From Granulosicoccus sp. (GTDB lineage: Bacteria > Pseudomonadota > Gammaproteobacteria > Granulosicoccales > Granulosicoccaceae): a DNA stretch of 51,005 bases. A program made the position numbers and the translations under genes. The notes under the pieces are model-generated. The model was not told the origin of the DNA and searched no databases. It saw nothing but the letters and a program-made list of their open reading frames with translations. Positions 1 to 51,005 of this stretch are shown piece by piece (position 1 is the stretch's first letter; the number at the start of each line of letters is the position of its first letter). The DNA lies in NCBI GenBank assembly GCA_013002205.1, contig JABDKN010000128.1:66824-117828 (forward strand). The letters are read 5' to 3'.

Positions 1-107
1 AGCAAGGCAAAGAAATCCCCTTCGGGAACCGTCAGATCAATACCTTTCAAGGCACGTACATTACCGACATAGGTTTTTTCCAGACCGGCGATGGACAAGG
101 CATTCAT
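1..107 (-). CDS. ABC transporter ATP-binding protein, N-terminal fragment
   Basis: Only the first 35 codons lie in the window; the gene runs off the left edge. The visible protein starts MNALSIAGLEKTYVGNVRAL and continues into a region ending GDFFAL, just before where the Walker A motif would be. This opening matches ATP-binding subunits of ABC-2 type exporters such as YadG, in which a LxKxY..G..AL.G.D pattern precedes GPNGAGKS. The ATG at 105-107 is the first in frame. The next gene upstream, on the same strand, is the lytic transglycosylase, 162 bp away. The membrane permease partner would be expected beyond the window edge. The family is fairly sure; the exact subfamily is inference. Confidence 0.7.
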   Translation of the reverse strand, partial: MNALSIAGLEKTYVGNVRALKGIDLTVPEGDFFAL

Positions 108-269
108 GGGGTGTCACTGGGAATCGACATAAGCCCTGCAGTTTATCAGCAAAGGCAGTCAACTCACTGGACCACACGGCTGCTGCCGCTGATCTGTTGA
201 AACAGGAATGTGCTCTCTCTTCGATTCAGTACCCCAGGTGCTGCGAGGTGCGCGACCCGGCTCAACACC

Positions 270-1214
270 TCAGCGTGCTGCGAGACTCGTTGCCGCTACA
301 TACCGTCGGTAATGGGCCTTGACTTTCTGCACATAGGCCTGGGTTTCGGCGAAAGGAGGCACACCCTTGTAGCGCCGTACATTACCAGGCCCCGCATTAT
401 AGGCGGCCAATGCCAATTCCAGCGATTCAAACTGTTCCTGCAGAGAGGCAATGTAACGCACACCGGCTCGCAGATTGTCTGCCGGATCCAGGGGATCGTT
501 TACGTTAAGCCATCGGGCTGTCGCGGGCATCAGTTGCATCAATCCCTGCGCACCAACCGGAGACAGCGCGGTGTTGTTGAAACACGACTCTTCCGTGATT
601 ATCGCCTTGATGAGACTGACGCTGACATCATGCTCGACGGCAATATCCAGTATCAGCCGGTCATAACGATCAGCGCGCCGGGCAACAGCCTGGGGCGTCA
701 ATCCCATGCATCGCACGTGGGCTATCGGCTCTCTTGACTCGGACTGCTGGTCGACAGCGCGCCATGTAATCATCTGTCTCCAGCTGGACGGATTGTCCAG
801 GCTGAAACTCAGTTTCTTTTTCCTGGACCGGTCTGAACGAATATCGGGAAACCCGACGCCGTGAAAGTGGCCGGGTAAAGCACTCTCAAGCGCTGCCCTC
901 GCCCTGTCCGGTGAGTACGTGGTGACGCCGAACCAGTGCCGATGACTGACGATGCCGAATACGGGATTGAGAATCGCATCACCACCGAAGCTGCTGGGGC
1001 GACGAACCGGCACTTTGATCTCTGCCGGCTCAGGCATCGTTAGTGGTTTTGCCCTCGTAAGAGCCACCGGAGCGGACTCTTCGATTGCCACAGGGGCCTC
1101 ATCGACCACGGGACCCGGCTTGGAAAATCCCACGACCATGGTGCTGGTCATGCACAGCATGAAGACACGCGCAACGTTCAAGGTGTCGGTTTTCTGTCGT
1201 TGCTGAAAAGACAT
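270..1214 (-). CDS. Lytic transglycosylase, SLT domain (family 1)
   Basis: This 314-residue protein should cleave the MurNAc-GlcNAc bond of peptidoglycan to form 1,6-anhydro products in the periplasm. A hydrophobic stretch at residues 13-30 looks like a signal peptide or anchor. Residues 31-170 are low in recognisable structure and proline-rich at the start. The SLT domain spans roughly 185-300. It contains the catalytic ES motif in TEESCF (Glu209), then GAQGLMQLMPATA and ALAAYNAGPGNVRRY, which are hallmark motifs of Slt/MltC-like goose-lysozyme folds. The ATG at 1212-1214 gives the full signal. The gene stands alone on the minus strand, between an ABC ATPase and a cobalamin adenosyltransferase. 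The precise Mlt subfamily is not certain, because the N-terminal half is unfamiliar. Confidence 0.88.
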   Translation of the reverse strand: MSFQQRQKTDTLNVARVFMLCMTSTMVVGFSKPGPVVDEAPVAIEESAPVALTRAKPLTMPEPAEIKVPVRRPSSFGGDAILNPVFGIVSHRHWFGVTTYSPDRARAALESALPGHFHGVGFPDIRSDRSRKKKLSFSLDNPSSWRQMITWRAVDQQSESREPIAHVRCMGLTPQAVARRADRYDRLILDIAVEHDVSVSLIKAIITEESCFNNTALSPVGAQGLMQLMPATARWLNVNDPLDPADNLRAGVRYIASLQEQFESLELALAAYNAGPGNVRRYKGVPPFAETQAYVQKVKAHYRRYVAATSLAAR

Positions 1215-1247
1215 CGTGACTACTGGCTATCTGGTTCGACGATAGGG

Positions 1248-1304
1248 AAAAGACAGGATCCCCAGGCATATCTGCTGTGAATTCACCTGAACGTCCTGTC
1301 TTTT
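1248..1304 (-). terminator. Stem-loop, possible intrinsic terminator after cobO
   Basis: Positions 1248-1258 (AAAAGACAGGA) and 1294-1304 (TCCTGTCTTTT) form a perfect 11-bp inverted repeat. The 35-nt interval contains a second perfect 10-bp palindrome, GTGAATTCAC, at 1277-1286. Read on the minus strand, the stem ends in a TCTTTTC tract. It lies downstream of the cobalamin adenosyltransferase stop and 34 bp before the transglycosylase start. A terminator is the simplest reading. The long loop and the inner palindrome leave an operator as an alternative. Confidence 0.4.
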
Positions 1305-1486
1305 TCTAGCGGCCGCCATGGGGCAAAATCCAGTCATTTTCACGAGTTTGAACGAAGTCGACGTTAAATTTCGGCTACTACCGGGTTAAAACTGTTGTAC
1401 AGGTGGAACAGGCAAACGGTTGCCAGCATGGACGTACTGCACACAGGGAACAGTGATGCGTAATAGTTCCGAATCTGGCAGCACGG

Positions 1487-2050
1487 TTACACCAGGTCTA
1501 TCGTTGGGCGATCTTTCTGCCACAACACTTCGGTACCGCCATCCTGGCGCGCCAGTACCCGCGCGATCACGAACAGTAAATCCGACAGGCGATTGAGGTA
1601 TTTCATACTAAATGGCGGAATTGTTTCCTCACGCTGCAGACTGACCACGAGTCTCTCGGCGCGCCGGCAGACAGTCCTGGCCAGATGACAGGTCGCAGAC
1701 GCCTGGCTTCCACCAGGAAGAATGAAATCCTTCAAGGCAGGCAATTGCTCGTTGAAATGGTCCAGCGTCTGTTCGAGCCAGTCTATATGCTGCTGCTGAA
1801 TGGCCTGATGGCCCGGAATGCACAACTCTCCTCCCAGATCGAACAGGTGATGCTGCACCTCATGCAATACCTTGCCTATCGCCTCAGGGACGCCGACCGC
1901 CAGGACCATACCGATGACGGAATTCAGCTCATCAGTGGTGCCGTACGCAGCCACGCGTTCACTGTCCTTGACAGTACGATTGCCGTCACCGAGACCTGTC
2001 GTCCCATCGTCGCCGGTACGGGTGTAGATTTTTGACAGTCTGTTGCCCAT
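1487..2050 (-). CDS. Cob(I)alamin adenosyltransferase, PduO type
   Basis: This 187-residue enzyme transfers the adenosyl group of ATP to cob(I)alamin, giving adenosylcobalamin in the cytoplasm. The N terminus has the PduO-family ATP-binding signature IYTRTGDDGTTGLGDG followed by YGTTDELNS. The second conserved block is LPGGSQASATCHLARTVCRR around residues 112-131, and the third is YLNRLSDLLFVIAR near 150. The length is typical of PduO/MMAB enzymes. The ATG at 2048-2050 directly precedes the signature, so the start is secure. No other cobalamin genes are next to it, so this may serve salvage of imported corrinoids. It diverges from hinT across a 228-bp structured region. I found no B12 riboswitch-like box upstream. 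Confidence 0.93.
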   Translation of the reverse strand: MGNRLSKIYTRTGDDGTTGLGDGNRTVKDSERVAAYGTTDELNSVIGMVLAVGVPEAIGKVLHEVQHHLFDLGGELCIPGHQAIQQQHIDWLEQTLDHFNEQLPALKDFILPGGSQASATCHLARTVCRRAERLVVSLQREETIPPFSMKYLNRLSDLLFVIARVLARQDGGTEVLWQKDRPTIDLV

Positions 2051-2085
2051 ACGAATGGTCTGTGATTACTGCAATAGGGGATGTC

Positions 2086-2142
2086 GCCTGGCGCAGACCA
2101 ATGGTGGAGGATCAAGCGTTCCATGAATGGTCCGCGCCAGGC
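2086..2142 (-). promoter_or_regulatory. Long inverted repeat in the cobO leader
   Basis: Arms at 2086-2100 (GCCTGGCGCAGACCA) and 2128-2142 (TGGTCCGCGCCAGGC) are complementary at 14 of 15 positions, with a 27-nt interval. The single mismatch (2095 with 2133) is A.C on the plus strand but G.U on the minus-strand RNA, so the hairpin is intact in a cobO transcript. It ends 35 nt before the cobO start codon. No U-tract follows, so it is not an ordinary terminator. Its function is unknown. Confidence 0.55.
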
Positions 2143-2167
2143 ACCGGCCAGGTTCGAAGCTGCACAG

Positions 2168-2173
2168 TATAAT
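2168..2173 (+). promoter_or_regulatory. Consensus -10 box TATAAT upstream of hinT
   Basis: A perfect TATAAT lies 106 bp before the hinT start codon. No good -35 hexamer is seen at 16-18 bp spacing, so the assignment rests on the -10 alone. Transcription from it would begin near 2180, inside the left arm of the palindromic element at 2177-2253, placing that hairpin at the 5' end of the hinT mRNA. Confidence 0.35.
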
Positions 2174-2176
2174 GCT

Positions 2177-2253
2177 TTAATCCGGACTATTCATGAAATC
2201 GCCAAATCCTTCCAGTGAACGGATTCGGCGATTTCATGAATAGTCCGGATTAA
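2177..2253 (-). repeat. Palindromic repeat element, short copy (77 bp)
   Basis: Arms 2177-2209 and 2221-2253 are inverted repeats of 33 bp with one mismatch, separated by an 11-nt loop. The core of each arm is CCGGACTATTCATGAAA. Read on the minus strand, this copy matches the 197-bp copy at 26800-26996, except that 121 bp between two GGAAGG repeats is missing and one T is present. The outer ends read TTAA on both sides. It encodes no protein and sits in the hinT leader. It could be a non-autonomous mobile element or a structured RNA element; the family is not one I can name. Confidence 0.85.
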
Positions 2254-2278
2254 GCCATCTACGCACGAGAACTCCAGC

Positions 2279-2635
2279 ATGAATGAAGAAACTATTTTCA
2301 GCAAAATCATCCGCAAGGAGCTGCCTTCGGACATGCTCTATCAGGATGAGCTGGTCACCGCCTTTCGTGATATCAATCCGCAACGCGCAACGCACGTACT
2401 GATAGTGCCGAACCGCCACATACCGTCGGTGGACGACGTCTGCGACGAGGACGAAGCTGCCCTGGGCCGTATGTTCACGGTTGCCAGGCGGATAGCTCGC
2501 GACGAAAGCATCAACGAAACGGGATACCGCTTGATCGTCAACTGCGGTGAACATGGTCGTCAGGAGGTTCCACATATCCACATGCATCTGGTAGGTGGTG
2601 AGGATGTCGGTCCCATGCTCGCTCGCCGGGCCTGA
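2279..2635 (+). CDS. hinT: HIT-family nucleotide phosphoramidase (HinT-like)
   Basis: The 118-residue protein is a purine nucleoside phosphoramidase of the HIT superfamily, acting in the cytoplasm on AMP-lysine-like phosphoramidates. The defining histidine triad is HIHMHLV, with H99, H101 and H103; H101 is the expected nucleophile. Upstream motifs [18 protein letters not shown] and [12 protein letters not shown] are typical of the Hint branch. The length matches E. coli HinT (119 residues). The ATG at 2279 is followed at once by the conserved opening, and the ribosome binding site is weak (CGAGAA). The palindromic repeat ends 25 bp upstream. The next gene downstream is an unrelated lipoprotein with a 290-bp gap. 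Confidence 0.95.
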
Positions 2636-2925
2636 CACAGCCGAGCATCCCGCGGGCTGCACGGGCACCCGAATCAGCACCGGTATTCTGCGCCAGGCCA
2701 GCAGCGCCGCCCTGACACTGGAATGCCCTCTGCTCGACCAGCACGTGTCCCGGAGCGCATGTCCCGGACCACATCTTGCATCGCGATGCTGGCGCGGACG
2801 GGATTGTCAACGCTTCGGACAACTTCTACAGACGGCTCAAACCGAATACCTGTTTTCAGCCGAAGTTCCTTCAATCCCGTTCGCCACTGACTTCCGATGC
2901 AGGCTTCGTGGACCGCTTCCATTCA

Positions 2926-4689
2926 ATGCTCAACGTTCAACAACCCGGGCACGATCCTGCACCTGCGCATTTGCTTCTGCTACTCGCGGCGCTGCTGCTC
3001 AGTGCCTGTGCCAGAGCCCCCGCCAGTTCCGGCCGGGTTGCTGAGGCGGATGCCGCCGGGCATAACGCGGTGTCTGCAGAGACCGTCGAACAACAGGCAG
3101 AACGCCTCCCAGCTTTGTCCGACGCTCTGCCCGACGGGCCGTCGGGCAACCTGGCAGACGATACGCTGTATCCACCAGCACAGGTAAGGCTGTCGATAAT
3201 GGGCGAGCCGGGAACACTGCTGCTTGAATGGACACCCATCGATTCACAGAAGTCCGTCCGGGTTTTCCACTACGATTCGCTGACTGGCGAAGAGACGCTG
3301 GTGTACGAAAGCACTGACCACGAGGCCTCCAGGTTTCGTGTGCACAGCAGAACGCACCTCACAGCCTGGCACCACGAGCGGCTACGTGTCGAATTGTGTT
3401 CGTTTGACGATTGCGTGAGTTCGCCACGCATGACATTGCAGGGGCTGGCGAACCAGACGATCACGCAGCTTCGGCCTGCTGTTTACATCACCGGTGAGCG
3501 CTTCGCAGAGCACGTCACGATAACCCGGAATGCCACGTTGTCGGTGTCGACATTGCCGGTGGAAGGTGCGCTGGATTTGCACTTGCGCGTGGACAACGAC
3601 TGGATCTACCTGCAGCGGCTCACTCTTACCGGTCTGTCCGCATCACCTGCCAGATCGATGATGAGCGCCACTGACGCTGATGGAGACACCATCGCCGTGC
3701 TTATCAGGGAGAGGAGACGTTCGCAGGAAAGGCAGATACGGATACTGCAACGACTAGGGGAAACGTGGATCGAGACTGCCAGATGGCCGGTCGCACCGAG
3801 GCCTGCGGCACCTGCCGCGAAATCGGCTGCCTTGCCCGAAGCTCTCGACCCCAGGCGCCCGGGGATTGACAAGCTGACGCTATCGCATGACGGCAGTCGT
3901 CTGCTTTTGCATGCCGGAGAAATCCTGGTCAGTTACCACGACACCGGCAATGGCTGGTCTGCAGGGGCGGGATTCGAGAATTCCACAGAGACCCTCGCAC
4001 CTGCATCACTGGAAGTCCTGTCAGGAGAATCCACTGCAGTTGCCAGCGCAGGTAATTCATCACTATCCCGAGTCTTTACACTACATGAAGAGTCCGGGCA
4101 GATTTTTCTGAGTGCGTGGATGCAGACTGACCCTGCGAGCGACTGGAATCGGATCAATCGATTTCCGCTAGAGGGGTTCGATGCACTGGCAGACCTGGAC
4201 ATCACCAGCGACGCCGGAGGCGATGCCCTGCTTGTTGCAGGCTGGGAGCCCAGTTCACTGAGCTGGCGAACCCCGGTGTTATGGCACTACCGCGTGCACG
4301 AGGCTGCCGAGAACGGTACAGACAACAGCACCCGCAACGTCAGTGTGCTGAATTCACTGCGCGCAGCACCCACACTGCGGATGGATGCGCGGCTGATCCT
4401 GCGTGCGGATGATACCCTGGGTACCGTGGTTCTTGGCTGGCAGGCTGAGGGTGACGCATCGTCAGGGGTGCTTCCGGACGCAGCCATTGGCACCTTTTCC
4501 TACCACGATGCGAGGCGAGCCTGGCGATCTGCCCTGGAGCTCCCGGAAGACTTGCCTGTACTTGCCAAACAGGCATTTGCCGGCGACATCGCGCTGTCTG
4601 GCGACGCCAGTACCCTGATGATGGGAATCCCAGCCGGCCAGGGAGCTTCAATCGACAACAGAGTCGGCGAACTGCTGGTACTGCGGTAG
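2926..4689 (+). CDS. Hypothetical lipoprotein, predicted beta-rich
   Basis: I do not recognise this gene. The ATG at 2926 gives a 587-residue protein with a leucine-rich signal and a lipobox LLSAC around residue 27, so it should be a lipid-anchored envelope protein. An earlier TTG at 2776 is in frame but would bury the signal peptide. Residues of about 85-170 read like a fibronectin-type beta-sandwich (LLLEWTPIDSQ followed by short beta strands). The rest has recurring strand motifs such as LTLSHDGSRLLLHAG and IALSGDASTLMMG, which resemble beta-propeller blades. Neither assignment has a diagnostic motif. No clear ribosome binding site is visible. It stands between hinT and an esterase gene with no obvious partner. 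Confidence 0.75.
   Translation: MLNVQQPGHDPAPAHLLLLLAALLLSACARAPASSGRVAEADAAGHNAVSAETVEQQAERLPALSDALPDGPSGNLADDTLYPPAQVRLSIMGEPGTLLLEWTPIDSQKSVRVFHYDSLTGEETLVYESTDHEASRFRVHSRTHLTAWHHERLRVELCSFDDCVSSPRMTLQGLANQTITQLRPAVYITGERFAEHVTITRNATLSVSTLPVEGALDLHLRVDNDWIYLQRLTLTGLSASPARSMMSATDADGDTIAVLIRERRRSQERQIRILQRLGETWIETARWPVAPRPAAPAAKSAALPEALDPRRPGIDKLTLSHDGSRLLLHAGEILVSYHDTGNGWSAGAGFENSTETLAPASLEVLSGESTAVASAGNSSLSRVFTLHEESGQIFLSAWMQTDPASDWNRINRFPLEGFDALADLDITSDAGGDALLVAGWEPSSLSWRTPVLWHYRVHEAAENGTDNSTRNVSVLNSLRAAPTLRMDARLILRADDTLGTVVLGWQAEGDASSGVLPDAAIGTFSYHDARRAWRSALELPEDLPVLAKQAFAGDIALSGDASTLMMGIPAGQGASIDNRVGELLVLR
3128..3148. repeat. Near-perfect 21-bp palindrome inside the lipoprotein gene
   Basis: TGCCCGACGG at 3128-3137 and CCGTCGGGCA at 3139-3148 are perfect 10-bp arms around a single central G. 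It encodes a proline/glycine-rich linker of the lipoprotein. It could be a chance GC-rich hairpin or a protein-binding site; no copy was noticed elsewhere in the window. Confidence 0.6.
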
Positions 4690-4748
4690 GCATGCCACTG
4701 TCGGTTACACTGCCGCCCGACCGGACTCGTTAAACATGGCCAGTACTC

Positions 4749-5702
4749 ATGACACTACCAGACTCTCTCGCAGCCAGACTAGACCCGGTGTATGCCAACT
4801 GGTTGCTGGCCAGTAACCCTCCCGTACCGGCAGGTTTTCAACCGACACTCGAACAGATGCGCGCAGGCTTTGCCCGCCAGGCAAGTATCTCCAATGATGC
4901 CGTCGATAACGCACCGGCAAGGGAAGATCGAACGGTCACCGGGCGTGATGGCCATGCCATTCCCATACGCCTCTACCGCCACGAAACCTGCGAGGATTCA
5001 CCGGCAACCTGCGTATTCGTGCATGGTGGTGGCTGGGTTCTCGGTAATCTCGATACGCACGATGGAATCTGTGTCGATCTTGCGTTGCGTACCGGACTCA
5101 ATGTCGTATCCGTGGACTATCGTCTGTCACCTGAACATCCCTTTCCTGCGGCTCTGCATGACACGCTTGATGTTCTCACCAGCCTGGCAGACGCATCGAT
5201 GGCACTCGGTTTGGACATGACCGGCTACAGACTGGCGGCAGACAGCGCCGGTGCCAGTCTTGCAGTATCAGCCTGCCTGTGCCTGCGGGACCAGGTCGCA
5301 TTGCCGGCAAGGCTGGCGTTGATCTATCCGGCATTGGGAGCCGACATGGAACGACCCTCGTTTGCCGAAAACCGCGACGTCCCTGGCCTGAGTCCGGAGC
5401 TGATGCGTTTTTTTTTCGTCAGCTATGTCGGCGGTGAGACCCTGCCTGATCCGCTGGCAGCACCACTGACGGTAGCAGCCCTGGACGGACTCCCGGCAAC
5501 GTTCATCGGTGCGGCAGAACTGGACCCGCTGCGCGACGACGCCACAGATTTTGCCGCACGCCTCGACTCGTCAGGCACTCCGGTGCAATTACACACTGCA
5601 GGCGGACTGGGCCACGGTTATCTGTGGGTGAGACGGCAGTCGCCCGCAGCGCGGGATGCTTTTACTGCAGTGGTTGATTTTCTGTTGCCGGATACGCACT
5701 GA
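4749..5702 (+). CDS. Alpha/beta hydrolase, hormone-sensitive-lipase type esterase
   Basis: This 317-residue protein belongs to the alpha/beta hydrolase-3 (HSL/bacterial esterase) family, which hydrolyses short-chain carboxylic esters. The oxyanion-hole motif HGGGW is at residues 92-96. It is followed by SVDYRLSPEHPFPAAL, which is characteristic of the family. The nucleophile is Ser166 in ADSAG, where the first glycine of the usual GDSAG is replaced by alanine. The acid is probably the aspartate of AELDPLRDDA, and the histidine that of GLGHGYL. No signal peptide is seen, so it is likely cytoplasmic. The 3' end overlaps the convergent regulator gene by 41 bp. The natural substrate is unknown. 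Confidence 0.92.
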   Translation: MTLPDSLAARLDPVYANWLLASNPPVPAGFQPTLEQMRAGFARQASISNDAVDNAPAREDRTVTGRDGHAIPIRLYRHETCEDSPATCVFVHGGGWVLGNLDTHDGICVDLALRTGLNVVSVDYRLSPEHPFPAALHDTLDVLTSLADASMALGLDMTGYRLAADSAGASLAVSACLCLRDQVALPARLALIYPALGADMERPSFAENRDVPGLSPELMRFFFVSYVGGETLPDPLAAPLTVAALDGLPATFIGAAELDPLRDDATDFAARLDSSGTPVQLHTAGGLGHGYLWVRRQSPAARDAFTAVVDFLLPDTH

Positions 5703-7386
5703 GCATGCGCCTCAGATCCATCAGCAGGACCTGGTCCGGTCCGCGGGAATTGACCAGATCGACACCCTTGAATGCGTGCTGAAGCAAGGTCTCCTTTGCA
5801 TGTTCCCGGTTTTCAACGAGACTCAGCAGGCTACCGGTACAGGTAATGGTCATTCCCTCGATGTCATGCTTCAGCTCGATGCAAAGCTGCATTATCTTGC
5901 GCACCAGCAGGTAGACCTGGGCTTCCTGACGATGTCTCAGCAGGAAACCGAAACGGTTGCCAGTCAGCCGGGCCACGTGTCCGGGTCGTCTGTAGATACC
6001 TTCCAGCACCGGGATGACTACCGCCAACAGGGCGGAAGTTTCGTCAACCGGATGGGAGCGACCGTCTGCATCCCGGGCAGACACATCCAGAATCAGCAGG
6101 CTGGTTCGCTCCTGCCGGCTGTCGGTATCTGCAAGATAGTGTTGCATCTGCTCTATGAATCGTTCAGCGGCGGGCAAGAGTGATAACTGCTCGATCACTC
6201 GCTGAGCGCTCGCAGCGTGCCTGTCGATGGCGTCCGTGGCCGCAGCGGATGAGGTACTCACTGCGATGCGTGAGCGCGCAAACCGAATCAGGGATCGTCC
6301 GGACTGCTCGATACGGGTATGCTCATAGTCGATACTCACCGGTTCACCGTCCGGCCGACGCCATATCGCCGAATGCTGTGTTCGGCCAGCAGCCCCGGGA
6401 CCTTCGATTTCCAGCAGAGTCTCGCTCTGCTGACCTACCAGTGAATCCCTGCTGCTCAATTGCAATTCCAGCAGTCCGGCGTCGTTGATGTAGCTGATGC
6501 GGTGATCAGGCTCGACGACGAGCACTGCGCCGGCTACCGTTTCGATGATTTCTTCAAGTAGGACTCGCTCGCCCTGCAGGTCTCGGCGTTGCCTGACAAA
6601 GCGACTGATGGCATCGATCCGACTTAACAGCAGTTCACTTGATTCGTTCTTGAACATGCACTCCACAGCACCGGCACGCAGACTTCGCTTGATGATGTGA
6701 TCGCTGTAGGTTCCAGTCAGCACCGTGCACACGATGTCGCCGACAGCCGGGTCAGTCAACAACTCGCGGCACAACAGGTCACCTGTGGTCTCTGTCAGGT
6801 AAAAATCCAGCACGGCAATATCCACCACCGATGAGGTAGCCTGCTTGAGAGCTTCTTCCTGGGTGGCAGCGAGGCTGACCCGATACCCTTGCATCTGGAA
6901 CAGGTCACGCAGTGAATAGCGGATGGTTGCGGAGTCATCCACGACCAGCAAATGGATGTCACTGTTGTCGAACTTGGCATTGAACGTATCGCCGTCGTCC
7001 GTGACGACCTCGATGAGGCGTTGCAACAGGGCGTCCAGTCCCTGGTATTCTTTCCAGGCAAGCACTGCGGTATTGTCTCGACCGGCGACCCAGGCTCGTG
7101 TCTCCGCTCGCATATCCGTGGACATGACCACGACGGGCAGATCCTTGTACGCTGATTGTTCGAGCAGGCTCGCAAGTGCCGTTGCCTCGGCCTGGGGTGT
7201 GGTGGGCCAGCCAAACAGCAAACCACCGTATTCCCTGCCGAATTGTTGGTACTGCTTGTCCAGTGACTCAGCCGCCGAGGTATAGCTCTCGGTTACGTCC
7301 ACGGTAAATCCCAGCGACTGTGCGTGCTTTTCAAGTACGTAACGCATGGTGGCAGAAGGCTCCACCAGCAGAAGTCGAGTGGTCAT
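5662..7386 (-). CDS. Two-receiver response regulator with PAS and degenerate GGDEF domain
   Basis: This 574-residue cytoplasmic protein has four parts. Residues 1-130 form a receiver-like domain that starts LLLVEPSATMRYVLEKHAQSL. It lacks the phosphate-accepting aspartate: the expected position reads LLFGWP. Residues 143-265 form an intact receiver with acidic pair D150/D151, phosphoacceptor D194 (AVLDFYL), T224 and K246. Residues of about 277-375 look like a PAS domain (LVVEPDHRISYINDAG). The C-terminal 170 residues resemble a GGDEF domain, but the signature is LTGNRFGF, so diguanylate cyclase activity is unlikely. It could bind c-di-GMP or another partner, or have no catalysis. No cognate kinase is nearby. 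A 233-bp gap upstream probably holds its promoter. Confidence 0.82.
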   Translation of the reverse strand: MTTRLLLVEPSATMRYVLEKHAQSLGFTVDVTESYTSAAESLDKQYQQFGREYGGLLFGWPTTPQAEATALASLLEQSAYKDLPVVVMSTDMRAETRAWVAGRDNTAVLAWKEYQGLDALLQRLIEVVTDDGDTFNAKFDNSDIHLLVVDDSATIRYSLRDLFQMQGYRVSLAATQEEALKQATSSVVDIAVLDFYLTETTGDLLCRELLTDPAVGDIVCTVLTGTYSDHIIKRSLRAGAVECMFKNESSELLLSRIDAISRFVRQRRDLQGERVLLEEIIETVAGAVLVVEPDHRISYINDAGLLELQLSSRDSLVGQQSETLLEIEGPGAAGRTQHSAIWRRPDGEPVSIDYEHTRIEQSGRSLIRFARSRIAVSTSSAAATDAIDRHAASAQRVIEQLSLLPAAERFIEQMQHYLADTDSRQERTSLLILDVSARDADGRSHPVDETSALLAVVIPVLEGIYRRPGHVARLTGNRFGFLLRHRQEAQVYLLVRKIMQLCIELKHDIEGMTITCTGSLLSLVENREHAKETLLQHAFKGVDLVNSRGPDQVLLMDLRRMLSAYPATENQPLQ

Positions 7387-7619
7387 GACGACGATTGCAC
7401 GATCAGAGGTCGGATACAGTAATCTGGGAGCAATGACACAACGCTCTGTTCAGGGATGGCAGCTTGATTGCAAGATATGCACTAGGTTACCGGTGTTCTT
7501 CACCGAATAACGGCTTTTGGTTGTGATTCAACGCACAGTTTAGTCCGATGATGTCGCACGATCGCCCCACCATCCGCAGATTATACTGTCTGCCGGCATA
7601 ACGCCTACCACCACTCTAC

Positions 7620-8915
7620 TCAACCGGGCAGCAGGCCATGGAACGGCTGAACATGGACACGGTCACCAGGCAATACACCATCGGCCTCGCTGGCAATCAC
7701 GATCAGGCAATTGGCCTTGCTCATGGAGCTCAGCCTGCCGGCACCCTGCTTACCGGTGGACTCTACTGTCAGTTCGCCGTTGTTATCCAGCGACATGACG
7801 CCACGCTGGTACTCGACCCGTCCCGGGGGTTTACGCAGTCGTGACAGACAACGAGCGGGCAGCATCAGCGGTTCAATGTCACGCATACCAGAAAGGTACT
7901 TCAGGGCAGGCTGTACGAATTCCAGAAAAGTCACCATGACTGCCACCGGGTTGCCTGGCAGCCCGAAAAAGGCGGCCTTGCCGATGTGGCCATAAGCCAG
8001 TGGCCGTCCGGGCCGCATCGCCAGCTTCCAGAAACTCACCTCCCCCAACTCGTGAAAAACCCGTGTGACGAAATCTGCCTCACCGGCGGAGACTCCCCCG
8101 GAAGTAATCACCACGTCCGCTGATGCCGCTGCCGCCTGAAGCACTCTGCGGGTTTCAGTCTCGTCGTCACGAACTATACCCATATCAATGACATTCACCT
8201 GCAGTCCAGCCAACAGGGCGGCCAGTGTATAGCGGTTGCTGTCGAACAGTTTTCCCGGTTCGAGATCAGTCCCGATCGCATGTTCATCCAGTGATTGCAG
8301 TTCGTCACCGGTGGTGAAAAACGCCACCTCCAGGGGTCTGATGACCTCGACGCGGTGAATTCCCAGGGAGGCCAGAATGCCAATATCCGCCGCCTGCAAT
8401 TTGCGCCCGCCCTGGAGAACTGCCTGGCCGCGCGTAACGTCCTCGCCAGCCTGGCGCACATTCTTGCCCGGAACAACATGGCAGTCCACGTCTATGGATT
8501 CGGTACCGGAGGAATCACCAGGTGCGAGGCGCACATGTTCCTGGATGACCACCGTATCAGTACCTTCAGGCATGATGCCACCGGTGAAGATCCGCACCGC
8601 TTCTCCCTCTCCGACATGCCCGGAAAACGGCTGCCCGGCCCACGCGGTGCCGATGACGGCCAGCGAAGCTTCGCCGGAATTGGGGATACTGCTCCGACTG
8701 ATTGCATACCCATCCATGGCAGAGTTGGCCTGCGCGGGAACGTCCAGTGGCGATATCACATCCGCTGCCAGCACACGACCCAACGCCTTGTTTATATAGA
8801 CGTTCTGCAGCTCGTCGACAACCTGCAATGAGGAGAAAAGCCGCCGACGGGCTTCTTCTACAGGTAACAAAGAGGGTTCGAGAGCATCGTCGCAGGAGGA
8901 TTGCCGTTCGATCAT
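7620..8915 (-). CDS. moeA: Molybdopterin molybdenumtransferase MoeA (first copy)
   Basis: MoeA inserts molybdate into adenylylated molybdopterin to make molybdenum cofactor. The 431-residue protein has the family blocks PAQANSAMDGYAI, FTGGIMPEGTDTVV, RPLEVAFFTTGDEL, ITSGGVSAGEADFV and AFFGLPGNPVAVMVTFLEF in the expected order. The ATG at 8913-8915 overlaps the mobA stop by 4 bp (ATGA), so the two are almost certainly translationally coupled. A second, clearly different moeA lies at 25550-26803. This copy, beside mobA and downstream of gshA, has the more conventional cofactor-synthesis setting. The tail has no unusual extension. Confidence 0.95.
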   Translation of the reverse strand: MIERQSSCDDALEPSLLPVEEARRRLFSSLQVVDELQNVYINKALGRVLAADVISPLDVPAQANSAMDGYAISRSSIPNSGEASLAVIGTAWAGQPFSGHVGEGEAVRIFTGGIMPEGTDTVVIQEHVRLAPGDSSGTESIDVDCHVVPGKNVRQAGEDVTRGQAVLQGGRKLQAADIGILASLGIHRVEVIRPLEVAFFTTGDELQSLDEHAIGTDLEPGKLFDSNRYTLAALLAGLQVNVIDMGIVRDDETETRRVLQAAAASADVVITSGGVSAGEADFVTRVFHELGEVSFWKLAMRPGRPLAYGHIGKAAFFGLPGNPVAVMVTFLEFVQPALKYLSGMRDIEPLMLPARCLSRLRKPPGRVEYQRGVMSLDNNGELTVESTGKQGAGRLSSMSKANCLIVIASEADGVLPGDRVHVQPFHGLLPG

Positions 8916-9502
8916 CGGGACAGATCCTGCTCGGCGGCCAGGCGTTCCGCCTCGGTGTTGATATTGCGAAAGGATTCCCTATAGGCAGATGCCGGAACTC
9001 TTCTGACCGCCAGGTCGTCGAACCATTGATCGATCTTGCGCTTGCCGGAGGCGAGAAATGCGTCCAGTGAGGGCTTGACCCGCCGATTGACCACCACGAA
9101 CACGGGCTGCAAACGCTCACCGTCGTCCGGAACGGCCAGATCCGCATCGAATTGCCCGCAATCCTGCAATAGTGCACTGATCAGGCCTGCCTGGACAAAG
9201 GGCGAATCACAGGGGCACATCAGCACGAAGGTGGTATCCAGGGCATCGATTGCCGCACTGAGACCCGCCAGCGGCCCGAGGTGTCCTTGCAGCTTGTCAG
9301 GAATGACCGGTACGCCCAGCCGGCTATAACTCTCGAAATTCCTGTTGGCATTGATGACACAGCGATCCACCAGCGGCTGTATGGTCAGCAATGCGTAACT
9401 GATCATCGGCGCCCCTGCAAGTGGCACCAGGCCTTTGTCCTTACCACCCATTCGCCTGGCCTGGCCACCTGCCAGAATGACAGCGCCGTAGCCTGCCCTC
9501 AC
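8912..9502 (-). CDS. mobA: Molybdenum cofactor guanylyltransferase MobA
   Basis: MobA joins GMP to molybdenum cofactor to form the guanine dinucleotide cofactor used by DMSO-reductase-family enzymes. The 196-residue protein opens with the nucleotidyltransferase signature VILAGGQARRMGGKDKGLVP, with the lysine that contacts GTP. A CPCDSPF motif follows, equivalent to the metal-binding CDxP segment. The start is GTG at 9500-9502, overlapping the gshA stop codon as GTGA. The stop overlaps moeA as ATGA. This tight packing implies one transcript gshA-mobA-moeA. The presence of mobA implies at least one MGD-containing enzyme elsewhere in the genome. Confidence 0.94.
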   Translation of the reverse strand: MRAGYGAVILAGGQARRMGGKDKGLVPLAGAPMISYALLTIQPLVDRCVINANRNFESYSRLGVPVIPDKLQGHLGPLAGLSAAIDALDTTFVLMCPCDSPFVQAGLISALLQDCGQFDADLAVPDDGERLQPVFVVVNRRVKPSLDAFLASGKRKIDQWFDDLAVRRVPASAYRESFRNINTEAERLAAEQDLSR

Positions 9503-11151
9503 GACTCGCTTGCCCTGGGGTGAATCTGTCCCAGGTACGCAGACAGGAACCCCTCGAATGCACCCTGGCTGCTTGCCTCCATGTCAAGTTGCCTGAGCCG
9601 GGATTGCTCGACCATCTCCTGCAGCTCCTTCATCAACACGTCGTCTTCGGGCATTGCACGCAGTGCCAGATCATGACTTTTGGAGAGATTCTGCGCATGC
9701 TCGAAAAAGGAACCGGCCTTCTTCATGCCGGCAATCATCCTGGCCGAGGGCGTCAGGTCTGCATCTTCGATGCGAGCCTGCTGATCGCGCAGTGCTGGCA
9801 CATACAGCGGGCTCTGCCGATCGGAATCGAGCCAGGCAGCGACCGGTTCCAGGCATTCCAGAATTTCCCTGCCCCACTGTTTCAATTCGACCTTTCCATC
9901 AGGCCCATCAAGTTGCAGTCCCGGCTCGCGGCCACGGTGGGCAACCTCTTTCACATTGCGCGAGCAGGCTGCAAGCTCCTCTGCCCCCAGTGGTTCCGGT
10001 GTGGCCAGCCAGGCAAACATCATCAGCATTTCCAGCATGGCTATCTGGTGCAGATTGACGCCCGCCGGATCCAGCAGGTTGACGTCTACCGATCGCAACT
10101 CCAGATAGCGGATGCCGCGCTCCTGCAGCGCGTGTATCGGTAACTCACCCTGCGCGGCTATCTGCTTGGGCCGCACCGAGCTGTAGTACTCGTTCTCGAT
10201 TTGCAGCCGACAGGCACTCAATTGCTGAAACCGGCCTTCTGCATCACGCACCCCCATGGCCTGGTAGGGCGGGTGTACCGTGGAGACGTGTCCTATGATG
10301 TCTTCGATGTACGCCTGGATATCCGTATGCCGCACACTCAGGTCAATGGGGTCCTCTTCGCGATAACGATAGCCGATCTTGCCCATGCGCAATGAAGTTC
10401 CGAACGGCGCAAAACGCGAACTCTGGTTCCAGATCTCCAACTCGTCTCCCTCGCCCTCTGCAAGGAAACTCTGGCAAATGGCAGGGGAGGCACCGAACAG
10501 ATAGGGCACAATCCATCCGATGCGTAGCAGATTCTGCATCATCTGGAAATAGCCGCTGGTACGCTGCATCTGCACCTGGCGATCATCCATTGCATCCAGT
10601 TGCGACTGTAGTCCTGGCGAACTGGCAGCCTGTGAAGCGCCCGACAGTGCGTCGCGCAGCAGCCAGGCGGCTTCAGGCATGGAGAAATTGAAATGTACAC
10701 CCGCAATGGCCTGCATGCGGCGACCGTAACGCAGACCCAGACCCCGTCGGTAGGCGTGCTTCATCTGACCACTGTGCGAGGTACCGTATTCACCGATTCT
10801 GACGCTCTGCCCGCCGCGCAGAATGCAGGGCATACTGGTGTTCCAAAGGTATTCTCCCGCTGGCAGACGTTGTACGATGAACTGATGGATCGACATCAGA
10901 AAATGCAGAGCCTGTTCAGCGCTGTCACACGGGGGTGTTACCATTTCAAGCAACGCTTCCGAAAAGTCCGTGGTGATGTACGGATGAGTCAATGCCGCCC
11001 CGAGAGCTTCGGGATGATCAGCCTGTGATATGCCCCCGTTGCTCCTGACCCTCAATGATTCCTTTTCCAGGCCAACCATGCGCCCGGCCCAGGCTTCGGG
11101 TGACTGGCCCTGGACCAGCTTGTCGACTCTTTGCCTTACCTCGGAGTACAC
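9499..11151 (-). CDS. gshA: Glutamate-cysteine ligase GshA
   Basis: GshA catalyses the ATP-dependent joining of glutamate and cysteine, the first step of glutathione synthesis. The protein follows the proteobacterial class I pattern: GLEKESLRV, HPEALGAALTHPYITTDFSE, LLEMVTPP and YLWNTSMPC near the N terminus, then GVHFNFSMPE and YLELRSVDVNLLDPAGV. I place the start at GTG 11149-11151, with a GGAAG six bases upstream, giving 550 residues. A longer GTG start at 11259 would run over the divergent ybfF start at 11203 and adds no conserved sequence. E. coli GshA has 518 residues. The stop overlaps mobA by 4 bp, an unusual partner for gshA. Confidence 0.93.
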   Translation of the reverse strand: MYSEVRQRVDKLVQGQSPEAWAGRMVGLEKESLRVRSNGGISQADHPEALGAALTHPYITTDFSEALLEMVTPPCDSAEQALHFLMSIHQFIVQRLPAGEYLWNTSMPCILRGGQSVRIGEYGTSHSGQMKHAYRRGLGLRYGRRMQAIAGVHFNFSMPEAAWLLRDALSGASQAASSPGLQSQLDAMDDRQVQMQRTSGYFQMMQNLLRIGWIVPYLFGASPAICQSFLAEGEGDELEIWNQSSRFAPFGTSLRMGKIGYRYREEDPIDLSVRHTDIQAYIEDIIGHVSTVHPPYQAMGVRDAEGRFQQLSACRLQIENEYYSSVRPKQIAAQGELPIHALQERGIRYLELRSVDVNLLDPAGVNLHQIAMLEMLMMFAWLATPEPLGAEELAACSRNVKEVAHRGREPGLQLDGPDGKVELKQWGREILECLEPVAAWLDSDRQSPLYVPALRDQQARIEDADLTPSARMIAGMKKAGSFFEHAQNLSKSHDLALRAMPEDDVLMKELQEMVEQSRLRQLDMEASSQGAFEGFLSAYLGQIHPRASES

Positions 11152-11202
11152 GATGAACTTCCAATTCCACGGACGCCGGAGTGTAACCCAGGCGATCACC
11201 CA

Positions 11203-11976
11203 ATGAGCAGATTGAACTTTCAGCAGGCTGGTCAGGGACCGGTGCTGGTCATGCTGCACGGTCTGTTTGGCAGCCTGGACAATTTCCGCTCAGTCTCGCT
11301 GCATATGGAGAGAACGCTCTCGGTCGTACGGATGGATCTCCCGGGACACGGTTTGTCGCCATCTCTGCCGAGGTTGTCCATCGAGGCCATGGCTGAGGAA
11401 GTACTGGAGGAAGTTTCGCGGCTTGGACTCAGGGAATATCATCTCCTTGGCCATTCACTCGGTGGCAAGGTAGCCCTGTGCATGGCAGGGCATCCCGATG
11501 CTCACCATCTGCAAAGTCTGTGCGTGGTGGATATCGCTCCCAAACAGTATCCACCACATCACCAGGCTGTCCTGGATGCCCTGCAGTCACTGGATCTGCA
11601 GACACTGACCGACAGACGCGAGGCAGACAACCGATTGCGTACCGCCATTCCGGATGCAGGCGTGCGCGCTTTCCTGCTCAAAAGCCTGTTCCGGCACGAA
11701 TCCGGTCGCTTTCGCTGGCGCTTTGACCTGGACCGACTGGCAGAGGACTACCCACTGATCTGCCAGCCACCGACCATAAGCAAGCGCATCGAAACACCCG
11801 CGCTGTTTATCAAGGGCGGCAGCAGCGACTACCTGTCAGCTGCCGACGAACCGACCATCAAGGCTGTCTGCACACAACCATCCGTCAAGGAGATCGAGGG
11901 GGCTGGACATTGGCCTCATGCCGAGAAACCAGCCCAGTTCACCCGCATCTGTCTGGAATTCCTGAGCCATGTCTGA
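11203..11976 (+). CDS. ybfF: Alpha/beta hydrolase, YbfF-type esterase
   Basis: The 257-residue protein resembles E. coli YbfF, an acyl-CoA/ester hydrolase of the alpha/beta fold. The oxyanion motif LHGLFGSLDNF is near residue 20, MDLPGHGLSP follows, and the nucleophile elbow is GHSLGGK, with the serine about residue 84. VVDIAPKQY is also a YbfF-like block, and the histidine is in EGAGHWPHAEKP near the end. The ATG at 11203 starts MSRLNF and matches family starts; an in-frame TTG further upstream is unlikely. It diverges from gshA with 51 bp between starts and overlaps the next gene by 8 bp. Its physiological substrate is not clear for the family. Confidence 0.9.
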   Translation: MSRLNFQQAGQGPVLVMLHGLFGSLDNFRSVSLHMERTLSVVRMDLPGHGLSPSLPRLSIEAMAEEVLEEVSRLGLREYHLLGHSLGGKVALCMAGHPDAHHLQSLCVVDIAPKQYPPHHQAVLDALQSLDLQTLTDRREADNRLRTAIPDAGVRAFLLKSLFRHESGRFRWRFDLDRLAEDYPLICQPPTISKRIETPALFIKGGSSDYLSAADEPTIKAVCTQPSVKEIEGAGHWPHAEKPAQFTRICLEFLSHV

Positions 11977-12508
11977 TTCGCTGCGGGATCAATTACTCAA
12001 TGCCGGATTCAGTCCACCGAAGGAATCCTCCAGACCCAGGCAGCGGAAGTCCGGCGGGCACGGGCACCGCACACCGGGCGCTGAAGGTAAACGGCAGCCT
12101 GCGAACTCGAACACCCTTGTCAAGGCGAACGGCAGCAGCCGGAAAGTGGAACGACACCCTCCGGATGTACAGCTGGAAGCTCGCAGGACCCTCAAGGCCA
12201 GCATCAGGAAACTCATCGAAGATGCAGCCATCAGGGAGTACCAGGGTGACTCTGTCTTCCGATTCATCCTGAACAAACGCATTCGCGAGCTACACGTCAG
12301 GGACGATATTCGACAGCAACTGATTGCAGGTTCGCTGGTCATCACCCGTCTCAACGGCGCCACCTGGCTGGTACCGGACGAATGCGCCAGTGCAATCCGC
12401 ACACTCAATCCCGAATGGACTGTCGTTACGCCTGCCACGCAGGCTGACGTGGCAGACGAACAGGATGGCTATGACGAATTCCCAGTGCCTGATGACCTGC
12501 AATGGTGA
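11969..12508 (+). CDS. DUF2058 protein, YaiL-like
   Basis: This 179-residue basic protein matches the DUF2058/YaiL family of gammaproteobacteria, whose biochemical function is not established although it is sometimes labelled nucleoprotein or polynucleotide-associated. The family pattern is visible: SLRDQLLNAGF at the start, a long lysine/arginine-rich disordered segment, an alpha/beta domain starting near residue 70, and the invariant ending PDDLQW. It overlaps the esterase by 8 bp and sbcB by 7 bp, so all three are likely co-transcribed. The basic N-terminal region suggests nucleic-acid contact, which is inference only. Confidence 0.86.
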   Translation: MSDSLRDQLLNAGFSPPKESSRPRQRKSGGHGHRTPGAEGKRQPANSNTLVKANGSSRKVERHPPDVQLEARRTLKASIRKLIEDAAIREYQGDSVFRFILNKRIRELHVRDDIRQQLIAGSLVITRLNGATWLVPDECASAIRTLNPEWTVVTPATQADVADEQDGYDEFPVPDDLQW

Positions 12509-13965
12509 GTTTCTACTGGTTCGACTACGAAACTTTCGGTACACATCCGGCCTGGGATCGTCCCTGTCAATTTGCAGGCGTCAGAACCGACGAAAAACTC
12601 GCTGTCATCGGCGAACCGATGACTGTCTACTGTCAGCAGCCATCTGATTACCTGCCGAGCCCCGGCGCTTGCCGGGTAACGGGCATCACGCCGCAACTGG
12701 CCAATGAAAAAGGTGTCTGCGAAGCCGAATTCATGCAACAGATCGTGCGAGAAATCGGTCAACCACACACCTGCTCAGTGGGCTATAACAGCATCCGCTT
12801 CGACGATGAGTTCACCAGACACGCACTGTTCAGAAACCTTCAGGATCCCTATGAGTACGAATGGAAAGACGGAAACTCGCGCTGGGACCTGATCGATGTC
12901 GTCCGTCTTGCCAGGGCTCTCAGGCCCGAGGGCATCCAGTGGCCTGTCAACGAAGATGGGAGTGCGAGCAACCGTCTGGAGCACCTCAGTTTCGCCAATG
13001 GCATCGAACACGGACACGCGCACGATGCAATGTCCGACGTGTGGGCCACCATCGGTATGGCCAGACTCCTCCGGCAGAAACAGCCCCGGCTTTTCGAGTA
13101 CCTGTTCGCCAACCGGGGAAAGGCCAGCGTCAGCCGGATGCTCAACACGCGCGAACGCAGGGTGTGCCTGCAGGTATCCGGCATGATACCCGGCAACAGG
13201 CACAATCTCGGTGCCATCTTCCCTCTGGTGCGCCATCCGCAGAACAGCAACGGCGTCATTGTGCTGGATCTGCAACATGACCCTCGTTACCTGCTTGACA
13301 TGGATGCCGACGAGATCGCACGACAGCTGTTTCTACCTGGCAGCGAACGGTCGGAGAACGACGCTCCTCGTCCCGGACTGCGCACCGTACACATCAACAA
13401 GTGTCCCGTCATTGTGCCACTGTCTACTCTTCGGGATGAGGACGCAATGCGGCTGCAGATGGATCGCCAGCAGATTCTGCAGCATGCCCAATGGGCACAG
13501 CCTCTGTGCAATGAGCAGACACTGGAGAAGATCCAATCGGCCATGACTCGCCATTGGGAAGTCGATCCGGCACCCGATGTGGACGGAACCCTGTACAGCG
13601 GCGCGTTCCTGTCACAAGCGGACCGGCAACGACTCAGGACCATACTCGCAATAGCACCTGACAAACTGGCCAGCGAACTTCCGGCTCAGCTCGGACACTT
13701 CGAAGATCGACGACTGAACGAAATGGTTTGGCGCTACCAGGCGAGGAATTACCCGCAGTCACTGGATACCGGGCAACAGCGGCATTGGGCTGAACATTGC
13801 GCCACGCGATTGAACAATTGCGACGCTGCGTGGCTATGCCTGCGTGATTATCTGCAGCAACTTGACGAGGAGCCATGGCAGAAGGAGGAAAAATCGCTGG
13901 AACAGGCCCTGCGCCGGTATCCTGATGAGCTGGGGCTGGCAAGTCTGCCTGAATGCGAGCAGTGA
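12502..13965 (+). CDS. sbcB: Exodeoxyribonuclease I
   Basis: ExoI degrades single-stranded DNA 3' to 5' in mismatch repair and recombination, in the cytoplasm. The 487-residue protein has a DEDDh exonuclease domain: D8 and E10 in FDYETFG, the NSIRFDDEFTRH block, and a C-terminal His/Asp in HDAMSDVWAT. WDLIDVVRLARALRPEG is also diagnostic of SbcB. After about residue 200 come the SH3-like and helical regions typical of the family. E. coli ExoI is 475 residues. The ATG at 12502 overlaps the preceding gene by 7 bp. ExoI is largely restricted to gammaproteobacteria, which supports the taxonomic call. Confidence 0.96.
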   Translation: MVSFYWFDYETFGTHPAWDRPCQFAGVRTDEKLAVIGEPMTVYCQQPSDYLPSPGACRVTGITPQLANEKGVCEAEFMQQIVREIGQPHTCSVGYNSIRFDDEFTRHALFRNLQDPYEYEWKDGNSRWDLIDVVRLARALRPEGIQWPVNEDGSASNRLEHLSFANGIEHGHAHDAMSDVWATIGMARLLRQKQPRLFEYLFANRGKASVSRMLNTRERRVCLQVSGMIPGNRHNLGAIFPLVRHPQNSNGVIVLDLQHDPRYLLDMDADEIARQLFLPGSERSENDAPRPGLRTVHINKCPVIVPLSTLRDEDAMRLQMDRQQILQHAQWAQPLCNEQTLEKIQSAMTRHWEVDPAPDVDGTLYSGAFLSQADRQRLRTILAIAPDKLASELPAQLGHFEDRRLNEMVWRYQARNYPQSLDTGQQRHWAEHCATRLNNCDAAWLCLRDYLQQLDEEPWQKEEKSLEQALRRYPDELGLASLPECEQ

Positions 13966-13986
13966 ACCACTGGTACCATCACCTCA

Positions 13987-14718
13987 ATGACGCAACAACG
14001 CATCAAACTGTTTCAGGGATCGGTCAATCCATGCAGTTACCTGGACGGCCGGCAAGCCGTCAACATTTATGCGGATCCACACCACCCTGACCCCAGGGCT
14101 GTCTATAACCAGTTGATAAAGCGTGGCTTCAGGCGTTCGGGCGAGTACGTCTACAGACCCGGCTGCACCTCGTGTTCAGCGTGCGTACCCGTGCGCATAC
14201 GCAGTGCGGATTTCCGACCACGGCGCACGGACAAACGCAATCTCAAACGCAACAGCGATCTGACCGTCGATTTTCAGCATGCTCGCTACACAGACGAATA
14301 TTTTCGGCTGTACAACCGCTATCTGAGTGCCCGGCATCCGGATGGCGGTATGGACAATCCGGATCCTGAAGACTTCGAGCGATTCCTGCTGAACCCGTGG
14401 GGTGAGACGCTATTCATCGAGACCAGGTGGTCAGATGAAGTCATCGCCATTGCGGTGACCGACGCCACCAGTGACGGACTCTCGGCGGTGTATACCTTTT
14501 TTGACCCGGCACTCGAGGCTCGAGGTCTGGGCAGATTCTGCATCCTGCAGCAGATCGCACTCTGCAGGACCATGAACATACCCTATCTGTACCTGGGTTA
14601 CTGGGTCGACGGCTGCCAGAAAATGCAGTACAAGACCGACTTTCGCCCGCAGGAACATTTCAATGGCCACGACTGGATCACTGCGACGCTGGACACCCAC
14701 GATTGCGATTCTGACTGA
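13987..14718 (+). CDS. bpt: Aspartate/glutamate leucyltransferase Bpt
   Basis: Bpt transfers leucine from leucyl-tRNA to N-terminal Asp or Glu, feeding the N-degron pathway to ClpS/ClpAP. The 243-residue protein has the N-terminal cysteine set of the Ate1/Bpt family (NPCSYL with C16, and CTSCSACVPVR with C60, C63, C66). It then has RNLKRNSDL and the acetyltransferase-like C-terminal half with YLGYWVDGCQKMQYK. The length is typical. It lies 21 bp after sbcB and is probably in the same transcript. The usual partner aat is not adjacent here. The next gene is convergent, 38 bp away. Confidence 0.95.
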   Translation: MTQQRIKLFQGSVNPCSYLDGRQAVNIYADPHHPDPRAVYNQLIKRGFRRSGEYVYRPGCTSCSACVPVRIRSADFRPRRTDKRNLKRNSDLTVDFQHARYTDEYFRLYNRYLSARHPDGGMDNPDPEDFERFLLNPWGETLFIETRWSDEVIAIAVTDATSDGLSAVYTFFDPALEARGLGRFCILQQIALCRTMNIPYLYLGYWVDGCQKMQYKTDFRPQEHFNGHDWITATLDTHDCDSD

Positions 14719-14756
14719 CGAACTGAATACTATCCCGGCTACGGAGCGCTTCCCTG

Positions 14757-16049
14757 TCAGGTACCTCCCCGGGCTGCCATCGCCTGCTCTATACCTCTGA
14801 GGTACAGCTCGTACATGCTGGAGGGTCCCCATTCGTCGCGTAACCGCGAAAAAAGTGTCGCCGCCGTGTTCCAGTCACCTTGTTTGCTGGCGCTCATGGC
14901 TTGCTCATGCAGATCGAGTCGCTGCAGAGCCAGCTCGCTGAGCTGATCTCTCTGTCCCAATGGTTCAAACATCGTGACCGGCTGGCTGCGTCCCTTGACG
15001 GTGACCGTATCCAGTTCCCGGAAAAGCATATCCGGTAACGCCTCTGCCGTACGGTCACTGACGATGACGGGCACCTGGTATTTCCTGGTCTGGCCCTCGA
15101 GTCGCTGCGCCACGTTGACACTGTCACCTACGACTGTGTAATCCATTCGATACTCGGACCCAAGTGGACCGACCATCGCAAGACCGGTACTGATGCCGAT
15201 TCCCATCGTGATCTCGGGCAACTTGCGTTCCCGGTACCTGGCATTGAGTGATTCCAGCTCAGTCTGCATGTCCATGGCAGCACACAGCGCATCATACGCG
15301 TGCGTCTGGCTGGCCGTAGGCGCCCCCCACACGGCCATCACGCTATCCCCCATATACTTGTCTATCGAGCCGCGATAGCGCACCACGATGCGCGTAACGT
15401 GGCTGAAAAACATGTTCAGCCAATCCGCCAACTGTGGCGGTTGAAGCTGTTCGGAGACGGACGAGAACCCGACCACATCGCAAAACAGTACGCTGATTTC
15501 CCGCTCCTCTCCGCTGAGCTGCAAGGCCTGTGGATCTCGCTGATATTCTTTGGCAAGTTCAGCCGGTACGTACTGGCTGAGCAGACGGTGCACCCGTATG
15601 CGATCGCGCACTTCACCAATGTAACTGAGCATGATGTAGATCCCGTAGAGAACCAGTACCGTCAGCAGTTCAAATTCAATGGGAATCTGCGGCAGGGAGG
15701 CGCTGTACCGATAATGCAGATACAAAAGGCCGAATACGGTTGCACCGGCAAGCAGGGACCCGCCGGGAATGCGGAACATGGGCATGAATATGCACAGCAG
15801 GGTAAAGACACACAAACTGATCCAGAAAGTGGGACCGAAAGAGTCTGCTTCGAACAGATTGAAAGACTGGCCACCGCGCACATTCAGCGAGAACAGCTGC
15901 CCGGTATCGCTCTCTCCAGCCATCCAGTCGAAATCGAAATAGAGCCGGAAAACACCCAGGCCCGTCAACACCAGCAGGGTAAGCGCCAGCAACAGAATCA
16001 GCGAAAATGTCAGGCTGCGACGGCCGGGATTATAATAGGGAAGCTTCAC
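14757..16049 (-). CDS. Membrane-bound class III adenylate/guanylate cyclase
   Basis: The 430-residue protein has three or four N-terminal membrane segments (about residues 12-34, 73-92, 97-112 and 128-145) and a short connecting helix. A class III nucleotide cyclase domain spans about 180-365. The two metal aspartates are visible: D191 in LFCDVVGFSS and D235 in YMGDSVMAVWG. The transition-state region reads YTVVGDSVNVAQRLE. These features suggest an active enzyme making cAMP, though cGMP is not excluded. The C-terminal 65 residues look like a TPR-type helical pair. The start is GTG at 16047-16049 with AAGG upstream. It is convergent with bpt and 23 bp from the phosphatase gene upstream on the same strand. 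Confidence 0.9.
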   Translation of the reverse strand: MKLPYYNPGRRSLTFSLILLLALTLLVLTGLGVFRLYFDFDWMAGESDTGQLFSLNVRGGQSFNLFEADSFGPTFWISLCVFTLLCIFMPMFRIPGGSLLAGATVFGLLYLHYRYSASLPQIPIEFELLTVLVLYGIYIMLSYIGEVRDRIRVHRLLSQYVPAELAKEYQRDPQALQLSGEEREISVLFCDVVGFSSVSEQLQPPQLADWLNMFFSHVTRIVVRYRGSIDKYMGDSVMAVWGAPTASQTHAYDALCAAMDMQTELESLNARYRERKLPEITMGIGISTGLAMVGPLGSEYRMDYTVVGDSVNVAQRLEGQTRKYQVPVIVSDRTAEALPDMLFRELDTVTVKGRSQPVTMFEPLGQRDQLSELALQRLDLHEQAMSASKQGDWNTAATLFSRLRDEWGPSSMYELYLRGIEQAMAARGGT

Positions 16050-16072
16050 ACCATGGTGCCTTCTGTTTTCCG

Positions 16073-16870
16073 TCAGCTGCGCGGCCCGTGAAGCAGCGAC
16101 AGCGCCTCATCATGTAACGCTACGGTACAGGCCGCCAGTACTGAAGTCGTTGCTTCGGTGACCGGCTGCCCCGTCATGTCAGTCATGATACCGCCTGCCT
16201 CTGCCACGGCAAGCGACAGCGCCGCGATGTCAAGAATGTTCACATCGGACTCCAGCACAAGATCCGCCTGTCCGCTGCATAACTGGTGGTAATGGCAAAA
16301 ATCGCCATAGCCACGCACACGCCTGGCACGGGAGACCAGCGTGCCGTAGCGCGACCAGCGCGACGCATCGCGAGCCAGAGTAGTGAGATTCCCTGCCGAG
16401 AAAAAAGCGTCATCGATGCTGGTGATTTCGCTGCAGTGAATCCGTCGGCCGTCGAGCCGGGTGCCCTGGCCCAGCACGGCTGTCACCCGCTCGCCATAAG
16501 CCGGCGCATTGGACACACCCAGGCGAATCTGCTGATCTACTTCCAGGGCAATCTGGGTTGAGTAATAGCGCATCCCGCGAATGAAACTCTTGGTACCGTC
16601 TATCGGGTCGACCAGCCAACGCAGGCGTGCGCCTTCGGCATCGGCAATGGCGGCGTCAGCCGCGCCAGTCTCCTCGCCAAAAAACGCGGCCTGGGGCAAT
16701 GCCCGGACCAATACGGACTTGATGGCCTGTTCAGCAGCCAGATCAACCTCGGTAACCGGTGAATTGTCCGATTTCAGCGTCACCTTCCAGTCTCCGCGAG
16801 AGACATACTCATCGATTACCTGCTGTGCTGCCAGCGCCGCCTCTTCAGCGGCCAGCAGCGCTGCTGCCAT
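16073..16870 (-). CDS. Inositol-monophosphatase family phosphatase (HisN-like)
   Basis: The protein is a magnesium-dependent phosphatase of the IMPase/FIG superfamily. From the ATG at 16870 it has 265 residues. It shows the metal-binding GEET at 65-68 and WLVDPIDGTKSFIRG with D88 and D91. It also has a late acidic segment NILDIAAL, where the usual WD is LD. The spacing and the TKSFIRG block resemble histidinol-phosphatase HisN more than SuhB, but the substrate cannot be fixed from sequence. An upstream ATG at 16942 would add 24 residues of low similarity. I prefer 16870, which has GGAA six bases before it. It diverges from rep. Confidence 0.85.
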   Translation of the reverse strand: MAAALLAAEEAALAAQQVIDEYVSRGDWKVTLKSDNSPVTEVDLAAEQAIKSVLVRALPQAAFFGEETGAADAAIADAEGARLRWLVDPIDGTKSFIRGMRYYSTQIALEVDQQIRLGVSNAPAYGERVTAVLGQGTRLDGRRIHCSEITSIDDAFFSAGNLTTLARDASRWSRYGTLVSRARRVRGYGDFCHYHQLCSGQADLVLESDVNILDIAALSLAVAEAGGIMTDMTGQPVTEATTSVLAACTVALHDEALSLLHGPRS

Positions 16871-17134
16871 GTCCAGTTCCACACACACCCCGAGTGTCAA
16901 TCCAGTATGTTCACAGTATACGGGCCAAGCGTTTCCGATCATACATACCGAGTCTGTTAACTCGAGAGATCCAGTACACTATGGTCGATTCCGACTGGAG
17001 TTCCATGCTCAGGATTGCCAGTATCGGTTTCCCACGGAAATGGAAAAACCGAACAATCCCGCGCCTGTCAAGACTGAACATTTTCGAGTGAAACCAGTAG
17101 ACTTGCCGCCCCGCCCCTGTCGCGCCCACTCTCA

Positions 17135-19141
17135 ATGGCCCTGAATCCGCAACAACTGGCTGCCGTCCGACATTTCGAGACCCCACTGCTGGTACTGGCG
17201 GGAGCCGGCAGTGGCAAGACGGGGGTCATCACCCGGAAAATTGCCTGGTTGATCGAAAAGCAGGCGTATGCCCCGTCGTCCATTGTCGCGGTTACCTTCA
17301 CCAACAAGGCATCCAGCGAGATGCGCCTCAGGTTAAAGAAACAATTGAGCCCGGCCCAGATGAAGGGTCTGACCATTGCCACGTTTCATCGGCTTGGCAT
17401 GCAGATGCTGCACAGGGATGGTGGGGCCGTGGGTCTGCGTAAGGGATTCACGATCCTGGACCAGAGCGATTCGCTCAGTTCACTGCGAGAGTTGATACGT
17501 GAAGGCAACAGCGCCATCGAGGAGCGTGTGCTGCAACACAGGATCTCGCAATGGAAAAACGACTTTATCAGCGCGGCAGCGGCCCTGGCCAATGCCTCCG
17601 AAGAAAGTGAGCGGATTTCGGCATTGCTCTACGCCCGCTACAACGACCTGCTCAGGGCCTGCAACTCGGTGGATTTCGATGACCTGATCAGCCTGCCGGT
17701 CAGTATGCTTCGAGAGCACTCTGAGATCCGCGAAAAATGGCGCGGCAGAATACGACATTTGCTGGTAGACGAGTACCAGGATACCAATACCGCCCAGTAT
17801 GAACTGGTGCGACTGCTGGTGGATAAATTCGGTGCATTGACGGCAGTGGGTGATGACGACCAGTCCATCTACTCCTGGCGAGGAGCCAGACCGGAAAACC
17901 TCATGGCACTCCAGAATGATTACCCGAATCTGAGAGTCATCAAACTGGAACAGAACTACCGTTCCAGCCAGAGGATCCTGCGCTGTGCAAATGCGCTCAT
18001 AAGCCATAACCCGCACGTGTTCGACAAGCGCCTGTGGAGTGATCTGGGTCTGGGCGACATGCTGCGTGTGTCCGTCTGCAAGCACACCCTGGACGAGGCA
18101 GAATGGGTGGCCGCCGAGATACTCACCAGGCACTACCAGAAGGGTACTCGATGGGGTGACTTTGCAATTCTTTATCGAAGCAATTTCCAGTCGCGTGCCT
18201 TCGAACAGGCCTTGCGCGAGAAACAGATTCCTTACTCGATCAGTGGCGGCAGTTCGTTCTTTGACAAGGCTGAAATCAAGGACATGCTCGCCTACCTCAA
18301 ATTGCTGGTGAATCCGGACGACGACACCGCCTTTCTACGCTGCATCAATACGCCACGACGCGAGATTGGCCCGACGACCCTTGGCAGACTAGGGCTGCAT
18401 GCAAGAAACCGCAACATCAGCCTGTTTGCGGCCTGTCATGATATCGGACTTGAAACTCAGCTCACCGGTCGCCCCCTGCATCGCCTGCAGCGTTTTGCCA
18501 ACTGGCTGACCCTGGCGGCAGACAATGCCGAACGAGGTGACACACTTGCCGTACTCAAAGGTGTATTCGATGACATCGATTATGTGGAATGGGTTGAAAA
18601 GCAACACGAATCACCACCCAGGGCGCAACGAGCCATCGACAACATCAAGGAGCTGTTCGCCTGGATCGAGCGCTTACTGACCGACGAGGATCAGAAGGAT
18701 CAGCCGCTGATCGAAGTCGTTCGCTCACTCTGCCTGCATGACATGCTGTCGCGCCAGGATGAGGAAACAGACAGTAATCAGGTCCAGTTGATGACACTGC
18801 ACGCCGCCAAAGGTCTTGAATTTCCCCATGTCTTCATGGTCGGGATGGAAGAGGATCTGCTGCCGCACCGTAATAGCGTGGAAGCGGATACCATCGAAGA
18901 GGAACGACGACTGGCCTACGTAGGCATGACGCGAGCACGTCACACCCTTACTTTCACCCGTTCCCGCGCACGCCAGCAGTTCGGTGAGACCAGTGCCTGT
19001 GATGCCAGTCGCTTTCTTGACGACCTGCCCCCGGAAGACGTGACCGTCATGGGGGAACTGGGCAAGGGGGACGCTGAACAGACTCGCACGACTGGCAAGG
19101 TTGCACTCAAAGGCTTGATGGATATGTTGGCCGGTGACTGA
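17135..19141 (+). CDS. rep: ATP-dependent DNA helicase Rep
   Basis: This 668-residue superfamily 1A helicase unwinds DNA 3' to 5' and helps forks pass bound proteins. Walker A is AGAGSGKT at residues 22-29, motif II is LLVDEYQDTN near 210, then GDDDQSIYSWRGA, QNYRSS and the late motifs MTLHAAKGLEFPHVFMVGMEED and YVGMTRAR. These fit Rep rather than UvrD, in particular LNPQQLAAVRHFETPLLVLAGA at the start and the total length (E. coli Rep 673). The ATG at 17135 starts this conserved block. No ribosome binding site stands out, because the upstream bases are C-rich. The gene diverges from the phosphatase across a 264-bp region. Confidence 0.95.
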   Translation: MALNPQQLAAVRHFETPLLVLAGAGSGKTGVITRKIAWLIEKQAYAPSSIVAVTFTNKASSEMRLRLKKQLSPAQMKGLTIATFHRLGMQMLHRDGGAVGLRKGFTILDQSDSLSSLRELIREGNSAIEERVLQHRISQWKNDFISAAAALANASEESERISALLYARYNDLLRACNSVDFDDLISLPVSMLREHSEIREKWRGRIRHLLVDEYQDTNTAQYELVRLLVDKFGALTAVGDDDQSIYSWRGARPENLMALQNDYPNLRVIKLEQNYRSSQRILRCANALISHNPHVFDKRLWSDLGLGDMLRVSVCKHTLDEAEWVAAEILTRHYQKGTRWGDFAILYRSNFQSRAFEQALREKQIPYSISGGSSFFDKAEIKDMLAYLKLLVNPDDDTAFLRCINTPRREIGPTTLGRLGLHARNRNISLFAACHDIGLETQLTGRPLHRLQRFANWLTLAADNAERGDTLAVLKGVFDDIDYVEWVEKQHESPPRAQRAIDNIKELFAWIERLLTDEDQKDQPLIEVVRSLCLHDMLSRQDEETDSNQVQLMTLHAAKGLEFPHVFMVGMEEDLLPHRNSVEADTIEEERRLAYVGMTRARHTLTFTRSRARQQFGETSACDASRFLDDLPPEDVTVMGELGKGDAEQTRTTGKVALKGLMDMLAGD

Positions 19142-19164
19142 TGTCGCCACAGCGGTGTCTGCCG

Positions 19165-19193
19165 CACCCGGCTTCGAGGCCGCGAGCCGGGTG
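19165..19193 (+). terminator. GC-rich hairpin after rep
   Basis: CACCCGGCT at 19165-19173 pairs perfectly with AGCCGGGTG at 19185-19193 around an 11-nt loop, 23 bp past the rep stop codon. No U-tract follows, so it is at best a weak intrinsic terminator or a 3'-end stabiliser. It separates rep from the lon promoter. Confidence 0.35.
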
Positions 19194-19229
19194 ACCGGTA
19201 CGTACACACCGGAAGTTTCTCCGCAACAA

Positions 19230-19255
19230 CTTGAAAAGCCTGCAACATGGCATAT
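19230..19255 (+). promoter_or_regulatory. Candidate heat-shock (sigma-32 type) promoter of lon
   Basis: CTTGAAA at 19230-19236 is an exact match to the -35 element of RpoH promoters. After a 12-bp spacer, GGCATAT at 19249-19255 matches five of seven positions of the CCCATNT -10 element. A start near 19262 would give a leader of about 97 nt to the lon ATG. lon is a classic RpoH target in gammaproteobacteria, which raises confidence above the match alone. Confidence 0.55.
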
Positions 19256-19358
19256 GTTCATGACTTCCTATCTTGGGTTCTCCTGATCCGGCCCTGGTTT
19301 CCGTGAGCAGCCAGTTGCCTTGCAGGTCGCCAGATCACCAGCTGAAACAATCTTTGAA

Positions 19359-21785
19359 ATGGCTTCGAATAAAAGTGACGAACCACTGATCGTCGAAACT
19401 GAACCCGAGGACACTGGCAATGACCAGAGCTCATCGGGCACAGGCCTGATCCTCCCGGATCAGAACCTGCCGGGCAAACTGTTACTGCTGCCCATATTCG
19501 AACGACCCTTCTTTCCCGCGCAGGTCCAGCCGCTGGTGATTGATGAAGACCCCTGGGAAGAGACTTTCACTCGCCTGGCCAAGATGGATCATCACCTGTT
19601 GGGTTTGTGCTACGCCGGCGATCAGGACGAGCAGGCAGGTGCTTCACCCGGGGATTTTGCCGATATCGGCTGCGCCGTTCGATTGCACAATGTGGTCCGC
19701 GGGAATGGCAAGATCCAGTTCATTGCCCAGGGTATGCAGCGCTTTCGAATCGATGGCTGGCTGAGCAGGAGCGCACCGTTCGCAGCAGAAGTGTCCTATC
19801 CGTCCGAGCGCGCGCGCAATACCCCTGAGATCAAGGCCTACGCCATGGCGCTGATACAGGCCATCAAGGAACTGATTCCTCTGAATCCACTGTACAACGA
19901 GGAACTCAAGAATTTCCTCAATCATTTCAACCTGAATGATCCATCGCCACTTGCCGACTTTGCCGCAGCCATCACCACGGCGCCTGGCCCTGAGCTGCAA
20001 CAGATCCTGGATACGATTCCCGTGCAGAAGCGCATGGAGCGTGTTCTCGTACTGCTGCACAAGGAGCTGGAGGTGGCAAGACTTCAGGCAGAAATCCGCT
20101 CGGAAGTCGAACAGAAAATGTCCAGGCACCAGCGTGAGTTCTTTCTGCGGGAGGAGCTGAAGATCATTCAGCGCGAACTCGGTATTGCCAAGGATGACCG
20201 CACCGCCGATATTGATGAATTCCGCAAACGGATGGAATCACGTAATCCTCCCAGCCATGTGCAAAAGCGTTTCGATGAGGAAATAATCAAGATGTCCATT
20301 CTGGAAACGGGATCACCGGAATACGGGGTGACGCGGAACTACGTGGACTGGCTGAGCGCTGTGCCCTGGGGTAACTATTCGAAAGACAAATTGTCGCTGC
20401 GCCACGCAAGAACCATTCTCAATCGCGATCATGCCGGACTGGAAGACATCAAGGAGCGCATCCTGGAGTTCCTGGCCATGGGTTCTTTTCGTGGTGAAAT
20501 CAGTGGGTCGATCCTTCTTTTCGTTGGCCCGCCAGGTGTTGGCAAGACTTCCATCGGCAAATCCATCGCCGAGTGCCTGGGTCGCAAGTTCTATCGATTC
20601 AGCGTCGGCGGTATGCGTGACGAGGCCGAGATAAAGGGGCACAGACGTACTTACATCGGCGCCATGCCCGGCAAACTGGTGCAGGCTCTCAAGGATGTTG
20701 ACGTATCCAACCCCGTCATCATGCTTGACGAAGTCGACAAAATGGGCAGCTCGTTTCAGGGGGATCCTGCCTCTGCCATGCTTGAAGTTCTTGATCCAGA
20801 GCAGAACAGTGAGTTCCTCGATCACTATCTGGACCTCCGCGTCGATCTGTCGAAAGTGTTGTTCGTCTGCACCGCCAACCAGCTGGACACCATTCCGCGC
20901 CCCCTGCTGGATCGTATGGACGTCATCCGCCTCGGCGGTTATATCGCCAGTGAGAAACTGGAAATCGCAAGACAACACCTGTGGCCACGATTGCTTGAAC
21001 GCAACAAGGTGAAACCCGGGCAGGTAAAGATCAGCGATTCGGCGATCAAGATTCTGATCGAGGGCTATGCTCGCGAAGCCGGAGTGAGGGGCCTGGAGAA
21101 ACTGCTGCACCGCGTGCTGAGAAAATCGATCGTGAAATTATTGGGTAAGGCCACCACGGTCAGCGTCAGTAACCGGAACCTGGTCGATTTCGTTGGTGAA
21201 CCACCTTTTCGCGTTGAAAAGCAACTGGGCGGTATTGGCGTGATAACCGGTCTGGCATGGACAGCCATGGGTGGAGCCACATTGCCTATCGAAGCCACCG
21301 CTGTTCACTCGCGTGAGCGTGGTCTGCAGCTGACAGGACAGCTGGGAAAGGTCATGAATGAATCAGCGCAGATAGCCCACAGCTTCGTGACCACCAACAG
21401 CGCACGTTATGGGGTGAGGGATGACTGGTTCATGCAACGCAGTCTGCACATGCATGTTCCTGAGGGGGCCACACCCAAGGATGGACCCAGTGCCGGTATC
21501 AGCATGACCAGCGCGCTATTGTCTCTGGCGCTGCGCAAACCGGTGCGTAAATCCCTCGCCATGACCGGTGAGATTACACTGACCGGCGAAGTACTGCCAG
21601 TGGGTGGAATTCGCGAAAAACTGATTGCCGCGCGTCGAATCGGTGTGAAAGCAGTCATTTTACCCGAGGGTAACCGCCGGGATGTGGCCGAGCTACCCAA
21701 ACACATCGTCGCCGGGCTCACCGTGCAACATGCCTCGCACTATGATGAGGTGTTCGAGATTCTGTTCGCCAGTAAACGCAAGTAG
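19359..21785 (+). CDS. lon: ATP-dependent protease Lon
   Basis: Lon is a cytoplasmic homohexameric AAA+ serine protease that removes misfolded and regulatory proteins. From the ATG at 19359 it has 808 residues; a TTG at 19320 would add 13. The N-terminal substrate domain ([15 protein letters not shown]) is followed by a long helical linker ([20 protein letters not shown]). The AAA+ domain has Walker [10 protein letters not shown] (K396) and Walker [11 protein letters not shown]. The protease domain carries the Ser-Lys dyad S711 in [11 protein letters not shown] and K754 in GIREKLIAA. The opening segment is more acidic and longer than in E. coli Lon (784 residues). A heat-shock-like promoter precedes it. 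No clp genes are adjacent. Confidence 0.96.
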
Positions 21786-21871
21786 GCTGTGGACAGCATG
21801 TTTGCCGGTAAGCTCAGGCAAGCCTTTGATCAGGCCGTAGCCTGTCCAAGCCGACATCTTGCAGTAAACCG

Positions 21872-22909
21872 CTACTGCCCTGGCGTCGGTCGGTAGATCC
21901 AGGCGAGTCTCGCGACGATATCCGGGGCTGTGTCGATAGCTGCATCTTCACTGATGGAGAGCTCCAGCGTCTGGTCATGTCGTGCCAGATATCGAAGGCC
22001 GGTGGAAAGCACGAAGGTTGCGTCCCCCAGCTCTCTGAGGCGACTGTGAAAGAAGGGAGTGTGCCAGTCGACCTGCGCTATCAGACGATAGCGGTGAGTA
22101 AGCCGGTATTGGACACCGACTGTTCCGAAGCCAACCAGCGCGCGCTGGGGTGGCAACCGAGAGCCTCTTCCCGTCAGCATCACACCGACTGTCGCCCCTG
22201 CTCGCCAACGAGCTCCACTGCTCCAAACCGGGGACTGAATGTCAGCGTAGAGATCGGGACTGCCACTGCCGCGAAACTCACTAAGGGAGCCTGTGGGCAA
22301 TTTCAGACCCAATCTGGCAATGGATTCCGATGCATTGCTGTCCGCGGTTGCCTGGCACTCCAGCGAACGCTGTACGGACAAACGTATATTTCCAAATCCG
22401 CTTTGCGGCTGGTCGATGGTCACACCGTTACCGTCTTCGTCACGGTAGCTGTAAGTGAATTCTCCGAATGCAAAGGCGTCACGTCCCGCATCCGGCATGC
22501 CGAAGAACTGGTGCCAGTCGTCGATGGCTCTGTCGAACAGGCCTGCCCCGTGCTGAATAAAAGGCAACGCCAGATCACCCTGCCAGCAGGGTGCAAGGCG
22601 CTGGCGATAGTGGAATGTCAGCTCAGTCGTCTCACCATCGAGAAACAGAGTCTCCTCACCAGCGGTGCCGCCCATGAATTGATTGGAATGCTCCAGTGAT
22701 AATTGCCATTCGTATGACTGCACTGGCCTCTGTGCAACACCCGGGAGACCGAACACGGCACCGAGGGCATGTTGGGAGCGCAACTGCAGCATGGCAGCAT
22801 CATCCCCCTGCTCGGCGTCGACAGGGCTCGTGGTGCACAGGCACAGCCCCAGAAATGCGATCCGATGAGTCGATTGAATCAGGGTGCCTCGCTCGGGCAA
22901 CCATGTCAT
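21872..22909 (-). CDS. DUF3187 outer-membrane beta-barrel-like protein
   Basis: The 345-residue protein resembles the DUF3187 family, predicted outer-membrane proteins of unknown function. The ATG at 22909 has GGAAG upstream and is followed by a signal peptide (RIAFLGLCLCTTSPVDA). The body consists of alternating hydrophobic strands, for example FGEFTYSYRDEDGNG and LGLKLPTGSLSEFRGSGSPD, the second being a recurrent DUF3187 segment. An in-frame start at 22993 would place the signal internally and overlap the upstream gene. It follows the TPR gene by 31 bp, so they are probably co-transcribed and may act together in the envelope. No ligand or partner can be assigned. It is convergent with lon. 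Confidence 0.8.
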   Translation of the reverse strand: MTWLPERGTLIQSTHRIAFLGLCLCTTSPVDAEQGDDAAMLQLRSQHALGAVFGLPGVAQRPVQSYEWQLSLEHSNQFMGGTAGEETLFLDGETTELTFHYRQRLAPCWQGDLALPFIQHGAGLFDRAIDDWHQFFGMPDAGRDAFAFGEFTYSYRDEDGNGVTIDQPQSGFGNIRLSVQRSLECQATADSNASESIARLGLKLPTGSLSEFRGSGSPDLYADIQSPVWSSGARWRAGATVGVMLTGRGSRLPPQRALVGFGTVGVQYRLTHRYRLIAQVDWHTPFFHSRLRELGDATFVLSTGLRYLARHDQTLELSISEDAAIDTAPDIVARLAWIYRPTPGQ

Positions 22910-22940
22910 ACGAGCTTCCAGCTGCCGATCCTGCAAACCA

Positions 22941-23498
22941 TCAAATGCCCTGTTCCAGTTTTCGTTTCGCCTGCTCCAGACTGACTCTGGCACTGACCGA
23001 GGCGGGAGTGATAAGCAGAACCTGCTCGAACGCTGTCACGGCGGCCGGCACATTGTTCACTCTCAGGAAAATGAGTCCCAGGCCCGAAATGGCACCAAAA
23101 TGCCTGGGTTCACGCAGCAGGGTTTCGCGGATATCGGCTACGGAAGCGTCGTAATTTCCCATTAGATAGTGGATGGTGGCGCGTTTATTCCAGGCTTCCG
23201 CATAATCCGGGGCAGCGGTGACGAGTTCACTCGCAACCTGAAGCGCCTCCGCCAGCTCACCCTCTGACATGGCTTGCGTCAGCTGCGACATGTGCTTACC
23301 AGCCGTCTGGGTAGGTGGTACGAGCCACAGGTTCCAGATCTGGGATTCAAGGTCCCGGGCCTCCGTCGGATTAGTCGTCTCGAGCAAACGATCAAAAAGA
23401 CCTGGCAGCTCTTCTGCAGTCTGGTCAGCCCTTGAGCTGCCCGGATTCACAGTCAAGCAGGACAAGCACATGATCAGGACCAGGTGATGTGCTCCCAT
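22941..23498 (-). CDS. Periplasmic TPR-repeat protein
   Basis: The ATG at 23498 gives 185 residues with a short signal peptide (LVLIMCLSCLTV). Tetratricopeptide repeats follow: one around AEALQVASELVTAAPDYAEAW, another at YDASVADIRETLLREPRHFGA, and a third at VPAAVTAFEQVLLITPAS. Such helical repeats mediate protein contacts. A longer ATG start at 23558 would add 20 residues before the signal. It precedes the DUF3187 gene by 31 bp on the same strand. The exact role is unknown; related TPR/DUF pairs are found in marine gammaproteobacteria, but I cannot confirm this pair is conserved. Confidence 0.78.
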   Translation of the reverse strand: MGAHHLVLIMCLSCLTVNPGSSRADQTAEELPGLFDRLLETTNPTEARDLESQIWNLWLVPPTQTAGKHMSQLTQAMSEGELAEALQVASELVTAAPDYAEAWNKRATIHYLMGNYDASVADIRETLLREPRHFGAISGLGLIFLRVNNVPAAVTAFEQVLLITPASVSARVSLEQAKRKLEQGI

Positions 23499-23590
23499 GC
23501 GCGGCAGACGATCGCTGCAACCGCTTCCCCTCTCGATTCTTCCCAGTGATGCAGGCATCAGGCATCCTTCATTGCAGTGCTCCGAGTTTC

Positions 23591-23621
23591 CGGGAGGCCT
23601 CCCGCCCCGCCAGTTTGGGGC
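23591..23621 (-). terminator. Tandem GC palindromes downstream of dsbC
   Basis: CGGGAGGCCTCCCG at 23591-23604 is a perfect 14-bp palindrome. It abuts a second inverted repeat, GCCCC at 23604-23608 with GGGGC at 23617-23621. Both lie 50-80 bp past the dsbC stop and before the TPR gene. There is no U-tract, so termination is only a possibility. Confidence 0.35.
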
Positions 23622-23673
23622 AATTCATGATAAGTCACACGCGGCCTGACGACCATCTCCACCGGGCACGAGG

Positions 23674-24420
23674 CTAATTGGTAATGGGTTTCGAATTGTT
23701 GACCATGGCGGCCAGTGTTGCGGCATCCCGATAGCCCGGAATCTTTTCCCCACTATCGGTATAAATCAGTGGTGTGCCGCGAAGGTTGAGACGCTCTGCC
23801 AGCGCGACATGTGATTCTATGGGGTTTTCACAGGAAGCCGGTTCAATCTTGCCGCCGGCTTTCGCATTGGTCATAGCGGCCTGCGGGTCATCAGCGCACC
23901 ACACACTTTCCAGATCCTTGTGTCCCTGGGAGCCGAGCCCTGATCGAGGGAACAGAATATACCGGACCCGCACACCCGCATCCAGCAGGGAATCGATCTG
24001 TGCGTGAAGCTGGCGGCAGTAGCCACAACTTATATCCGTGAATACGGTTATAGATCGCGTCGACGGGTCAGTCGGTTCGTAGATCAACATGTTTTGTTCA
24101 CCCATGTCTTCGATCAGGCCCATGTGAATGCCACCGAGTCGTCTGTCAGTCAGGTTGGCGCGATCACTGAGCTGAATGAGACTGCCATCGACAAGGAACT
24201 CGGCTGTTTCGTCGATGTAGTAAATCTGTCCGTCCGTCACCAGTTCGTAAAGTCCGGCCACGGGAGTAGCTGTCAGGCTGGTAATGCCGATGCCGGGCAA
24301 TCGTTCGGACAGGCGCTCGCCAATTTCGTCAATCGTGGACTCAGCAAGACTTGCGGTACTGGCGAGCAACGCCACGACGCAAAAAGTCAGGCGTTTAGTG
24401 AAATTCGATAAAATGTTCAT
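23674..24420 (-). CDS. dsbC: Thiol:disulfide interchange protein DsbC
   Basis: DsbC is a periplasmic disulfide isomerase kept reduced by DsbD. The ATG at 24418-24420 gives 248 residues with a signal peptide cleaved near residue 26 (STASLA). The N-terminal dimerisation domain runs to about residue 90. The thioredoxin-like domain carries the redox motif C132-G-Y-C135 in FTDISCGYCRQLH, and a second cysteine pair in SVWCADD and ASCENP. The cis-proline loop is NLRGTPLIY. The position directly downstream of xerD matches the xerD-dsbC-recJ order known from E. coli, but recJ is absent here. An earlier in-frame start at 24570 overlaps the xerD stop region and adds no signal. Confidence 0.94.
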   Translation of the reverse strand: MNILSNFTKRLTFCVVALLASTASLAESTIDEIGERLSERLPGIGITSLTATPVAGLYELVTDGQIYYIDETAEFLVDGSLIQLSDRANLTDRRLGGIHMGLIEDMGEQNMLIYEPTDPSTRSITVFTDISCGYCRQLHAQIDSLLDAGVRVRYILFPRSGLGSQGHKDLESVWCADDPQAAMTNAKAGGKIEPASCENPIESHVALAERLNLRGTPLIYTDSGEKIPGYRDAATLAAMVNNSKPITN

Positions 24421-24571
24421 AATGATGTATCCGCAGGAACGGGGCCAGATGTCTGTTGCGATAACCGGACCAGGATTTCCGCGGCGACTGGATATCCCGG
24501 CTCTGCACATACTAGTGTACCGATGATGTCGTAAGTTCAATGAAAAAAACAGGATTTTGCGGTGCAACACA

Positions 24572-25534
24572 TTACCCCCTCGGATGATGCGATCGATGCA
24601 ACGACTTCAAACGCTCGCGCGCCACATGTGTATAGATCTGTGTCGTCGAGAGGCTGCTGTGTCCTAGCAGGAGTTGCACCACCCTGAGATCCGCGTCGTG
24701 ATTGACCAGATGGGTGGCAAATGCATGTCGTAACACATGTGGAGACAAGCTGACGCGAATACCAGCATTCCTGCCATGTACGCGAATTCGATGCCAGAAT
24801 GCCTGGCGGGTCATGCCTGCACCACGATTGGACAGAAAGAGCATATCCGTCCTTCCCCTTATCAGTGCCGGACGCGAAGTGGCGATGTAACGTTCCAGCC
24901 ACTCGACGGACACATTGCTCATGGGAATGAGTCGCTCTTTGCTACCCTTGCCCCACACACGCAGCACACCCTGGTGCAAGTTGACCTGGTCAACACGCAA
25001 ACCAGTGAGCTCGGACACTCTCAGCCCGCATCCATAAAGTAGTTCGAGCATGGCACGATCACGCAAACCCAGATCCGCCGAGACGTCCGGCGCCAGCAGC
25101 AGCGACAAGACTTCAGACTCTGTCAGTACCTTGGGCAACGGTCGGCCAATAGTCGGGGAGCGCACCAGAGTCGTCGGATTCTCTGCTACCAGCCCTTCCC
25201 GCAGGCACCAGGTATAGAAACGCCGCAGTGCAGATAGAAATCGTGCGGCACTTCTCGAACTGCGTCCAGCGCTGATCCGTTGTGACAGACAGCGCATGAT
25301 GTCGTCGCGTTCAGCGTCCGGCAGATTCGCGCCACGTTCTGCCAGAACCGATGCAAAGGCCCTCAGGTCACTGCCATACGCACTGATAGTATTGTGCCCC
25401 AGACCTCTTTCAATGAGCTGACTGTCTGCAAAGCGTCTCAGTAGATTCTCATCTACCGGAGAGGGATTGGTTCCGTTTTTTGTCCTGGACACGCGTGTTT
25501 CACTCAACCTGGCGTTAGCATAGGGTCTGCCCAT
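24572..25534 (-). CDS. xerD: Tyrosine recombinase XerD
   Basis: XerD acts with XerC at dif to resolve chromosome dimers. The protein has the SAM-like N-terminal domain and the catalytic domain with Arg in GCGLRVSEL, Lys in GKGSKERLIP, HVLRHAFATHL, LLGHSSLSTTQ and the Tyr nucleophile in IYTHV. The ending RLKSLHRSHHPRG closely matches XerD rather than XerC. I use the ATG at 25534 (320 residues). GTG at 25549 and GTG at 25492 are also possible, and the N-terminal 33 residues exceed E. coli XerD (298). None of these starts has a clear ribosome binding site. It is divergent from moeA2 with almost no spacer, and dsbC follows after 151 bp. Confidence 0.93.
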   Translation of the reverse strand: MGRPYANARLSETRVSRTKNGTNPSPVDENLLRRFADSQLIERGLGHNTISAYGSDLRAFASVLAERGANLPDAERDDIMRCLSQRISAGRSSRSAARFLSALRRFYTWCLREGLVAENPTTLVRSPTIGRPLPKVLTESEVLSLLLAPDVSADLGLRDRAMLELLYGCGLRVSELTGLRVDQVNLHQGVLRVWGKGSKERLIPMSNVSVEWLERYIATSRPALIRGRTDMLFLSNRGAGMTRQAFWHRIRVHGRNAGIRVSLSPHVLRHAFATHLVNHDADLRVVQLLLGHSSLSTTQIYTHVARERLKSLHRSHHPRG

Positions 25535-25549
25535 GATCAAAGGATACAC

Positions 25550-26803
25550 ATGAAGCTGCAGTCGCGCGATATCTGCGATGCCGATCCCACAGCGCTGACG
25601 ATTGGTCAGGCGCTGGAACGCATCAAGAGCACTCTGCCACGCGTCAGGGATTCCGAAACCATAGGCTGTGATGAAGCGCTGGGCCGAATTTCTTCCTGCG
25701 AAGTGTATTCATCCATGTCCGTTCCCTCTTTCAGAGCCTCAGCCATGGATGGTTATGCTGTGCGTGTGGCAGACTGCGATGGTTCACTGAAGGTCGCAGG
25801 CAAATCGATGGCCGGTCACCCCGGCATAGACAGACTCGAGAAGCGGACCTGCCAGCGAATCATGACCGGTGCACGAGTGCCGGATGATGCAGATGCAGTC
25901 ATACAACAGGAGAACGTGGAGCCTGGCGAAGACAGCATAACGGTACGAGTACGACCGGTAGTTGGACTGAATATACGTGAACCCGGTTCCGATAGCCGTG
26001 ACGGTGCATTGCTGATTGGTTTTGGTTGCCGCCTGGGCCCGGCCGAGTTGGCACTGCTGGCAGCTCACGGCATCGATCGAGTCAGCGTCTATCGAAGGCT
26101 GACCATTGCCGTTTTTTCAACCGGCGATGAACTCAGAAACGCAGGGTCCCGACTAGAAACAGGGCAGATCTACGATGCCAACCGCCCATTGTTGCAAGCC
26201 ATTCTCGACAACAATGCAATTTCAATGATCGATCTGGGTATCAGCAAGGATTCCACTATCGAGTTGCGGAAACGACTGGATGCCGCACACGACGCGGACA
26301 TGATCATCTCCAGCGGTGGGGTATCTGTCGGCGATGCCGATCACGTACGTCAGGTCCTGGAACGCATCGGAAAAGTCAGTGTGTGGAAAATAGCTGTTAA
26401 ACCGGGGCGTCCCCTTACCTTCGGCCTCAGTCATTCCCGCCAGGCCTACTTTGGATTGCCAGGCAATCCTGTCTCTGCAGCCATAACCTCCTTGTTTTTC
26501 GTCAAACCAGCGATTCGTTACATGCTGGGGTCTGACTCACCGCTTTTTCCGCCACTGCAGGTCCGTCTCGTGGATACACTGAACAAGCATCCCGGTCGCA
26601 TTGAATACCAGCGAGCCATACTGCAATGTAACCAGGATGCACAGTGGCAGGTATCTACCACGGGACTCCAGGATTCGCATGTGCTGACCTCACTTCACCG
26701 CGCCAATTGCCTGATAGAACTGGATACGAATTCAACAGGGGCGAATCCGGGAGATATTGTGCGTGTGTACCCCTTCACCCATTTTTCGGACCCGCTTATC
26801 TAG
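25550..26803 (+). CDS. Second MoeA-type molybdopterin molybdenumtransferase
   Basis: This 417-residue protein is a full-length MoeA paralogue. It has VPSFRASAMDGYAVRV, MTGARVPDDADAVIQ, LTIAVFSTGDELR, IISSGGVSVGDADHV and AYFGLPGNPVSAA, so the molybdopterin and molybdate sites appear intact. It differs widely from the copy at 7620-8915, so it is not a recent duplication. Paralogous MoeA proteins may serve different metals or dinucleotide forms, which is inference. The ATG at 25550 has AAAGGA five bases upstream. That site lies in the few bases separating it from xerD, so its promoter must lie within xerD coding sequence. The stop codon TAG at 26801-26803 is part of the first four bases (CTAG) of a palindromic repeat. 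Confidence 0.93.
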   Translation: MKLQSRDICDADPTALTIGQALERIKSTLPRVRDSETIGCDEALGRISSCEVYSSMSVPSFRASAMDGYAVRVADCDGSLKVAGKSMAGHPGIDRLEKRTCQRIMTGARVPDDADAVIQQENVEPGEDSITVRVRPVVGLNIREPGSDSRDGALLIGFGCRLGPAELALLAAHGIDRVSVYRRLTIAVFSTGDELRNAGSRLETGQIYDANRPLLQAILDNNAISMIDLGISKDSTIELRKRLDAAHDADMIISSGGVSVGDADHVRQVLERIGKVSVWKIAVKPGRPLTFGLSHSRQAYFGLPGNPVSAAITSLFFVKPAIRYMLGSDSPLFPPLQVRLVDTLNKHPGRIEYQRAILQCNQDAQWQVSTTGLQDSHVLTSLHRANCLIELDTNSTGANPGDIVRVYPFTHFSDPLI

Positions 26804-26996
26804 CCCGGACTATTCATGAAACGCCGAATCCGTTCACTGGAAGGCCAGCCCCGCAGACCCATTGTTCGTAGTGGATTTCGTGAAGGAGCCGAACGCGGCC
26901 CGGCGAGATACAGGCTGTATCTCCGACTGAACGAAATTCGCTACGGACGAAGGGGATGCGGAAGGATTTGGTGATTTCATGAATAGTCCGGGCTAG
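26800..26996 (+). repeat. Palindromic repeat element, long copy (197 bp)
   Basis: Both ends read CTAG followed by CCCGGACTATTCATGAAA in inverted orientation. A second inverted pair lies inside, 26867-26881 with 26931-26945 (13 of 15, both mismatches G.U in plus-strand RNA). Near the centre there is a perfect hairpin, GAGATACAG at 26905-26913 with CTGTATCTC at 26915-26923. The whole element can therefore fold into one long arm. The interior 26845-26965 is absent from the short copy at 2177-2253. It begins at the moeA2 stop codon and ends 148 bp before the convergent lysine-rich gene. No transposase is encoded. Non-autonomous mobile element or structured RNA are both possible. Confidence 0.88.
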
Positions 26997-27144
26997 AGTC
27001 TGCGCAAATCGATCAAAGCGGCTTGTGTATGTCACCGAGCCGGGTACGGCAGCTGCGGAGTCTGCATTCCCGATATCGATCAATCGGCCCAACAGCATTA
27101 CAGGAACTGCCCGCAACACTGCTGGACCAGTTACAGCGAACTGA

Positions 27145-27540
27145 CTACATCGCCCTGCTACGGGCTTTTTTCTTGCTAGCTCGCTTTTTGCCTGTTGCCT
27201 TCTTCTTGCCAGCGGCCTTCTTCTTGCCGGTTGCCTTCTTCTTGCCAGCGGCCTTCTTCTTGCCGCGAGCCTTCTTCTTGCCGGCAGCCTTTTTCTTGCC
27301 GCGAGCCTTTTTCTTGCCCGCGGCCTTCTTCTTGCCACGAGCCTTCTTCTTGCTGGCCGCCTTTTTCTTGCCGCGAGCCTTTTTCTTGCTGGCTGCCTTT
27401 TTCTTGCTGGCAGCCTTTTTCTTTCTGGCTGCCTTTTTCTTGCTGGCCGCCTTTTTCTTGCTGGCTGCCTTTTTCTTCGTAGCGCGCTTCTTAGCGGCTT
27501 TTGCTGGCTTGGCTGCAGCCGGTTTACTGATTCGAGCCAT
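27145..27540 (-). CDS. Lysine-rich histone H1-like DNA-binding protein
   Basis: The 131-residue protein is almost entirely lysine and alanine, with no acidic residues. After a 21-residue leader (MARISKPAAAKPAKAAKK and three more) come 16 hexapeptides of the form KKKAxx, then KKRAS and a short basic tail. In the second half the units alternate AAG with ARG or ATG, so a 12-residue higher-order repeat exists. Such proteins resemble eukaryotic H1 C-terminal tails, AlgP of Pseudomonas and other bacterial histone-like proteins, and probably bind DNA non-specifically. The ATG at 27540 has AGGAG seven bases upstream. The gene is convergent with moeA2. Repeat number is likely variable between strains. 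Function beyond DNA binding is not shown. Confidence 0.88.
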   Translation of the reverse strand: MARISKPAAAKPAKAAKKRATKKKAASKKKAASKKKAARKKKAASKKKAASKKKARGKKKAASKKKARGKKKAAGKKKARGKKKAAGKKKARGKKKAAGKKKATGKKKAAGKKKATGKKRASKKKARSRAM

Positions 27541-27547
27541 GGTTTAA

Positions 27548-27600
27548 CTCCTGACTATGAGTTGATTGAAAAAAAACAGGAGCCATGACACCGGACTCCC
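27548..27600 (-). promoter_or_regulatory. Leader of the lysine-rich gene: terminator-like hairpin and anti-Shine-Dalgarno
   Basis: On the minus strand GGAG (27599-27596), one bulged T and CC pair with GG and CTCC (27582-27579) around an 8-nt loop. A run of eight U (27576-27569) follows two bases later. This is the form of an intrinsic terminator, 29 nt before the start codon at 27540. The same 3' arm, CTCCTG (27582-27577), is perfectly complementary to CAGGAG (27553-27548), which contains the ribosome binding site. A local hairpin AACTC/GAGTT could also cover that site. Two exclusive folds are thus possible. Regulation is inference. Confidence 0.5.
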
Positions 27601-27961
27601 ATACAGCCGAACAGACTGTCACTAACTACCCGCTCGAGAACATTGTCGTCTGTGTTCATCATTTAGATCACCAGTCACTCACGTCTCGATCGAACTCGAC
27701 ACACAACTTCAAATGGTGTTTTAAAGTTGCACCAATAACTATTGCAAGTCATAACAACTTATGCCGTGTGGCCGCATTGTCCACATAGTGCATAACTATT
27801 TCAACTGCAACGTACAAATGAATTAAAAAAAACTCTTGCAAAACTATAGCTAAACCTATGCGATTTGTATGTAAATACGTCAAACGGGTGTATCGCACAT
27901 GCCATGCCTGTTTTATTTAACTCTTCCTATACAGTGTAATAACGAAATAGATAACGACAAT
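27601..27961. other. AT-rich intergenic gap with no gene
   Basis: This 361-bp stretch is clearly richer in A and T than its surroundings, especially from 27700 to 27900. It should contain the promoters of the leftward lysine-rich gene and of the rightward RDD gene. I could not choose a convincing -35/-10 pair for either. Small open frames in it have no ribosome binding site or recognisable protein. A run TTAAAAAAAA near 27823-27832 is the main homopolymer. Confidence 0.6.
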
Positions 27962-28372
27962 ATGCACAACATTTCATCTACCTTATCTTTGATGTTTCGA
28001 CGTGGTGCATCGTTTCTTTATGATTGTTTACTTCTGACTGCAACGTTCTTCTTGATCACAGCTATTGCTGTTGCGTTAAACAACGGCAATGCCATACAAC
28101 ATCCTGGCTACTACCTGTTGCTCTATTGCATCGGTTTCGTCTTCTTCGACTGGTTCTGGAGACACGGTGGACAGACACTCGGTATGCGTGCCTGGCGCAT
28201 CAGGGTGGTGGGAATGAATAGCGAGAAAATGACTTTCAAACAGTCGCTTGCGCGTTATCTCAGTGGCAGTCTGCTATTTGGAATCACGCTGCTCTACATG
28301 CCATTCTCAGCCCGGGGACTGGCTCTACACGATCAGCTAAGCAGGACAAAAATAGTCTTGCATTACAGGTAG
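27962..28372 (+). CDS. RDD-family membrane protein
   Basis: The 136-residue protein is an RDD-domain membrane protein of unknown transport role. It has the Arg-Asp signature at residues 13-21 (RRGASFLYD). Hydrophobic segments lie at about 20-40 and 50-68, then GQTLGMRAWRIRVV, the conserved post-membrane block, and a third segment around LSGSLLFGITLLY. I use the ATG at 27962; an ATG at 27899 would add 21 residues without a better ribosome binding site. The gene has lower GC than its neighbours and lies in the AT-rich island, so it may be a later arrival or simply a relaxed region. It is convergent with lptG. Confidence 0.82.
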   Translation: MHNISSTLSLMFRRGASFLYDCLLLTATFFLITAIAVALNNGNAIQHPGYYLLLYCIGFVFFDWFWRHGGQTLGMRAWRIRVVGMNSEKMTFKQSLARYLSGSLLFGITLLYMPFSARGLALHDQLSRTKIVLHYR

Positions 28373-28425
28373 TTACAGCTTTAACTTATTAATCGACACA
28401 CAGTGATTGATCTGATGATCATGAT

Positions 28426-29550
28426 TTAACTGGTTTGTCTGATTCCAATGACTGCAATGGCAAAAAACACGATCATCGGTAGTAGCGCGCTCAACAGCGG
28501 AGAGAGACCGTTGGCCATGGCGAGCTGTGTCAGCAGCTTGTTTAAAAGTACATACACGATACCCAGCATGATGCCGATGAAAATTTTCTGCCCTGCGCCA
28601 CCTGATCGTTGTGATGTAAAGACGAAAGGCAACGAGAGCATCAACATGACCAGTGTCGAGAGAGGACTTGCCACCTTCACCCAAAAGGCAAGTTCGATAC
28701 GTCGGCTGTCCAGCTGGTTCGCTTTCAGGTATTGCACCTGATCGTACAGATTACTGGCAGATAAACTTTCAGGTGAAACGGAAATACTCTTCAGCACATC
28801 TGCGCTGACCAGGTCTTGTATGTCCTGTTTATTGACACCTTGATTTGAGGTGACAGTATTCCGTCGGACAAACTCTTTCCACGCAATGCTGTCAACTTGC
28901 ACGCTCTCTACTCCGTGTGCACTCAATCGTGTGACATCGACTTCCTCGAGTAGCCAGTCATCTCCCTCAAGCCGTGCTCGAGCTGCACGCATGGATGTAC
29001 GCAATGCGTAATCATCGAACTGATGCACACTGACATCCAGTAAGGTGAAGTCCGGCATGACGGTTCCGACATTAATGAACTGATCTGCAGACTTCAGCCA
29101 CAAGCCTCGACTGCCTTTCACCGACAGACGTTGCTCCAGGGCCGTTAATCGGAGTTCTTCGGCTATTTGCTCTGCTTTCGGCATGACGGTTTCACCGAGC
29201 AATGCAATCAAGAGCATCAAACCCACACCAGTGATAACGACTGCCCGGATGATGCGCGCACCAGAGACACCTGCGGCCCGCATCACCGTCAATTCACTGT
29301 TTGCCGCCAATGCCCCCAAACCCAGGAGACTGCCCAGTAAAACTGCTGGCGAAAAGAGCAGATAAGCCTTGCCTGGTATTGTCAGAAAAACATATTGTGC
29401 AGCTGCTGCTACGGAATAACTGCCTTTGCCGACGTCATCAAGTTCACTGATGAAGGCGAATATACTGGCCAGGACTACCAATACCATGAGCACCAACAGA
29501 CTGGTCAGCAGGATTGCGCGGCCGATATAACGATCCAATATGCCGAACAT
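28426..29550 (-). CDS. lptG: LPS export permease LptG
   Basis: LptG is one of the two inner-membrane permeases of the LptB2FGC complex, which extracts lipopolysaccharide for transport to the outer membrane. From the ATG at 29550 it has 374 residues, opening MFGILDRYIGRAILLTSLLV. Three N-terminal membrane segments are followed by a periplasmic beta-jellyroll (about residues 130-260) and three C-terminal segments, including SPLSTLVMLMLSLPFVF. NSELTVMRAAGVS is the conserved coupling-helix region that contacts LptB. The start overlaps the lptF stop by one base (TGATG), so translation is coupled. An earlier in-frame start at 29712 lies inside lptF and is rejected. Confidence 0.95.
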   Translation of the reverse strand: MFGILDRYIGRAILLTSLLVLMVLVVLASIFAFISELDDVGKGSYSVAAAAQYVFLTIPGKAYLLFSPAVLLGSLLGLGALAANSELTVMRAAGVSGARIIRAVVITGVGLMLLIALLGETVMPKAEQIAEELRLTALEQRLSVKGSRGLWLKSADQFINVGTVMPDFTLLDVSVHQFDDYALRTSMRAARARLEGDDWLLEEVDVTRLSAHGVESVQVDSIAWKEFVRRNTVTSNQGVNKQDIQDLVSADVLKSISVSPESLSASNLYDQVQYLKANQLDSRRIELAFWVKVASPLSTLVMLMLSLPFVFTSQRSGGAGQKIFIGIMLGIVYVLLNKLLTQLAMANGLSPLLSALLPMIVFFAIAVIGIRQTS

Positions 29551-30671
29551 CAGGCCAATCCCGAGTTCAGGTGAGGTGGTTGCGATCGGCTCTGATTTCG
29601 AATCCATGACCATCCAACCCGTCTGATCAACAGGTACACGATCAGCAAAGCAACACCCAGATGTACCGGCCACAAGCCGATCCATGCAGGTAAAACGCCT
29701 GCGGCTATCCATTTACGCATCAGCACCAGCAAATTCGCATAGGGGATGTAAATGAGAATGGCCACGGCAATCTTGCCAAAACGGCCCTCTCGAGGAGAGG
29801 TGTAACTCAGCGGCACTGCCAGCAGTGCGAGTAGCAGCGCCGCCAGTGGTATGGAAACACGCCATTGAAGCTCAGCCTGATCAGCCGAATCACCTGTGCC
29901 CCAGAGCTCCGAAAGGCTCTTGCCCTTGACAATCAGGCGTGGCTCTTCCGATTCCTCGCGCGGCCTGAGAACTCCCTGTCGTTTGAAATCGGTAATTGTG
30001 AATTCTTTGTCTCCGGGGCTGCCCACACTCGTCTGGCCATCCGTAAAGATGAGATATTCATCGCCGGTATCGGGATCAAGCTGGTAGGAGGCAATGCGTG
30101 CGGAGTCCACAGCCGGCACCCCGTCACCCTTCTGCCGATACATGAACACATCGTTGAACTGCGTTCTCTCCGGATTACTCTGATGTGCAAAGAACACTGT
30201 ACTTCCGTCGCTGGACTCGACGAACTTTCCCGGAGTAACCAGACTCAATGCCGATTGATCCCTGATGGTCTGCTTCAGTTGCTGCTCATACCTTGCCGCC
30301 CAGGGCGAGGCGAACACTGTCAGTATGGAGATCATGATGACGCCCATCACGCCAATTACCGCGGTCGGTCTCAATAAATCAATCCATCCAACACCACAGG
30401 CCTGCATGACTGACATCTCGTTATCCCGGTAAAACCGGCCATGAGCCAGCATTATTCCCAGATACAGACCCAACGGAATCAAGGTGACCAGCAGACTGAT
30501 GGACTTCACGCCCACCAGCACCAGCAATAGATCTGCCTGAATAGCACCGTCGCTGACACTGGAGAGGCTGCGGCCCAGAACATTGCCGATCATGATCACC
30601 AGCAGTACGATCAGTACTGCCAGCCAGGTGATCAGCATCTCCTTCATCAGGTAACGATCAAGTATGCGCAT
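29550..30671 (-). CDS. lptF: LPS export permease LptF
   Basis: LptF pairs with LptG in the lipopolysaccharide extractor. The 373-residue protein begins MRILDRYLMKEMLITWLAVL. It has the coupling-helix block NEMSVMQACGVGW, a periplasmic beta-jellyroll (about residues 135-255) with the FSA-type segment SALSLVTPGKFV, and C-terminal membrane helices starting WRVSIPLAALLLALLAVPLSY. The ATG at 30669-30671 is the only good start. lptF and lptG form an operon divergent from pepA, the order known in E. coli and other gammaproteobacteria. The 175-bp spacer upstream contains two palindromes that may control either direction. Confidence 0.95.
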   Translation of the reverse strand: MRILDRYLMKEMLITWLAVLIVLLVIMIGNVLGRSLSSVSDGAIQADLLLVLVGVKSISLLVTLIPLGLYLGIMLAHGRFYRDNEMSVMQACGVGWIDLLRPTAVIGVMGVIMISILTVFASPWAARYEQQLKQTIRDQSALSLVTPGKFVESSDGSTVFFAHQSNPERTQFNDVFMYRQKGDGVPAVDSARIASYQLDPDTGDEYLIFTDGQTSVGSPGDKEFTITDFKRQGVLRPREESEEPRLIVKGKSLSELWGTGDSADQAELQWRVSIPLAALLLALLAVPLSYTSPREGRFGKIAVAILIYIPYANLLVLMRKWIAAGVLPAWIGLWPVHLGVALLIVYLLIRRVGWSWIRNQSRSQPPHLNSGLA

Positions 30672-30746
30672 AGCAAACGGGTAATCCAGGATCAGACGAC
30701 CGACCTTCAGCCAAATTCGTCAAACAGACGTGTCAGCAGCAAACAT

Positions 30747-30799
30747 GGCAACGAATGTTGCCGGCAGCAAGTGTACTTCATAAGTTGCAGTACACTTGC
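30747..30799. promoter_or_regulatory. Two palindromes in the lptF-pepA divergent spacer
   Basis: GGCAAC-GAAT-GTTGCC at 30747-30762 is a perfect 6-bp stem with a 4-nt loop. Five bases on, GCAAGTGTAC (30767-30776) and GTACACTTGC (30790-30799) form a perfect 10-bp inverted repeat with a 13-nt interval. Both lie in the only spacer available to drive lptFG leftward and pepA-holC-valS rightward. They could be repressor operators or mRNA leader hairpins. No U-tract follows. Confidence 0.5.
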
Positions 30800-30846
30800 C
30801 CCATCAGCATTTCAAGCGTCCTCCATACTCAATAATAGTGGCTCTC

Positions 30847-32337
30847 ATGCAGATCAACGTCGTCACCCGGCTTCCCGCCAGCGCAGACAATGCCTGCCTG
30901 CTCGTGTTTCTTTTCGCAGATGGCAGGCTGAAGGGGGCAGCCCGCAGGATAGACAAAAATTCCGGGGGAACGATCAGGTCGCTCTTCGCCAGCGGAGATT
31001 TCAGCGGTAAGAAAGCTGAAACGCTGATGTTGCACGCGCTGCCCGGGGCACCGACCGCGCGCGTATTGCTGATAGGAATGGGGCAACGCAAGCAGAACCA
31101 CGCACAGCAGTGGCGAGAGGCCTGCAGAGCCGCCTGCAAATCCCTGGTATCGACACCGTCGAGCCTGGCCATCAGCGACTGTCTCAGCGCAGTATCAATC
31201 GATGGCCTCAGTGCCTGTGACATGGCCGGGCAACTGGTCACTGAGCTTGTCAATGCAAACTATGTGTTCACGCTCCATTCACGGGTCGACGAACCCCGGC
31301 AATCCAGACTGATGCAAGTGTCGTTGACTGTGGAAGGAAAACAGGTCGAGGCCGTAAATCTGGCCGTGCGTCGAGGATTGTCAACGGGTCTGGGGATGTG
31401 CACTGCCCGGGATCTGGGCAATCTTGCGCCAAATATCTGCACGCCTGGCTATCTGGCTGAACGCGCAGTCACACTGGCAAGCGAGCACGACAATCTGACC
31501 ACCACGATCGTCACGGAAGATGAAATGGAAGAACTTGGTATGGGGGCTTTGCTCGCGGTAGCACGAGGCAGTCGTCAACCGGCCAGTCTCATCGTAATGA
31601 ATCATCAGGGAAGGAAGCGTGCCGGCAAGCCGATCGTACTGGTTGGCAAGGGGATTACCTTCGACACCGGTGGTATTTCCATCAAACCGTCGGAGGGCAT
31701 GGATGAAATGAAATACGACATGTGTGGCGCCGCCGCCGTATTCGGAGTCATACAGGCCGTTTCCACCCTGCAACTACCGCTTAACGTCATCGGAATCGTG
31801 GCCGCCGCGGAGAACATGCCAGACGGGAACGCGACACGACCGGGAGATGTGGTGAACACGCTTTCGGGTCAAAGTGTCGAAATCCTCAATACTGACGCTG
31901 AAGGAAGGCTGGCGCTGTGCGATGCACTCACGTATGCCGAGCGCTTCAAACCGGACACCGTGATTGACATGGCGACGCTCACAGGAGCCTGCATCGTTGC
32001 GCTCGGGCATGTTGCCAGTGCGGTGATGGGTAATGATCAGCCTACCGTCGATGCGCTGATCAATGCGGGCGAGGCGTCTGGCGATCGATGCTGGTCGTTA
32101 CCCTTGTGGGATGACTACCAGACGCAGCTTGATTCGAACTTCGCAGACATGGCCAATATTGGCGGACGCCCTGCGGGCAGTATCACCGCTGCCTGTTTTC
32201 TTTCTCGATTTGCCAGGCAATTCAAATGGGCTCACCTGGATATCGCGGGCACGGCATGGATCAGTGGCGAGGGGAAAGGTGCAACCGGGCGCCCGGTTCC
32301 ACTGTTGATGCAATACCTGTTTGATTATCAGGACTGA
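30847..32337 (+). CDS. pepA: Leucyl aminopeptidase PepA
   Basis: PepA (family M17) removes N-terminal residues from peptides and in some bacteria also binds DNA at xer sites and the carAB promoter. The 496-residue protein has the C-terminal catalytic domain with VGKGITFDTGGISIKP, MKYDMCGAAAV and the signature NTDAEGRLALCDAL, which provide the two-metal site. The N-terminal domain (1-165) is the variable DNA-binding or scaffolding part. The ATG at 30847 starts MQINVV; an in-frame upstream start lies in the promoter region. The co-occurrence with holC and valS, 4 bp and 651 bp after the stop, is the standard gammaproteobacterial cluster. Confidence 0.95.
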   Translation: MQINVVTRLPASADNACLLVFLFADGRLKGAARRIDKNSGGTIRSLFASGDFSGKKAETLMLHALPGAPTARVLLIGMGQRKQNHAQQWREACRAACKSLVSTPSSLAISDCLSAVSIDGLSACDMAGQLVTELVNANYVFTLHSRVDEPRQSRLMQVSLTVEGKQVEAVNLAVRRGLSTGLGMCTARDLGNLAPNICTPGYLAERAVTLASEHDNLTTTIVTEDEMEELGMGALLAVARGSRQPASLIVMNHQGRKRAGKPIVLVGKGITFDTGGISIKPSEGMDEMKYDMCGAAAVFGVIQAVSTLQLPLNVIGIVAAAENMPDGNATRPGDVVNTLSGQSVEILNTDAEGRLALCDALTYAERFKPDTVIDMATLTGACIVALGHVASAVMGNDQPTVDALINAGEASGDRCWSLPLWDDYQTQLDSNFADMANIGGRPAGSITAACFLSRFARQFKWAHLDIAGTAWISGEGKGATGRPVPLLMQYLFDYQD

Positions 32338-32341
32338 CCGG

Positions 32342-32776
32342 ATGACACGAATAGATTTTTACGTACTGACAGGCGATGACACTTCCAAGCGATTGCGCCT
32401 GGTCTGCAATCTGGCAGAAAAGGCTATTGGTCGTCATCAGAAAGTCTTTATCTACAGCGATTCAGAGGCAGAGCTGAGCGTGCTTGACCAGTCTCTTTGG
32501 GACTTCAGAGCCATGAGTTATGTTGCACACCAACTATTACCGGTCGGGCATGTAGCCAGTTCCATGGATACTGACCCGGTGCAACTCTCCTCTGGTGAGC
32601 CGGCCATTGACCGGGATCTGCTGATCAACCTGGCGCAACAGGTGCCCTCCTTCTTTTCCCGATTTCACCGTACCCTGGAGATCGTCAATGAAGAACCGGC
32701 CATCCAGGTGGCAGGCCGCGATCGTTACCGATTCTATCAGCAACGTGGATATCCGCTGCAACATCATAAAATCTAG
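32342..32776 (+). CDS. holC: DNA polymerase III chi subunit
   Basis: HolC (chi) links the clamp loader to single-strand binding protein on the lagging strand. The 144-residue protein starts MTRIDFYVLTGDD. It has the family segments CNLAEKAIGRHQKVFIY, LDQSLWDFRAMSYVAHQL and the late RFYQQRGYPLQHH, with the conserved basic and aromatic residues that bind the SSB tail. The ATG at 32342 follows the pepA stop by four bases, so the two are probably one transcript. Length matches E. coli chi (147). The partner psi (holD) is not in the window. Confidence 0.95.
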   Translation: MTRIDFYVLTGDDTSKRLRLVCNLAEKAIGRHQKVFIYSDSEAELSVLDQSLWDFRAMSYVAHQLLPVGHVASSMDTDPVQLSSGEPAIDRDLLINLAQQVPSFFSRFHRTLEIVNEEPAIQVAGRDRYRFYQQRGYPLQHHKI

Positions 32777-32938
32777 TCCTATACTCCCTGTCTGACCCTG
32801 GTTGAACCACCGGCGCCCCGGCAAGCAGAATTCATCAGGAGTCTGGAAAATTGGCAACCTGCACAGCTGTGTGCAATGTGGTGCCAGGCAACGCAGTGTC
32901 GCCGGAAACTTGACCTGCACAGTAACAGGGGAATCTAC

Positions 32939-33340
32939 ATGGCAATTGCAGAAGAAGAGCTGCCGGTACTCAACGAGGTAATCCGCACGGGCGATGCCGC
33001 GATTATCCGTTCTACCCGGCGACAGATCATCGGGTCCGACACCGCGCAAGCAACCGCCTCCGACCCATTTCATTTCGAATTGCCGAGACACCTTCAATTC
33101 GAGCAGGTTCGAGACGATCTGCCTCCCGTTGCAGGACACGACGATTCTCCTGGTGCCCAGGGCAGGATCGAGTTGGACGAGTTGGACGAGTTGGATGAGC
33201 TGGATGAGGCGGACGAGTTGGATGAGCTGGATGAGGCGGACGAGCTGGAATCACTCGTTGACGATCTCGTCGACAAGCACATCGACGCGCTCCGCCAGGA
33301 CCTGCGCAAGCTGCTCGAACAGGCCAGGAGCTCCAGCTGA
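32939..33340 (+). CDS. Acidic repeat protein between holC and valS
   Basis: I do not recognise this 133-residue protein by a defined family. The ATG at 32939 has AGGGGA seven bases upstream, so translation is likely. Residues 1-75 are mixed and hydrophilic. Residues 78-104 are a pure Glu-Leu-Asp repeat with occasional Glu-Ala-Asp. The last 28 residues form an amphipathic helix (SLVDDLVDKHIDALRQDL and a basic end). Short acidic proteins between holC and valS are annotated in other proteobacteria (some as DUF2486), and the position suggests a relative, by inference. It could bind SSB, DNA polymerase or a basic partner. The repeat is encoded by an exact tandem DNA repeat. Confidence 0.7.
   Translation: MAIAEEELPVLNEVIRTGDAAIIRSTRRQIIGSDTAQATASDPFHFELPRHLQFEQVRDDLPPVAGHDDSPGAQGRIELDELDELDELDEADELDELDEADELESLVDDLVDKHIDALRQDLRKLLEQARSSS
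33170..33250 (+). repeat. Tandem 9-bp and 27-bp coding repeats
   Basis: Two identical 9-bp units (GAGTTGGAC) at 33170-33187 are followed by two identical 27-bp units at 33188-33214 and 33215-33241, then a partial unit at 33242-33250. All keep the reading frame and encode ELD and EAD triplets. Exact identity at synonymous sites shows recent expansion by slippage, so length should vary among strains. Confidence 0.9.
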
Positions 33341-33427
33341 AAACAGCCGCAGAACACGCTTGTCCGTGATGTGATTTGTGACGTCGTCACACAGCCCGAG
33401 ACACTGCCGAAACAGTACACTAAGCCG

Positions 33428-36226
33428 ATGGACAAGACATACGACCCGCAAGCCATCGAACAGCGTTGGTACGACACCTGGGAACAGAACGGGTACTTCG
33501 CCCCCCGGGGTGACGGAGAACCCTACTGCATCATGATCCCGCCCCCTAATGTAACCGGCACACTGCACATGGGGCACGCGTTTCAGGACACCATCATGGA
33601 TGCCCTGATTCGGTACCATAGAATGCTAGGCGACAGAACCCTGTGGCAACCTGGTTGTGATCATGCCGGAATCGCCACTCAGATGCTGGTGGAGCGCCAG
33701 ATCAACAAGGAAGGCAAGACCCGGCACGATCTGGGACGCGAGGCTTTCCTGGAAAGAGTCTGGCAATGGAAGGAACAGTCTGGCGGCAACATCACCCGTC
33801 AGCTCAGGCGTCTTGGTGCCTCTCCTGACTGGGCCAGCGAGCGATTCACCATGGATGATGGCATGTCACGAGCCGTGCAGGAGGTTTTCATACGCCTGCA
33901 CGACGACGGCCTCATCTATCGAGGCAAACGATTGGTGAACTGGGATCCGGTTCTGCATACGGCGTTGTCAGACCTGGAAGTGCTCAGTGAGGAGGAAGAC
34001 GGAAAATTATGGCATTTCCGCTATCCACTCAGCGATGGCAGTGGTTCCCTGGTCATCGCCACGACCCGGCCCGAGACTCTACTGGGAGATACCGCAGTTG
34101 CGGTACACCCGGACGATGAGCGGTTCAAATCGTTGGTCGGCAGGAGTATTACCCTACCGCTGGTCGATCGTAGAATTCCAATCGTAGCTGACGACTATGT
34201 CGATCCCGGGTTTGGTTCAGGGTGTGTGAAGATCACGCCCGCACATGATTTCAACGACCACGCGCTGGGTTTGCGACACGATCTGGAGGTAATCAACATA
34301 CTGACCGACGATGCTGCCCTCAATGACGCGGTTCCGGAAGCGTATCAAGGGCTGGATCGCTTCGACGCGCGCCGTAAAGTGGTTGCCGACATGGAATCAG
34401 CCGGCTTGCTGGTGGAGATAAAACCTCACAAGCTCATGGTACCGCGAGGTGATCGCTCAGGCGCCGTCGTCGAGCCGTACCTGACCGATCAGTGGTATGT
34501 CGACCTGACGCGGGACCTGCAGGCGGACGGCAGACCAGGTGGCCACACCGCAATCGTCAAGCCTTCGCTGGATGCCGTTGCCGGCGGACGCATCAAATTC
34601 GTACCAGGCAACTGGACACGTACGTATAACCAGTGGCTGGAAAACATCCAGGACTGGTGCATCAGCCGTCAGATCTGGTGGGGGCACCGGATACCGGCCT
34701 GGTATGACGATCAAGGCAATGTCTATGTGGCTGAGAATGAAGCCGCCGTACGCACAAAATATGCGTTGGCAGCCGATATTCCCCTGTCTCAGGATGACGA
34801 CGTACTTGACACCTGGTTCTCATCGGCGCTCTGGCCTTTCAGTACGCTCGGATGGCCTGAACAAACGGCAAGACTGCAGACGTTTTATCCTGGCTCGGTT
34901 CTGGTCACGGGTTTCGACATCATTTTTTTCTGGGTCGCACGGATGATCATGTTCGGCACGCGATTCATGGATGGCGAGGTCCCATTCCGCGAGGTCTACA
35001 TTCACGGACTGGTACGCGATGCATCGGGACAGAAAATGTCCAAATCAAAGGGTAATGTGCTGGACCCGCTGGATATTATCGACGGAATCGAGCTCGAGGC
35101 ACTGGTGACAAAGCGTACCGCCAACCTGATGCAGGATCACAGGATACGGGAGATTGAACAACAGACCCGCAAGGAATTTGCAGACGGCATTCCGGGATAC
35201 GGCACGGATGCACTGAGATTCACGTTTGCATCACTGGCATCCAACGGGCGGGATATTCGATTCGATCTGAAGCGTGTGGAAGGCTACCGAAATTTCTGCA
35301 ACAAGCTGTTCAACGCCACCCGTTTCGTGCTGATGAATACCGAAGGGCTCGATGCCGACGATATTCCCGCCACACGTAATCCCATAGACCGCTGGATAAT
35401 CAGTCAATTGCAACGCACTGAAGCCGCTGTAGCCTCGCATATCGATGAATATAGATTCGATCTGGCTGCCTCCGCGCTATACGAATTCATCTGGAACGAC
35501 TACTGTGACTGGTATCTGGAGATGTCCAAGCCGGTCCTCTCGGGCCTTGCCAGCGATGAGCAGAAACAAGCAACGCGAGTGACATTGGTTCACGTACTGG
35601 AGGCAACACTCCGCCTGGCCCATCCGTTCATGCCGTTTATTACCGAGGAACTCTGGCAGCAGGTCGCGCCGCTGGCAGGCAAATCGGGACCGACCATTTC
35701 GTTACAACCCTACCCTGTCAGCAATGACAATCGTATCGATGAACAGTCACTGACCGAAATGGAATGGGTCAAGCAGGTGGTCATGGGTGTGCGACGCATT
35801 CGATCGGAGATGAACATCAATCCGGGCAAACGCCTCCCACTCTACTTTGGAGAGTCATCTGCGACCGATCGGCAACGCCTGGAACATCATCGTGACCTGC
35901 TGGTCTTCCTGGCGCGCCTGGACACCATCGAGGTTCTCGAACAGGATGCAGATGCACCGGAATCAGCGGTAGCCCTGGTAGAGCAGCTGAAGCTCATGAT
36001 CCCGATGGCCGGTTTGATTGACAAGGATGCAGAGTTGGCTCGACTTACCCGTGAAACGGACCGATTGACCGAAGAGGTAGAACGTCTGAGCAGGAAACTG
36101 GCTAATCCGGGATTTACAGCCAAAGCACCGGCTGCAGTCGTCGAAGGCGAACAGCGCAAACGGGATGAAGCCCGCGTGTCACTGGCGCAGCTGGAAGTAC
36201 AGCGCCAACGGATCGCTGCACTATAG
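33428..36226 (+). CDS. valS: Valyl-tRNA synthetase
   Basis: ValS attaches valine to tRNA(Val). From the ATG at 33428 it has 932 residues (E. coli 951). The Rossmann signature is HMGHAF in [16 protein letters not shown], the KMSKS motif is [13 protein letters not shown], and the connective-peptide editing domain has [14 protein letters not shown]. The C terminus ends with a coiled-coil arm ([19 protein letters not shown]), as usual for bacterial ValS. An earlier in-frame start at 33371 is not supported by conservation, since the family begins near [14 protein letters not shown]. It is the last gene of the pepA cluster, 87 bp after the acidic protein, and is convergent with the next gene. Confidence 0.97.
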
Positions 36227-36257
36227 CCATCATGCAGCCAGTCCTCAATAATCCAGG

Positions 36258-36506
36258 CTAGGTGCCTGACAGCAGGTACTGAACCAACAACCACACGAAC
36301 AGCAGGAACAGAGCGGTTCCGATCAGGCCGCCGATGATGAAATGGTGCGGCTTGCCGTGCGTGAAATCGCGCTCGCGATTTTTCTTTGATTGCACACCGA
36401 TCATGGCCGCACCGACACTCTGGACTACATTCCAGAATCCGGTTCCCTGCCGTGTGGACGAATCGTCCTGATGGTCCGGCTGCTTACTATCCGGTGTTCG
36501 GTTCAT
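36258..36506 (-). CDS. DUF2970 single-pass membrane protein
   Basis: This 82-residue protein fits DUF2970, small proteins of unknown function in proteobacteria. The N-terminal 25 residues are hydrophilic. Then comes the family segment FWNVVQSVGAAMIGVQSKKN, and one membrane helix follows near the end (GGLIGTALFLLFVWLLVQYL). The lysine/arginine-rich middle suggests the N terminus stays in the cytoplasm. The ATG at 36506 is the only good start. DUF2970 genes often lie near cytochrome oxidase or aerobic respiration genes; none is visible here. It is convergent with valS, 31 bp away, and 76 bp downstream of an outer-membrane protein gene. Confidence 0.82.
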   Translation of the reverse strand: MNRTPDSKQPDHQDDSSTRQGTGFWNVVQSVGAAMIGVQSKKNRERDFTHGKPHHFIIGGLIGTALFLLFVWLLVQYLLSGT

Positions 36507-36582
36507 GTCATTATCAACCTGCTGACTTTCGATCCGTTTTATGCCGATCTATGAAAAATCGATCTGTGAAATGAAATCCTGC

Positions 36583-37323
36583 CTAGAAACGAATTCCTGC
36601 CTTGGCCGAGTATGTTCTGAAATCTCCGGTTTGATCGGCTTCCAGTGTGATTGCCAGACCCAGATTCATGGTCACCCCTGCATAGAGTTTTTCCTGATTG
36701 AACGTTGCAGCCTGCAATTCACTTCCATCAGCCGGGGTCGAACGGGTCCTGACCAATCCAATACCTGCATACGGAGTCAACATAAGAAAGCCCTTTGATA
36801 CCGTCAACTCGATGGCAGAGGAATTCAGATCGAGATCGGTAATCCCCTGCAGCTGGCTGTAACTGGCACGTATCGCCAGTGAGGGCGAAACAATGCCACC
36901 TTGAATCAGGTTGTACTGCAGTTCACCACCGATAACGGATAGATCGGTATTGTGCAGCTTGCTGACAGACGCACCGATATCCAGGCCCCACGGTAACCCC
37001 TTGTGGACATGGACCCGCGGCTGGTGCAGTTCAGAATTTTCGAAGGAGCCACTGCTTGCGCTATCGAACACGGCTTGATTGATTTCCGTGCTGGAGTACA
37101 CGATTCCGGCATCCAGGCCCAGGCTGCCAAGTCCTTCCGCCGGTGCAATACTCTTGTAGTGAGTCGCCGCACTGATGACTCTGGAAAGCAGAACGAACTG
37201 TTCCTGGCTCAGTGAATCAATGGAGTCCAGTGACTCCGCCTCGAGCGCCGTAGTGCAAAACAGGGCTCCGACCAGACACCAGCGATGCCACTGGACACGG
37301 ATACGATTTCTCCGGGGTATCAC
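36583..37323 (-). CDS. Predicted outer-membrane beta-barrel protein
   Basis: I do not recognise a specific family in this 246-residue protein. It has a signal peptide with a long basic n-region (RWCLVGALFCTTALEA) and then strand-rich sequence with alternating hydrophobic residues and the terminal AGIRF, an aromatic end typical of outer-membrane barrels. Its repeated glycine and aromatic pattern, for example LMLTPYAGIGLVRT, suggests eight to twelve strands. It could be a DUF6588-like protein, which is a guess. The start is GTG at 37321-37323, with weak ribosome binding, so the true start could be a little downstream. It is flanked by an ABC-F gene upstream on the same strand. Confidence 0.72.
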   Translation of the reverse strand: MIPRRNRIRVQWHRWCLVGALFCTTALEAESLDSIDSLSQEQFVLLSRVISAATHYKSIAPAEGLGSLGLDAGIVYSSTEINQAVFDSASSGSFENSELHQPRVHVHKGLPWGLDIGASVSKLHNTDLSVIGGELQYNLIQGGIVSPSLAIRASYSQLQGITDLDLNSSAIELTVSKGFLMLTPYAGIGLVRTRSTPADGSELQAATFNQEKLYAGVTMNLGLAITLEADQTGDFRTYSAKAGIRF

Positions 37324-37344
37324 TATGAACGTCTGCTCCGTATA

Positions 37345-39270
37345 TCACAGATAATCTGCATCGCCGTTGCTCGCTGATTCCAGTGCCTCCATGCTTTCCA
37401 GTAACTTCTCCTCGGCCGCATCCACTGCACGCCTCGCTGCAACTTCTTCGGCCAGTATGTCATTCAACTTGACTTTCCTATCGCTATTGTACAACCCGTC
37501 ATCACTGAGCTTGCCACGTATTTCTGCAAGGCAATGTGCCGCCCGGTCAAGTTCGCGCTCATGCTGGGTGACTGCCCGGTTCAATGGCGCAAGCTGGGCA
37601 CGTTTCTCGGCATCCAGGCGCTTTCGTGTTCGCCGATCCGCAGGCAGGGAATCGGCGACACCGCGGATGGTAGCTGCGTCATCCACAGCGGATTGCCGTT
37701 GCGACGCCAGCCAGCGCGCATAACCATCCAGATCATCATCGAACGGTGTTACCGAGCCTGCTGCTACCAGCCAGAGATCATCGACCACGGTGCGCAGCAT
37801 GGTTCTGTCATGAGAGATGACCATCAACGCACCGTCAAAGCCGACCAGAGCATCGGCCAGCGCCTGCCGCATGACGATATCCAGGTGATTGGTTGGCTCA
37901 TCGAGCAGCAACAGGTTTGGACGAGCCTGGACGATCAATGCCAGTGCCAGTCTGGCGCGTTCTCCGCCGGAGAGCGTCGAGGCGCTCTGCAGGGCCTGAT
38001 CACCCACGAATCCGAACGTGCCCAGGAATGTTCTAGCCTGTGTTTCGCTCAGGGTCGGATCATGTGCGGTCACAGCCTGCAGCGGTGACTGATCCGAACG
38101 TAATTGATCAACCTGATGCTGGGCAAAGTAACCTATGCGCAGCTTTTGCGCCGGCACGCGATTTCCGGAAATCAGCGCCAGAGACCCCGTCAGAGCCTTG
38201 ATCAGTGTCGATTTTCCTGCACCGTTCACACCCAGAAGACCAATCCGATCACCGCTCTGGATGGTCAGATTGACGTTCTCGAGTACACTGGTGTTGCCGT
38301 AGCCCAGAGCCGCCTGCTGCAGGACAAGCAAGGGGTTCGGATTGCTGTCGGGAGCACGAAAACTGAACGTGAAGGGAGAATCCGGCCGCACCGCCTGCGT
38401 TTCGCCCATCCGTTCCAGCATCTTCAGGCGGCTTTGCGCCTGACGTGCCTTGGTTGCCTTGGCACGAAATCGATCCACAAAGCCCTGCAGTTCACGGCGC
38501 CTGGCCTGTGCCTTTTCATGAGCCGACTGCTGATTGCTCAATCGAGCAGCACGCCAGCGCTCAAAAGCACTGTAATTGCCAGTGACCAGATCGACATTGC
38601 CATTTTCGATGTGCAGCGTCATGTTGGTTACCGCATCCAGAAACTCCCGATCATGCGACACCAGTATCAAGGTTCCTTCTCGCTGACGCAGCCAGGTCTC
38701 GAGCCAAAGAACTGCATCCAGATCGAGGTGGTTCGTGGGTTCGTCCAATAGCAGAAGTTCATTCGGACTCATCAGTGCCTGGGCCAGGTTGAGGCGCATC
38801 CTCCAGCCTCCGGAGAACCGGGACACAGGCCATTGATGCTGCGAGGTGGCGAATCCCAGGCCATTGAGCAGCGCCCCGGCCCGTGACAGGACGGTGTAGC
38901 CGCCCGCCTGATCAAGATCGGCCAGTAGACTGGCCCGACGTTCGCCTTCCTCATCCGTGCATTGAGCAATGGACTTCTGCAGTTGGCGAACCAGTGCATC
39001 TCCGTCGACCACGTAGTCCAGGGCACTGCGCTCGGATGACGGAGTCTCCTGGGCCACGTGCGTGATACTGACGCTCTGTTGCAGGCTGATACTGCCGGAA
39101 TCCGGCTCCAGAGTGCCTTGAATCATGGAAAACAGGCTCGACTTGCCCGTACCGTTGGCACCGGTCAATCCAACCTTCTGACCTGCATGAATGACGCAGT
39201 TGACATTACCGAACAGGCGCTTTCCGTCACGCCTGCAGGCGACTTCTTTGAAACTGAGCATACTGGTCAT
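37345..39270 (-). CDS. ABC-F family ATPase, YheS-like
   Basis: ABC-F proteins bind the ribosomal E site and relieve stalled translation; the YheS branch lacks a membrane domain. The 641-residue protein has two ATPase domains. The first has Walker A GANGTGKSS, signature FSGGWRMRLNLAQAL and LLLLDEPTNHLDLDAVLWLE. The second has GVNGAGKST, LSGGERARLALAL and LLLLDEPTNHLD. Between them lies the arm-linker with EKAQARRRELQGFVDRFRAK. The C-terminal coiled tail (about 530-641) is long and charged, as in YheS. Two ATGs are possible, 39270 and 39261; the second aligns better with known starts. It diverges from lemA across 166 bp. Confidence 0.92.
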   Translation of the reverse strand: MTSMLSFKEVACRRDGKRLFGNVNCVIHAGQKVGLTGANGTGKSSLFSMIQGTLEPDSGSISLQQSVSITHVAQETPSSERSALDYVVDGDALVRQLQKSIAQCTDEEGERRASLLADLDQAGGYTVLSRAGALLNGLGFATSQHQWPVSRFSGGWRMRLNLAQALMSPNELLLLDEPTNHLDLDAVLWLETWLRQREGTLILVSHDREFLDAVTNMTLHIENGNVDLVTGNYSAFERWRAARLSNQQSAHEKAQARRRELQGFVDRFRAKATKARQAQSRLKMLERMGETQAVRPDSPFTFSFRAPDSNPNPLLVLQQAALGYGNTSVLENVNLTIQSGDRIGLLGVNGAGKSTLIKALTGSLALISGNRVPAQKLRIGYFAQHQVDQLRSDQSPLQAVTAHDPTLSETQARTFLGTFGFVGDQALQSASTLSGGERARLALALIVQARPNLLLLDEPTNHLDIVMRQALADALVGFDGALMVISHDRTMLRTVVDDLWLVAAGSVTPFDDDLDGYARWLASQRQSAVDDAATIRGVADSLPADRRTRKRLDAEKRAQLAPLNRAVTQHERELDRAAHCLAEIRGKLSDDGLYNSDRKVKLNDILAEEVAARRAVDAAEEKLLESMEALESASNGDADYL

Positions 39271-39376
39271 TTTACGCTGTCAGTCGCATCAGGCGAGGAT
39301 CAATTCCTGGTGTCTGCACAGTCTCCTGCCCATCTGCGTGGAATCGATAGTCCTCTTCCGTGCCAGCTCTACAAGC

Positions 39377-39408
39377 CTGGTCGAGACCAGAACCGCTTCT
39401 GCTATCAT
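39377..39408 (+). promoter_or_regulatory. Extended -10 promoter and small palindrome before lemA
   Basis: TGCTATCAT at 39400-39408 is an extended -10 element, with TG one base before the hexamer. The predicted start is near 39414, about 23 nt before the lemA GTG. CTGGT-CGAG-ACCAG at 39377-39390 is a perfect 5-bp stem with a 4-nt loop overlapping the -35 region, so it could be an operator. Both are sequence-pattern inferences. Confidence 0.4.
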
Positions 39409-39436
39409 CCGCTGCAACACAACGGAGAATACGAGC

Positions 39437-40033
39437 GTGTCAAGCAAGCGTTTTCGAATCATCGGTGCAATGACGATCCTGTTGATCGTCAGCGGCTGCG
39501 GTATCAACAACATACCTACCTATGACGAAGCCGTGAACGGCCGGTGGAGCGATGTGCAGAATCAGTACAAGCGCCGCGCAGATCTAGTACCGAATCTGGT
39601 CAACACGGTGGAAGGTTTTGCCGAACAGGAACGCGATGTGCTCACTGAAGTCACCGAGGCCCGCACGCGTGTGTCGCAGATGAATATTTCGCCGGAATTG
39701 CTCAGTGACCCTGAGGCATTTCAACAGTTCCAGGCCAATCAAGACTCATTGACGTCGGCACTTCAGCGCCTGATGGTGGTCGTAGAGGCGTATCCCGATC
39801 TCAAATCGAATGAAAATTTCCTGGCACTGCAGCAGCAACTGGAAGGAACGGAAAACCGTATAAGCGTTGCACGGCGCGATTACATACAAGCCGTACAGAC
39901 CTACAACACTGAACTGCGTACGATTCCCGGTCGCTGGTGGCGCAGATTCATGTACCCGGACATGCTGCCCAAGCAGAATTTTACGGTCAGTGAGGAAGAT
40001 ACGATCAACCCGACTGTCGATTTCAGCAACTGA
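39437..40033 (+). CDS. lemA: LemA family lipoprotein
   Basis: LemA proteins are widespread membrane-anchored helical proteins of uncertain function, named after an antigen of Listeria. The best start is GTG at 39437 with GGAGA upstream, giving 198 residues. Residues 11-21 form a signal with lipobox IVSGC, so Cys21 should be lipidated. The conserved block YDEAVNGRWSDVQNQYKRRA leads into the four-helix coiled domain, with LVPNLVNTVEGFAEQE and NISVARRDYIQAVQTYN-like segments. FMYPDMLPKQNF near the end is typical. Two TPM-domain genes follow, the recurrent lemA-TPM operon. Upstream in-frame codons extend into a divergent promoter region and are rejected. Confidence 0.92.
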   Translation: MSSKRFRIIGAMTILLIVSGCGINNIPTYDEAVNGRWSDVQNQYKRRADLVPNLVNTVEGFAEQERDVLTEVTEARTRVSQMNISPELLSDPEAFQQFQANQDSLTSALQRLMVVVEAYPDLKSNENFLALQQQLEGTENRISVARRDYIQAVQTYNTELRTIPGRWWRRFMYPDMLPKQNFTVSEEDTINPTVDFSN

Positions 40034-40069
40034 TCTCTCATCGTGCAGCCAGTGGTTACTTGAGCACTC

Positions 40070-41002
40070 ATGACTGACGCTTTCGTCCATTGCTCCAGCC
40101 AGCGGCGACACTGGTTGAGCTCTGCGTTCATCATACCGCTATGGCTGATTGCCGCGTTTTCAGCCACCATCGCCTTCGCACAGGACGAGTTTCCGCCCCT
40201 CGGTGGCAGGGTGGTCGATCTGGCAGGGCTGCTCGACGATACGCGTGAGACGACACTGACGGCGCGTCTGGAAGCTCATGAAGTTGCCACCAGCAACCAG
40301 GTAGTGGTGGCCACCGTGCCCTCACTCGATGGCAATGACGTTGCCGATTATGCCAACCGTCTGGCGCGATTCTGGAAGATTGGCACCGCCGACAATGATA
40401 ATGGCGTGCTGTTATTGGTGGCGCCAAGCGAACGCAAGGTGAGGATTGAAGTCGGCTACGGTCTGGAGGGGGCGTTGACTGACTCACTGTCCAGTATCAT
40501 CATCCAGCGTGAAATACTCCCCGCGTTCAGAAACAATGACTATGCACTGGGAATAGAACAAGGCGTGGGAGCGATTCTCCAGGCCATAGAGGGTGAATAC
40601 GCGGCGCCTGCCAACGGTGGCGGCCGGGGAACGAACACCGGAACAGAGAGCCTGGGAAATTACCTGCCCTTGATTTTCATTGCCATGGTTGGCATTCCTC
40701 AACTGTTGCGCAGAAGCGGCTTGCGCAAGGCTGCCCAGGGTGCATTCCCGGCAGGGTTCGCCGGACTGTTTGCCACCATTTCCACAGGCAGTCTGTTGAT
40801 AGGCCTCGGCGCTGCCATCGCGATCTTCCTGCTGGTGTATTTTATCGGCTCCGGTAACGGGCGCGGAGGATCCGGCCGGTCACGTCCCGGTGGTTACATT
40901 GGTGGCGGTGGGTTCGGTGGTGGTGGTGGCGGGTTAGGCGGTGGTGGATTCGGCGGCGGCGGCGGAAGCTTCGGCGGCGGCGGAGCATCGGGGAGTTGGT
41001 AG
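40070..41002 (+). CDS. TPM-domain protein with glycine-rich tail (YgcG-like)
   Basis: The 310-residue protein carries a signal peptide (IIPLWLIAAFSATIAFA), a TPM/Psb32-type domain (about residues 40-180) with VVDLAGLLDDTRETTLTARL and VLLLVAPSERKVRIEVGYGL, and two membrane segments (about 198-216 and 230-258). The last 45 residues are mostly glycine with phenylalanine and serine, a tail common in YgcG proteins. Some TPM domains have weak phosphatase activity and are linked to photosystem II repair in plants; the bacterial role is unknown. It follows lemA by 36 bp and precedes a second TPM gene by one base, so the three are likely one envelope module. Confidence 0.9.
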   Translation: MTDAFVHCSSQRRHWLSSAFIIPLWLIAAFSATIAFAQDEFPPLGGRVVDLAGLLDDTRETTLTARLEAHEVATSNQVVVATVPSLDGNDVADYANRLARFWKIGTADNDNGVLLLVAPSERKVRIEVGYGLEGALTDSLSSIIIQREILPAFRNNDYALGIEQGVGAILQAIEGEYAAPANGGGRGTNTGTESLGNYLPLIFIAMVGIPQLLRRSGLRKAAQGAFPAGFAGLFATISTGSLLIGLGAAIAIFLLVYFIGSGNGRGGSGRSRPGGYIGGGGFGGGGGGLGGGGFGGGGGSFGGGGASGSW

Positions 41003-41003
41003 G

Positions 41004-41657
41004 ATGGCATTTCTGAGCGAGTCTGAAAAAGCGGCACTGATCGCCCGCATCAACCACGCCGAATCAAAAACACGTGCCGAGATCGTAACCGTGATCGCAC
41101 GACGGAGTGATTCTTACCGGTACATCCCCATGCTGTGGGCTGCGCTGATTGCCCTGAGCATTCCAGGGCTTTACTTCTTCTGGTTGGCATTCAGCAGCAG
41201 CGGATGGCTGACTCCCGCCGAACCCTTTGCCAGCGCCAGTTGGCTCTACCCCGTGCAGGTACTGGTGTTTCTCGGGCTGGGTATGATATTCCAGATACCC
41301 CAGGCAAGACTCTGGATGATCCCGCGATCGGTCAGACGCCAGAGGGCTGCACGACATGCCAGAGAACAGTTCTTTTTACAGAATCTGCATCAGACCAGTG
41401 GCCGTACAGGGGTTCTGGTATTCGTCTCGGTTGCTGAACACTATGTGGAAATCATCGTGGATTCAGCGATCGCTGAAGTCGTCGACAACAGCCTGTGGGA
41501 TCAGACCGTTCAGGAATTCATCGATCATGTTCGCAAGGGTGAAATTGCACTCGGCTTCGAGAACACTATAGAACATTGCCGCCAGGTACTTTGGGAGCAT
41601 TTTCCCGCACCCGATGGACGACCGGACGAATTGCCAAATCACCTGATCGAGATCTGA
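41004..41657 (+). CDS. Second TPM-domain membrane protein
   Basis: This 217-residue protein begins MAFLSESEKAALIARINHAE and has the TPM-type start AESKTRAEIVTVIARRSDSY. Two membrane segments follow at about 37-60 and 76-98. The second half continues the TPM fold (GVLVFVSVAEHYVEIIVDSA). The ATG at 41004 has GGAG eleven bases upstream and lies one base after the previous stop, so translation is coupled. It lacks the glycine tail. The longer in-frame start at 40941 is inside the preceding gene. The 3' end overlaps the convergent MFS gene by 19 bp. Confidence 0.88.
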   Translation: MAFLSESEKAALIARINHAESKTRAEIVTVIARRSDSYRYIPMLWAALIALSIPGLYFFWLAFSSSGWLTPAEPFASASWLYPVQVLVFLGLGMIFQIPQARLWMIPRSVRRQRAARHAREQFFLQNLHQTSGRTGVLVFVSVAEHYVEIIVDSAIAEVVDNSLWDQTVQEFIDHVRKGEIALGFENTIEHCRQVLWEHFPAPDGRPDELPNHLIEI

Positions 41658-42883
41658 TGACGCTGCCCTGACACCTCGCTCGAGAGCAGGAAGGTCAGAA
41701 ACGCAATCGGTGCCAGGCCCAACAGTGCAATTCGAAGTCCGAAGGCTTCCGACATGAAACCGATCACCGGCGGTGCCACCAGAAAGGCGCTGAACGAAAT
41801 CATGTTAAGTGCAGCAACATTGTCTGCAGCGCATCTTCCAGGTCGGTTTGCGGCGGCACTGACAGCCAGCGGAAAAACGATGGCGACTCCGGCACCAGAC
41901 AATGCGGCCCCCAGGAATGCCCAGGGAATACTCGGAGAAAGCGCAAACAGGGCAACGCCAGCGCACGATGCCAGTCCCGACACGCGAACCACGGTCATTT
42001 CACCAAAGTTCGTGGTAATGGTATCACCGGCAAGTCGTACTGACGCCATGATGAGCGAGAACGACGAGTAGGTAACTGCAATCACCCAGGGGCCAGCAGC
42101 GAGTACGTCGCGCATGAATACCGCAGACCAGTCGATGAATGCACCTTCAACCATCATGATTCCAATTGGCATCAGGCATAGCAGGACAATTGCCCGGGAT
42201 GGCAGCCTGAAAATATCCGTAGCGGGATTTATCTCGACAGCCGTCGAATCCACAGGCTCATCCAGCCTGGCTGTAGCTTCATCCCTGACAACCGCAGTGG
42301 ACAACACTGCAACGGCTGGATCAGCGCCTTTACCAAGAATCGGCAAGGCCGTCGCTGCAGCGTATCCACAGAGCGCGATGACTGGCATGACAACCAGAAA
42401 GTGCTCCACCACGGAATAGCCCGCCTGTGCCAGCGCTCCACCAATCAACGCCCCGAACATGGTTCCCAGGCTCCAGAATCCATGACATCGGGACATCAGG
42501 CGTTTACCAGCGACATTCTCCAGTCGAGCCGCTTCGGTATTCATGGCCGTCTCGGTCATGCCCACTGCCAGTCCGCTGAGAACCATCGCAATGCAAAGCT
42601 GGACAAGACTCTGTGCCAGTGCAGGTCCGACGAAGAGCAAGGCCCAGGCCGGCAGGAAGAGTCGACAGGCATTGCGCAAGCCGGTCTGCTCGATGACTCT
42701 GCCGGCTATCGAGAATCCGAACAGAGTCCCCAATGGCATCATCAACATTGCTATGCCGAGCGTGCCGTCGGTCAGATTCAGCGCCGACTTGATGTCAGGG
42801 ATTCTTGGAATCCACTGACCGAGGACAGAGGATTCGAAGAAAAACACACCGAAAATGGCCAGCAAGGCCTTGTGTGAATGCAT
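41639..42883 (-). CDS. MFS transporter, YbjJ-like
   Basis: The 414-residue protein is a 12-helix major facilitator. The first half has the helix 2-3 block GTLFGFSIAGRVIEQTG and a motif NTEAARLENVAGKRLMSRCH typical of the YbjJ/inner-membrane-protein subgroup. A loop rich in acidic residues separates the two halves (about residues 190-225). It is probably a proton-coupled uptake or efflux carrier, but the substrate cannot be inferred. The ATG at 42883 begins the first helix segment LAIFGVFFFESS. It lies downstream of galU on the same strand, 109 bp away, and overlaps the TPM gene end by 19 bp. Confidence 0.88.
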   Translation of the reverse strand: MHSHKALLAIFGVFFFESSVLGQWIPRIPDIKSALNLTDGTLGIAMLMMPLGTLFGFSIAGRVIEQTGLRNACRLFLPAWALLFVGPALAQSLVQLCIAMVLSGLAVGMTETAMNTEAARLENVAGKRLMSRCHGFWSLGTMFGALIGGALAQAGYSVVEHFLVVMPVIALCGYAAATALPILGKGADPAVAVLSTAVVRDEATARLDEPVDSTAVEINPATDIFRLPSRAIVLLCLMPIGIMMVEGAFIDWSAVFMRDVLAAGPWVIAVTYSSFSLIMASVRLAGDTITTNFGEMTVVRVSGLASCAGVALFALSPSIPWAFLGAALSGAGVAIVFPLAVSAAANRPGRCAADNVAALNMISFSAFLVAPPVIGFMSEAFGLRIALLGLAPIAFLTFLLSSEVSGQRHQISIR

Positions 42884-42933
42884 CGGAGGGAAGTGACATA
42901 CGGCGAGTGAGGAGCAGCATACCGATTTCCGCC

Positions 42934-42954
42934 GCCCGGTGTTCTTTGCCGGGC
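42934..42954 (-). terminator. Hairpin after galU
   Basis: GCCCGG at 42934-42939 and CCGGGC at 42949-42954 form a perfect 6-bp stem with a 9-nt loop, about 40 bp downstream of the galU stop and before the MFS gene. On the minus strand no U-tract follows, so any termination would be weak. Confidence 0.35.
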
Positions 42955-42992
42955 TCAGTCGCTGTGATCAGAGGGTGCCCGCAGCGTGCCTC

Positions 42993-43910
42993 TCATGCAT
43001 TCGACTTCTTGCCCAGCTCGATTACATTATCATCCAGCCGGGTATGCAATTTTGCTAGAAATTCGCGAAATTCTTCACCGACCTCTTCGTGCACCAGTGC
43101 AAACTCCACCTGGGCTTTCAGATAGCCAAGCTTGCTGCCACAGTCAAATCGCCGACCCTGAAAGTTGTAGGCAAGAACCCGCTGCTCCTTCAGCAGCTCG
43201 GCAATGGCGTCGGTGAGTTGAATTTCATTGCCAGCACCCTGTTGTGTCTTTTCCAGCAGGTCGAATATGCGAGGTGTCAGAATGTAACGTCCAACGACCG
43301 CGACGTTACTCGGAGCTTCCTCGGATGATGGTTTTTCGACGATACCGGATACTTCCATCAATCCCGGTTTGACTTCCACGCCTGCCACGATGCCATAAGA
43401 GCTGACATCTTCCTTGGGGACGGGCTCGGTGCCCAGAATGGAGCAGTGCTGAAAATTGAACAGTTCCACCATCTGGCTCAGGCAGGGTTTCTCCGCAAAA
43501 TTGATCAGGTCGTCCGCCAGTATGACGGCAAACGGCTCGTCATTGACGACCGGACGGGCACATAATACTGCGTGGCCAAGCCCCAGCGCCTGCGACTGGC
43601 GAATGAAAACGCAATTGACATGACTGGGCAGAATGTTGCGCAGGACCGCCAGCATCTTGTGCTTCTGTTTCGCTTCAAGCTCACTTTCCAGTTCATAGGC
43701 AGTATCGAAATGATCCTCGATAGAACGTTTGTTGCGACCTGTAACGAATATCAGTGTGTCGATACCAGCCGCTACTGCCTCCTCCGCCGCGTACTGAATC
43801 AGTGGCTTGTCGACCACTGGCAGCATCTCCTTCGGATTTGCCTTGGTCGCGGGCAGGAAACGTGTCCCCATGCCAGCCACTGGAAAAACAGCCTTCTTGA
43901 TCGCTTTCAT
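42993..43910 (-). CDS. galU: UTP-glucose-1-phosphate uridylyltransferase
   Basis: GalU makes UDP-glucose for lipopolysaccharide, capsule and trehalose synthesis. From the ATG at 43910 it has 305 residues. It has the nucleotidyltransferase signature [21 protein letters not shown], then [17 protein letters not shown], the uridine-binding block [16 protein letters not shown] and [20 protein letters not shown] near the C terminus is also characteristic. A TTG at 43922 would add four residues. It diverges from fdxA across 143 bp. That spacer contains several short inverted repeats, including ACAGCC-GA-GGCTGT. Confidence 0.96.
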
Positions 43911-44053
43911 ATTTTCATTCAATCCATGGTGCCAACAGCCGAGGCTGTCTCTGCGGTATCATCGAATCCACTGTAAGGGCACCCGTGGATCTTACTGAAG
44001 CCCGCGAATTTGCTAACATTTGCAACAGTCAAGCCAATACCAGAGAGCTGCTC

Positions 44054-44377
44054 ATGACCTTCGTGGTTACCGAAAATTGCATCAAGTGCAAGTACACTGA
44101 TTGTGTCGAAGTGTGTCCCGTCGACTGTTTCCATGAAGGACCCAATTTCCTGGTCATTGACCCTGAGGAATGTATTGACTGCTCACTTTGCGAACCTGAA
44201 TGCCCTATAAACGCCATCGTTGCAGAAGAGGACATGAAGCCTGAAGACGAGCCGTATCTGGCCCTGAATGCAGAACTGTCCCTGATCTGGCCAGTGATCA
44301 CCGTGCAGAAGGATCCACCCGCGGATGCCAAGGAATGGGAAGACAAGCCTGACAAGCTGCAATACCTGGAACGATAA
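44054..44377 (+). CDS. fdxA: 7Fe ferredoxin FdxA
   Basis: This 107-residue ferredoxin carries a [3Fe-4S] and a [4Fe-4S] cluster for low-potential electron transfer. The ATG at 44054 begins [20 protein letters not shown], with the first cysteine group continuing into CP, and the second group is [12 protein letters not shown]. After residue 60 the family's helical tail follows ([14 protein letters not shown]). The length and motifs match FdxA of Pseudomonas and Azotobacter. An in-frame GTG at 43985 would add 23 residues of no conservation. It stands alone between divergent galU and convergent alr. Confidence 0.96.
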
Positions 44378-44416
44378 CTATCTGACGTATTTATTCGATA
44401 ATGATAACCGGTTGTC

Positions 44417-44438
44417 GGTTGGCACATCATCACCAACC
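44417..44438 (+). terminator. Hairpin after fdxA
   Basis: GGTTGG at 44417-44422 and CCAACC at 44433-44438 form a 6-bp stem with a 10-nt loop, 40 bp after the fdxA stop, followed by TATTCC. It is a weak terminator candidate. A second small stem, GTTGC-AATAAA-GCAAC at 44551-44566, lies just after the convergent alr stop and may serve that gene. Confidence 0.3.
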
Positions 44439-44576
44439 TATTCCATGACGGCACATGTCTGATCGTTCCGTCCAGAATCCGGACACTCACTGCCGCCCAT
44501 GGCAATAAAACTACCTCAGTATAGGATATTGTGTGATCGCTCTACTGACCGTTGCAATAAAGCAACCCATTGGCCG

Positions 44577-45755
44577 TCAGCATTCCGTGTAGATTCGTCT
44601 GCCGCGTATCGATGTCAGTAATTCATAGCTGATGGTTCCGGCGGCCCGAGCCAGATCGTCCACCGGCAATTGCTCGCCCCACAGTTCGACCCTCTCGCCT
44701 GGCTGCGCGTCAGGTACCGCTCTGAGATCTATGGCGATGGAATCCATGGACACTCGTCCGACGACAGGGCACCGCTTGCCGCGAACGAGCACCGTCGCGC
44801 TACTGTCTAGCACACGAGGCACTCCGTCCCGATACCCTACGGCTGCGTAGCCAACCGGCATGTCCTGCGGGCAGATCCAGGTTTGAGCATAGCCCACACC
44901 TGCTCCCTTGAGCAGTTTTTTGGCCGATATGAGCGGAGCGTGAACGCTCATCACGGGCTTGAGCTCGACCTCCGGTGGCAACGCTCTGTTCAGAGGATTG
45001 CAGCCATACAGCATGATGCCCGGACGCGCCCAGTCTGCACGGGTTCGCGGCCAGGCCAGAATAGCCGCCGAGTTGGCGAGACTGCGTTGCAGTGCGTTCG
45101 TTGGATGAATTGCGTTGAATACGGCTAGCTGGTGATCGGTAAATGGATTCTCCGGCTCATCGGCACAGGCAAAATGGGTCATCACACCGGTCCAGTTGAT
45201 CGCGTCGTCGGTTCTGAGAATCCTGATGGCTTCAGTCGGCTGAAACCCCAGTCTTCCCATGCCTGTATCCACTTTCAGCCATGCGCCCAGTGTTCGTCTC
45301 GTCGCGAGCCTGCTGTACCACGCATACTGATGATGATCGTGAATGACAGGCCATAACCGTTCGCGCTGCATCTGCTCGGCTGCGTCCGGCTGTTGTGGCC
45401 CCTGCAGCACCAGGATTGGTTGCCGGATGCCCGATTGCCTCAACTCCAGAGCTTCCTCGAGGGTTACCACCGCAAAGCCGTCAGCAAAGGCACGCGGCGG
45501 ATCCCTGAGCTGCCCGTTGGCTTCGACGGTTGGCGTGTCAGAGTATTCGGCTGTCATCGCGCGAGCAACAGGAACCGCACCATGACCATAGGCATCGGCC
45601 TTGATAGTAGCAAACAGTTTACTGCCACACAGCGATCGTGCCGTGGCGAGATTGTGCCGCAGTGCATCCAGGTTGACGGAAACCGACACAGAGCGACGAT
45701 AGTGCGGGTCAATCTGCTGCGGCAGCTCTCCAGTTGCCGTGAAATCGCGTGTCAT
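44577..45755 (-). CDS. alr: Alanine racemase
   Basis: Alr interconverts L- and D-alanine for peptidoglycan, using pyridoxal phosphate. The 392-residue protein has the PLP lysine K52 in IKADAYGHG, the barrel motif KVDTGMGRLGF and the catalytic tyrosine in GAGVGYAQTW. The C-terminal domain has GRVSMDSIAIDL. Around residues 69-87 there is an insertion (TPTVEANGQLRDPPR) compared with E. coli Alr (359 residues), between the active-site lysine and the FAVVTLEEALELR block. It lies 16 bp downstream of dnaB, the same pair as in E. coli, so they likely share a transcript. The ATG at 45755 is the first start. Confidence 0.95.
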   Translation of the reverse strand: MTRDFTATGELPQQIDPHYRRSVSVSVNLDALRHNLATARSLCGSKLFATIKADAYGHGAVPVARAMTAEYSDTPTVEANGQLRDPPRAFADGFAVVTLEEALELRQSGIRQPILVLQGPQQPDAAEQMQRERLWPVIHDHHQYAWYSRLATRRTLGAWLKVDTGMGRLGFQPTEAIRILRTDDAINWTGVMTHFACADEPENPFTDHQLAVFNAIHPTNALQRSLANSAAILAWPRTRADWARPGIMLYGCNPLNRALPPEVELKPVMSVHAPLISAKKLLKGAGVGYAQTWICPQDMPVGYAAVGYRDGVPRVLDSSATVLVRGKRCPVVGRVSMDSIAIDLRAVPDAQPGERVELWGEQLPVDDLARAAGTISYELLTSIRGRRIYTEC

Positions 45756-45771
45756 CTTCCTTGCCTGACCA

Positions 45772-47370
45772 TCAGGAAAATTCGCCCGTCATGATTTCCG
45801 GAGAGTAATTCTCAAAACGGGTGTACTGGCCCAGAAACGTCAGGTTCACTGCACCGATGGGCCCGTTCCGCTGTTTCCGGATCAGGATTTCCGCTCTGCC
45901 CTTGCTCGCTTCTTCCTCCGGGTGATAGACCTCGTCGCGATAGATGAACATGATCACATCGGCATCCTGCTCTATAGCGCCCGATTCACGCAGATCAGAC
46001 ATCACGGGTCGCTTGTCAGGGCGCTGCTCCAGACTTCGATTCAACTGGGACAGTGCGATTATCGGCACGTGCAGCTCCTTGGCAAGTGCTTTCAGGGAAC
46101 GCGAGATTTCGGAAATTTCGGTCGCACGGTTCTCTTTGGTGTCTGCCAGCTGCATCAATTGAATATAGTCGATCACGATCAGGCTCAGGCCGTGCTCTCG
46201 GGCAAGTCGGCGACATCTGGCTCGCAGGTCTGTCGGGGTCAGCGCCGGTGTATCATCGATGTAGACATTGCGTTTTTGATTCAGCAGGGTAATGGCGGAC
46301 GTGATGCGTGGCCAGTCCTGCTCGGCCAGTCTGCCGGTACGCAGCTTCTGCAACTCCACGCGGCCAAGGGAGGAAATCATGCGCATTCCCAATTGCTCGG
46401 CAGGCATCTCCATACTGAAAATTGCCACGGGCGCACTCGCCTCCATGGCAGCATTCTCGGCGATGTTCATGGCAAAGGTCGTCTTGCCCATGGAGGGCCG
46501 CCCAGCTACGATGATCAGATCAGAGTTCTGCAATCCGCTGGTCTTCTCATCCAGTTCGGCAAAACCAGTCGATAGTCCGGTTATCGCGGCATCGGACTCG
46601 AACAGCATGTTGATCCTTTCGATGGCACTCGACAGAACGCTTTTGATGTCGTGAAATCCCCCTGCATTCCGTGCTGTCTGATCGGCGATGGCAAATACCT
46701 TGGTCTCAGCCTCATCGAGCAGATCCTTGGATGTACGACCATCGGCATCGTATGCGCTATCGGCGATTTCGTTGGCCACGCCGATCAATTGGCGCAGTAC
46801 CGAGCGCTCTCTGACGATCTCGGCATAGGCTTTCACATTTCCAGCACTGGGAGTCACTTCCACCAGTGCACCGACATAGTTGAGTCCACCAGAGTCTTCG
46901 AGCTTTCCGTGTGATTGAAGCCAGCCCGTAACCGTCACTACATCCGGATGCCGCCCCTCGACGGCCAGTGCCGAAATGGCACGGAAAATCAGCCGGTGAT
47001 TGTGTTGGTAGAAATCGGATTCACCAACGGTCTCGGAAATCTTGTCGAAGGCTTCGTTGGCTTCGAGCATCAAACAACCGAGCACTGCCTGTTCTGCCTC
47101 CAGAGACTGTGGAGGCAGGCTGTTTCTGCGTTTGGCCAGTTGCTCCATCAACTGCTGCGTGGCCCTGACATTGGATCGGCCTGACCCACCGGCACTGCGG
47201 TTTCCACCGTAGGAATCGGCTTTTGCAGGGCCGTGATGCCCGGTTGCAGATGCGGGCCCGAAGGCTGCCAGATCAACCCCGAAATCCTCGGGAGATGCGT
47301 CGATCGGCACCCCGTACTCATCCTGTTCCATCGCCGTGGGAATGCCGAAATCTTCAGGCGTATGAACCAT
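45772..47370 (-). CDS. dnaB: Replicative DNA helicase DnaB with N-terminal extension
   Basis: DnaB is the hexameric 5'-3' helicase of the replication fork. From the ATG at 47370, with GGAG 14 bases upstream, it has 532 residues against 471 in E. coli. The conserved part begins near residue 84 (SLPPQSLEAEQAVLGCLMLE). Walker A is GRPSMGKTTF and the later motifs include VIDYIQLMQ, SQLNRSLEQRPDKRPVMSDL and IRKQRNGP. The first 70 residues are an acidic and glycine/serine-rich extension. It repeats a short motif three times: PEDFGIP at 5-11, DEYGVP at 17-22 and PEDFGVD at 28-34. Position next to rplI and alr matches other gammaproteobacteria. No intein is present. Confidence 0.95.
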   Translation of the reverse strand: MVHTPEDFGIPTAMEQDEYGVPIDASPEDFGVDLAAFGPASATGHHGPAKADSYGGNRSAGGSGRSNVRATQQLMEQLAKRRNSLPPQSLEAEQAVLGCLMLEANEAFDKISETVGESDFYQHNHRLIFRAISALAVEGRHPDVVTVTGWLQSHGKLEDSGGLNYVGALVEVTPSAGNVKAYAEIVRERSVLRQLIGVANEIADSAYDADGRTSKDLLDEAETKVFAIADQTARNAGGFHDIKSVLSSAIERINMLFESDAAITGLSTGFAELDEKTSGLQNSDLIIVAGRPSMGKTTFAMNIAENAAMEASAPVAIFSMEMPAEQLGMRMISSLGRVELQKLRTGRLAEQDWPRITSAITLLNQKRNVYIDDTPALTPTDLRARCRRLAREHGLSLIVIDYIQLMQLADTKENRATEISEISRSLKALAKELHVPIIALSQLNRSLEQRPDKRPVMSDLRESGAIEQDADVIMFIYRDEVYHPEEEASKGRAEILIRKQRNGPIGAVNLTFLGQYTRFENYSPEIMTGEFS

Positions 47371-47517
47371 CTTCAAGTCACTCCGGCATCGGCAGAACAC
47401 ATTCGAACCTTACCGCAAAAACTCTTTGCGGGTGTACCTATCGATAGCCGTGTCTGGTGAGTTGCTGGAGTGGCGGACTCGTGCGGTGTCAGATTTTACG
47501 ATTTGTTGCAAGACTGC

Positions 47518-47567
47518 CGTGGACGGCCCCTGTGTTCACGCCTGGCGATAGCACACGGCTGTCCACG
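47518..47567. repeat. Inverted repeat between rplI and dnaB
   Basis: CGTGGACGGCC at 47518-47528 pairs with GGCTGTCCACG at 47557-47567 (10 of 11) across 28 nt. It is in the 241-bp gap between rplI and dnaB, where a promoter for dnaB or a terminator for the ribosomal genes could lie. There is no U-tract, so its role is unclear. Confidence 0.4.
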
Positions 47568-47611
47568 TGCGGACGGGGCCTGTCGTGCCCAGCCCGGACG
47601 TAAAGGTACGA

Positions 47612-48064
47612 TCAGACTTCCTCGCCCACCACATTGACGATGACTTCGACATCCACATCGGCATGTAGATGCAGTGTCACTGGATGTTCGCCAACCTGAC
47701 GCAACGGACCCTCCGGTAATCTGACCTCTTTCTTTTCGACAGTCTGCCCCGCTGATTCGAACGCCGCCCTGATCTCTTCCGTACCGATAGAGCCGAACAG
47801 TTTGCCTTCACTGCCAGCCCGGGACGCAATGCTGACCGTCATGCCTTCGAGTGCTGACTTTCGCGAATTGGCATCATTCAAAGCATCAGCCTGCTGCTTT
47901 TCCAGTTCTTCACGGCGTTGCTGAAACGCCTCGATATTGGAAGGTGTGGCCATTTCGGCCTTGCCCTGAGGCAACAGGAAGTTACGGGCAAAACCCGATT
48001 TCACATCGACCAGATCACCCAGCTGGCCGACCTTGTCAACTTTCTCAAGCAGTATGACTTGCAT
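47612..48064 (-). CDS. rplI: 50S ribosomal protein L9
   Basis: The 150-residue protein matches bL9: the N-terminal RNA-binding domain starts MQVILLEKVDKVGQLGDLVD and continues with VKSGFARNFLLPQGKA. A long central helix links to the C-terminal domain with GKLFGSIGTEEIRAAF and VTLHLHADVDVEVIV. Length agrees with E. coli L9 (149). The ATG at 48064 has GGAGAAG upstream. It follows the membrane-protein gene by 15 bp, and the dnaB gene comes next after 241 bp. Confidence 0.97.
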   Translation of the reverse strand: MQVILLEKVDKVGQLGDLVDVKSGFARNFLLPQGKAEMATPSNIEAFQQRREELEKQQADALNDANSRKSALEGMTVSIASRAGSEGKLFGSIGTEEIRAAFESAGQTVEKKEVRLPEGPLRQVGEHPVTLHLHADVDVEVIVNVVGEEV

Positions 48065-48079
48065 TCTCTACTTCTCCAA

Positions 48080-49036
48080 TCAGTCATTCGTGGTGCGCCG
48101 GAGACTGAACAGATTATCTGCCAGGCCCAGCGCCGCAAGTAATAGCAATGTATGCGGCAACAACAGCAGCACATAAACTCCGTGCAACCAGTAACGATGC
48201 ATACCTCGTTGTCTGACCAACGCGTGTGTAACGGCCAGCCCCTGGATAAAAAAAACAAAAATGACAACCATTGCGATGGCACTGGCAAGTTGCCCACCCG
48301 TCACGATAGCCGATATCATCACCACCATGCACACCAGAGCCGCCTTGCGACCCAGTGACAGAGCATGAAACTCCTTCTGGAACCCACCTGGATTGAACAG
48401 GGTTGCCTGCCAGGAACGAGCTAGAAACAGGGCGCCCAGTGCGATACTCATGACAGATACGCCCAATGCTCCGGTCATCATCCTGGCCATGGCATCGATG
48501 AAAGCCTCCTGCTGTTCCTCACTCAATGCCGCGGACGAACCCGCCTGTTCCATTGCTACTGCACTGCTGGCAGTGAACTGTGATCGCCAGAATTCCGTGG
48601 TATCGCCGGTCACCACCGTCAGGCCACTGACCGCAATGACACCGCAAACGGCAATCGCCAACACCGCATAGTCAAGCTTGACAGTGCGAGCCAGCACCAG
48701 GGCCGCCACGATTGCCGGCAACCAGAACACGGTGGCAATGAGTGGCACGTGAACCGGGGATTGATACAGCACAATCGACACGACAATCAACAGGATCAAA
48801 CAAGCACCAACCACCCGGAGTGCCGACATTTCACCGTGCCGAAGTGCCACGAAGGCCACTACCGCTGCACTGGCAATCAGGCAAAGCATGGAGGCGAAAC
48901 TGGCCAGTATCAGCATGAATGGCGATCCGCCTGCCTGCATGAGTGCAGGCAACCATAACGCCGACAGCAACAGTATCGCCGCCAGAACCGCGGCAATCAA
49001 AGGTCCGCGTTCAGCAATACGCGCAAGGCCGATCAA
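48080..49036 (-). CDS. Multi-span membrane protein between rpsR and rplI (DUF2232-like)
   Basis: This 318-residue protein has about eight membrane segments and no other motif. It resembles DUF2232/YybS proteins, which occur at the same place, between rpsR and rplI, in Pseudomonas, Xanthomonas and Bacillus relatives. The start is TTG at 49034-49036, with GGAG ten bases upstream; there is no ATG near. The hydrophilic segment around residues 150-185 includes AMEQAGSSAALSEEQQEAF. The C terminus is charged. Its function is unknown. The close spacing to rplI (15 bp) suggests co-transcription with the ribosomal genes. Confidence 0.82.
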   Translation of the reverse strand: MIGLARIAERGPLIAAVLAAILLLSALWLPALMQAGGSPFMLILASFASMLCLIASAAVVAFVALRHGEMSALRVVGACLILLIVVSIVLYQSPVHVPLIATVFWLPAIVAALVLARTVKLDYAVLAIAVCGVIAVSGLTVVTGDTTEFWRSQFTASSAVAMEQAGSSAALSEEQQEAFIDAMARMMTGALGVSVMSIALGALFLARSWQATLFNPGGFQKEFHALSLGRKAALVCMVVMISAIVTGGQLASAIAMVVIFVFFIQGLAVTHALVRQRGMHRYWLHGVYVLLLLPHTLLLLAALGLADNLFSLRRTTND

Positions 49037-49187
49037 TTGCAGTTACTCCAGTGGATACACATAGTGGACACTTGCCCCGGACCTGACTGATCAGACGGTG
49101 TGGCTCGCCTGATGTTCTGCAGGCGGTAAAGGGCGCGAACACCGCGAGTTCGATACTGCCAGGCTGGCTCGTATCAGACTACGCGAC

Positions 49188-49412
49188 TCAATGCTGATCC
49201 GTGTATGGCAGCAGCGCAACGTAACGCGCACGCTTGATTGCCGTTGCCAGCTGACGCTGGTAGCGCGCCTTCGTACCAGTGATACGGCTGGGTACGATCT
49301 TGCCGGTCTCGGTCACAAAGCCCTTGAGCAGCTCCAGATCCTTGTAATCGATATCCGAGATACCTTCAGCGGTGAAACGGCAGTACTTACGACGGCGAAA
49401 ATAACGTGACAT
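49188..49412 (-). CDS. rpsR: 30S ribosomal protein S18
   Basis: The 74-residue protein is bS18. It starts [20 protein letters not shown], with the single cysteine typical of zinc-free forms. It has [20 protein letters not shown] and the rRNA-binding segment [20 protein letters not shown]. Length equals E. coli S18 (75). It follows rpsF by 20 bp and shares its transcript. Together with S6 it forms the complex that binds the 16S central domain and, in many bacteria, the rpsF leader. Confidence 0.97.
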
Positions 49413-49432
49413 GGCAAATTCTCCAGGCGAAA

Positions 49433-49858
49433 TCAGTTGGCAGTAGCTGCGTTGTCGTCAGCGGTCTCATCTTCCTCGCTGTCGCTGGTCGAATCATCGT
49501 CGCTCGAACGCGCACGGCGTTCTTCGTCGCCACGAGATTCGTCCTTCTTGATCAGGTGAGATGCTTCGGAGATCGGACCGTCGCGCAGCAGCACCATGTG
49601 ACGAATGACTGCATCATTGAATTTGAATGCACTGGTTAGTTCATCAAGAGCCTGTTGACTGCACTCGATGTTCATGAGTGTGTAATGGGCTTTGTAGATC
49701 TTGTTGATCGGGTAGGCAAGCTGGCGACGACCCCAGTCTTCCTGACGATGAATGACACCGTCCTGTGACTCGATGATGCCCCGGTAGCGTTCGATCATCG
49801 CAGGCACCTGCTCGCTCTGGTCAGGATGGACCAGAAACACTATTTCGTAATGACGCAT
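49433..49858 (-). CDS. rpsF: 30S ribosomal protein S6 with acidic tail
   Basis: bS6 is an RNA-binding protein of the 30S platform. The ATG at 49856-49858 has GGGAG five bases upstream and gives 141 residues. The core is [20 protein letters not shown], the conserved [13 protein letters not shown] and AHYTLMNIE. From residue 105 a low-complexity tail rich in Asp, Glu and Ser runs to the end ([16 protein letters not shown] and 22 more). E. coli S6 has a shorter acidic tail that RimK extends with glutamates. Upstream in-frame codons to 49996 overlap the leader and are not used. A CCG-bulge hairpin just before the ribosome binding site may be an autoregulatory S6:S18 site. Confidence 0.95.
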
Positions 49859-49868
49859 TGTTGCTCCC

Positions 49869-49889
49869 TGTGGGATACCGCCCGGCACA
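49869..49889 (-). promoter_or_regulatory. S6:S18-type autoregulatory hairpin in the rpsF leader
   Basis: On the minus strand TGTG (49889-49886) pairs with CACA (49872-49869). A three-base bulge reads CCG (49885-49883). GG (49882-49881) then pairs with CC (49874-49873) around a CGGTAT loop. A stem with a CCG-containing bulge placed just before the rpsF ribosome binding site is the hallmark of the published S6:S18 mRNA motif, by which the complex represses its own synthesis. The ribosome binding site GGGAG begins one base after the stem. Confidence 0.6.
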
Positions 49890-49954
49890 ACGCAATCTCT
49901 GCGCATACCTGGACGAGGAAGTTGACCTTGCCGGTTGACAAAGCCTATCAAGTC

Positions 49955-49976
49955 TATCCGGATTCTCGCCCGGATA
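49955..49976 (-). terminator. Perfect 7-bp hairpin after rlmB
   Basis: On the plus strand TATCCGG (49955-49961) and CCGGATA (49970-49976) form a perfect 7-bp stem with an 8-nt loop, 17 bp beyond the rlmB stop. It lies in the 134-bp gap before rpsF. No U-tract follows, so it may be a processing or stability element between rlmB and the ribosomal genes. Confidence 0.4.
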
Positions 49977-49992
49977 CAACCACCTGCATCGG

Positions 49993-50745
49993 TCAAATGC
50001 GCTGTCTGACAACCTCGTACAGACTGATGCCGGCTGCTACTGCCACATTGAGACTGGAAACCGTACCCTTCATGGGCAATCTGAACAACTGGTCACACCG
50101 TTCGCGAGTCAATCGCCGTAAACCGCGTCCCTCTGCACCCATCACGATCGCTACGGGTCCCGTCAGATCGAGCTGAAACAGACTGTTTTCCGCCTCGCCG
50201 GCGGCACCGAATACCCAGACACCGGCAGTTTGCAGGGCTCCCAGTGTCCGCTGGAGATTGGTGACCTGGAACAATGGAACCGTTTCCGCTGCTCCCGAGG
50301 CCACCTTGCGCACCACCGGCGTCAGTCCCACACTGTTATTTGACGGCACTACAACGGCATCCACCCCGGCAGCGTCCGCGCTGCGCAGGCAGGCGCCCAG
50401 ATTGTGCGGATCCTGCACTTCGTCGAGCACCAGCAGTAGCAGACTGTCCCTGGAGTCATCGGCCATTCGCTGACGGACGAAATCAAGCAAATCCTCTCTG
50501 ATACCCGAAGACACCACGCGCAACAGGGCTACCACGCCCTGATGCTGAATATCCGGAACCAATTCATTCAATTCGGCTCGAGACACTTCCCGAGTGTCGA
50601 TGGCATGCTTACCGGCTAGTATCTGCAGGTCACGCAATCGTGTATCGCGACGGCCCCTGTGCACGAACAGACACTCGATTTCACTGGCGGAATTTTTCAA
50701 CGCAGCCTTGACGCTGTGTAAGCCGCCCACATACAGGCGGCTCAC
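49993..50745 (-). CDS. rlmB: 23S rRNA (guanosine-2'-O)-methyltransferase RlmB
   Basis: RlmB methylates G2251 in the peptidyl-transferase loop of 23S rRNA. The 250-residue SPOUT enzyme has the N-terminal substrate domain starting [12 protein letters not shown]. The knotted methyltransferase domain carries [38 protein letters not shown] and the loop [20 protein letters not shown] that holds AdoMet. Length matches E. coli RlmB (243). The start is GTG at 50743-50745. Codons 2-9 form a 7-bp hairpin (AGCCGCC with GGCGGCT) right after it, which may lower translation. It lies 16 bp after the stop of the probable rnr gene, the E. coli order. Confidence 0.95.
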
Positions 50746-50761
50746 TATGTGGGCCCGTCGC

Positions 50762-51005
50762 TCAAGACCTGCCAGACCTGCGCTTCTTGCTCACTTCAGC
50801 AGCGCTGGCTGATCCGTCTGCCCTGTTCTCCCCGGTATTCCTGCCAACCTTCTTGCCACGCTTCCTGACTGCTTTCTTGCCGGCCTGCTTGCCGGCCTTC
50901 TTGCCGACTTTCTTGCCGACTTTCTTGCCGGCCTGCTTGCCGCCCTTCTTGCCGACCTTCTTGCCGGCCTGCTTGCCGGCCTGCTTGCCGGCCTGCTTGC
51001 CGACC
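50762..51005 (-). CDS. rnr: C-terminal tail of probable ribonuclease R, Gly-Lys repeats
   Basis: Only the last 80 residues are visible; the gene continues past the right edge. They consist of tetrapeptides of the form GK(K/Q)(A/V), about eleven in a row. The sequence then loosens and ends SKKRRSGRS. RNase R in gammaproteobacteria has a lysine-rich C-terminal tail that binds ribosomes and RNA, and rnr is normally directly upstream of rlmB, as here. The name is therefore inferred from position and tail character, because no catalytic RNB domain can be seen. The 12-bp repeat (GGCAAGCAGGCC and variants) should vary in number. An alternative is another lysine-rich DNA-binding protein. Confidence 0.6.
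   Translation of the reverse strand, partial: VGKQAGKQAGKQAGKKVGKKGGKQAGKKVGKKVGKKAGKQAGKKAVRKRGKKVGRNTGENRADGSASAAEVSKKRRSGRS

Follow-up and report, generated by a model that had tools for sequence, protein, structure and literature searches.

Among insertion sequences of the IS1380 family, ISPa33 has 16-bp repeats and a 4-bp duplication (PMC4133298). Miniature elements have been tied to other transposase families, with MITEPye1 assigned to IS1182 (PMC11578231) and the TIMEs to Tn3 (PMC4133298). The named IS1380 element ISAcr4 ends in CCGGAATTATGCATGAA / CCGGGATTATTCACGAG with a 4-bp CTAT duplication, and these ends are related to those of two small palindromic elements that we analysed in a Granulosicoccus genome. 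Both lie in one 51,005-bp stretch of DNA, here called the window, of a 4.46-Mb draft assembly in 316 contigs. The initial annotation of the window described them as one palindrome in two sizes and did not recognise the family, which can be named as a palindromic MITE with IS1380-type ends, YTAR-CCCGGAYTATTCATGAA.

Two copies and their relatives in the host genome

Direct reading of the sequence agrees with the annotated positions of the two copies, 26800-26996 (197 bp) for the long one and 2177-2253 on the minus strand (77 bp) for the short one. The outer 4 bp differ between the copies because they are target-site duplications, CTAG around the long copy (26800..26803 and 26993..26996) and TTAA around the short one (2177..2180 and 2250..2253). 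Excluding these, the mobile parts are 189 bp (26804-26992, plus strand) and 69 bp (2181-2249, minus strand). The long copy has no gene and is predicted to fold into a single branched hairpin; a 174-aa frame at 26814-27338 overlaps it, extends into the flank and is purely mechanical. The terminal inverted repeat CCCGGACTATTCATGAA occupies 26804..26820 on the plus strand and 26976..26992 on the minus strand. Further in, alignment and predicted fold place one side hairpin, CTGG-AAGG-CCAG, at 26837..26848 and a second at 26885..26901, and the fold places an apical hairpin, GAGATACAGGCTGTATCTC, at 26905..26923, all on the plus strand. The stem of the short copy has 29 consecutive pairs without bulge or mismatch. 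Folded as DNA and compared with shuffled sequences, the two copies have z-scores of -11.4 and -12.7, and nothing in the window reached the gathering score of an Rfam covariance model.

With up to three mismatches, the 15-bp end occurs six times in the window against 0.93 expected (0/100 shuffles). A second hairpin, CTGGCGCGGACCATTCATGGAACGC...ATTGGTCTGCGCCAGGC, adjoins the short copy at 2081-2150 and contains a diverged copy of the family end, CGGACCATTCATGGA, at 2120-2134 on the minus strand; it is perhaps an old element of the same MITE family.

Removing 26845-26965 from the long copy leaves 76 bp that align with the 77-bp copy read on the minus strand from 2253 to 2177, as the initial annotation had proposed. 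Besides the outer 4 bp, the two differ by one inserted T in the short copy, which changes AAACGCC to AAATCGCC, and by three substitutions, which from long to short are C>T at the first base of the element, G>A at its last base and one T>C (GGTG > GGCG).

A family of long and deleted copies had been predicted from this pair, and the host genome holds one. Sequence searches of the draft found 27 matching stretches, and the end 15-mer with one mismatch occurred 20 times, whereas its reversed control did not occur at all. At C73:165-359 lies a second long copy, 95% identical and with a TTAA duplication, and a second short copy on contig C142 has the same GGAAGG junction, CACTGGAAGGATTTGG. Elsewhere there are a 47-bp form flanked by TTAA / TTGA (C209), a 56-bp form (C90) and many single-ended fragments. 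Like the short copy of the window, the one on C142 has the GGCG variant, but it is without the extra T, which suggests that one deletion was spread by transposition, with the T inserted later. One end of the C142 copy is degraded and its duplication is imperfect (TTAA / TAAA), so the two short copies may also have arisen by separate deletions at these repeats. Under a single deletion, the reading we prefer, the deleted form apparently spread after it arose, which the initial annotation did not foresee. Nor did it foresee the perfect palindrome produced by the single T or the reach of the family across many phyla.

A search for PF13701 in 274 genomes of the class led to a 1,680-bp IS1380 element in another gammaproteobacterium (L199). 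It encodes a 457-aa transposase (NF033539, E=1.2e-108), has the termini CCCGGATTATTCATGAA and CCCGGACTATTCATGAA and is flanked by CTAG on both sides. A transposase 82% identical and interrupted by stops lies in a genome that also carries the miniature end (L154/L236). The left repeat of the long copy is identical to one end of L199, and its right repeat is identified by end-motif matches and the same comparison; only the end repeats match between the window elements and L199, not the interior. IS1380 copies in the window’s own genus have CTAG CCTGAATATTTCA, and related ends also occur in Nitrospiraceae IS1380 relatives. The ends and duplications of L199, ISAcr4 and the same-genus copies identify the window ends as IS1380 ends. 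A transposase with matching ends, which the initial annotation had suggested looking for, is thus found with identical 17-bp ends in another gammaproteobacterium but not in the host, where the 316-contig draft gave no IS1380 transposase above the cut-off. Repeated insertion sequences are often missing from draft assemblies.

The window elements are short (189 and 69 bp) and without a transposase gene, have 17-bp terminal inverted repeats and CTAG or TTAA duplications, belong to a set of copies at separate loci of the host genome, and share their ends with an autonomous element, L199, in another genome of the class. As neither contains an IS1380 transposase gene, they are not autonomous IS1380 members; the window element is derived from, or parasitic on, the IS1380 family and is not an insertion sequence itself. 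We consider it very likely that both copies are MITEs moved in trans by an IS1380-family transposase, and that the short copy came from the long one by a 121-bp deletion between GGAAGG repeats. The transposase would bind the terminal repeats and excise or copy the element, which would insert at YTAR with a 4-bp duplication.

Insertion sites and neighbouring genes

The long copy appears to have landed on the stop codon of a moeA-like gene (25550..26803, plus strand). The TAG of its left CTAG is the moeA stop codon, and the target duplication would have preserved the stop. The long copy is at this site in none of eight relatives, one of which has TTAG as its unoccupied stop. A lysine-rich repeat protein (KKKA-type, histone-H1-like, with no Pfam match) adjoins the long copy at 27145-27540, and a similar reading frame follows moeA in relatives.

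The short copy lies upstream of a hinT-like gene with a HIT domain (2279..2635, plus strand). A TATAAT at 2168..2173 on the plus strand stands 3 bp before the insertion, and among 25 element-free relatives 18 have the same motif conserved 33-56 bp before the hinT-like gene. The short copy probably landed just past this hinT -10 element. Since the insertion follows the conserved TATAAT by 3 bp, the hinT transcript is expected to have this hairpin at its 5' end, as its leader. Both moeA and hinT are marked as sites where insertion of a hairpin may have altered transcript ends.

That one copy occupies a stop codon and the other a 5' leader would also suit domesticated RNA hairpins, such as terminators or mRNA stabilisers, that are kept for a host function and were mobile only formerly. 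Among elements with target duplications, and with genes assigned simply as the longest ORFs, 19 of 26 non-coding insertions across phyla (L061-L178) fell exactly on stop codons, compared with 25 of 135 control YTAR sites (p=1e-7), and four paired positions covary in a Nitrospira group. However, a second, mostly lower-GC sample had no stop-codon excess (2 of 9 non-coding sites, p=1.0), and avoidance of coding sequence combined with the scarcity of YTAR in GC-rich DNA may explain the excess in the first. Neither window site is occupied in relatives. We therefore think domestication unlikely, and as the second sample did not reproduce the first, the stop-codon preference is kept only as a lead.

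Origin and polarity of the 121-bp difference

The segment missing from the short copy (26845..26965, plus strand) is bounded, as annotated, by GGAAGG at 26839..26844, within the first side hairpin, and at 26960..26965, both on the plus strand. The long copy contains seven direct repeats of 6 bp or more, GGAAGG among them, where about three are expected after shuffling, so the weight rests on the deletion end points matching a repeat and not on the presence of a repeat. The initial annotation had invoked slippage or recombination between the 6-bp repeats; the end points fit, but sequence alone cannot separate the two. In the predicted fold the two GGAAGG sit atop the outer stem and flank the inner hairpin, a geometry expected to favour slippage across a hairpin. 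The 121 bp were most likely lost by replication slippage as folding of the central hairpin placed the repeats side by side. Transposition of the shortened form would have followed, because the same junction is found at two loci.

The stem of a straight deletion product would include a bulge and a G-T pair, neither of which is present in the short copy of the window. The terminal C/G pair is replaced by T/A in both of its arms, and the inserted T and the T>C change make it a perfect palindrome. It seems probable that the single T and the T>C change, seen in this one copy, reflect quasi-palindrome correction by template switching, which would have added the T and so completed the palindrome.

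The proposal that the long form is ancestral fits well with related elements, found in the same genus and in a Rhodothermales MAG, that carry the central region. This region aligns with the centres of 158-, 189- and 215-bp elements of other genomes. The 158-bp element of the Rhodothermales MAG (L065) aligns as the window long form minus blocks of 16 and 15 nt, each of which is, or overlaps, a small side hairpin in the predicted fold; the 15-nt block is overlapped by the second side hairpin of the window copy. The first GGAAGG sits in the 16-nt block and is absent from the 158-bp form. Three more genomes of the genus (G007, G019, G026; L050, L052, L055) have elements with the 16-nt block, which therefore predates the deletion. 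The short copy retains the TGG of the side hairpin and the T preceding the first GGAAGG, a base that occurs only in forms with that hairpin. Since the central region is shared by all long relatives and the first GGAAGG occurs in relatives, the order would run from long to short. Deletion from a 189-bp type to 69 bp is the supported and better polarity, and as the 158-bp form is without the first GGAAGG, it is only this step that is polarised.

It is very improbable that the short form is the older and that 121 bp, for example another hairpin element, were inserted to give the long form. Gain or loss of side hairpins in blocks is evident from the 16 and 15 nt that separate the 158- and 189-bp forms. 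However, the central region aligns with elements of other genomes and pairs with itself across the junction, which argues that it was built together with the arms. Moreover, the short form keeps the TGG, and a short form with the same arms was not seen elsewhere among the relatives found. Deletion from the long form thus remains our reading.

Spread of the ends and comparison with described elements

Scanning genome contigs with the pattern YTARCCCGGAYTATTCATGAA gave at least 118 stretches. The matches listed come from MAGs labelled Nitrospira, Planctomycetota, Acidobacteria, Myxococcota, Zetaproteobacteria and Sedimenticola, and also Granulosicoccus, Krumholzibacteriia, Eisenbacteria, Armatimonadota and others, and for about half of them an inverted end lies some 70-290 bp away. 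Identical outer 4-mers, all YTAR, flank 38 of the 60 pairs fetched among the matches listed (CTAG 27, TTAA 7, TTAG 2, CTAA 2), counts that are biased on one side because the scan required YTAR there. Flanks that differ, for example a left TTAG with a right CTAA or CTAG, occur in L115, L103, L166 and L173 and may reflect either mutation or a target heteroduplex. The distribution within the phylum is very patchy, with the exact end and YTAR in only 13 of 398 genomes, twelve of them in one family (f198; G533, G420 and others). Plasmid and phage records contained no copy of the long element, and one viral contig carries one end.

In a Nitrospira MAG (L173:834-2180), an IS110-type transposase gene lies within a family palindrome, as if the centre were the target, and IS1111 inserts likewise in a Coxiella MITE (PMC10969869). 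We rejected L173 as an autonomous element, its IS110-type gene being inserted in a palindrome, and also L127 and L063, whose end pairings are unrelated. An all-against-all comparison of the ORFs adjoining ends revealed no recurring transposase. The IS5 group, too, is described as targeting YTAR. Although IS5 and IS110/IS1111 also use YTAR or palindromic targets, and the L173 gene stands between two half-palindromes, mobilisation by these families is hardly credible: there are IS1380 elements that have the same duplications and whose ends are identical or closely similar, no IS5 element with these ends was seen in searches not aimed at that family, and the best reading of L173 is an older palindrome whose centre received an IS110 element.

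The ends attributed here to IS1380 enclose interiors that share no sequence between groups, yet are mostly self-complementary, and the Nitrospira subfamily has paired changes at four stem positions. The smallest members are 26-bp solo palindromes, CCCGGATTATTCATGAATAATCCGGG, with identical YTAR 4-mers on both sides (L092, L332, L338, L339, L340). Each consists of two ends overlapping on TTCATGAA. As this sequence is itself palindromic, both ends carry it as an 8-bp direct repeat; the same logic of deletion between repeats would explain them. Tentatively, a single end conserved across many phyla may organise hairpin mini-transposons in which the hairpin, not the sequence, is kept, and deletions between repeats that the hairpin brings close yield discrete size classes down to 26 bp. 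Either selection during transposition or template switching that corrects the arms might maintain the hairpin. What stands out most in the family is that one end sequence is so widespread around interiors that are unrelated yet form hairpins, and the family's natural size series (158/189/215, 69, 47 and 26 bp) lets hairpin-guided deletion and arm correction be followed.

Neither these elements nor any IS1380 MITE is described in the literature searched, and a search of it for the exact end sequence gave no match. The elements appear to be a new, undescribed family of IS1380-mobilised palindromic MITEs, otherwise of an ordinary kind, with mechanisms that we infer from sequence. With IS1380 insertion sequences (NF033539, PF13701; ISAcr4) they share the terminal repeat, identical in L199 and similar in ISAcr4, and the 4-bp target duplication, mostly YTAR, but they are without a transposase, about ten times shorter, and have nothing in common with them beyond the ends. 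Like Correia elements (CREE), QMITE, Chunjie and MITEPye1, they are small and gene-less, with terminal inverted repeats, a target duplication, a hairpin, and full and truncated sizes; those elements belong with other transposase families, a distinction drawn from their descriptions and not from comparison of end sequences. The 26-bp solo palindromes of the family resemble REPs, and one family palindrome has been hit by an IS110-type element. In contrast to REP-like palindromes, however, the window family has YTAR target duplications and derives from IS1380-type ends.
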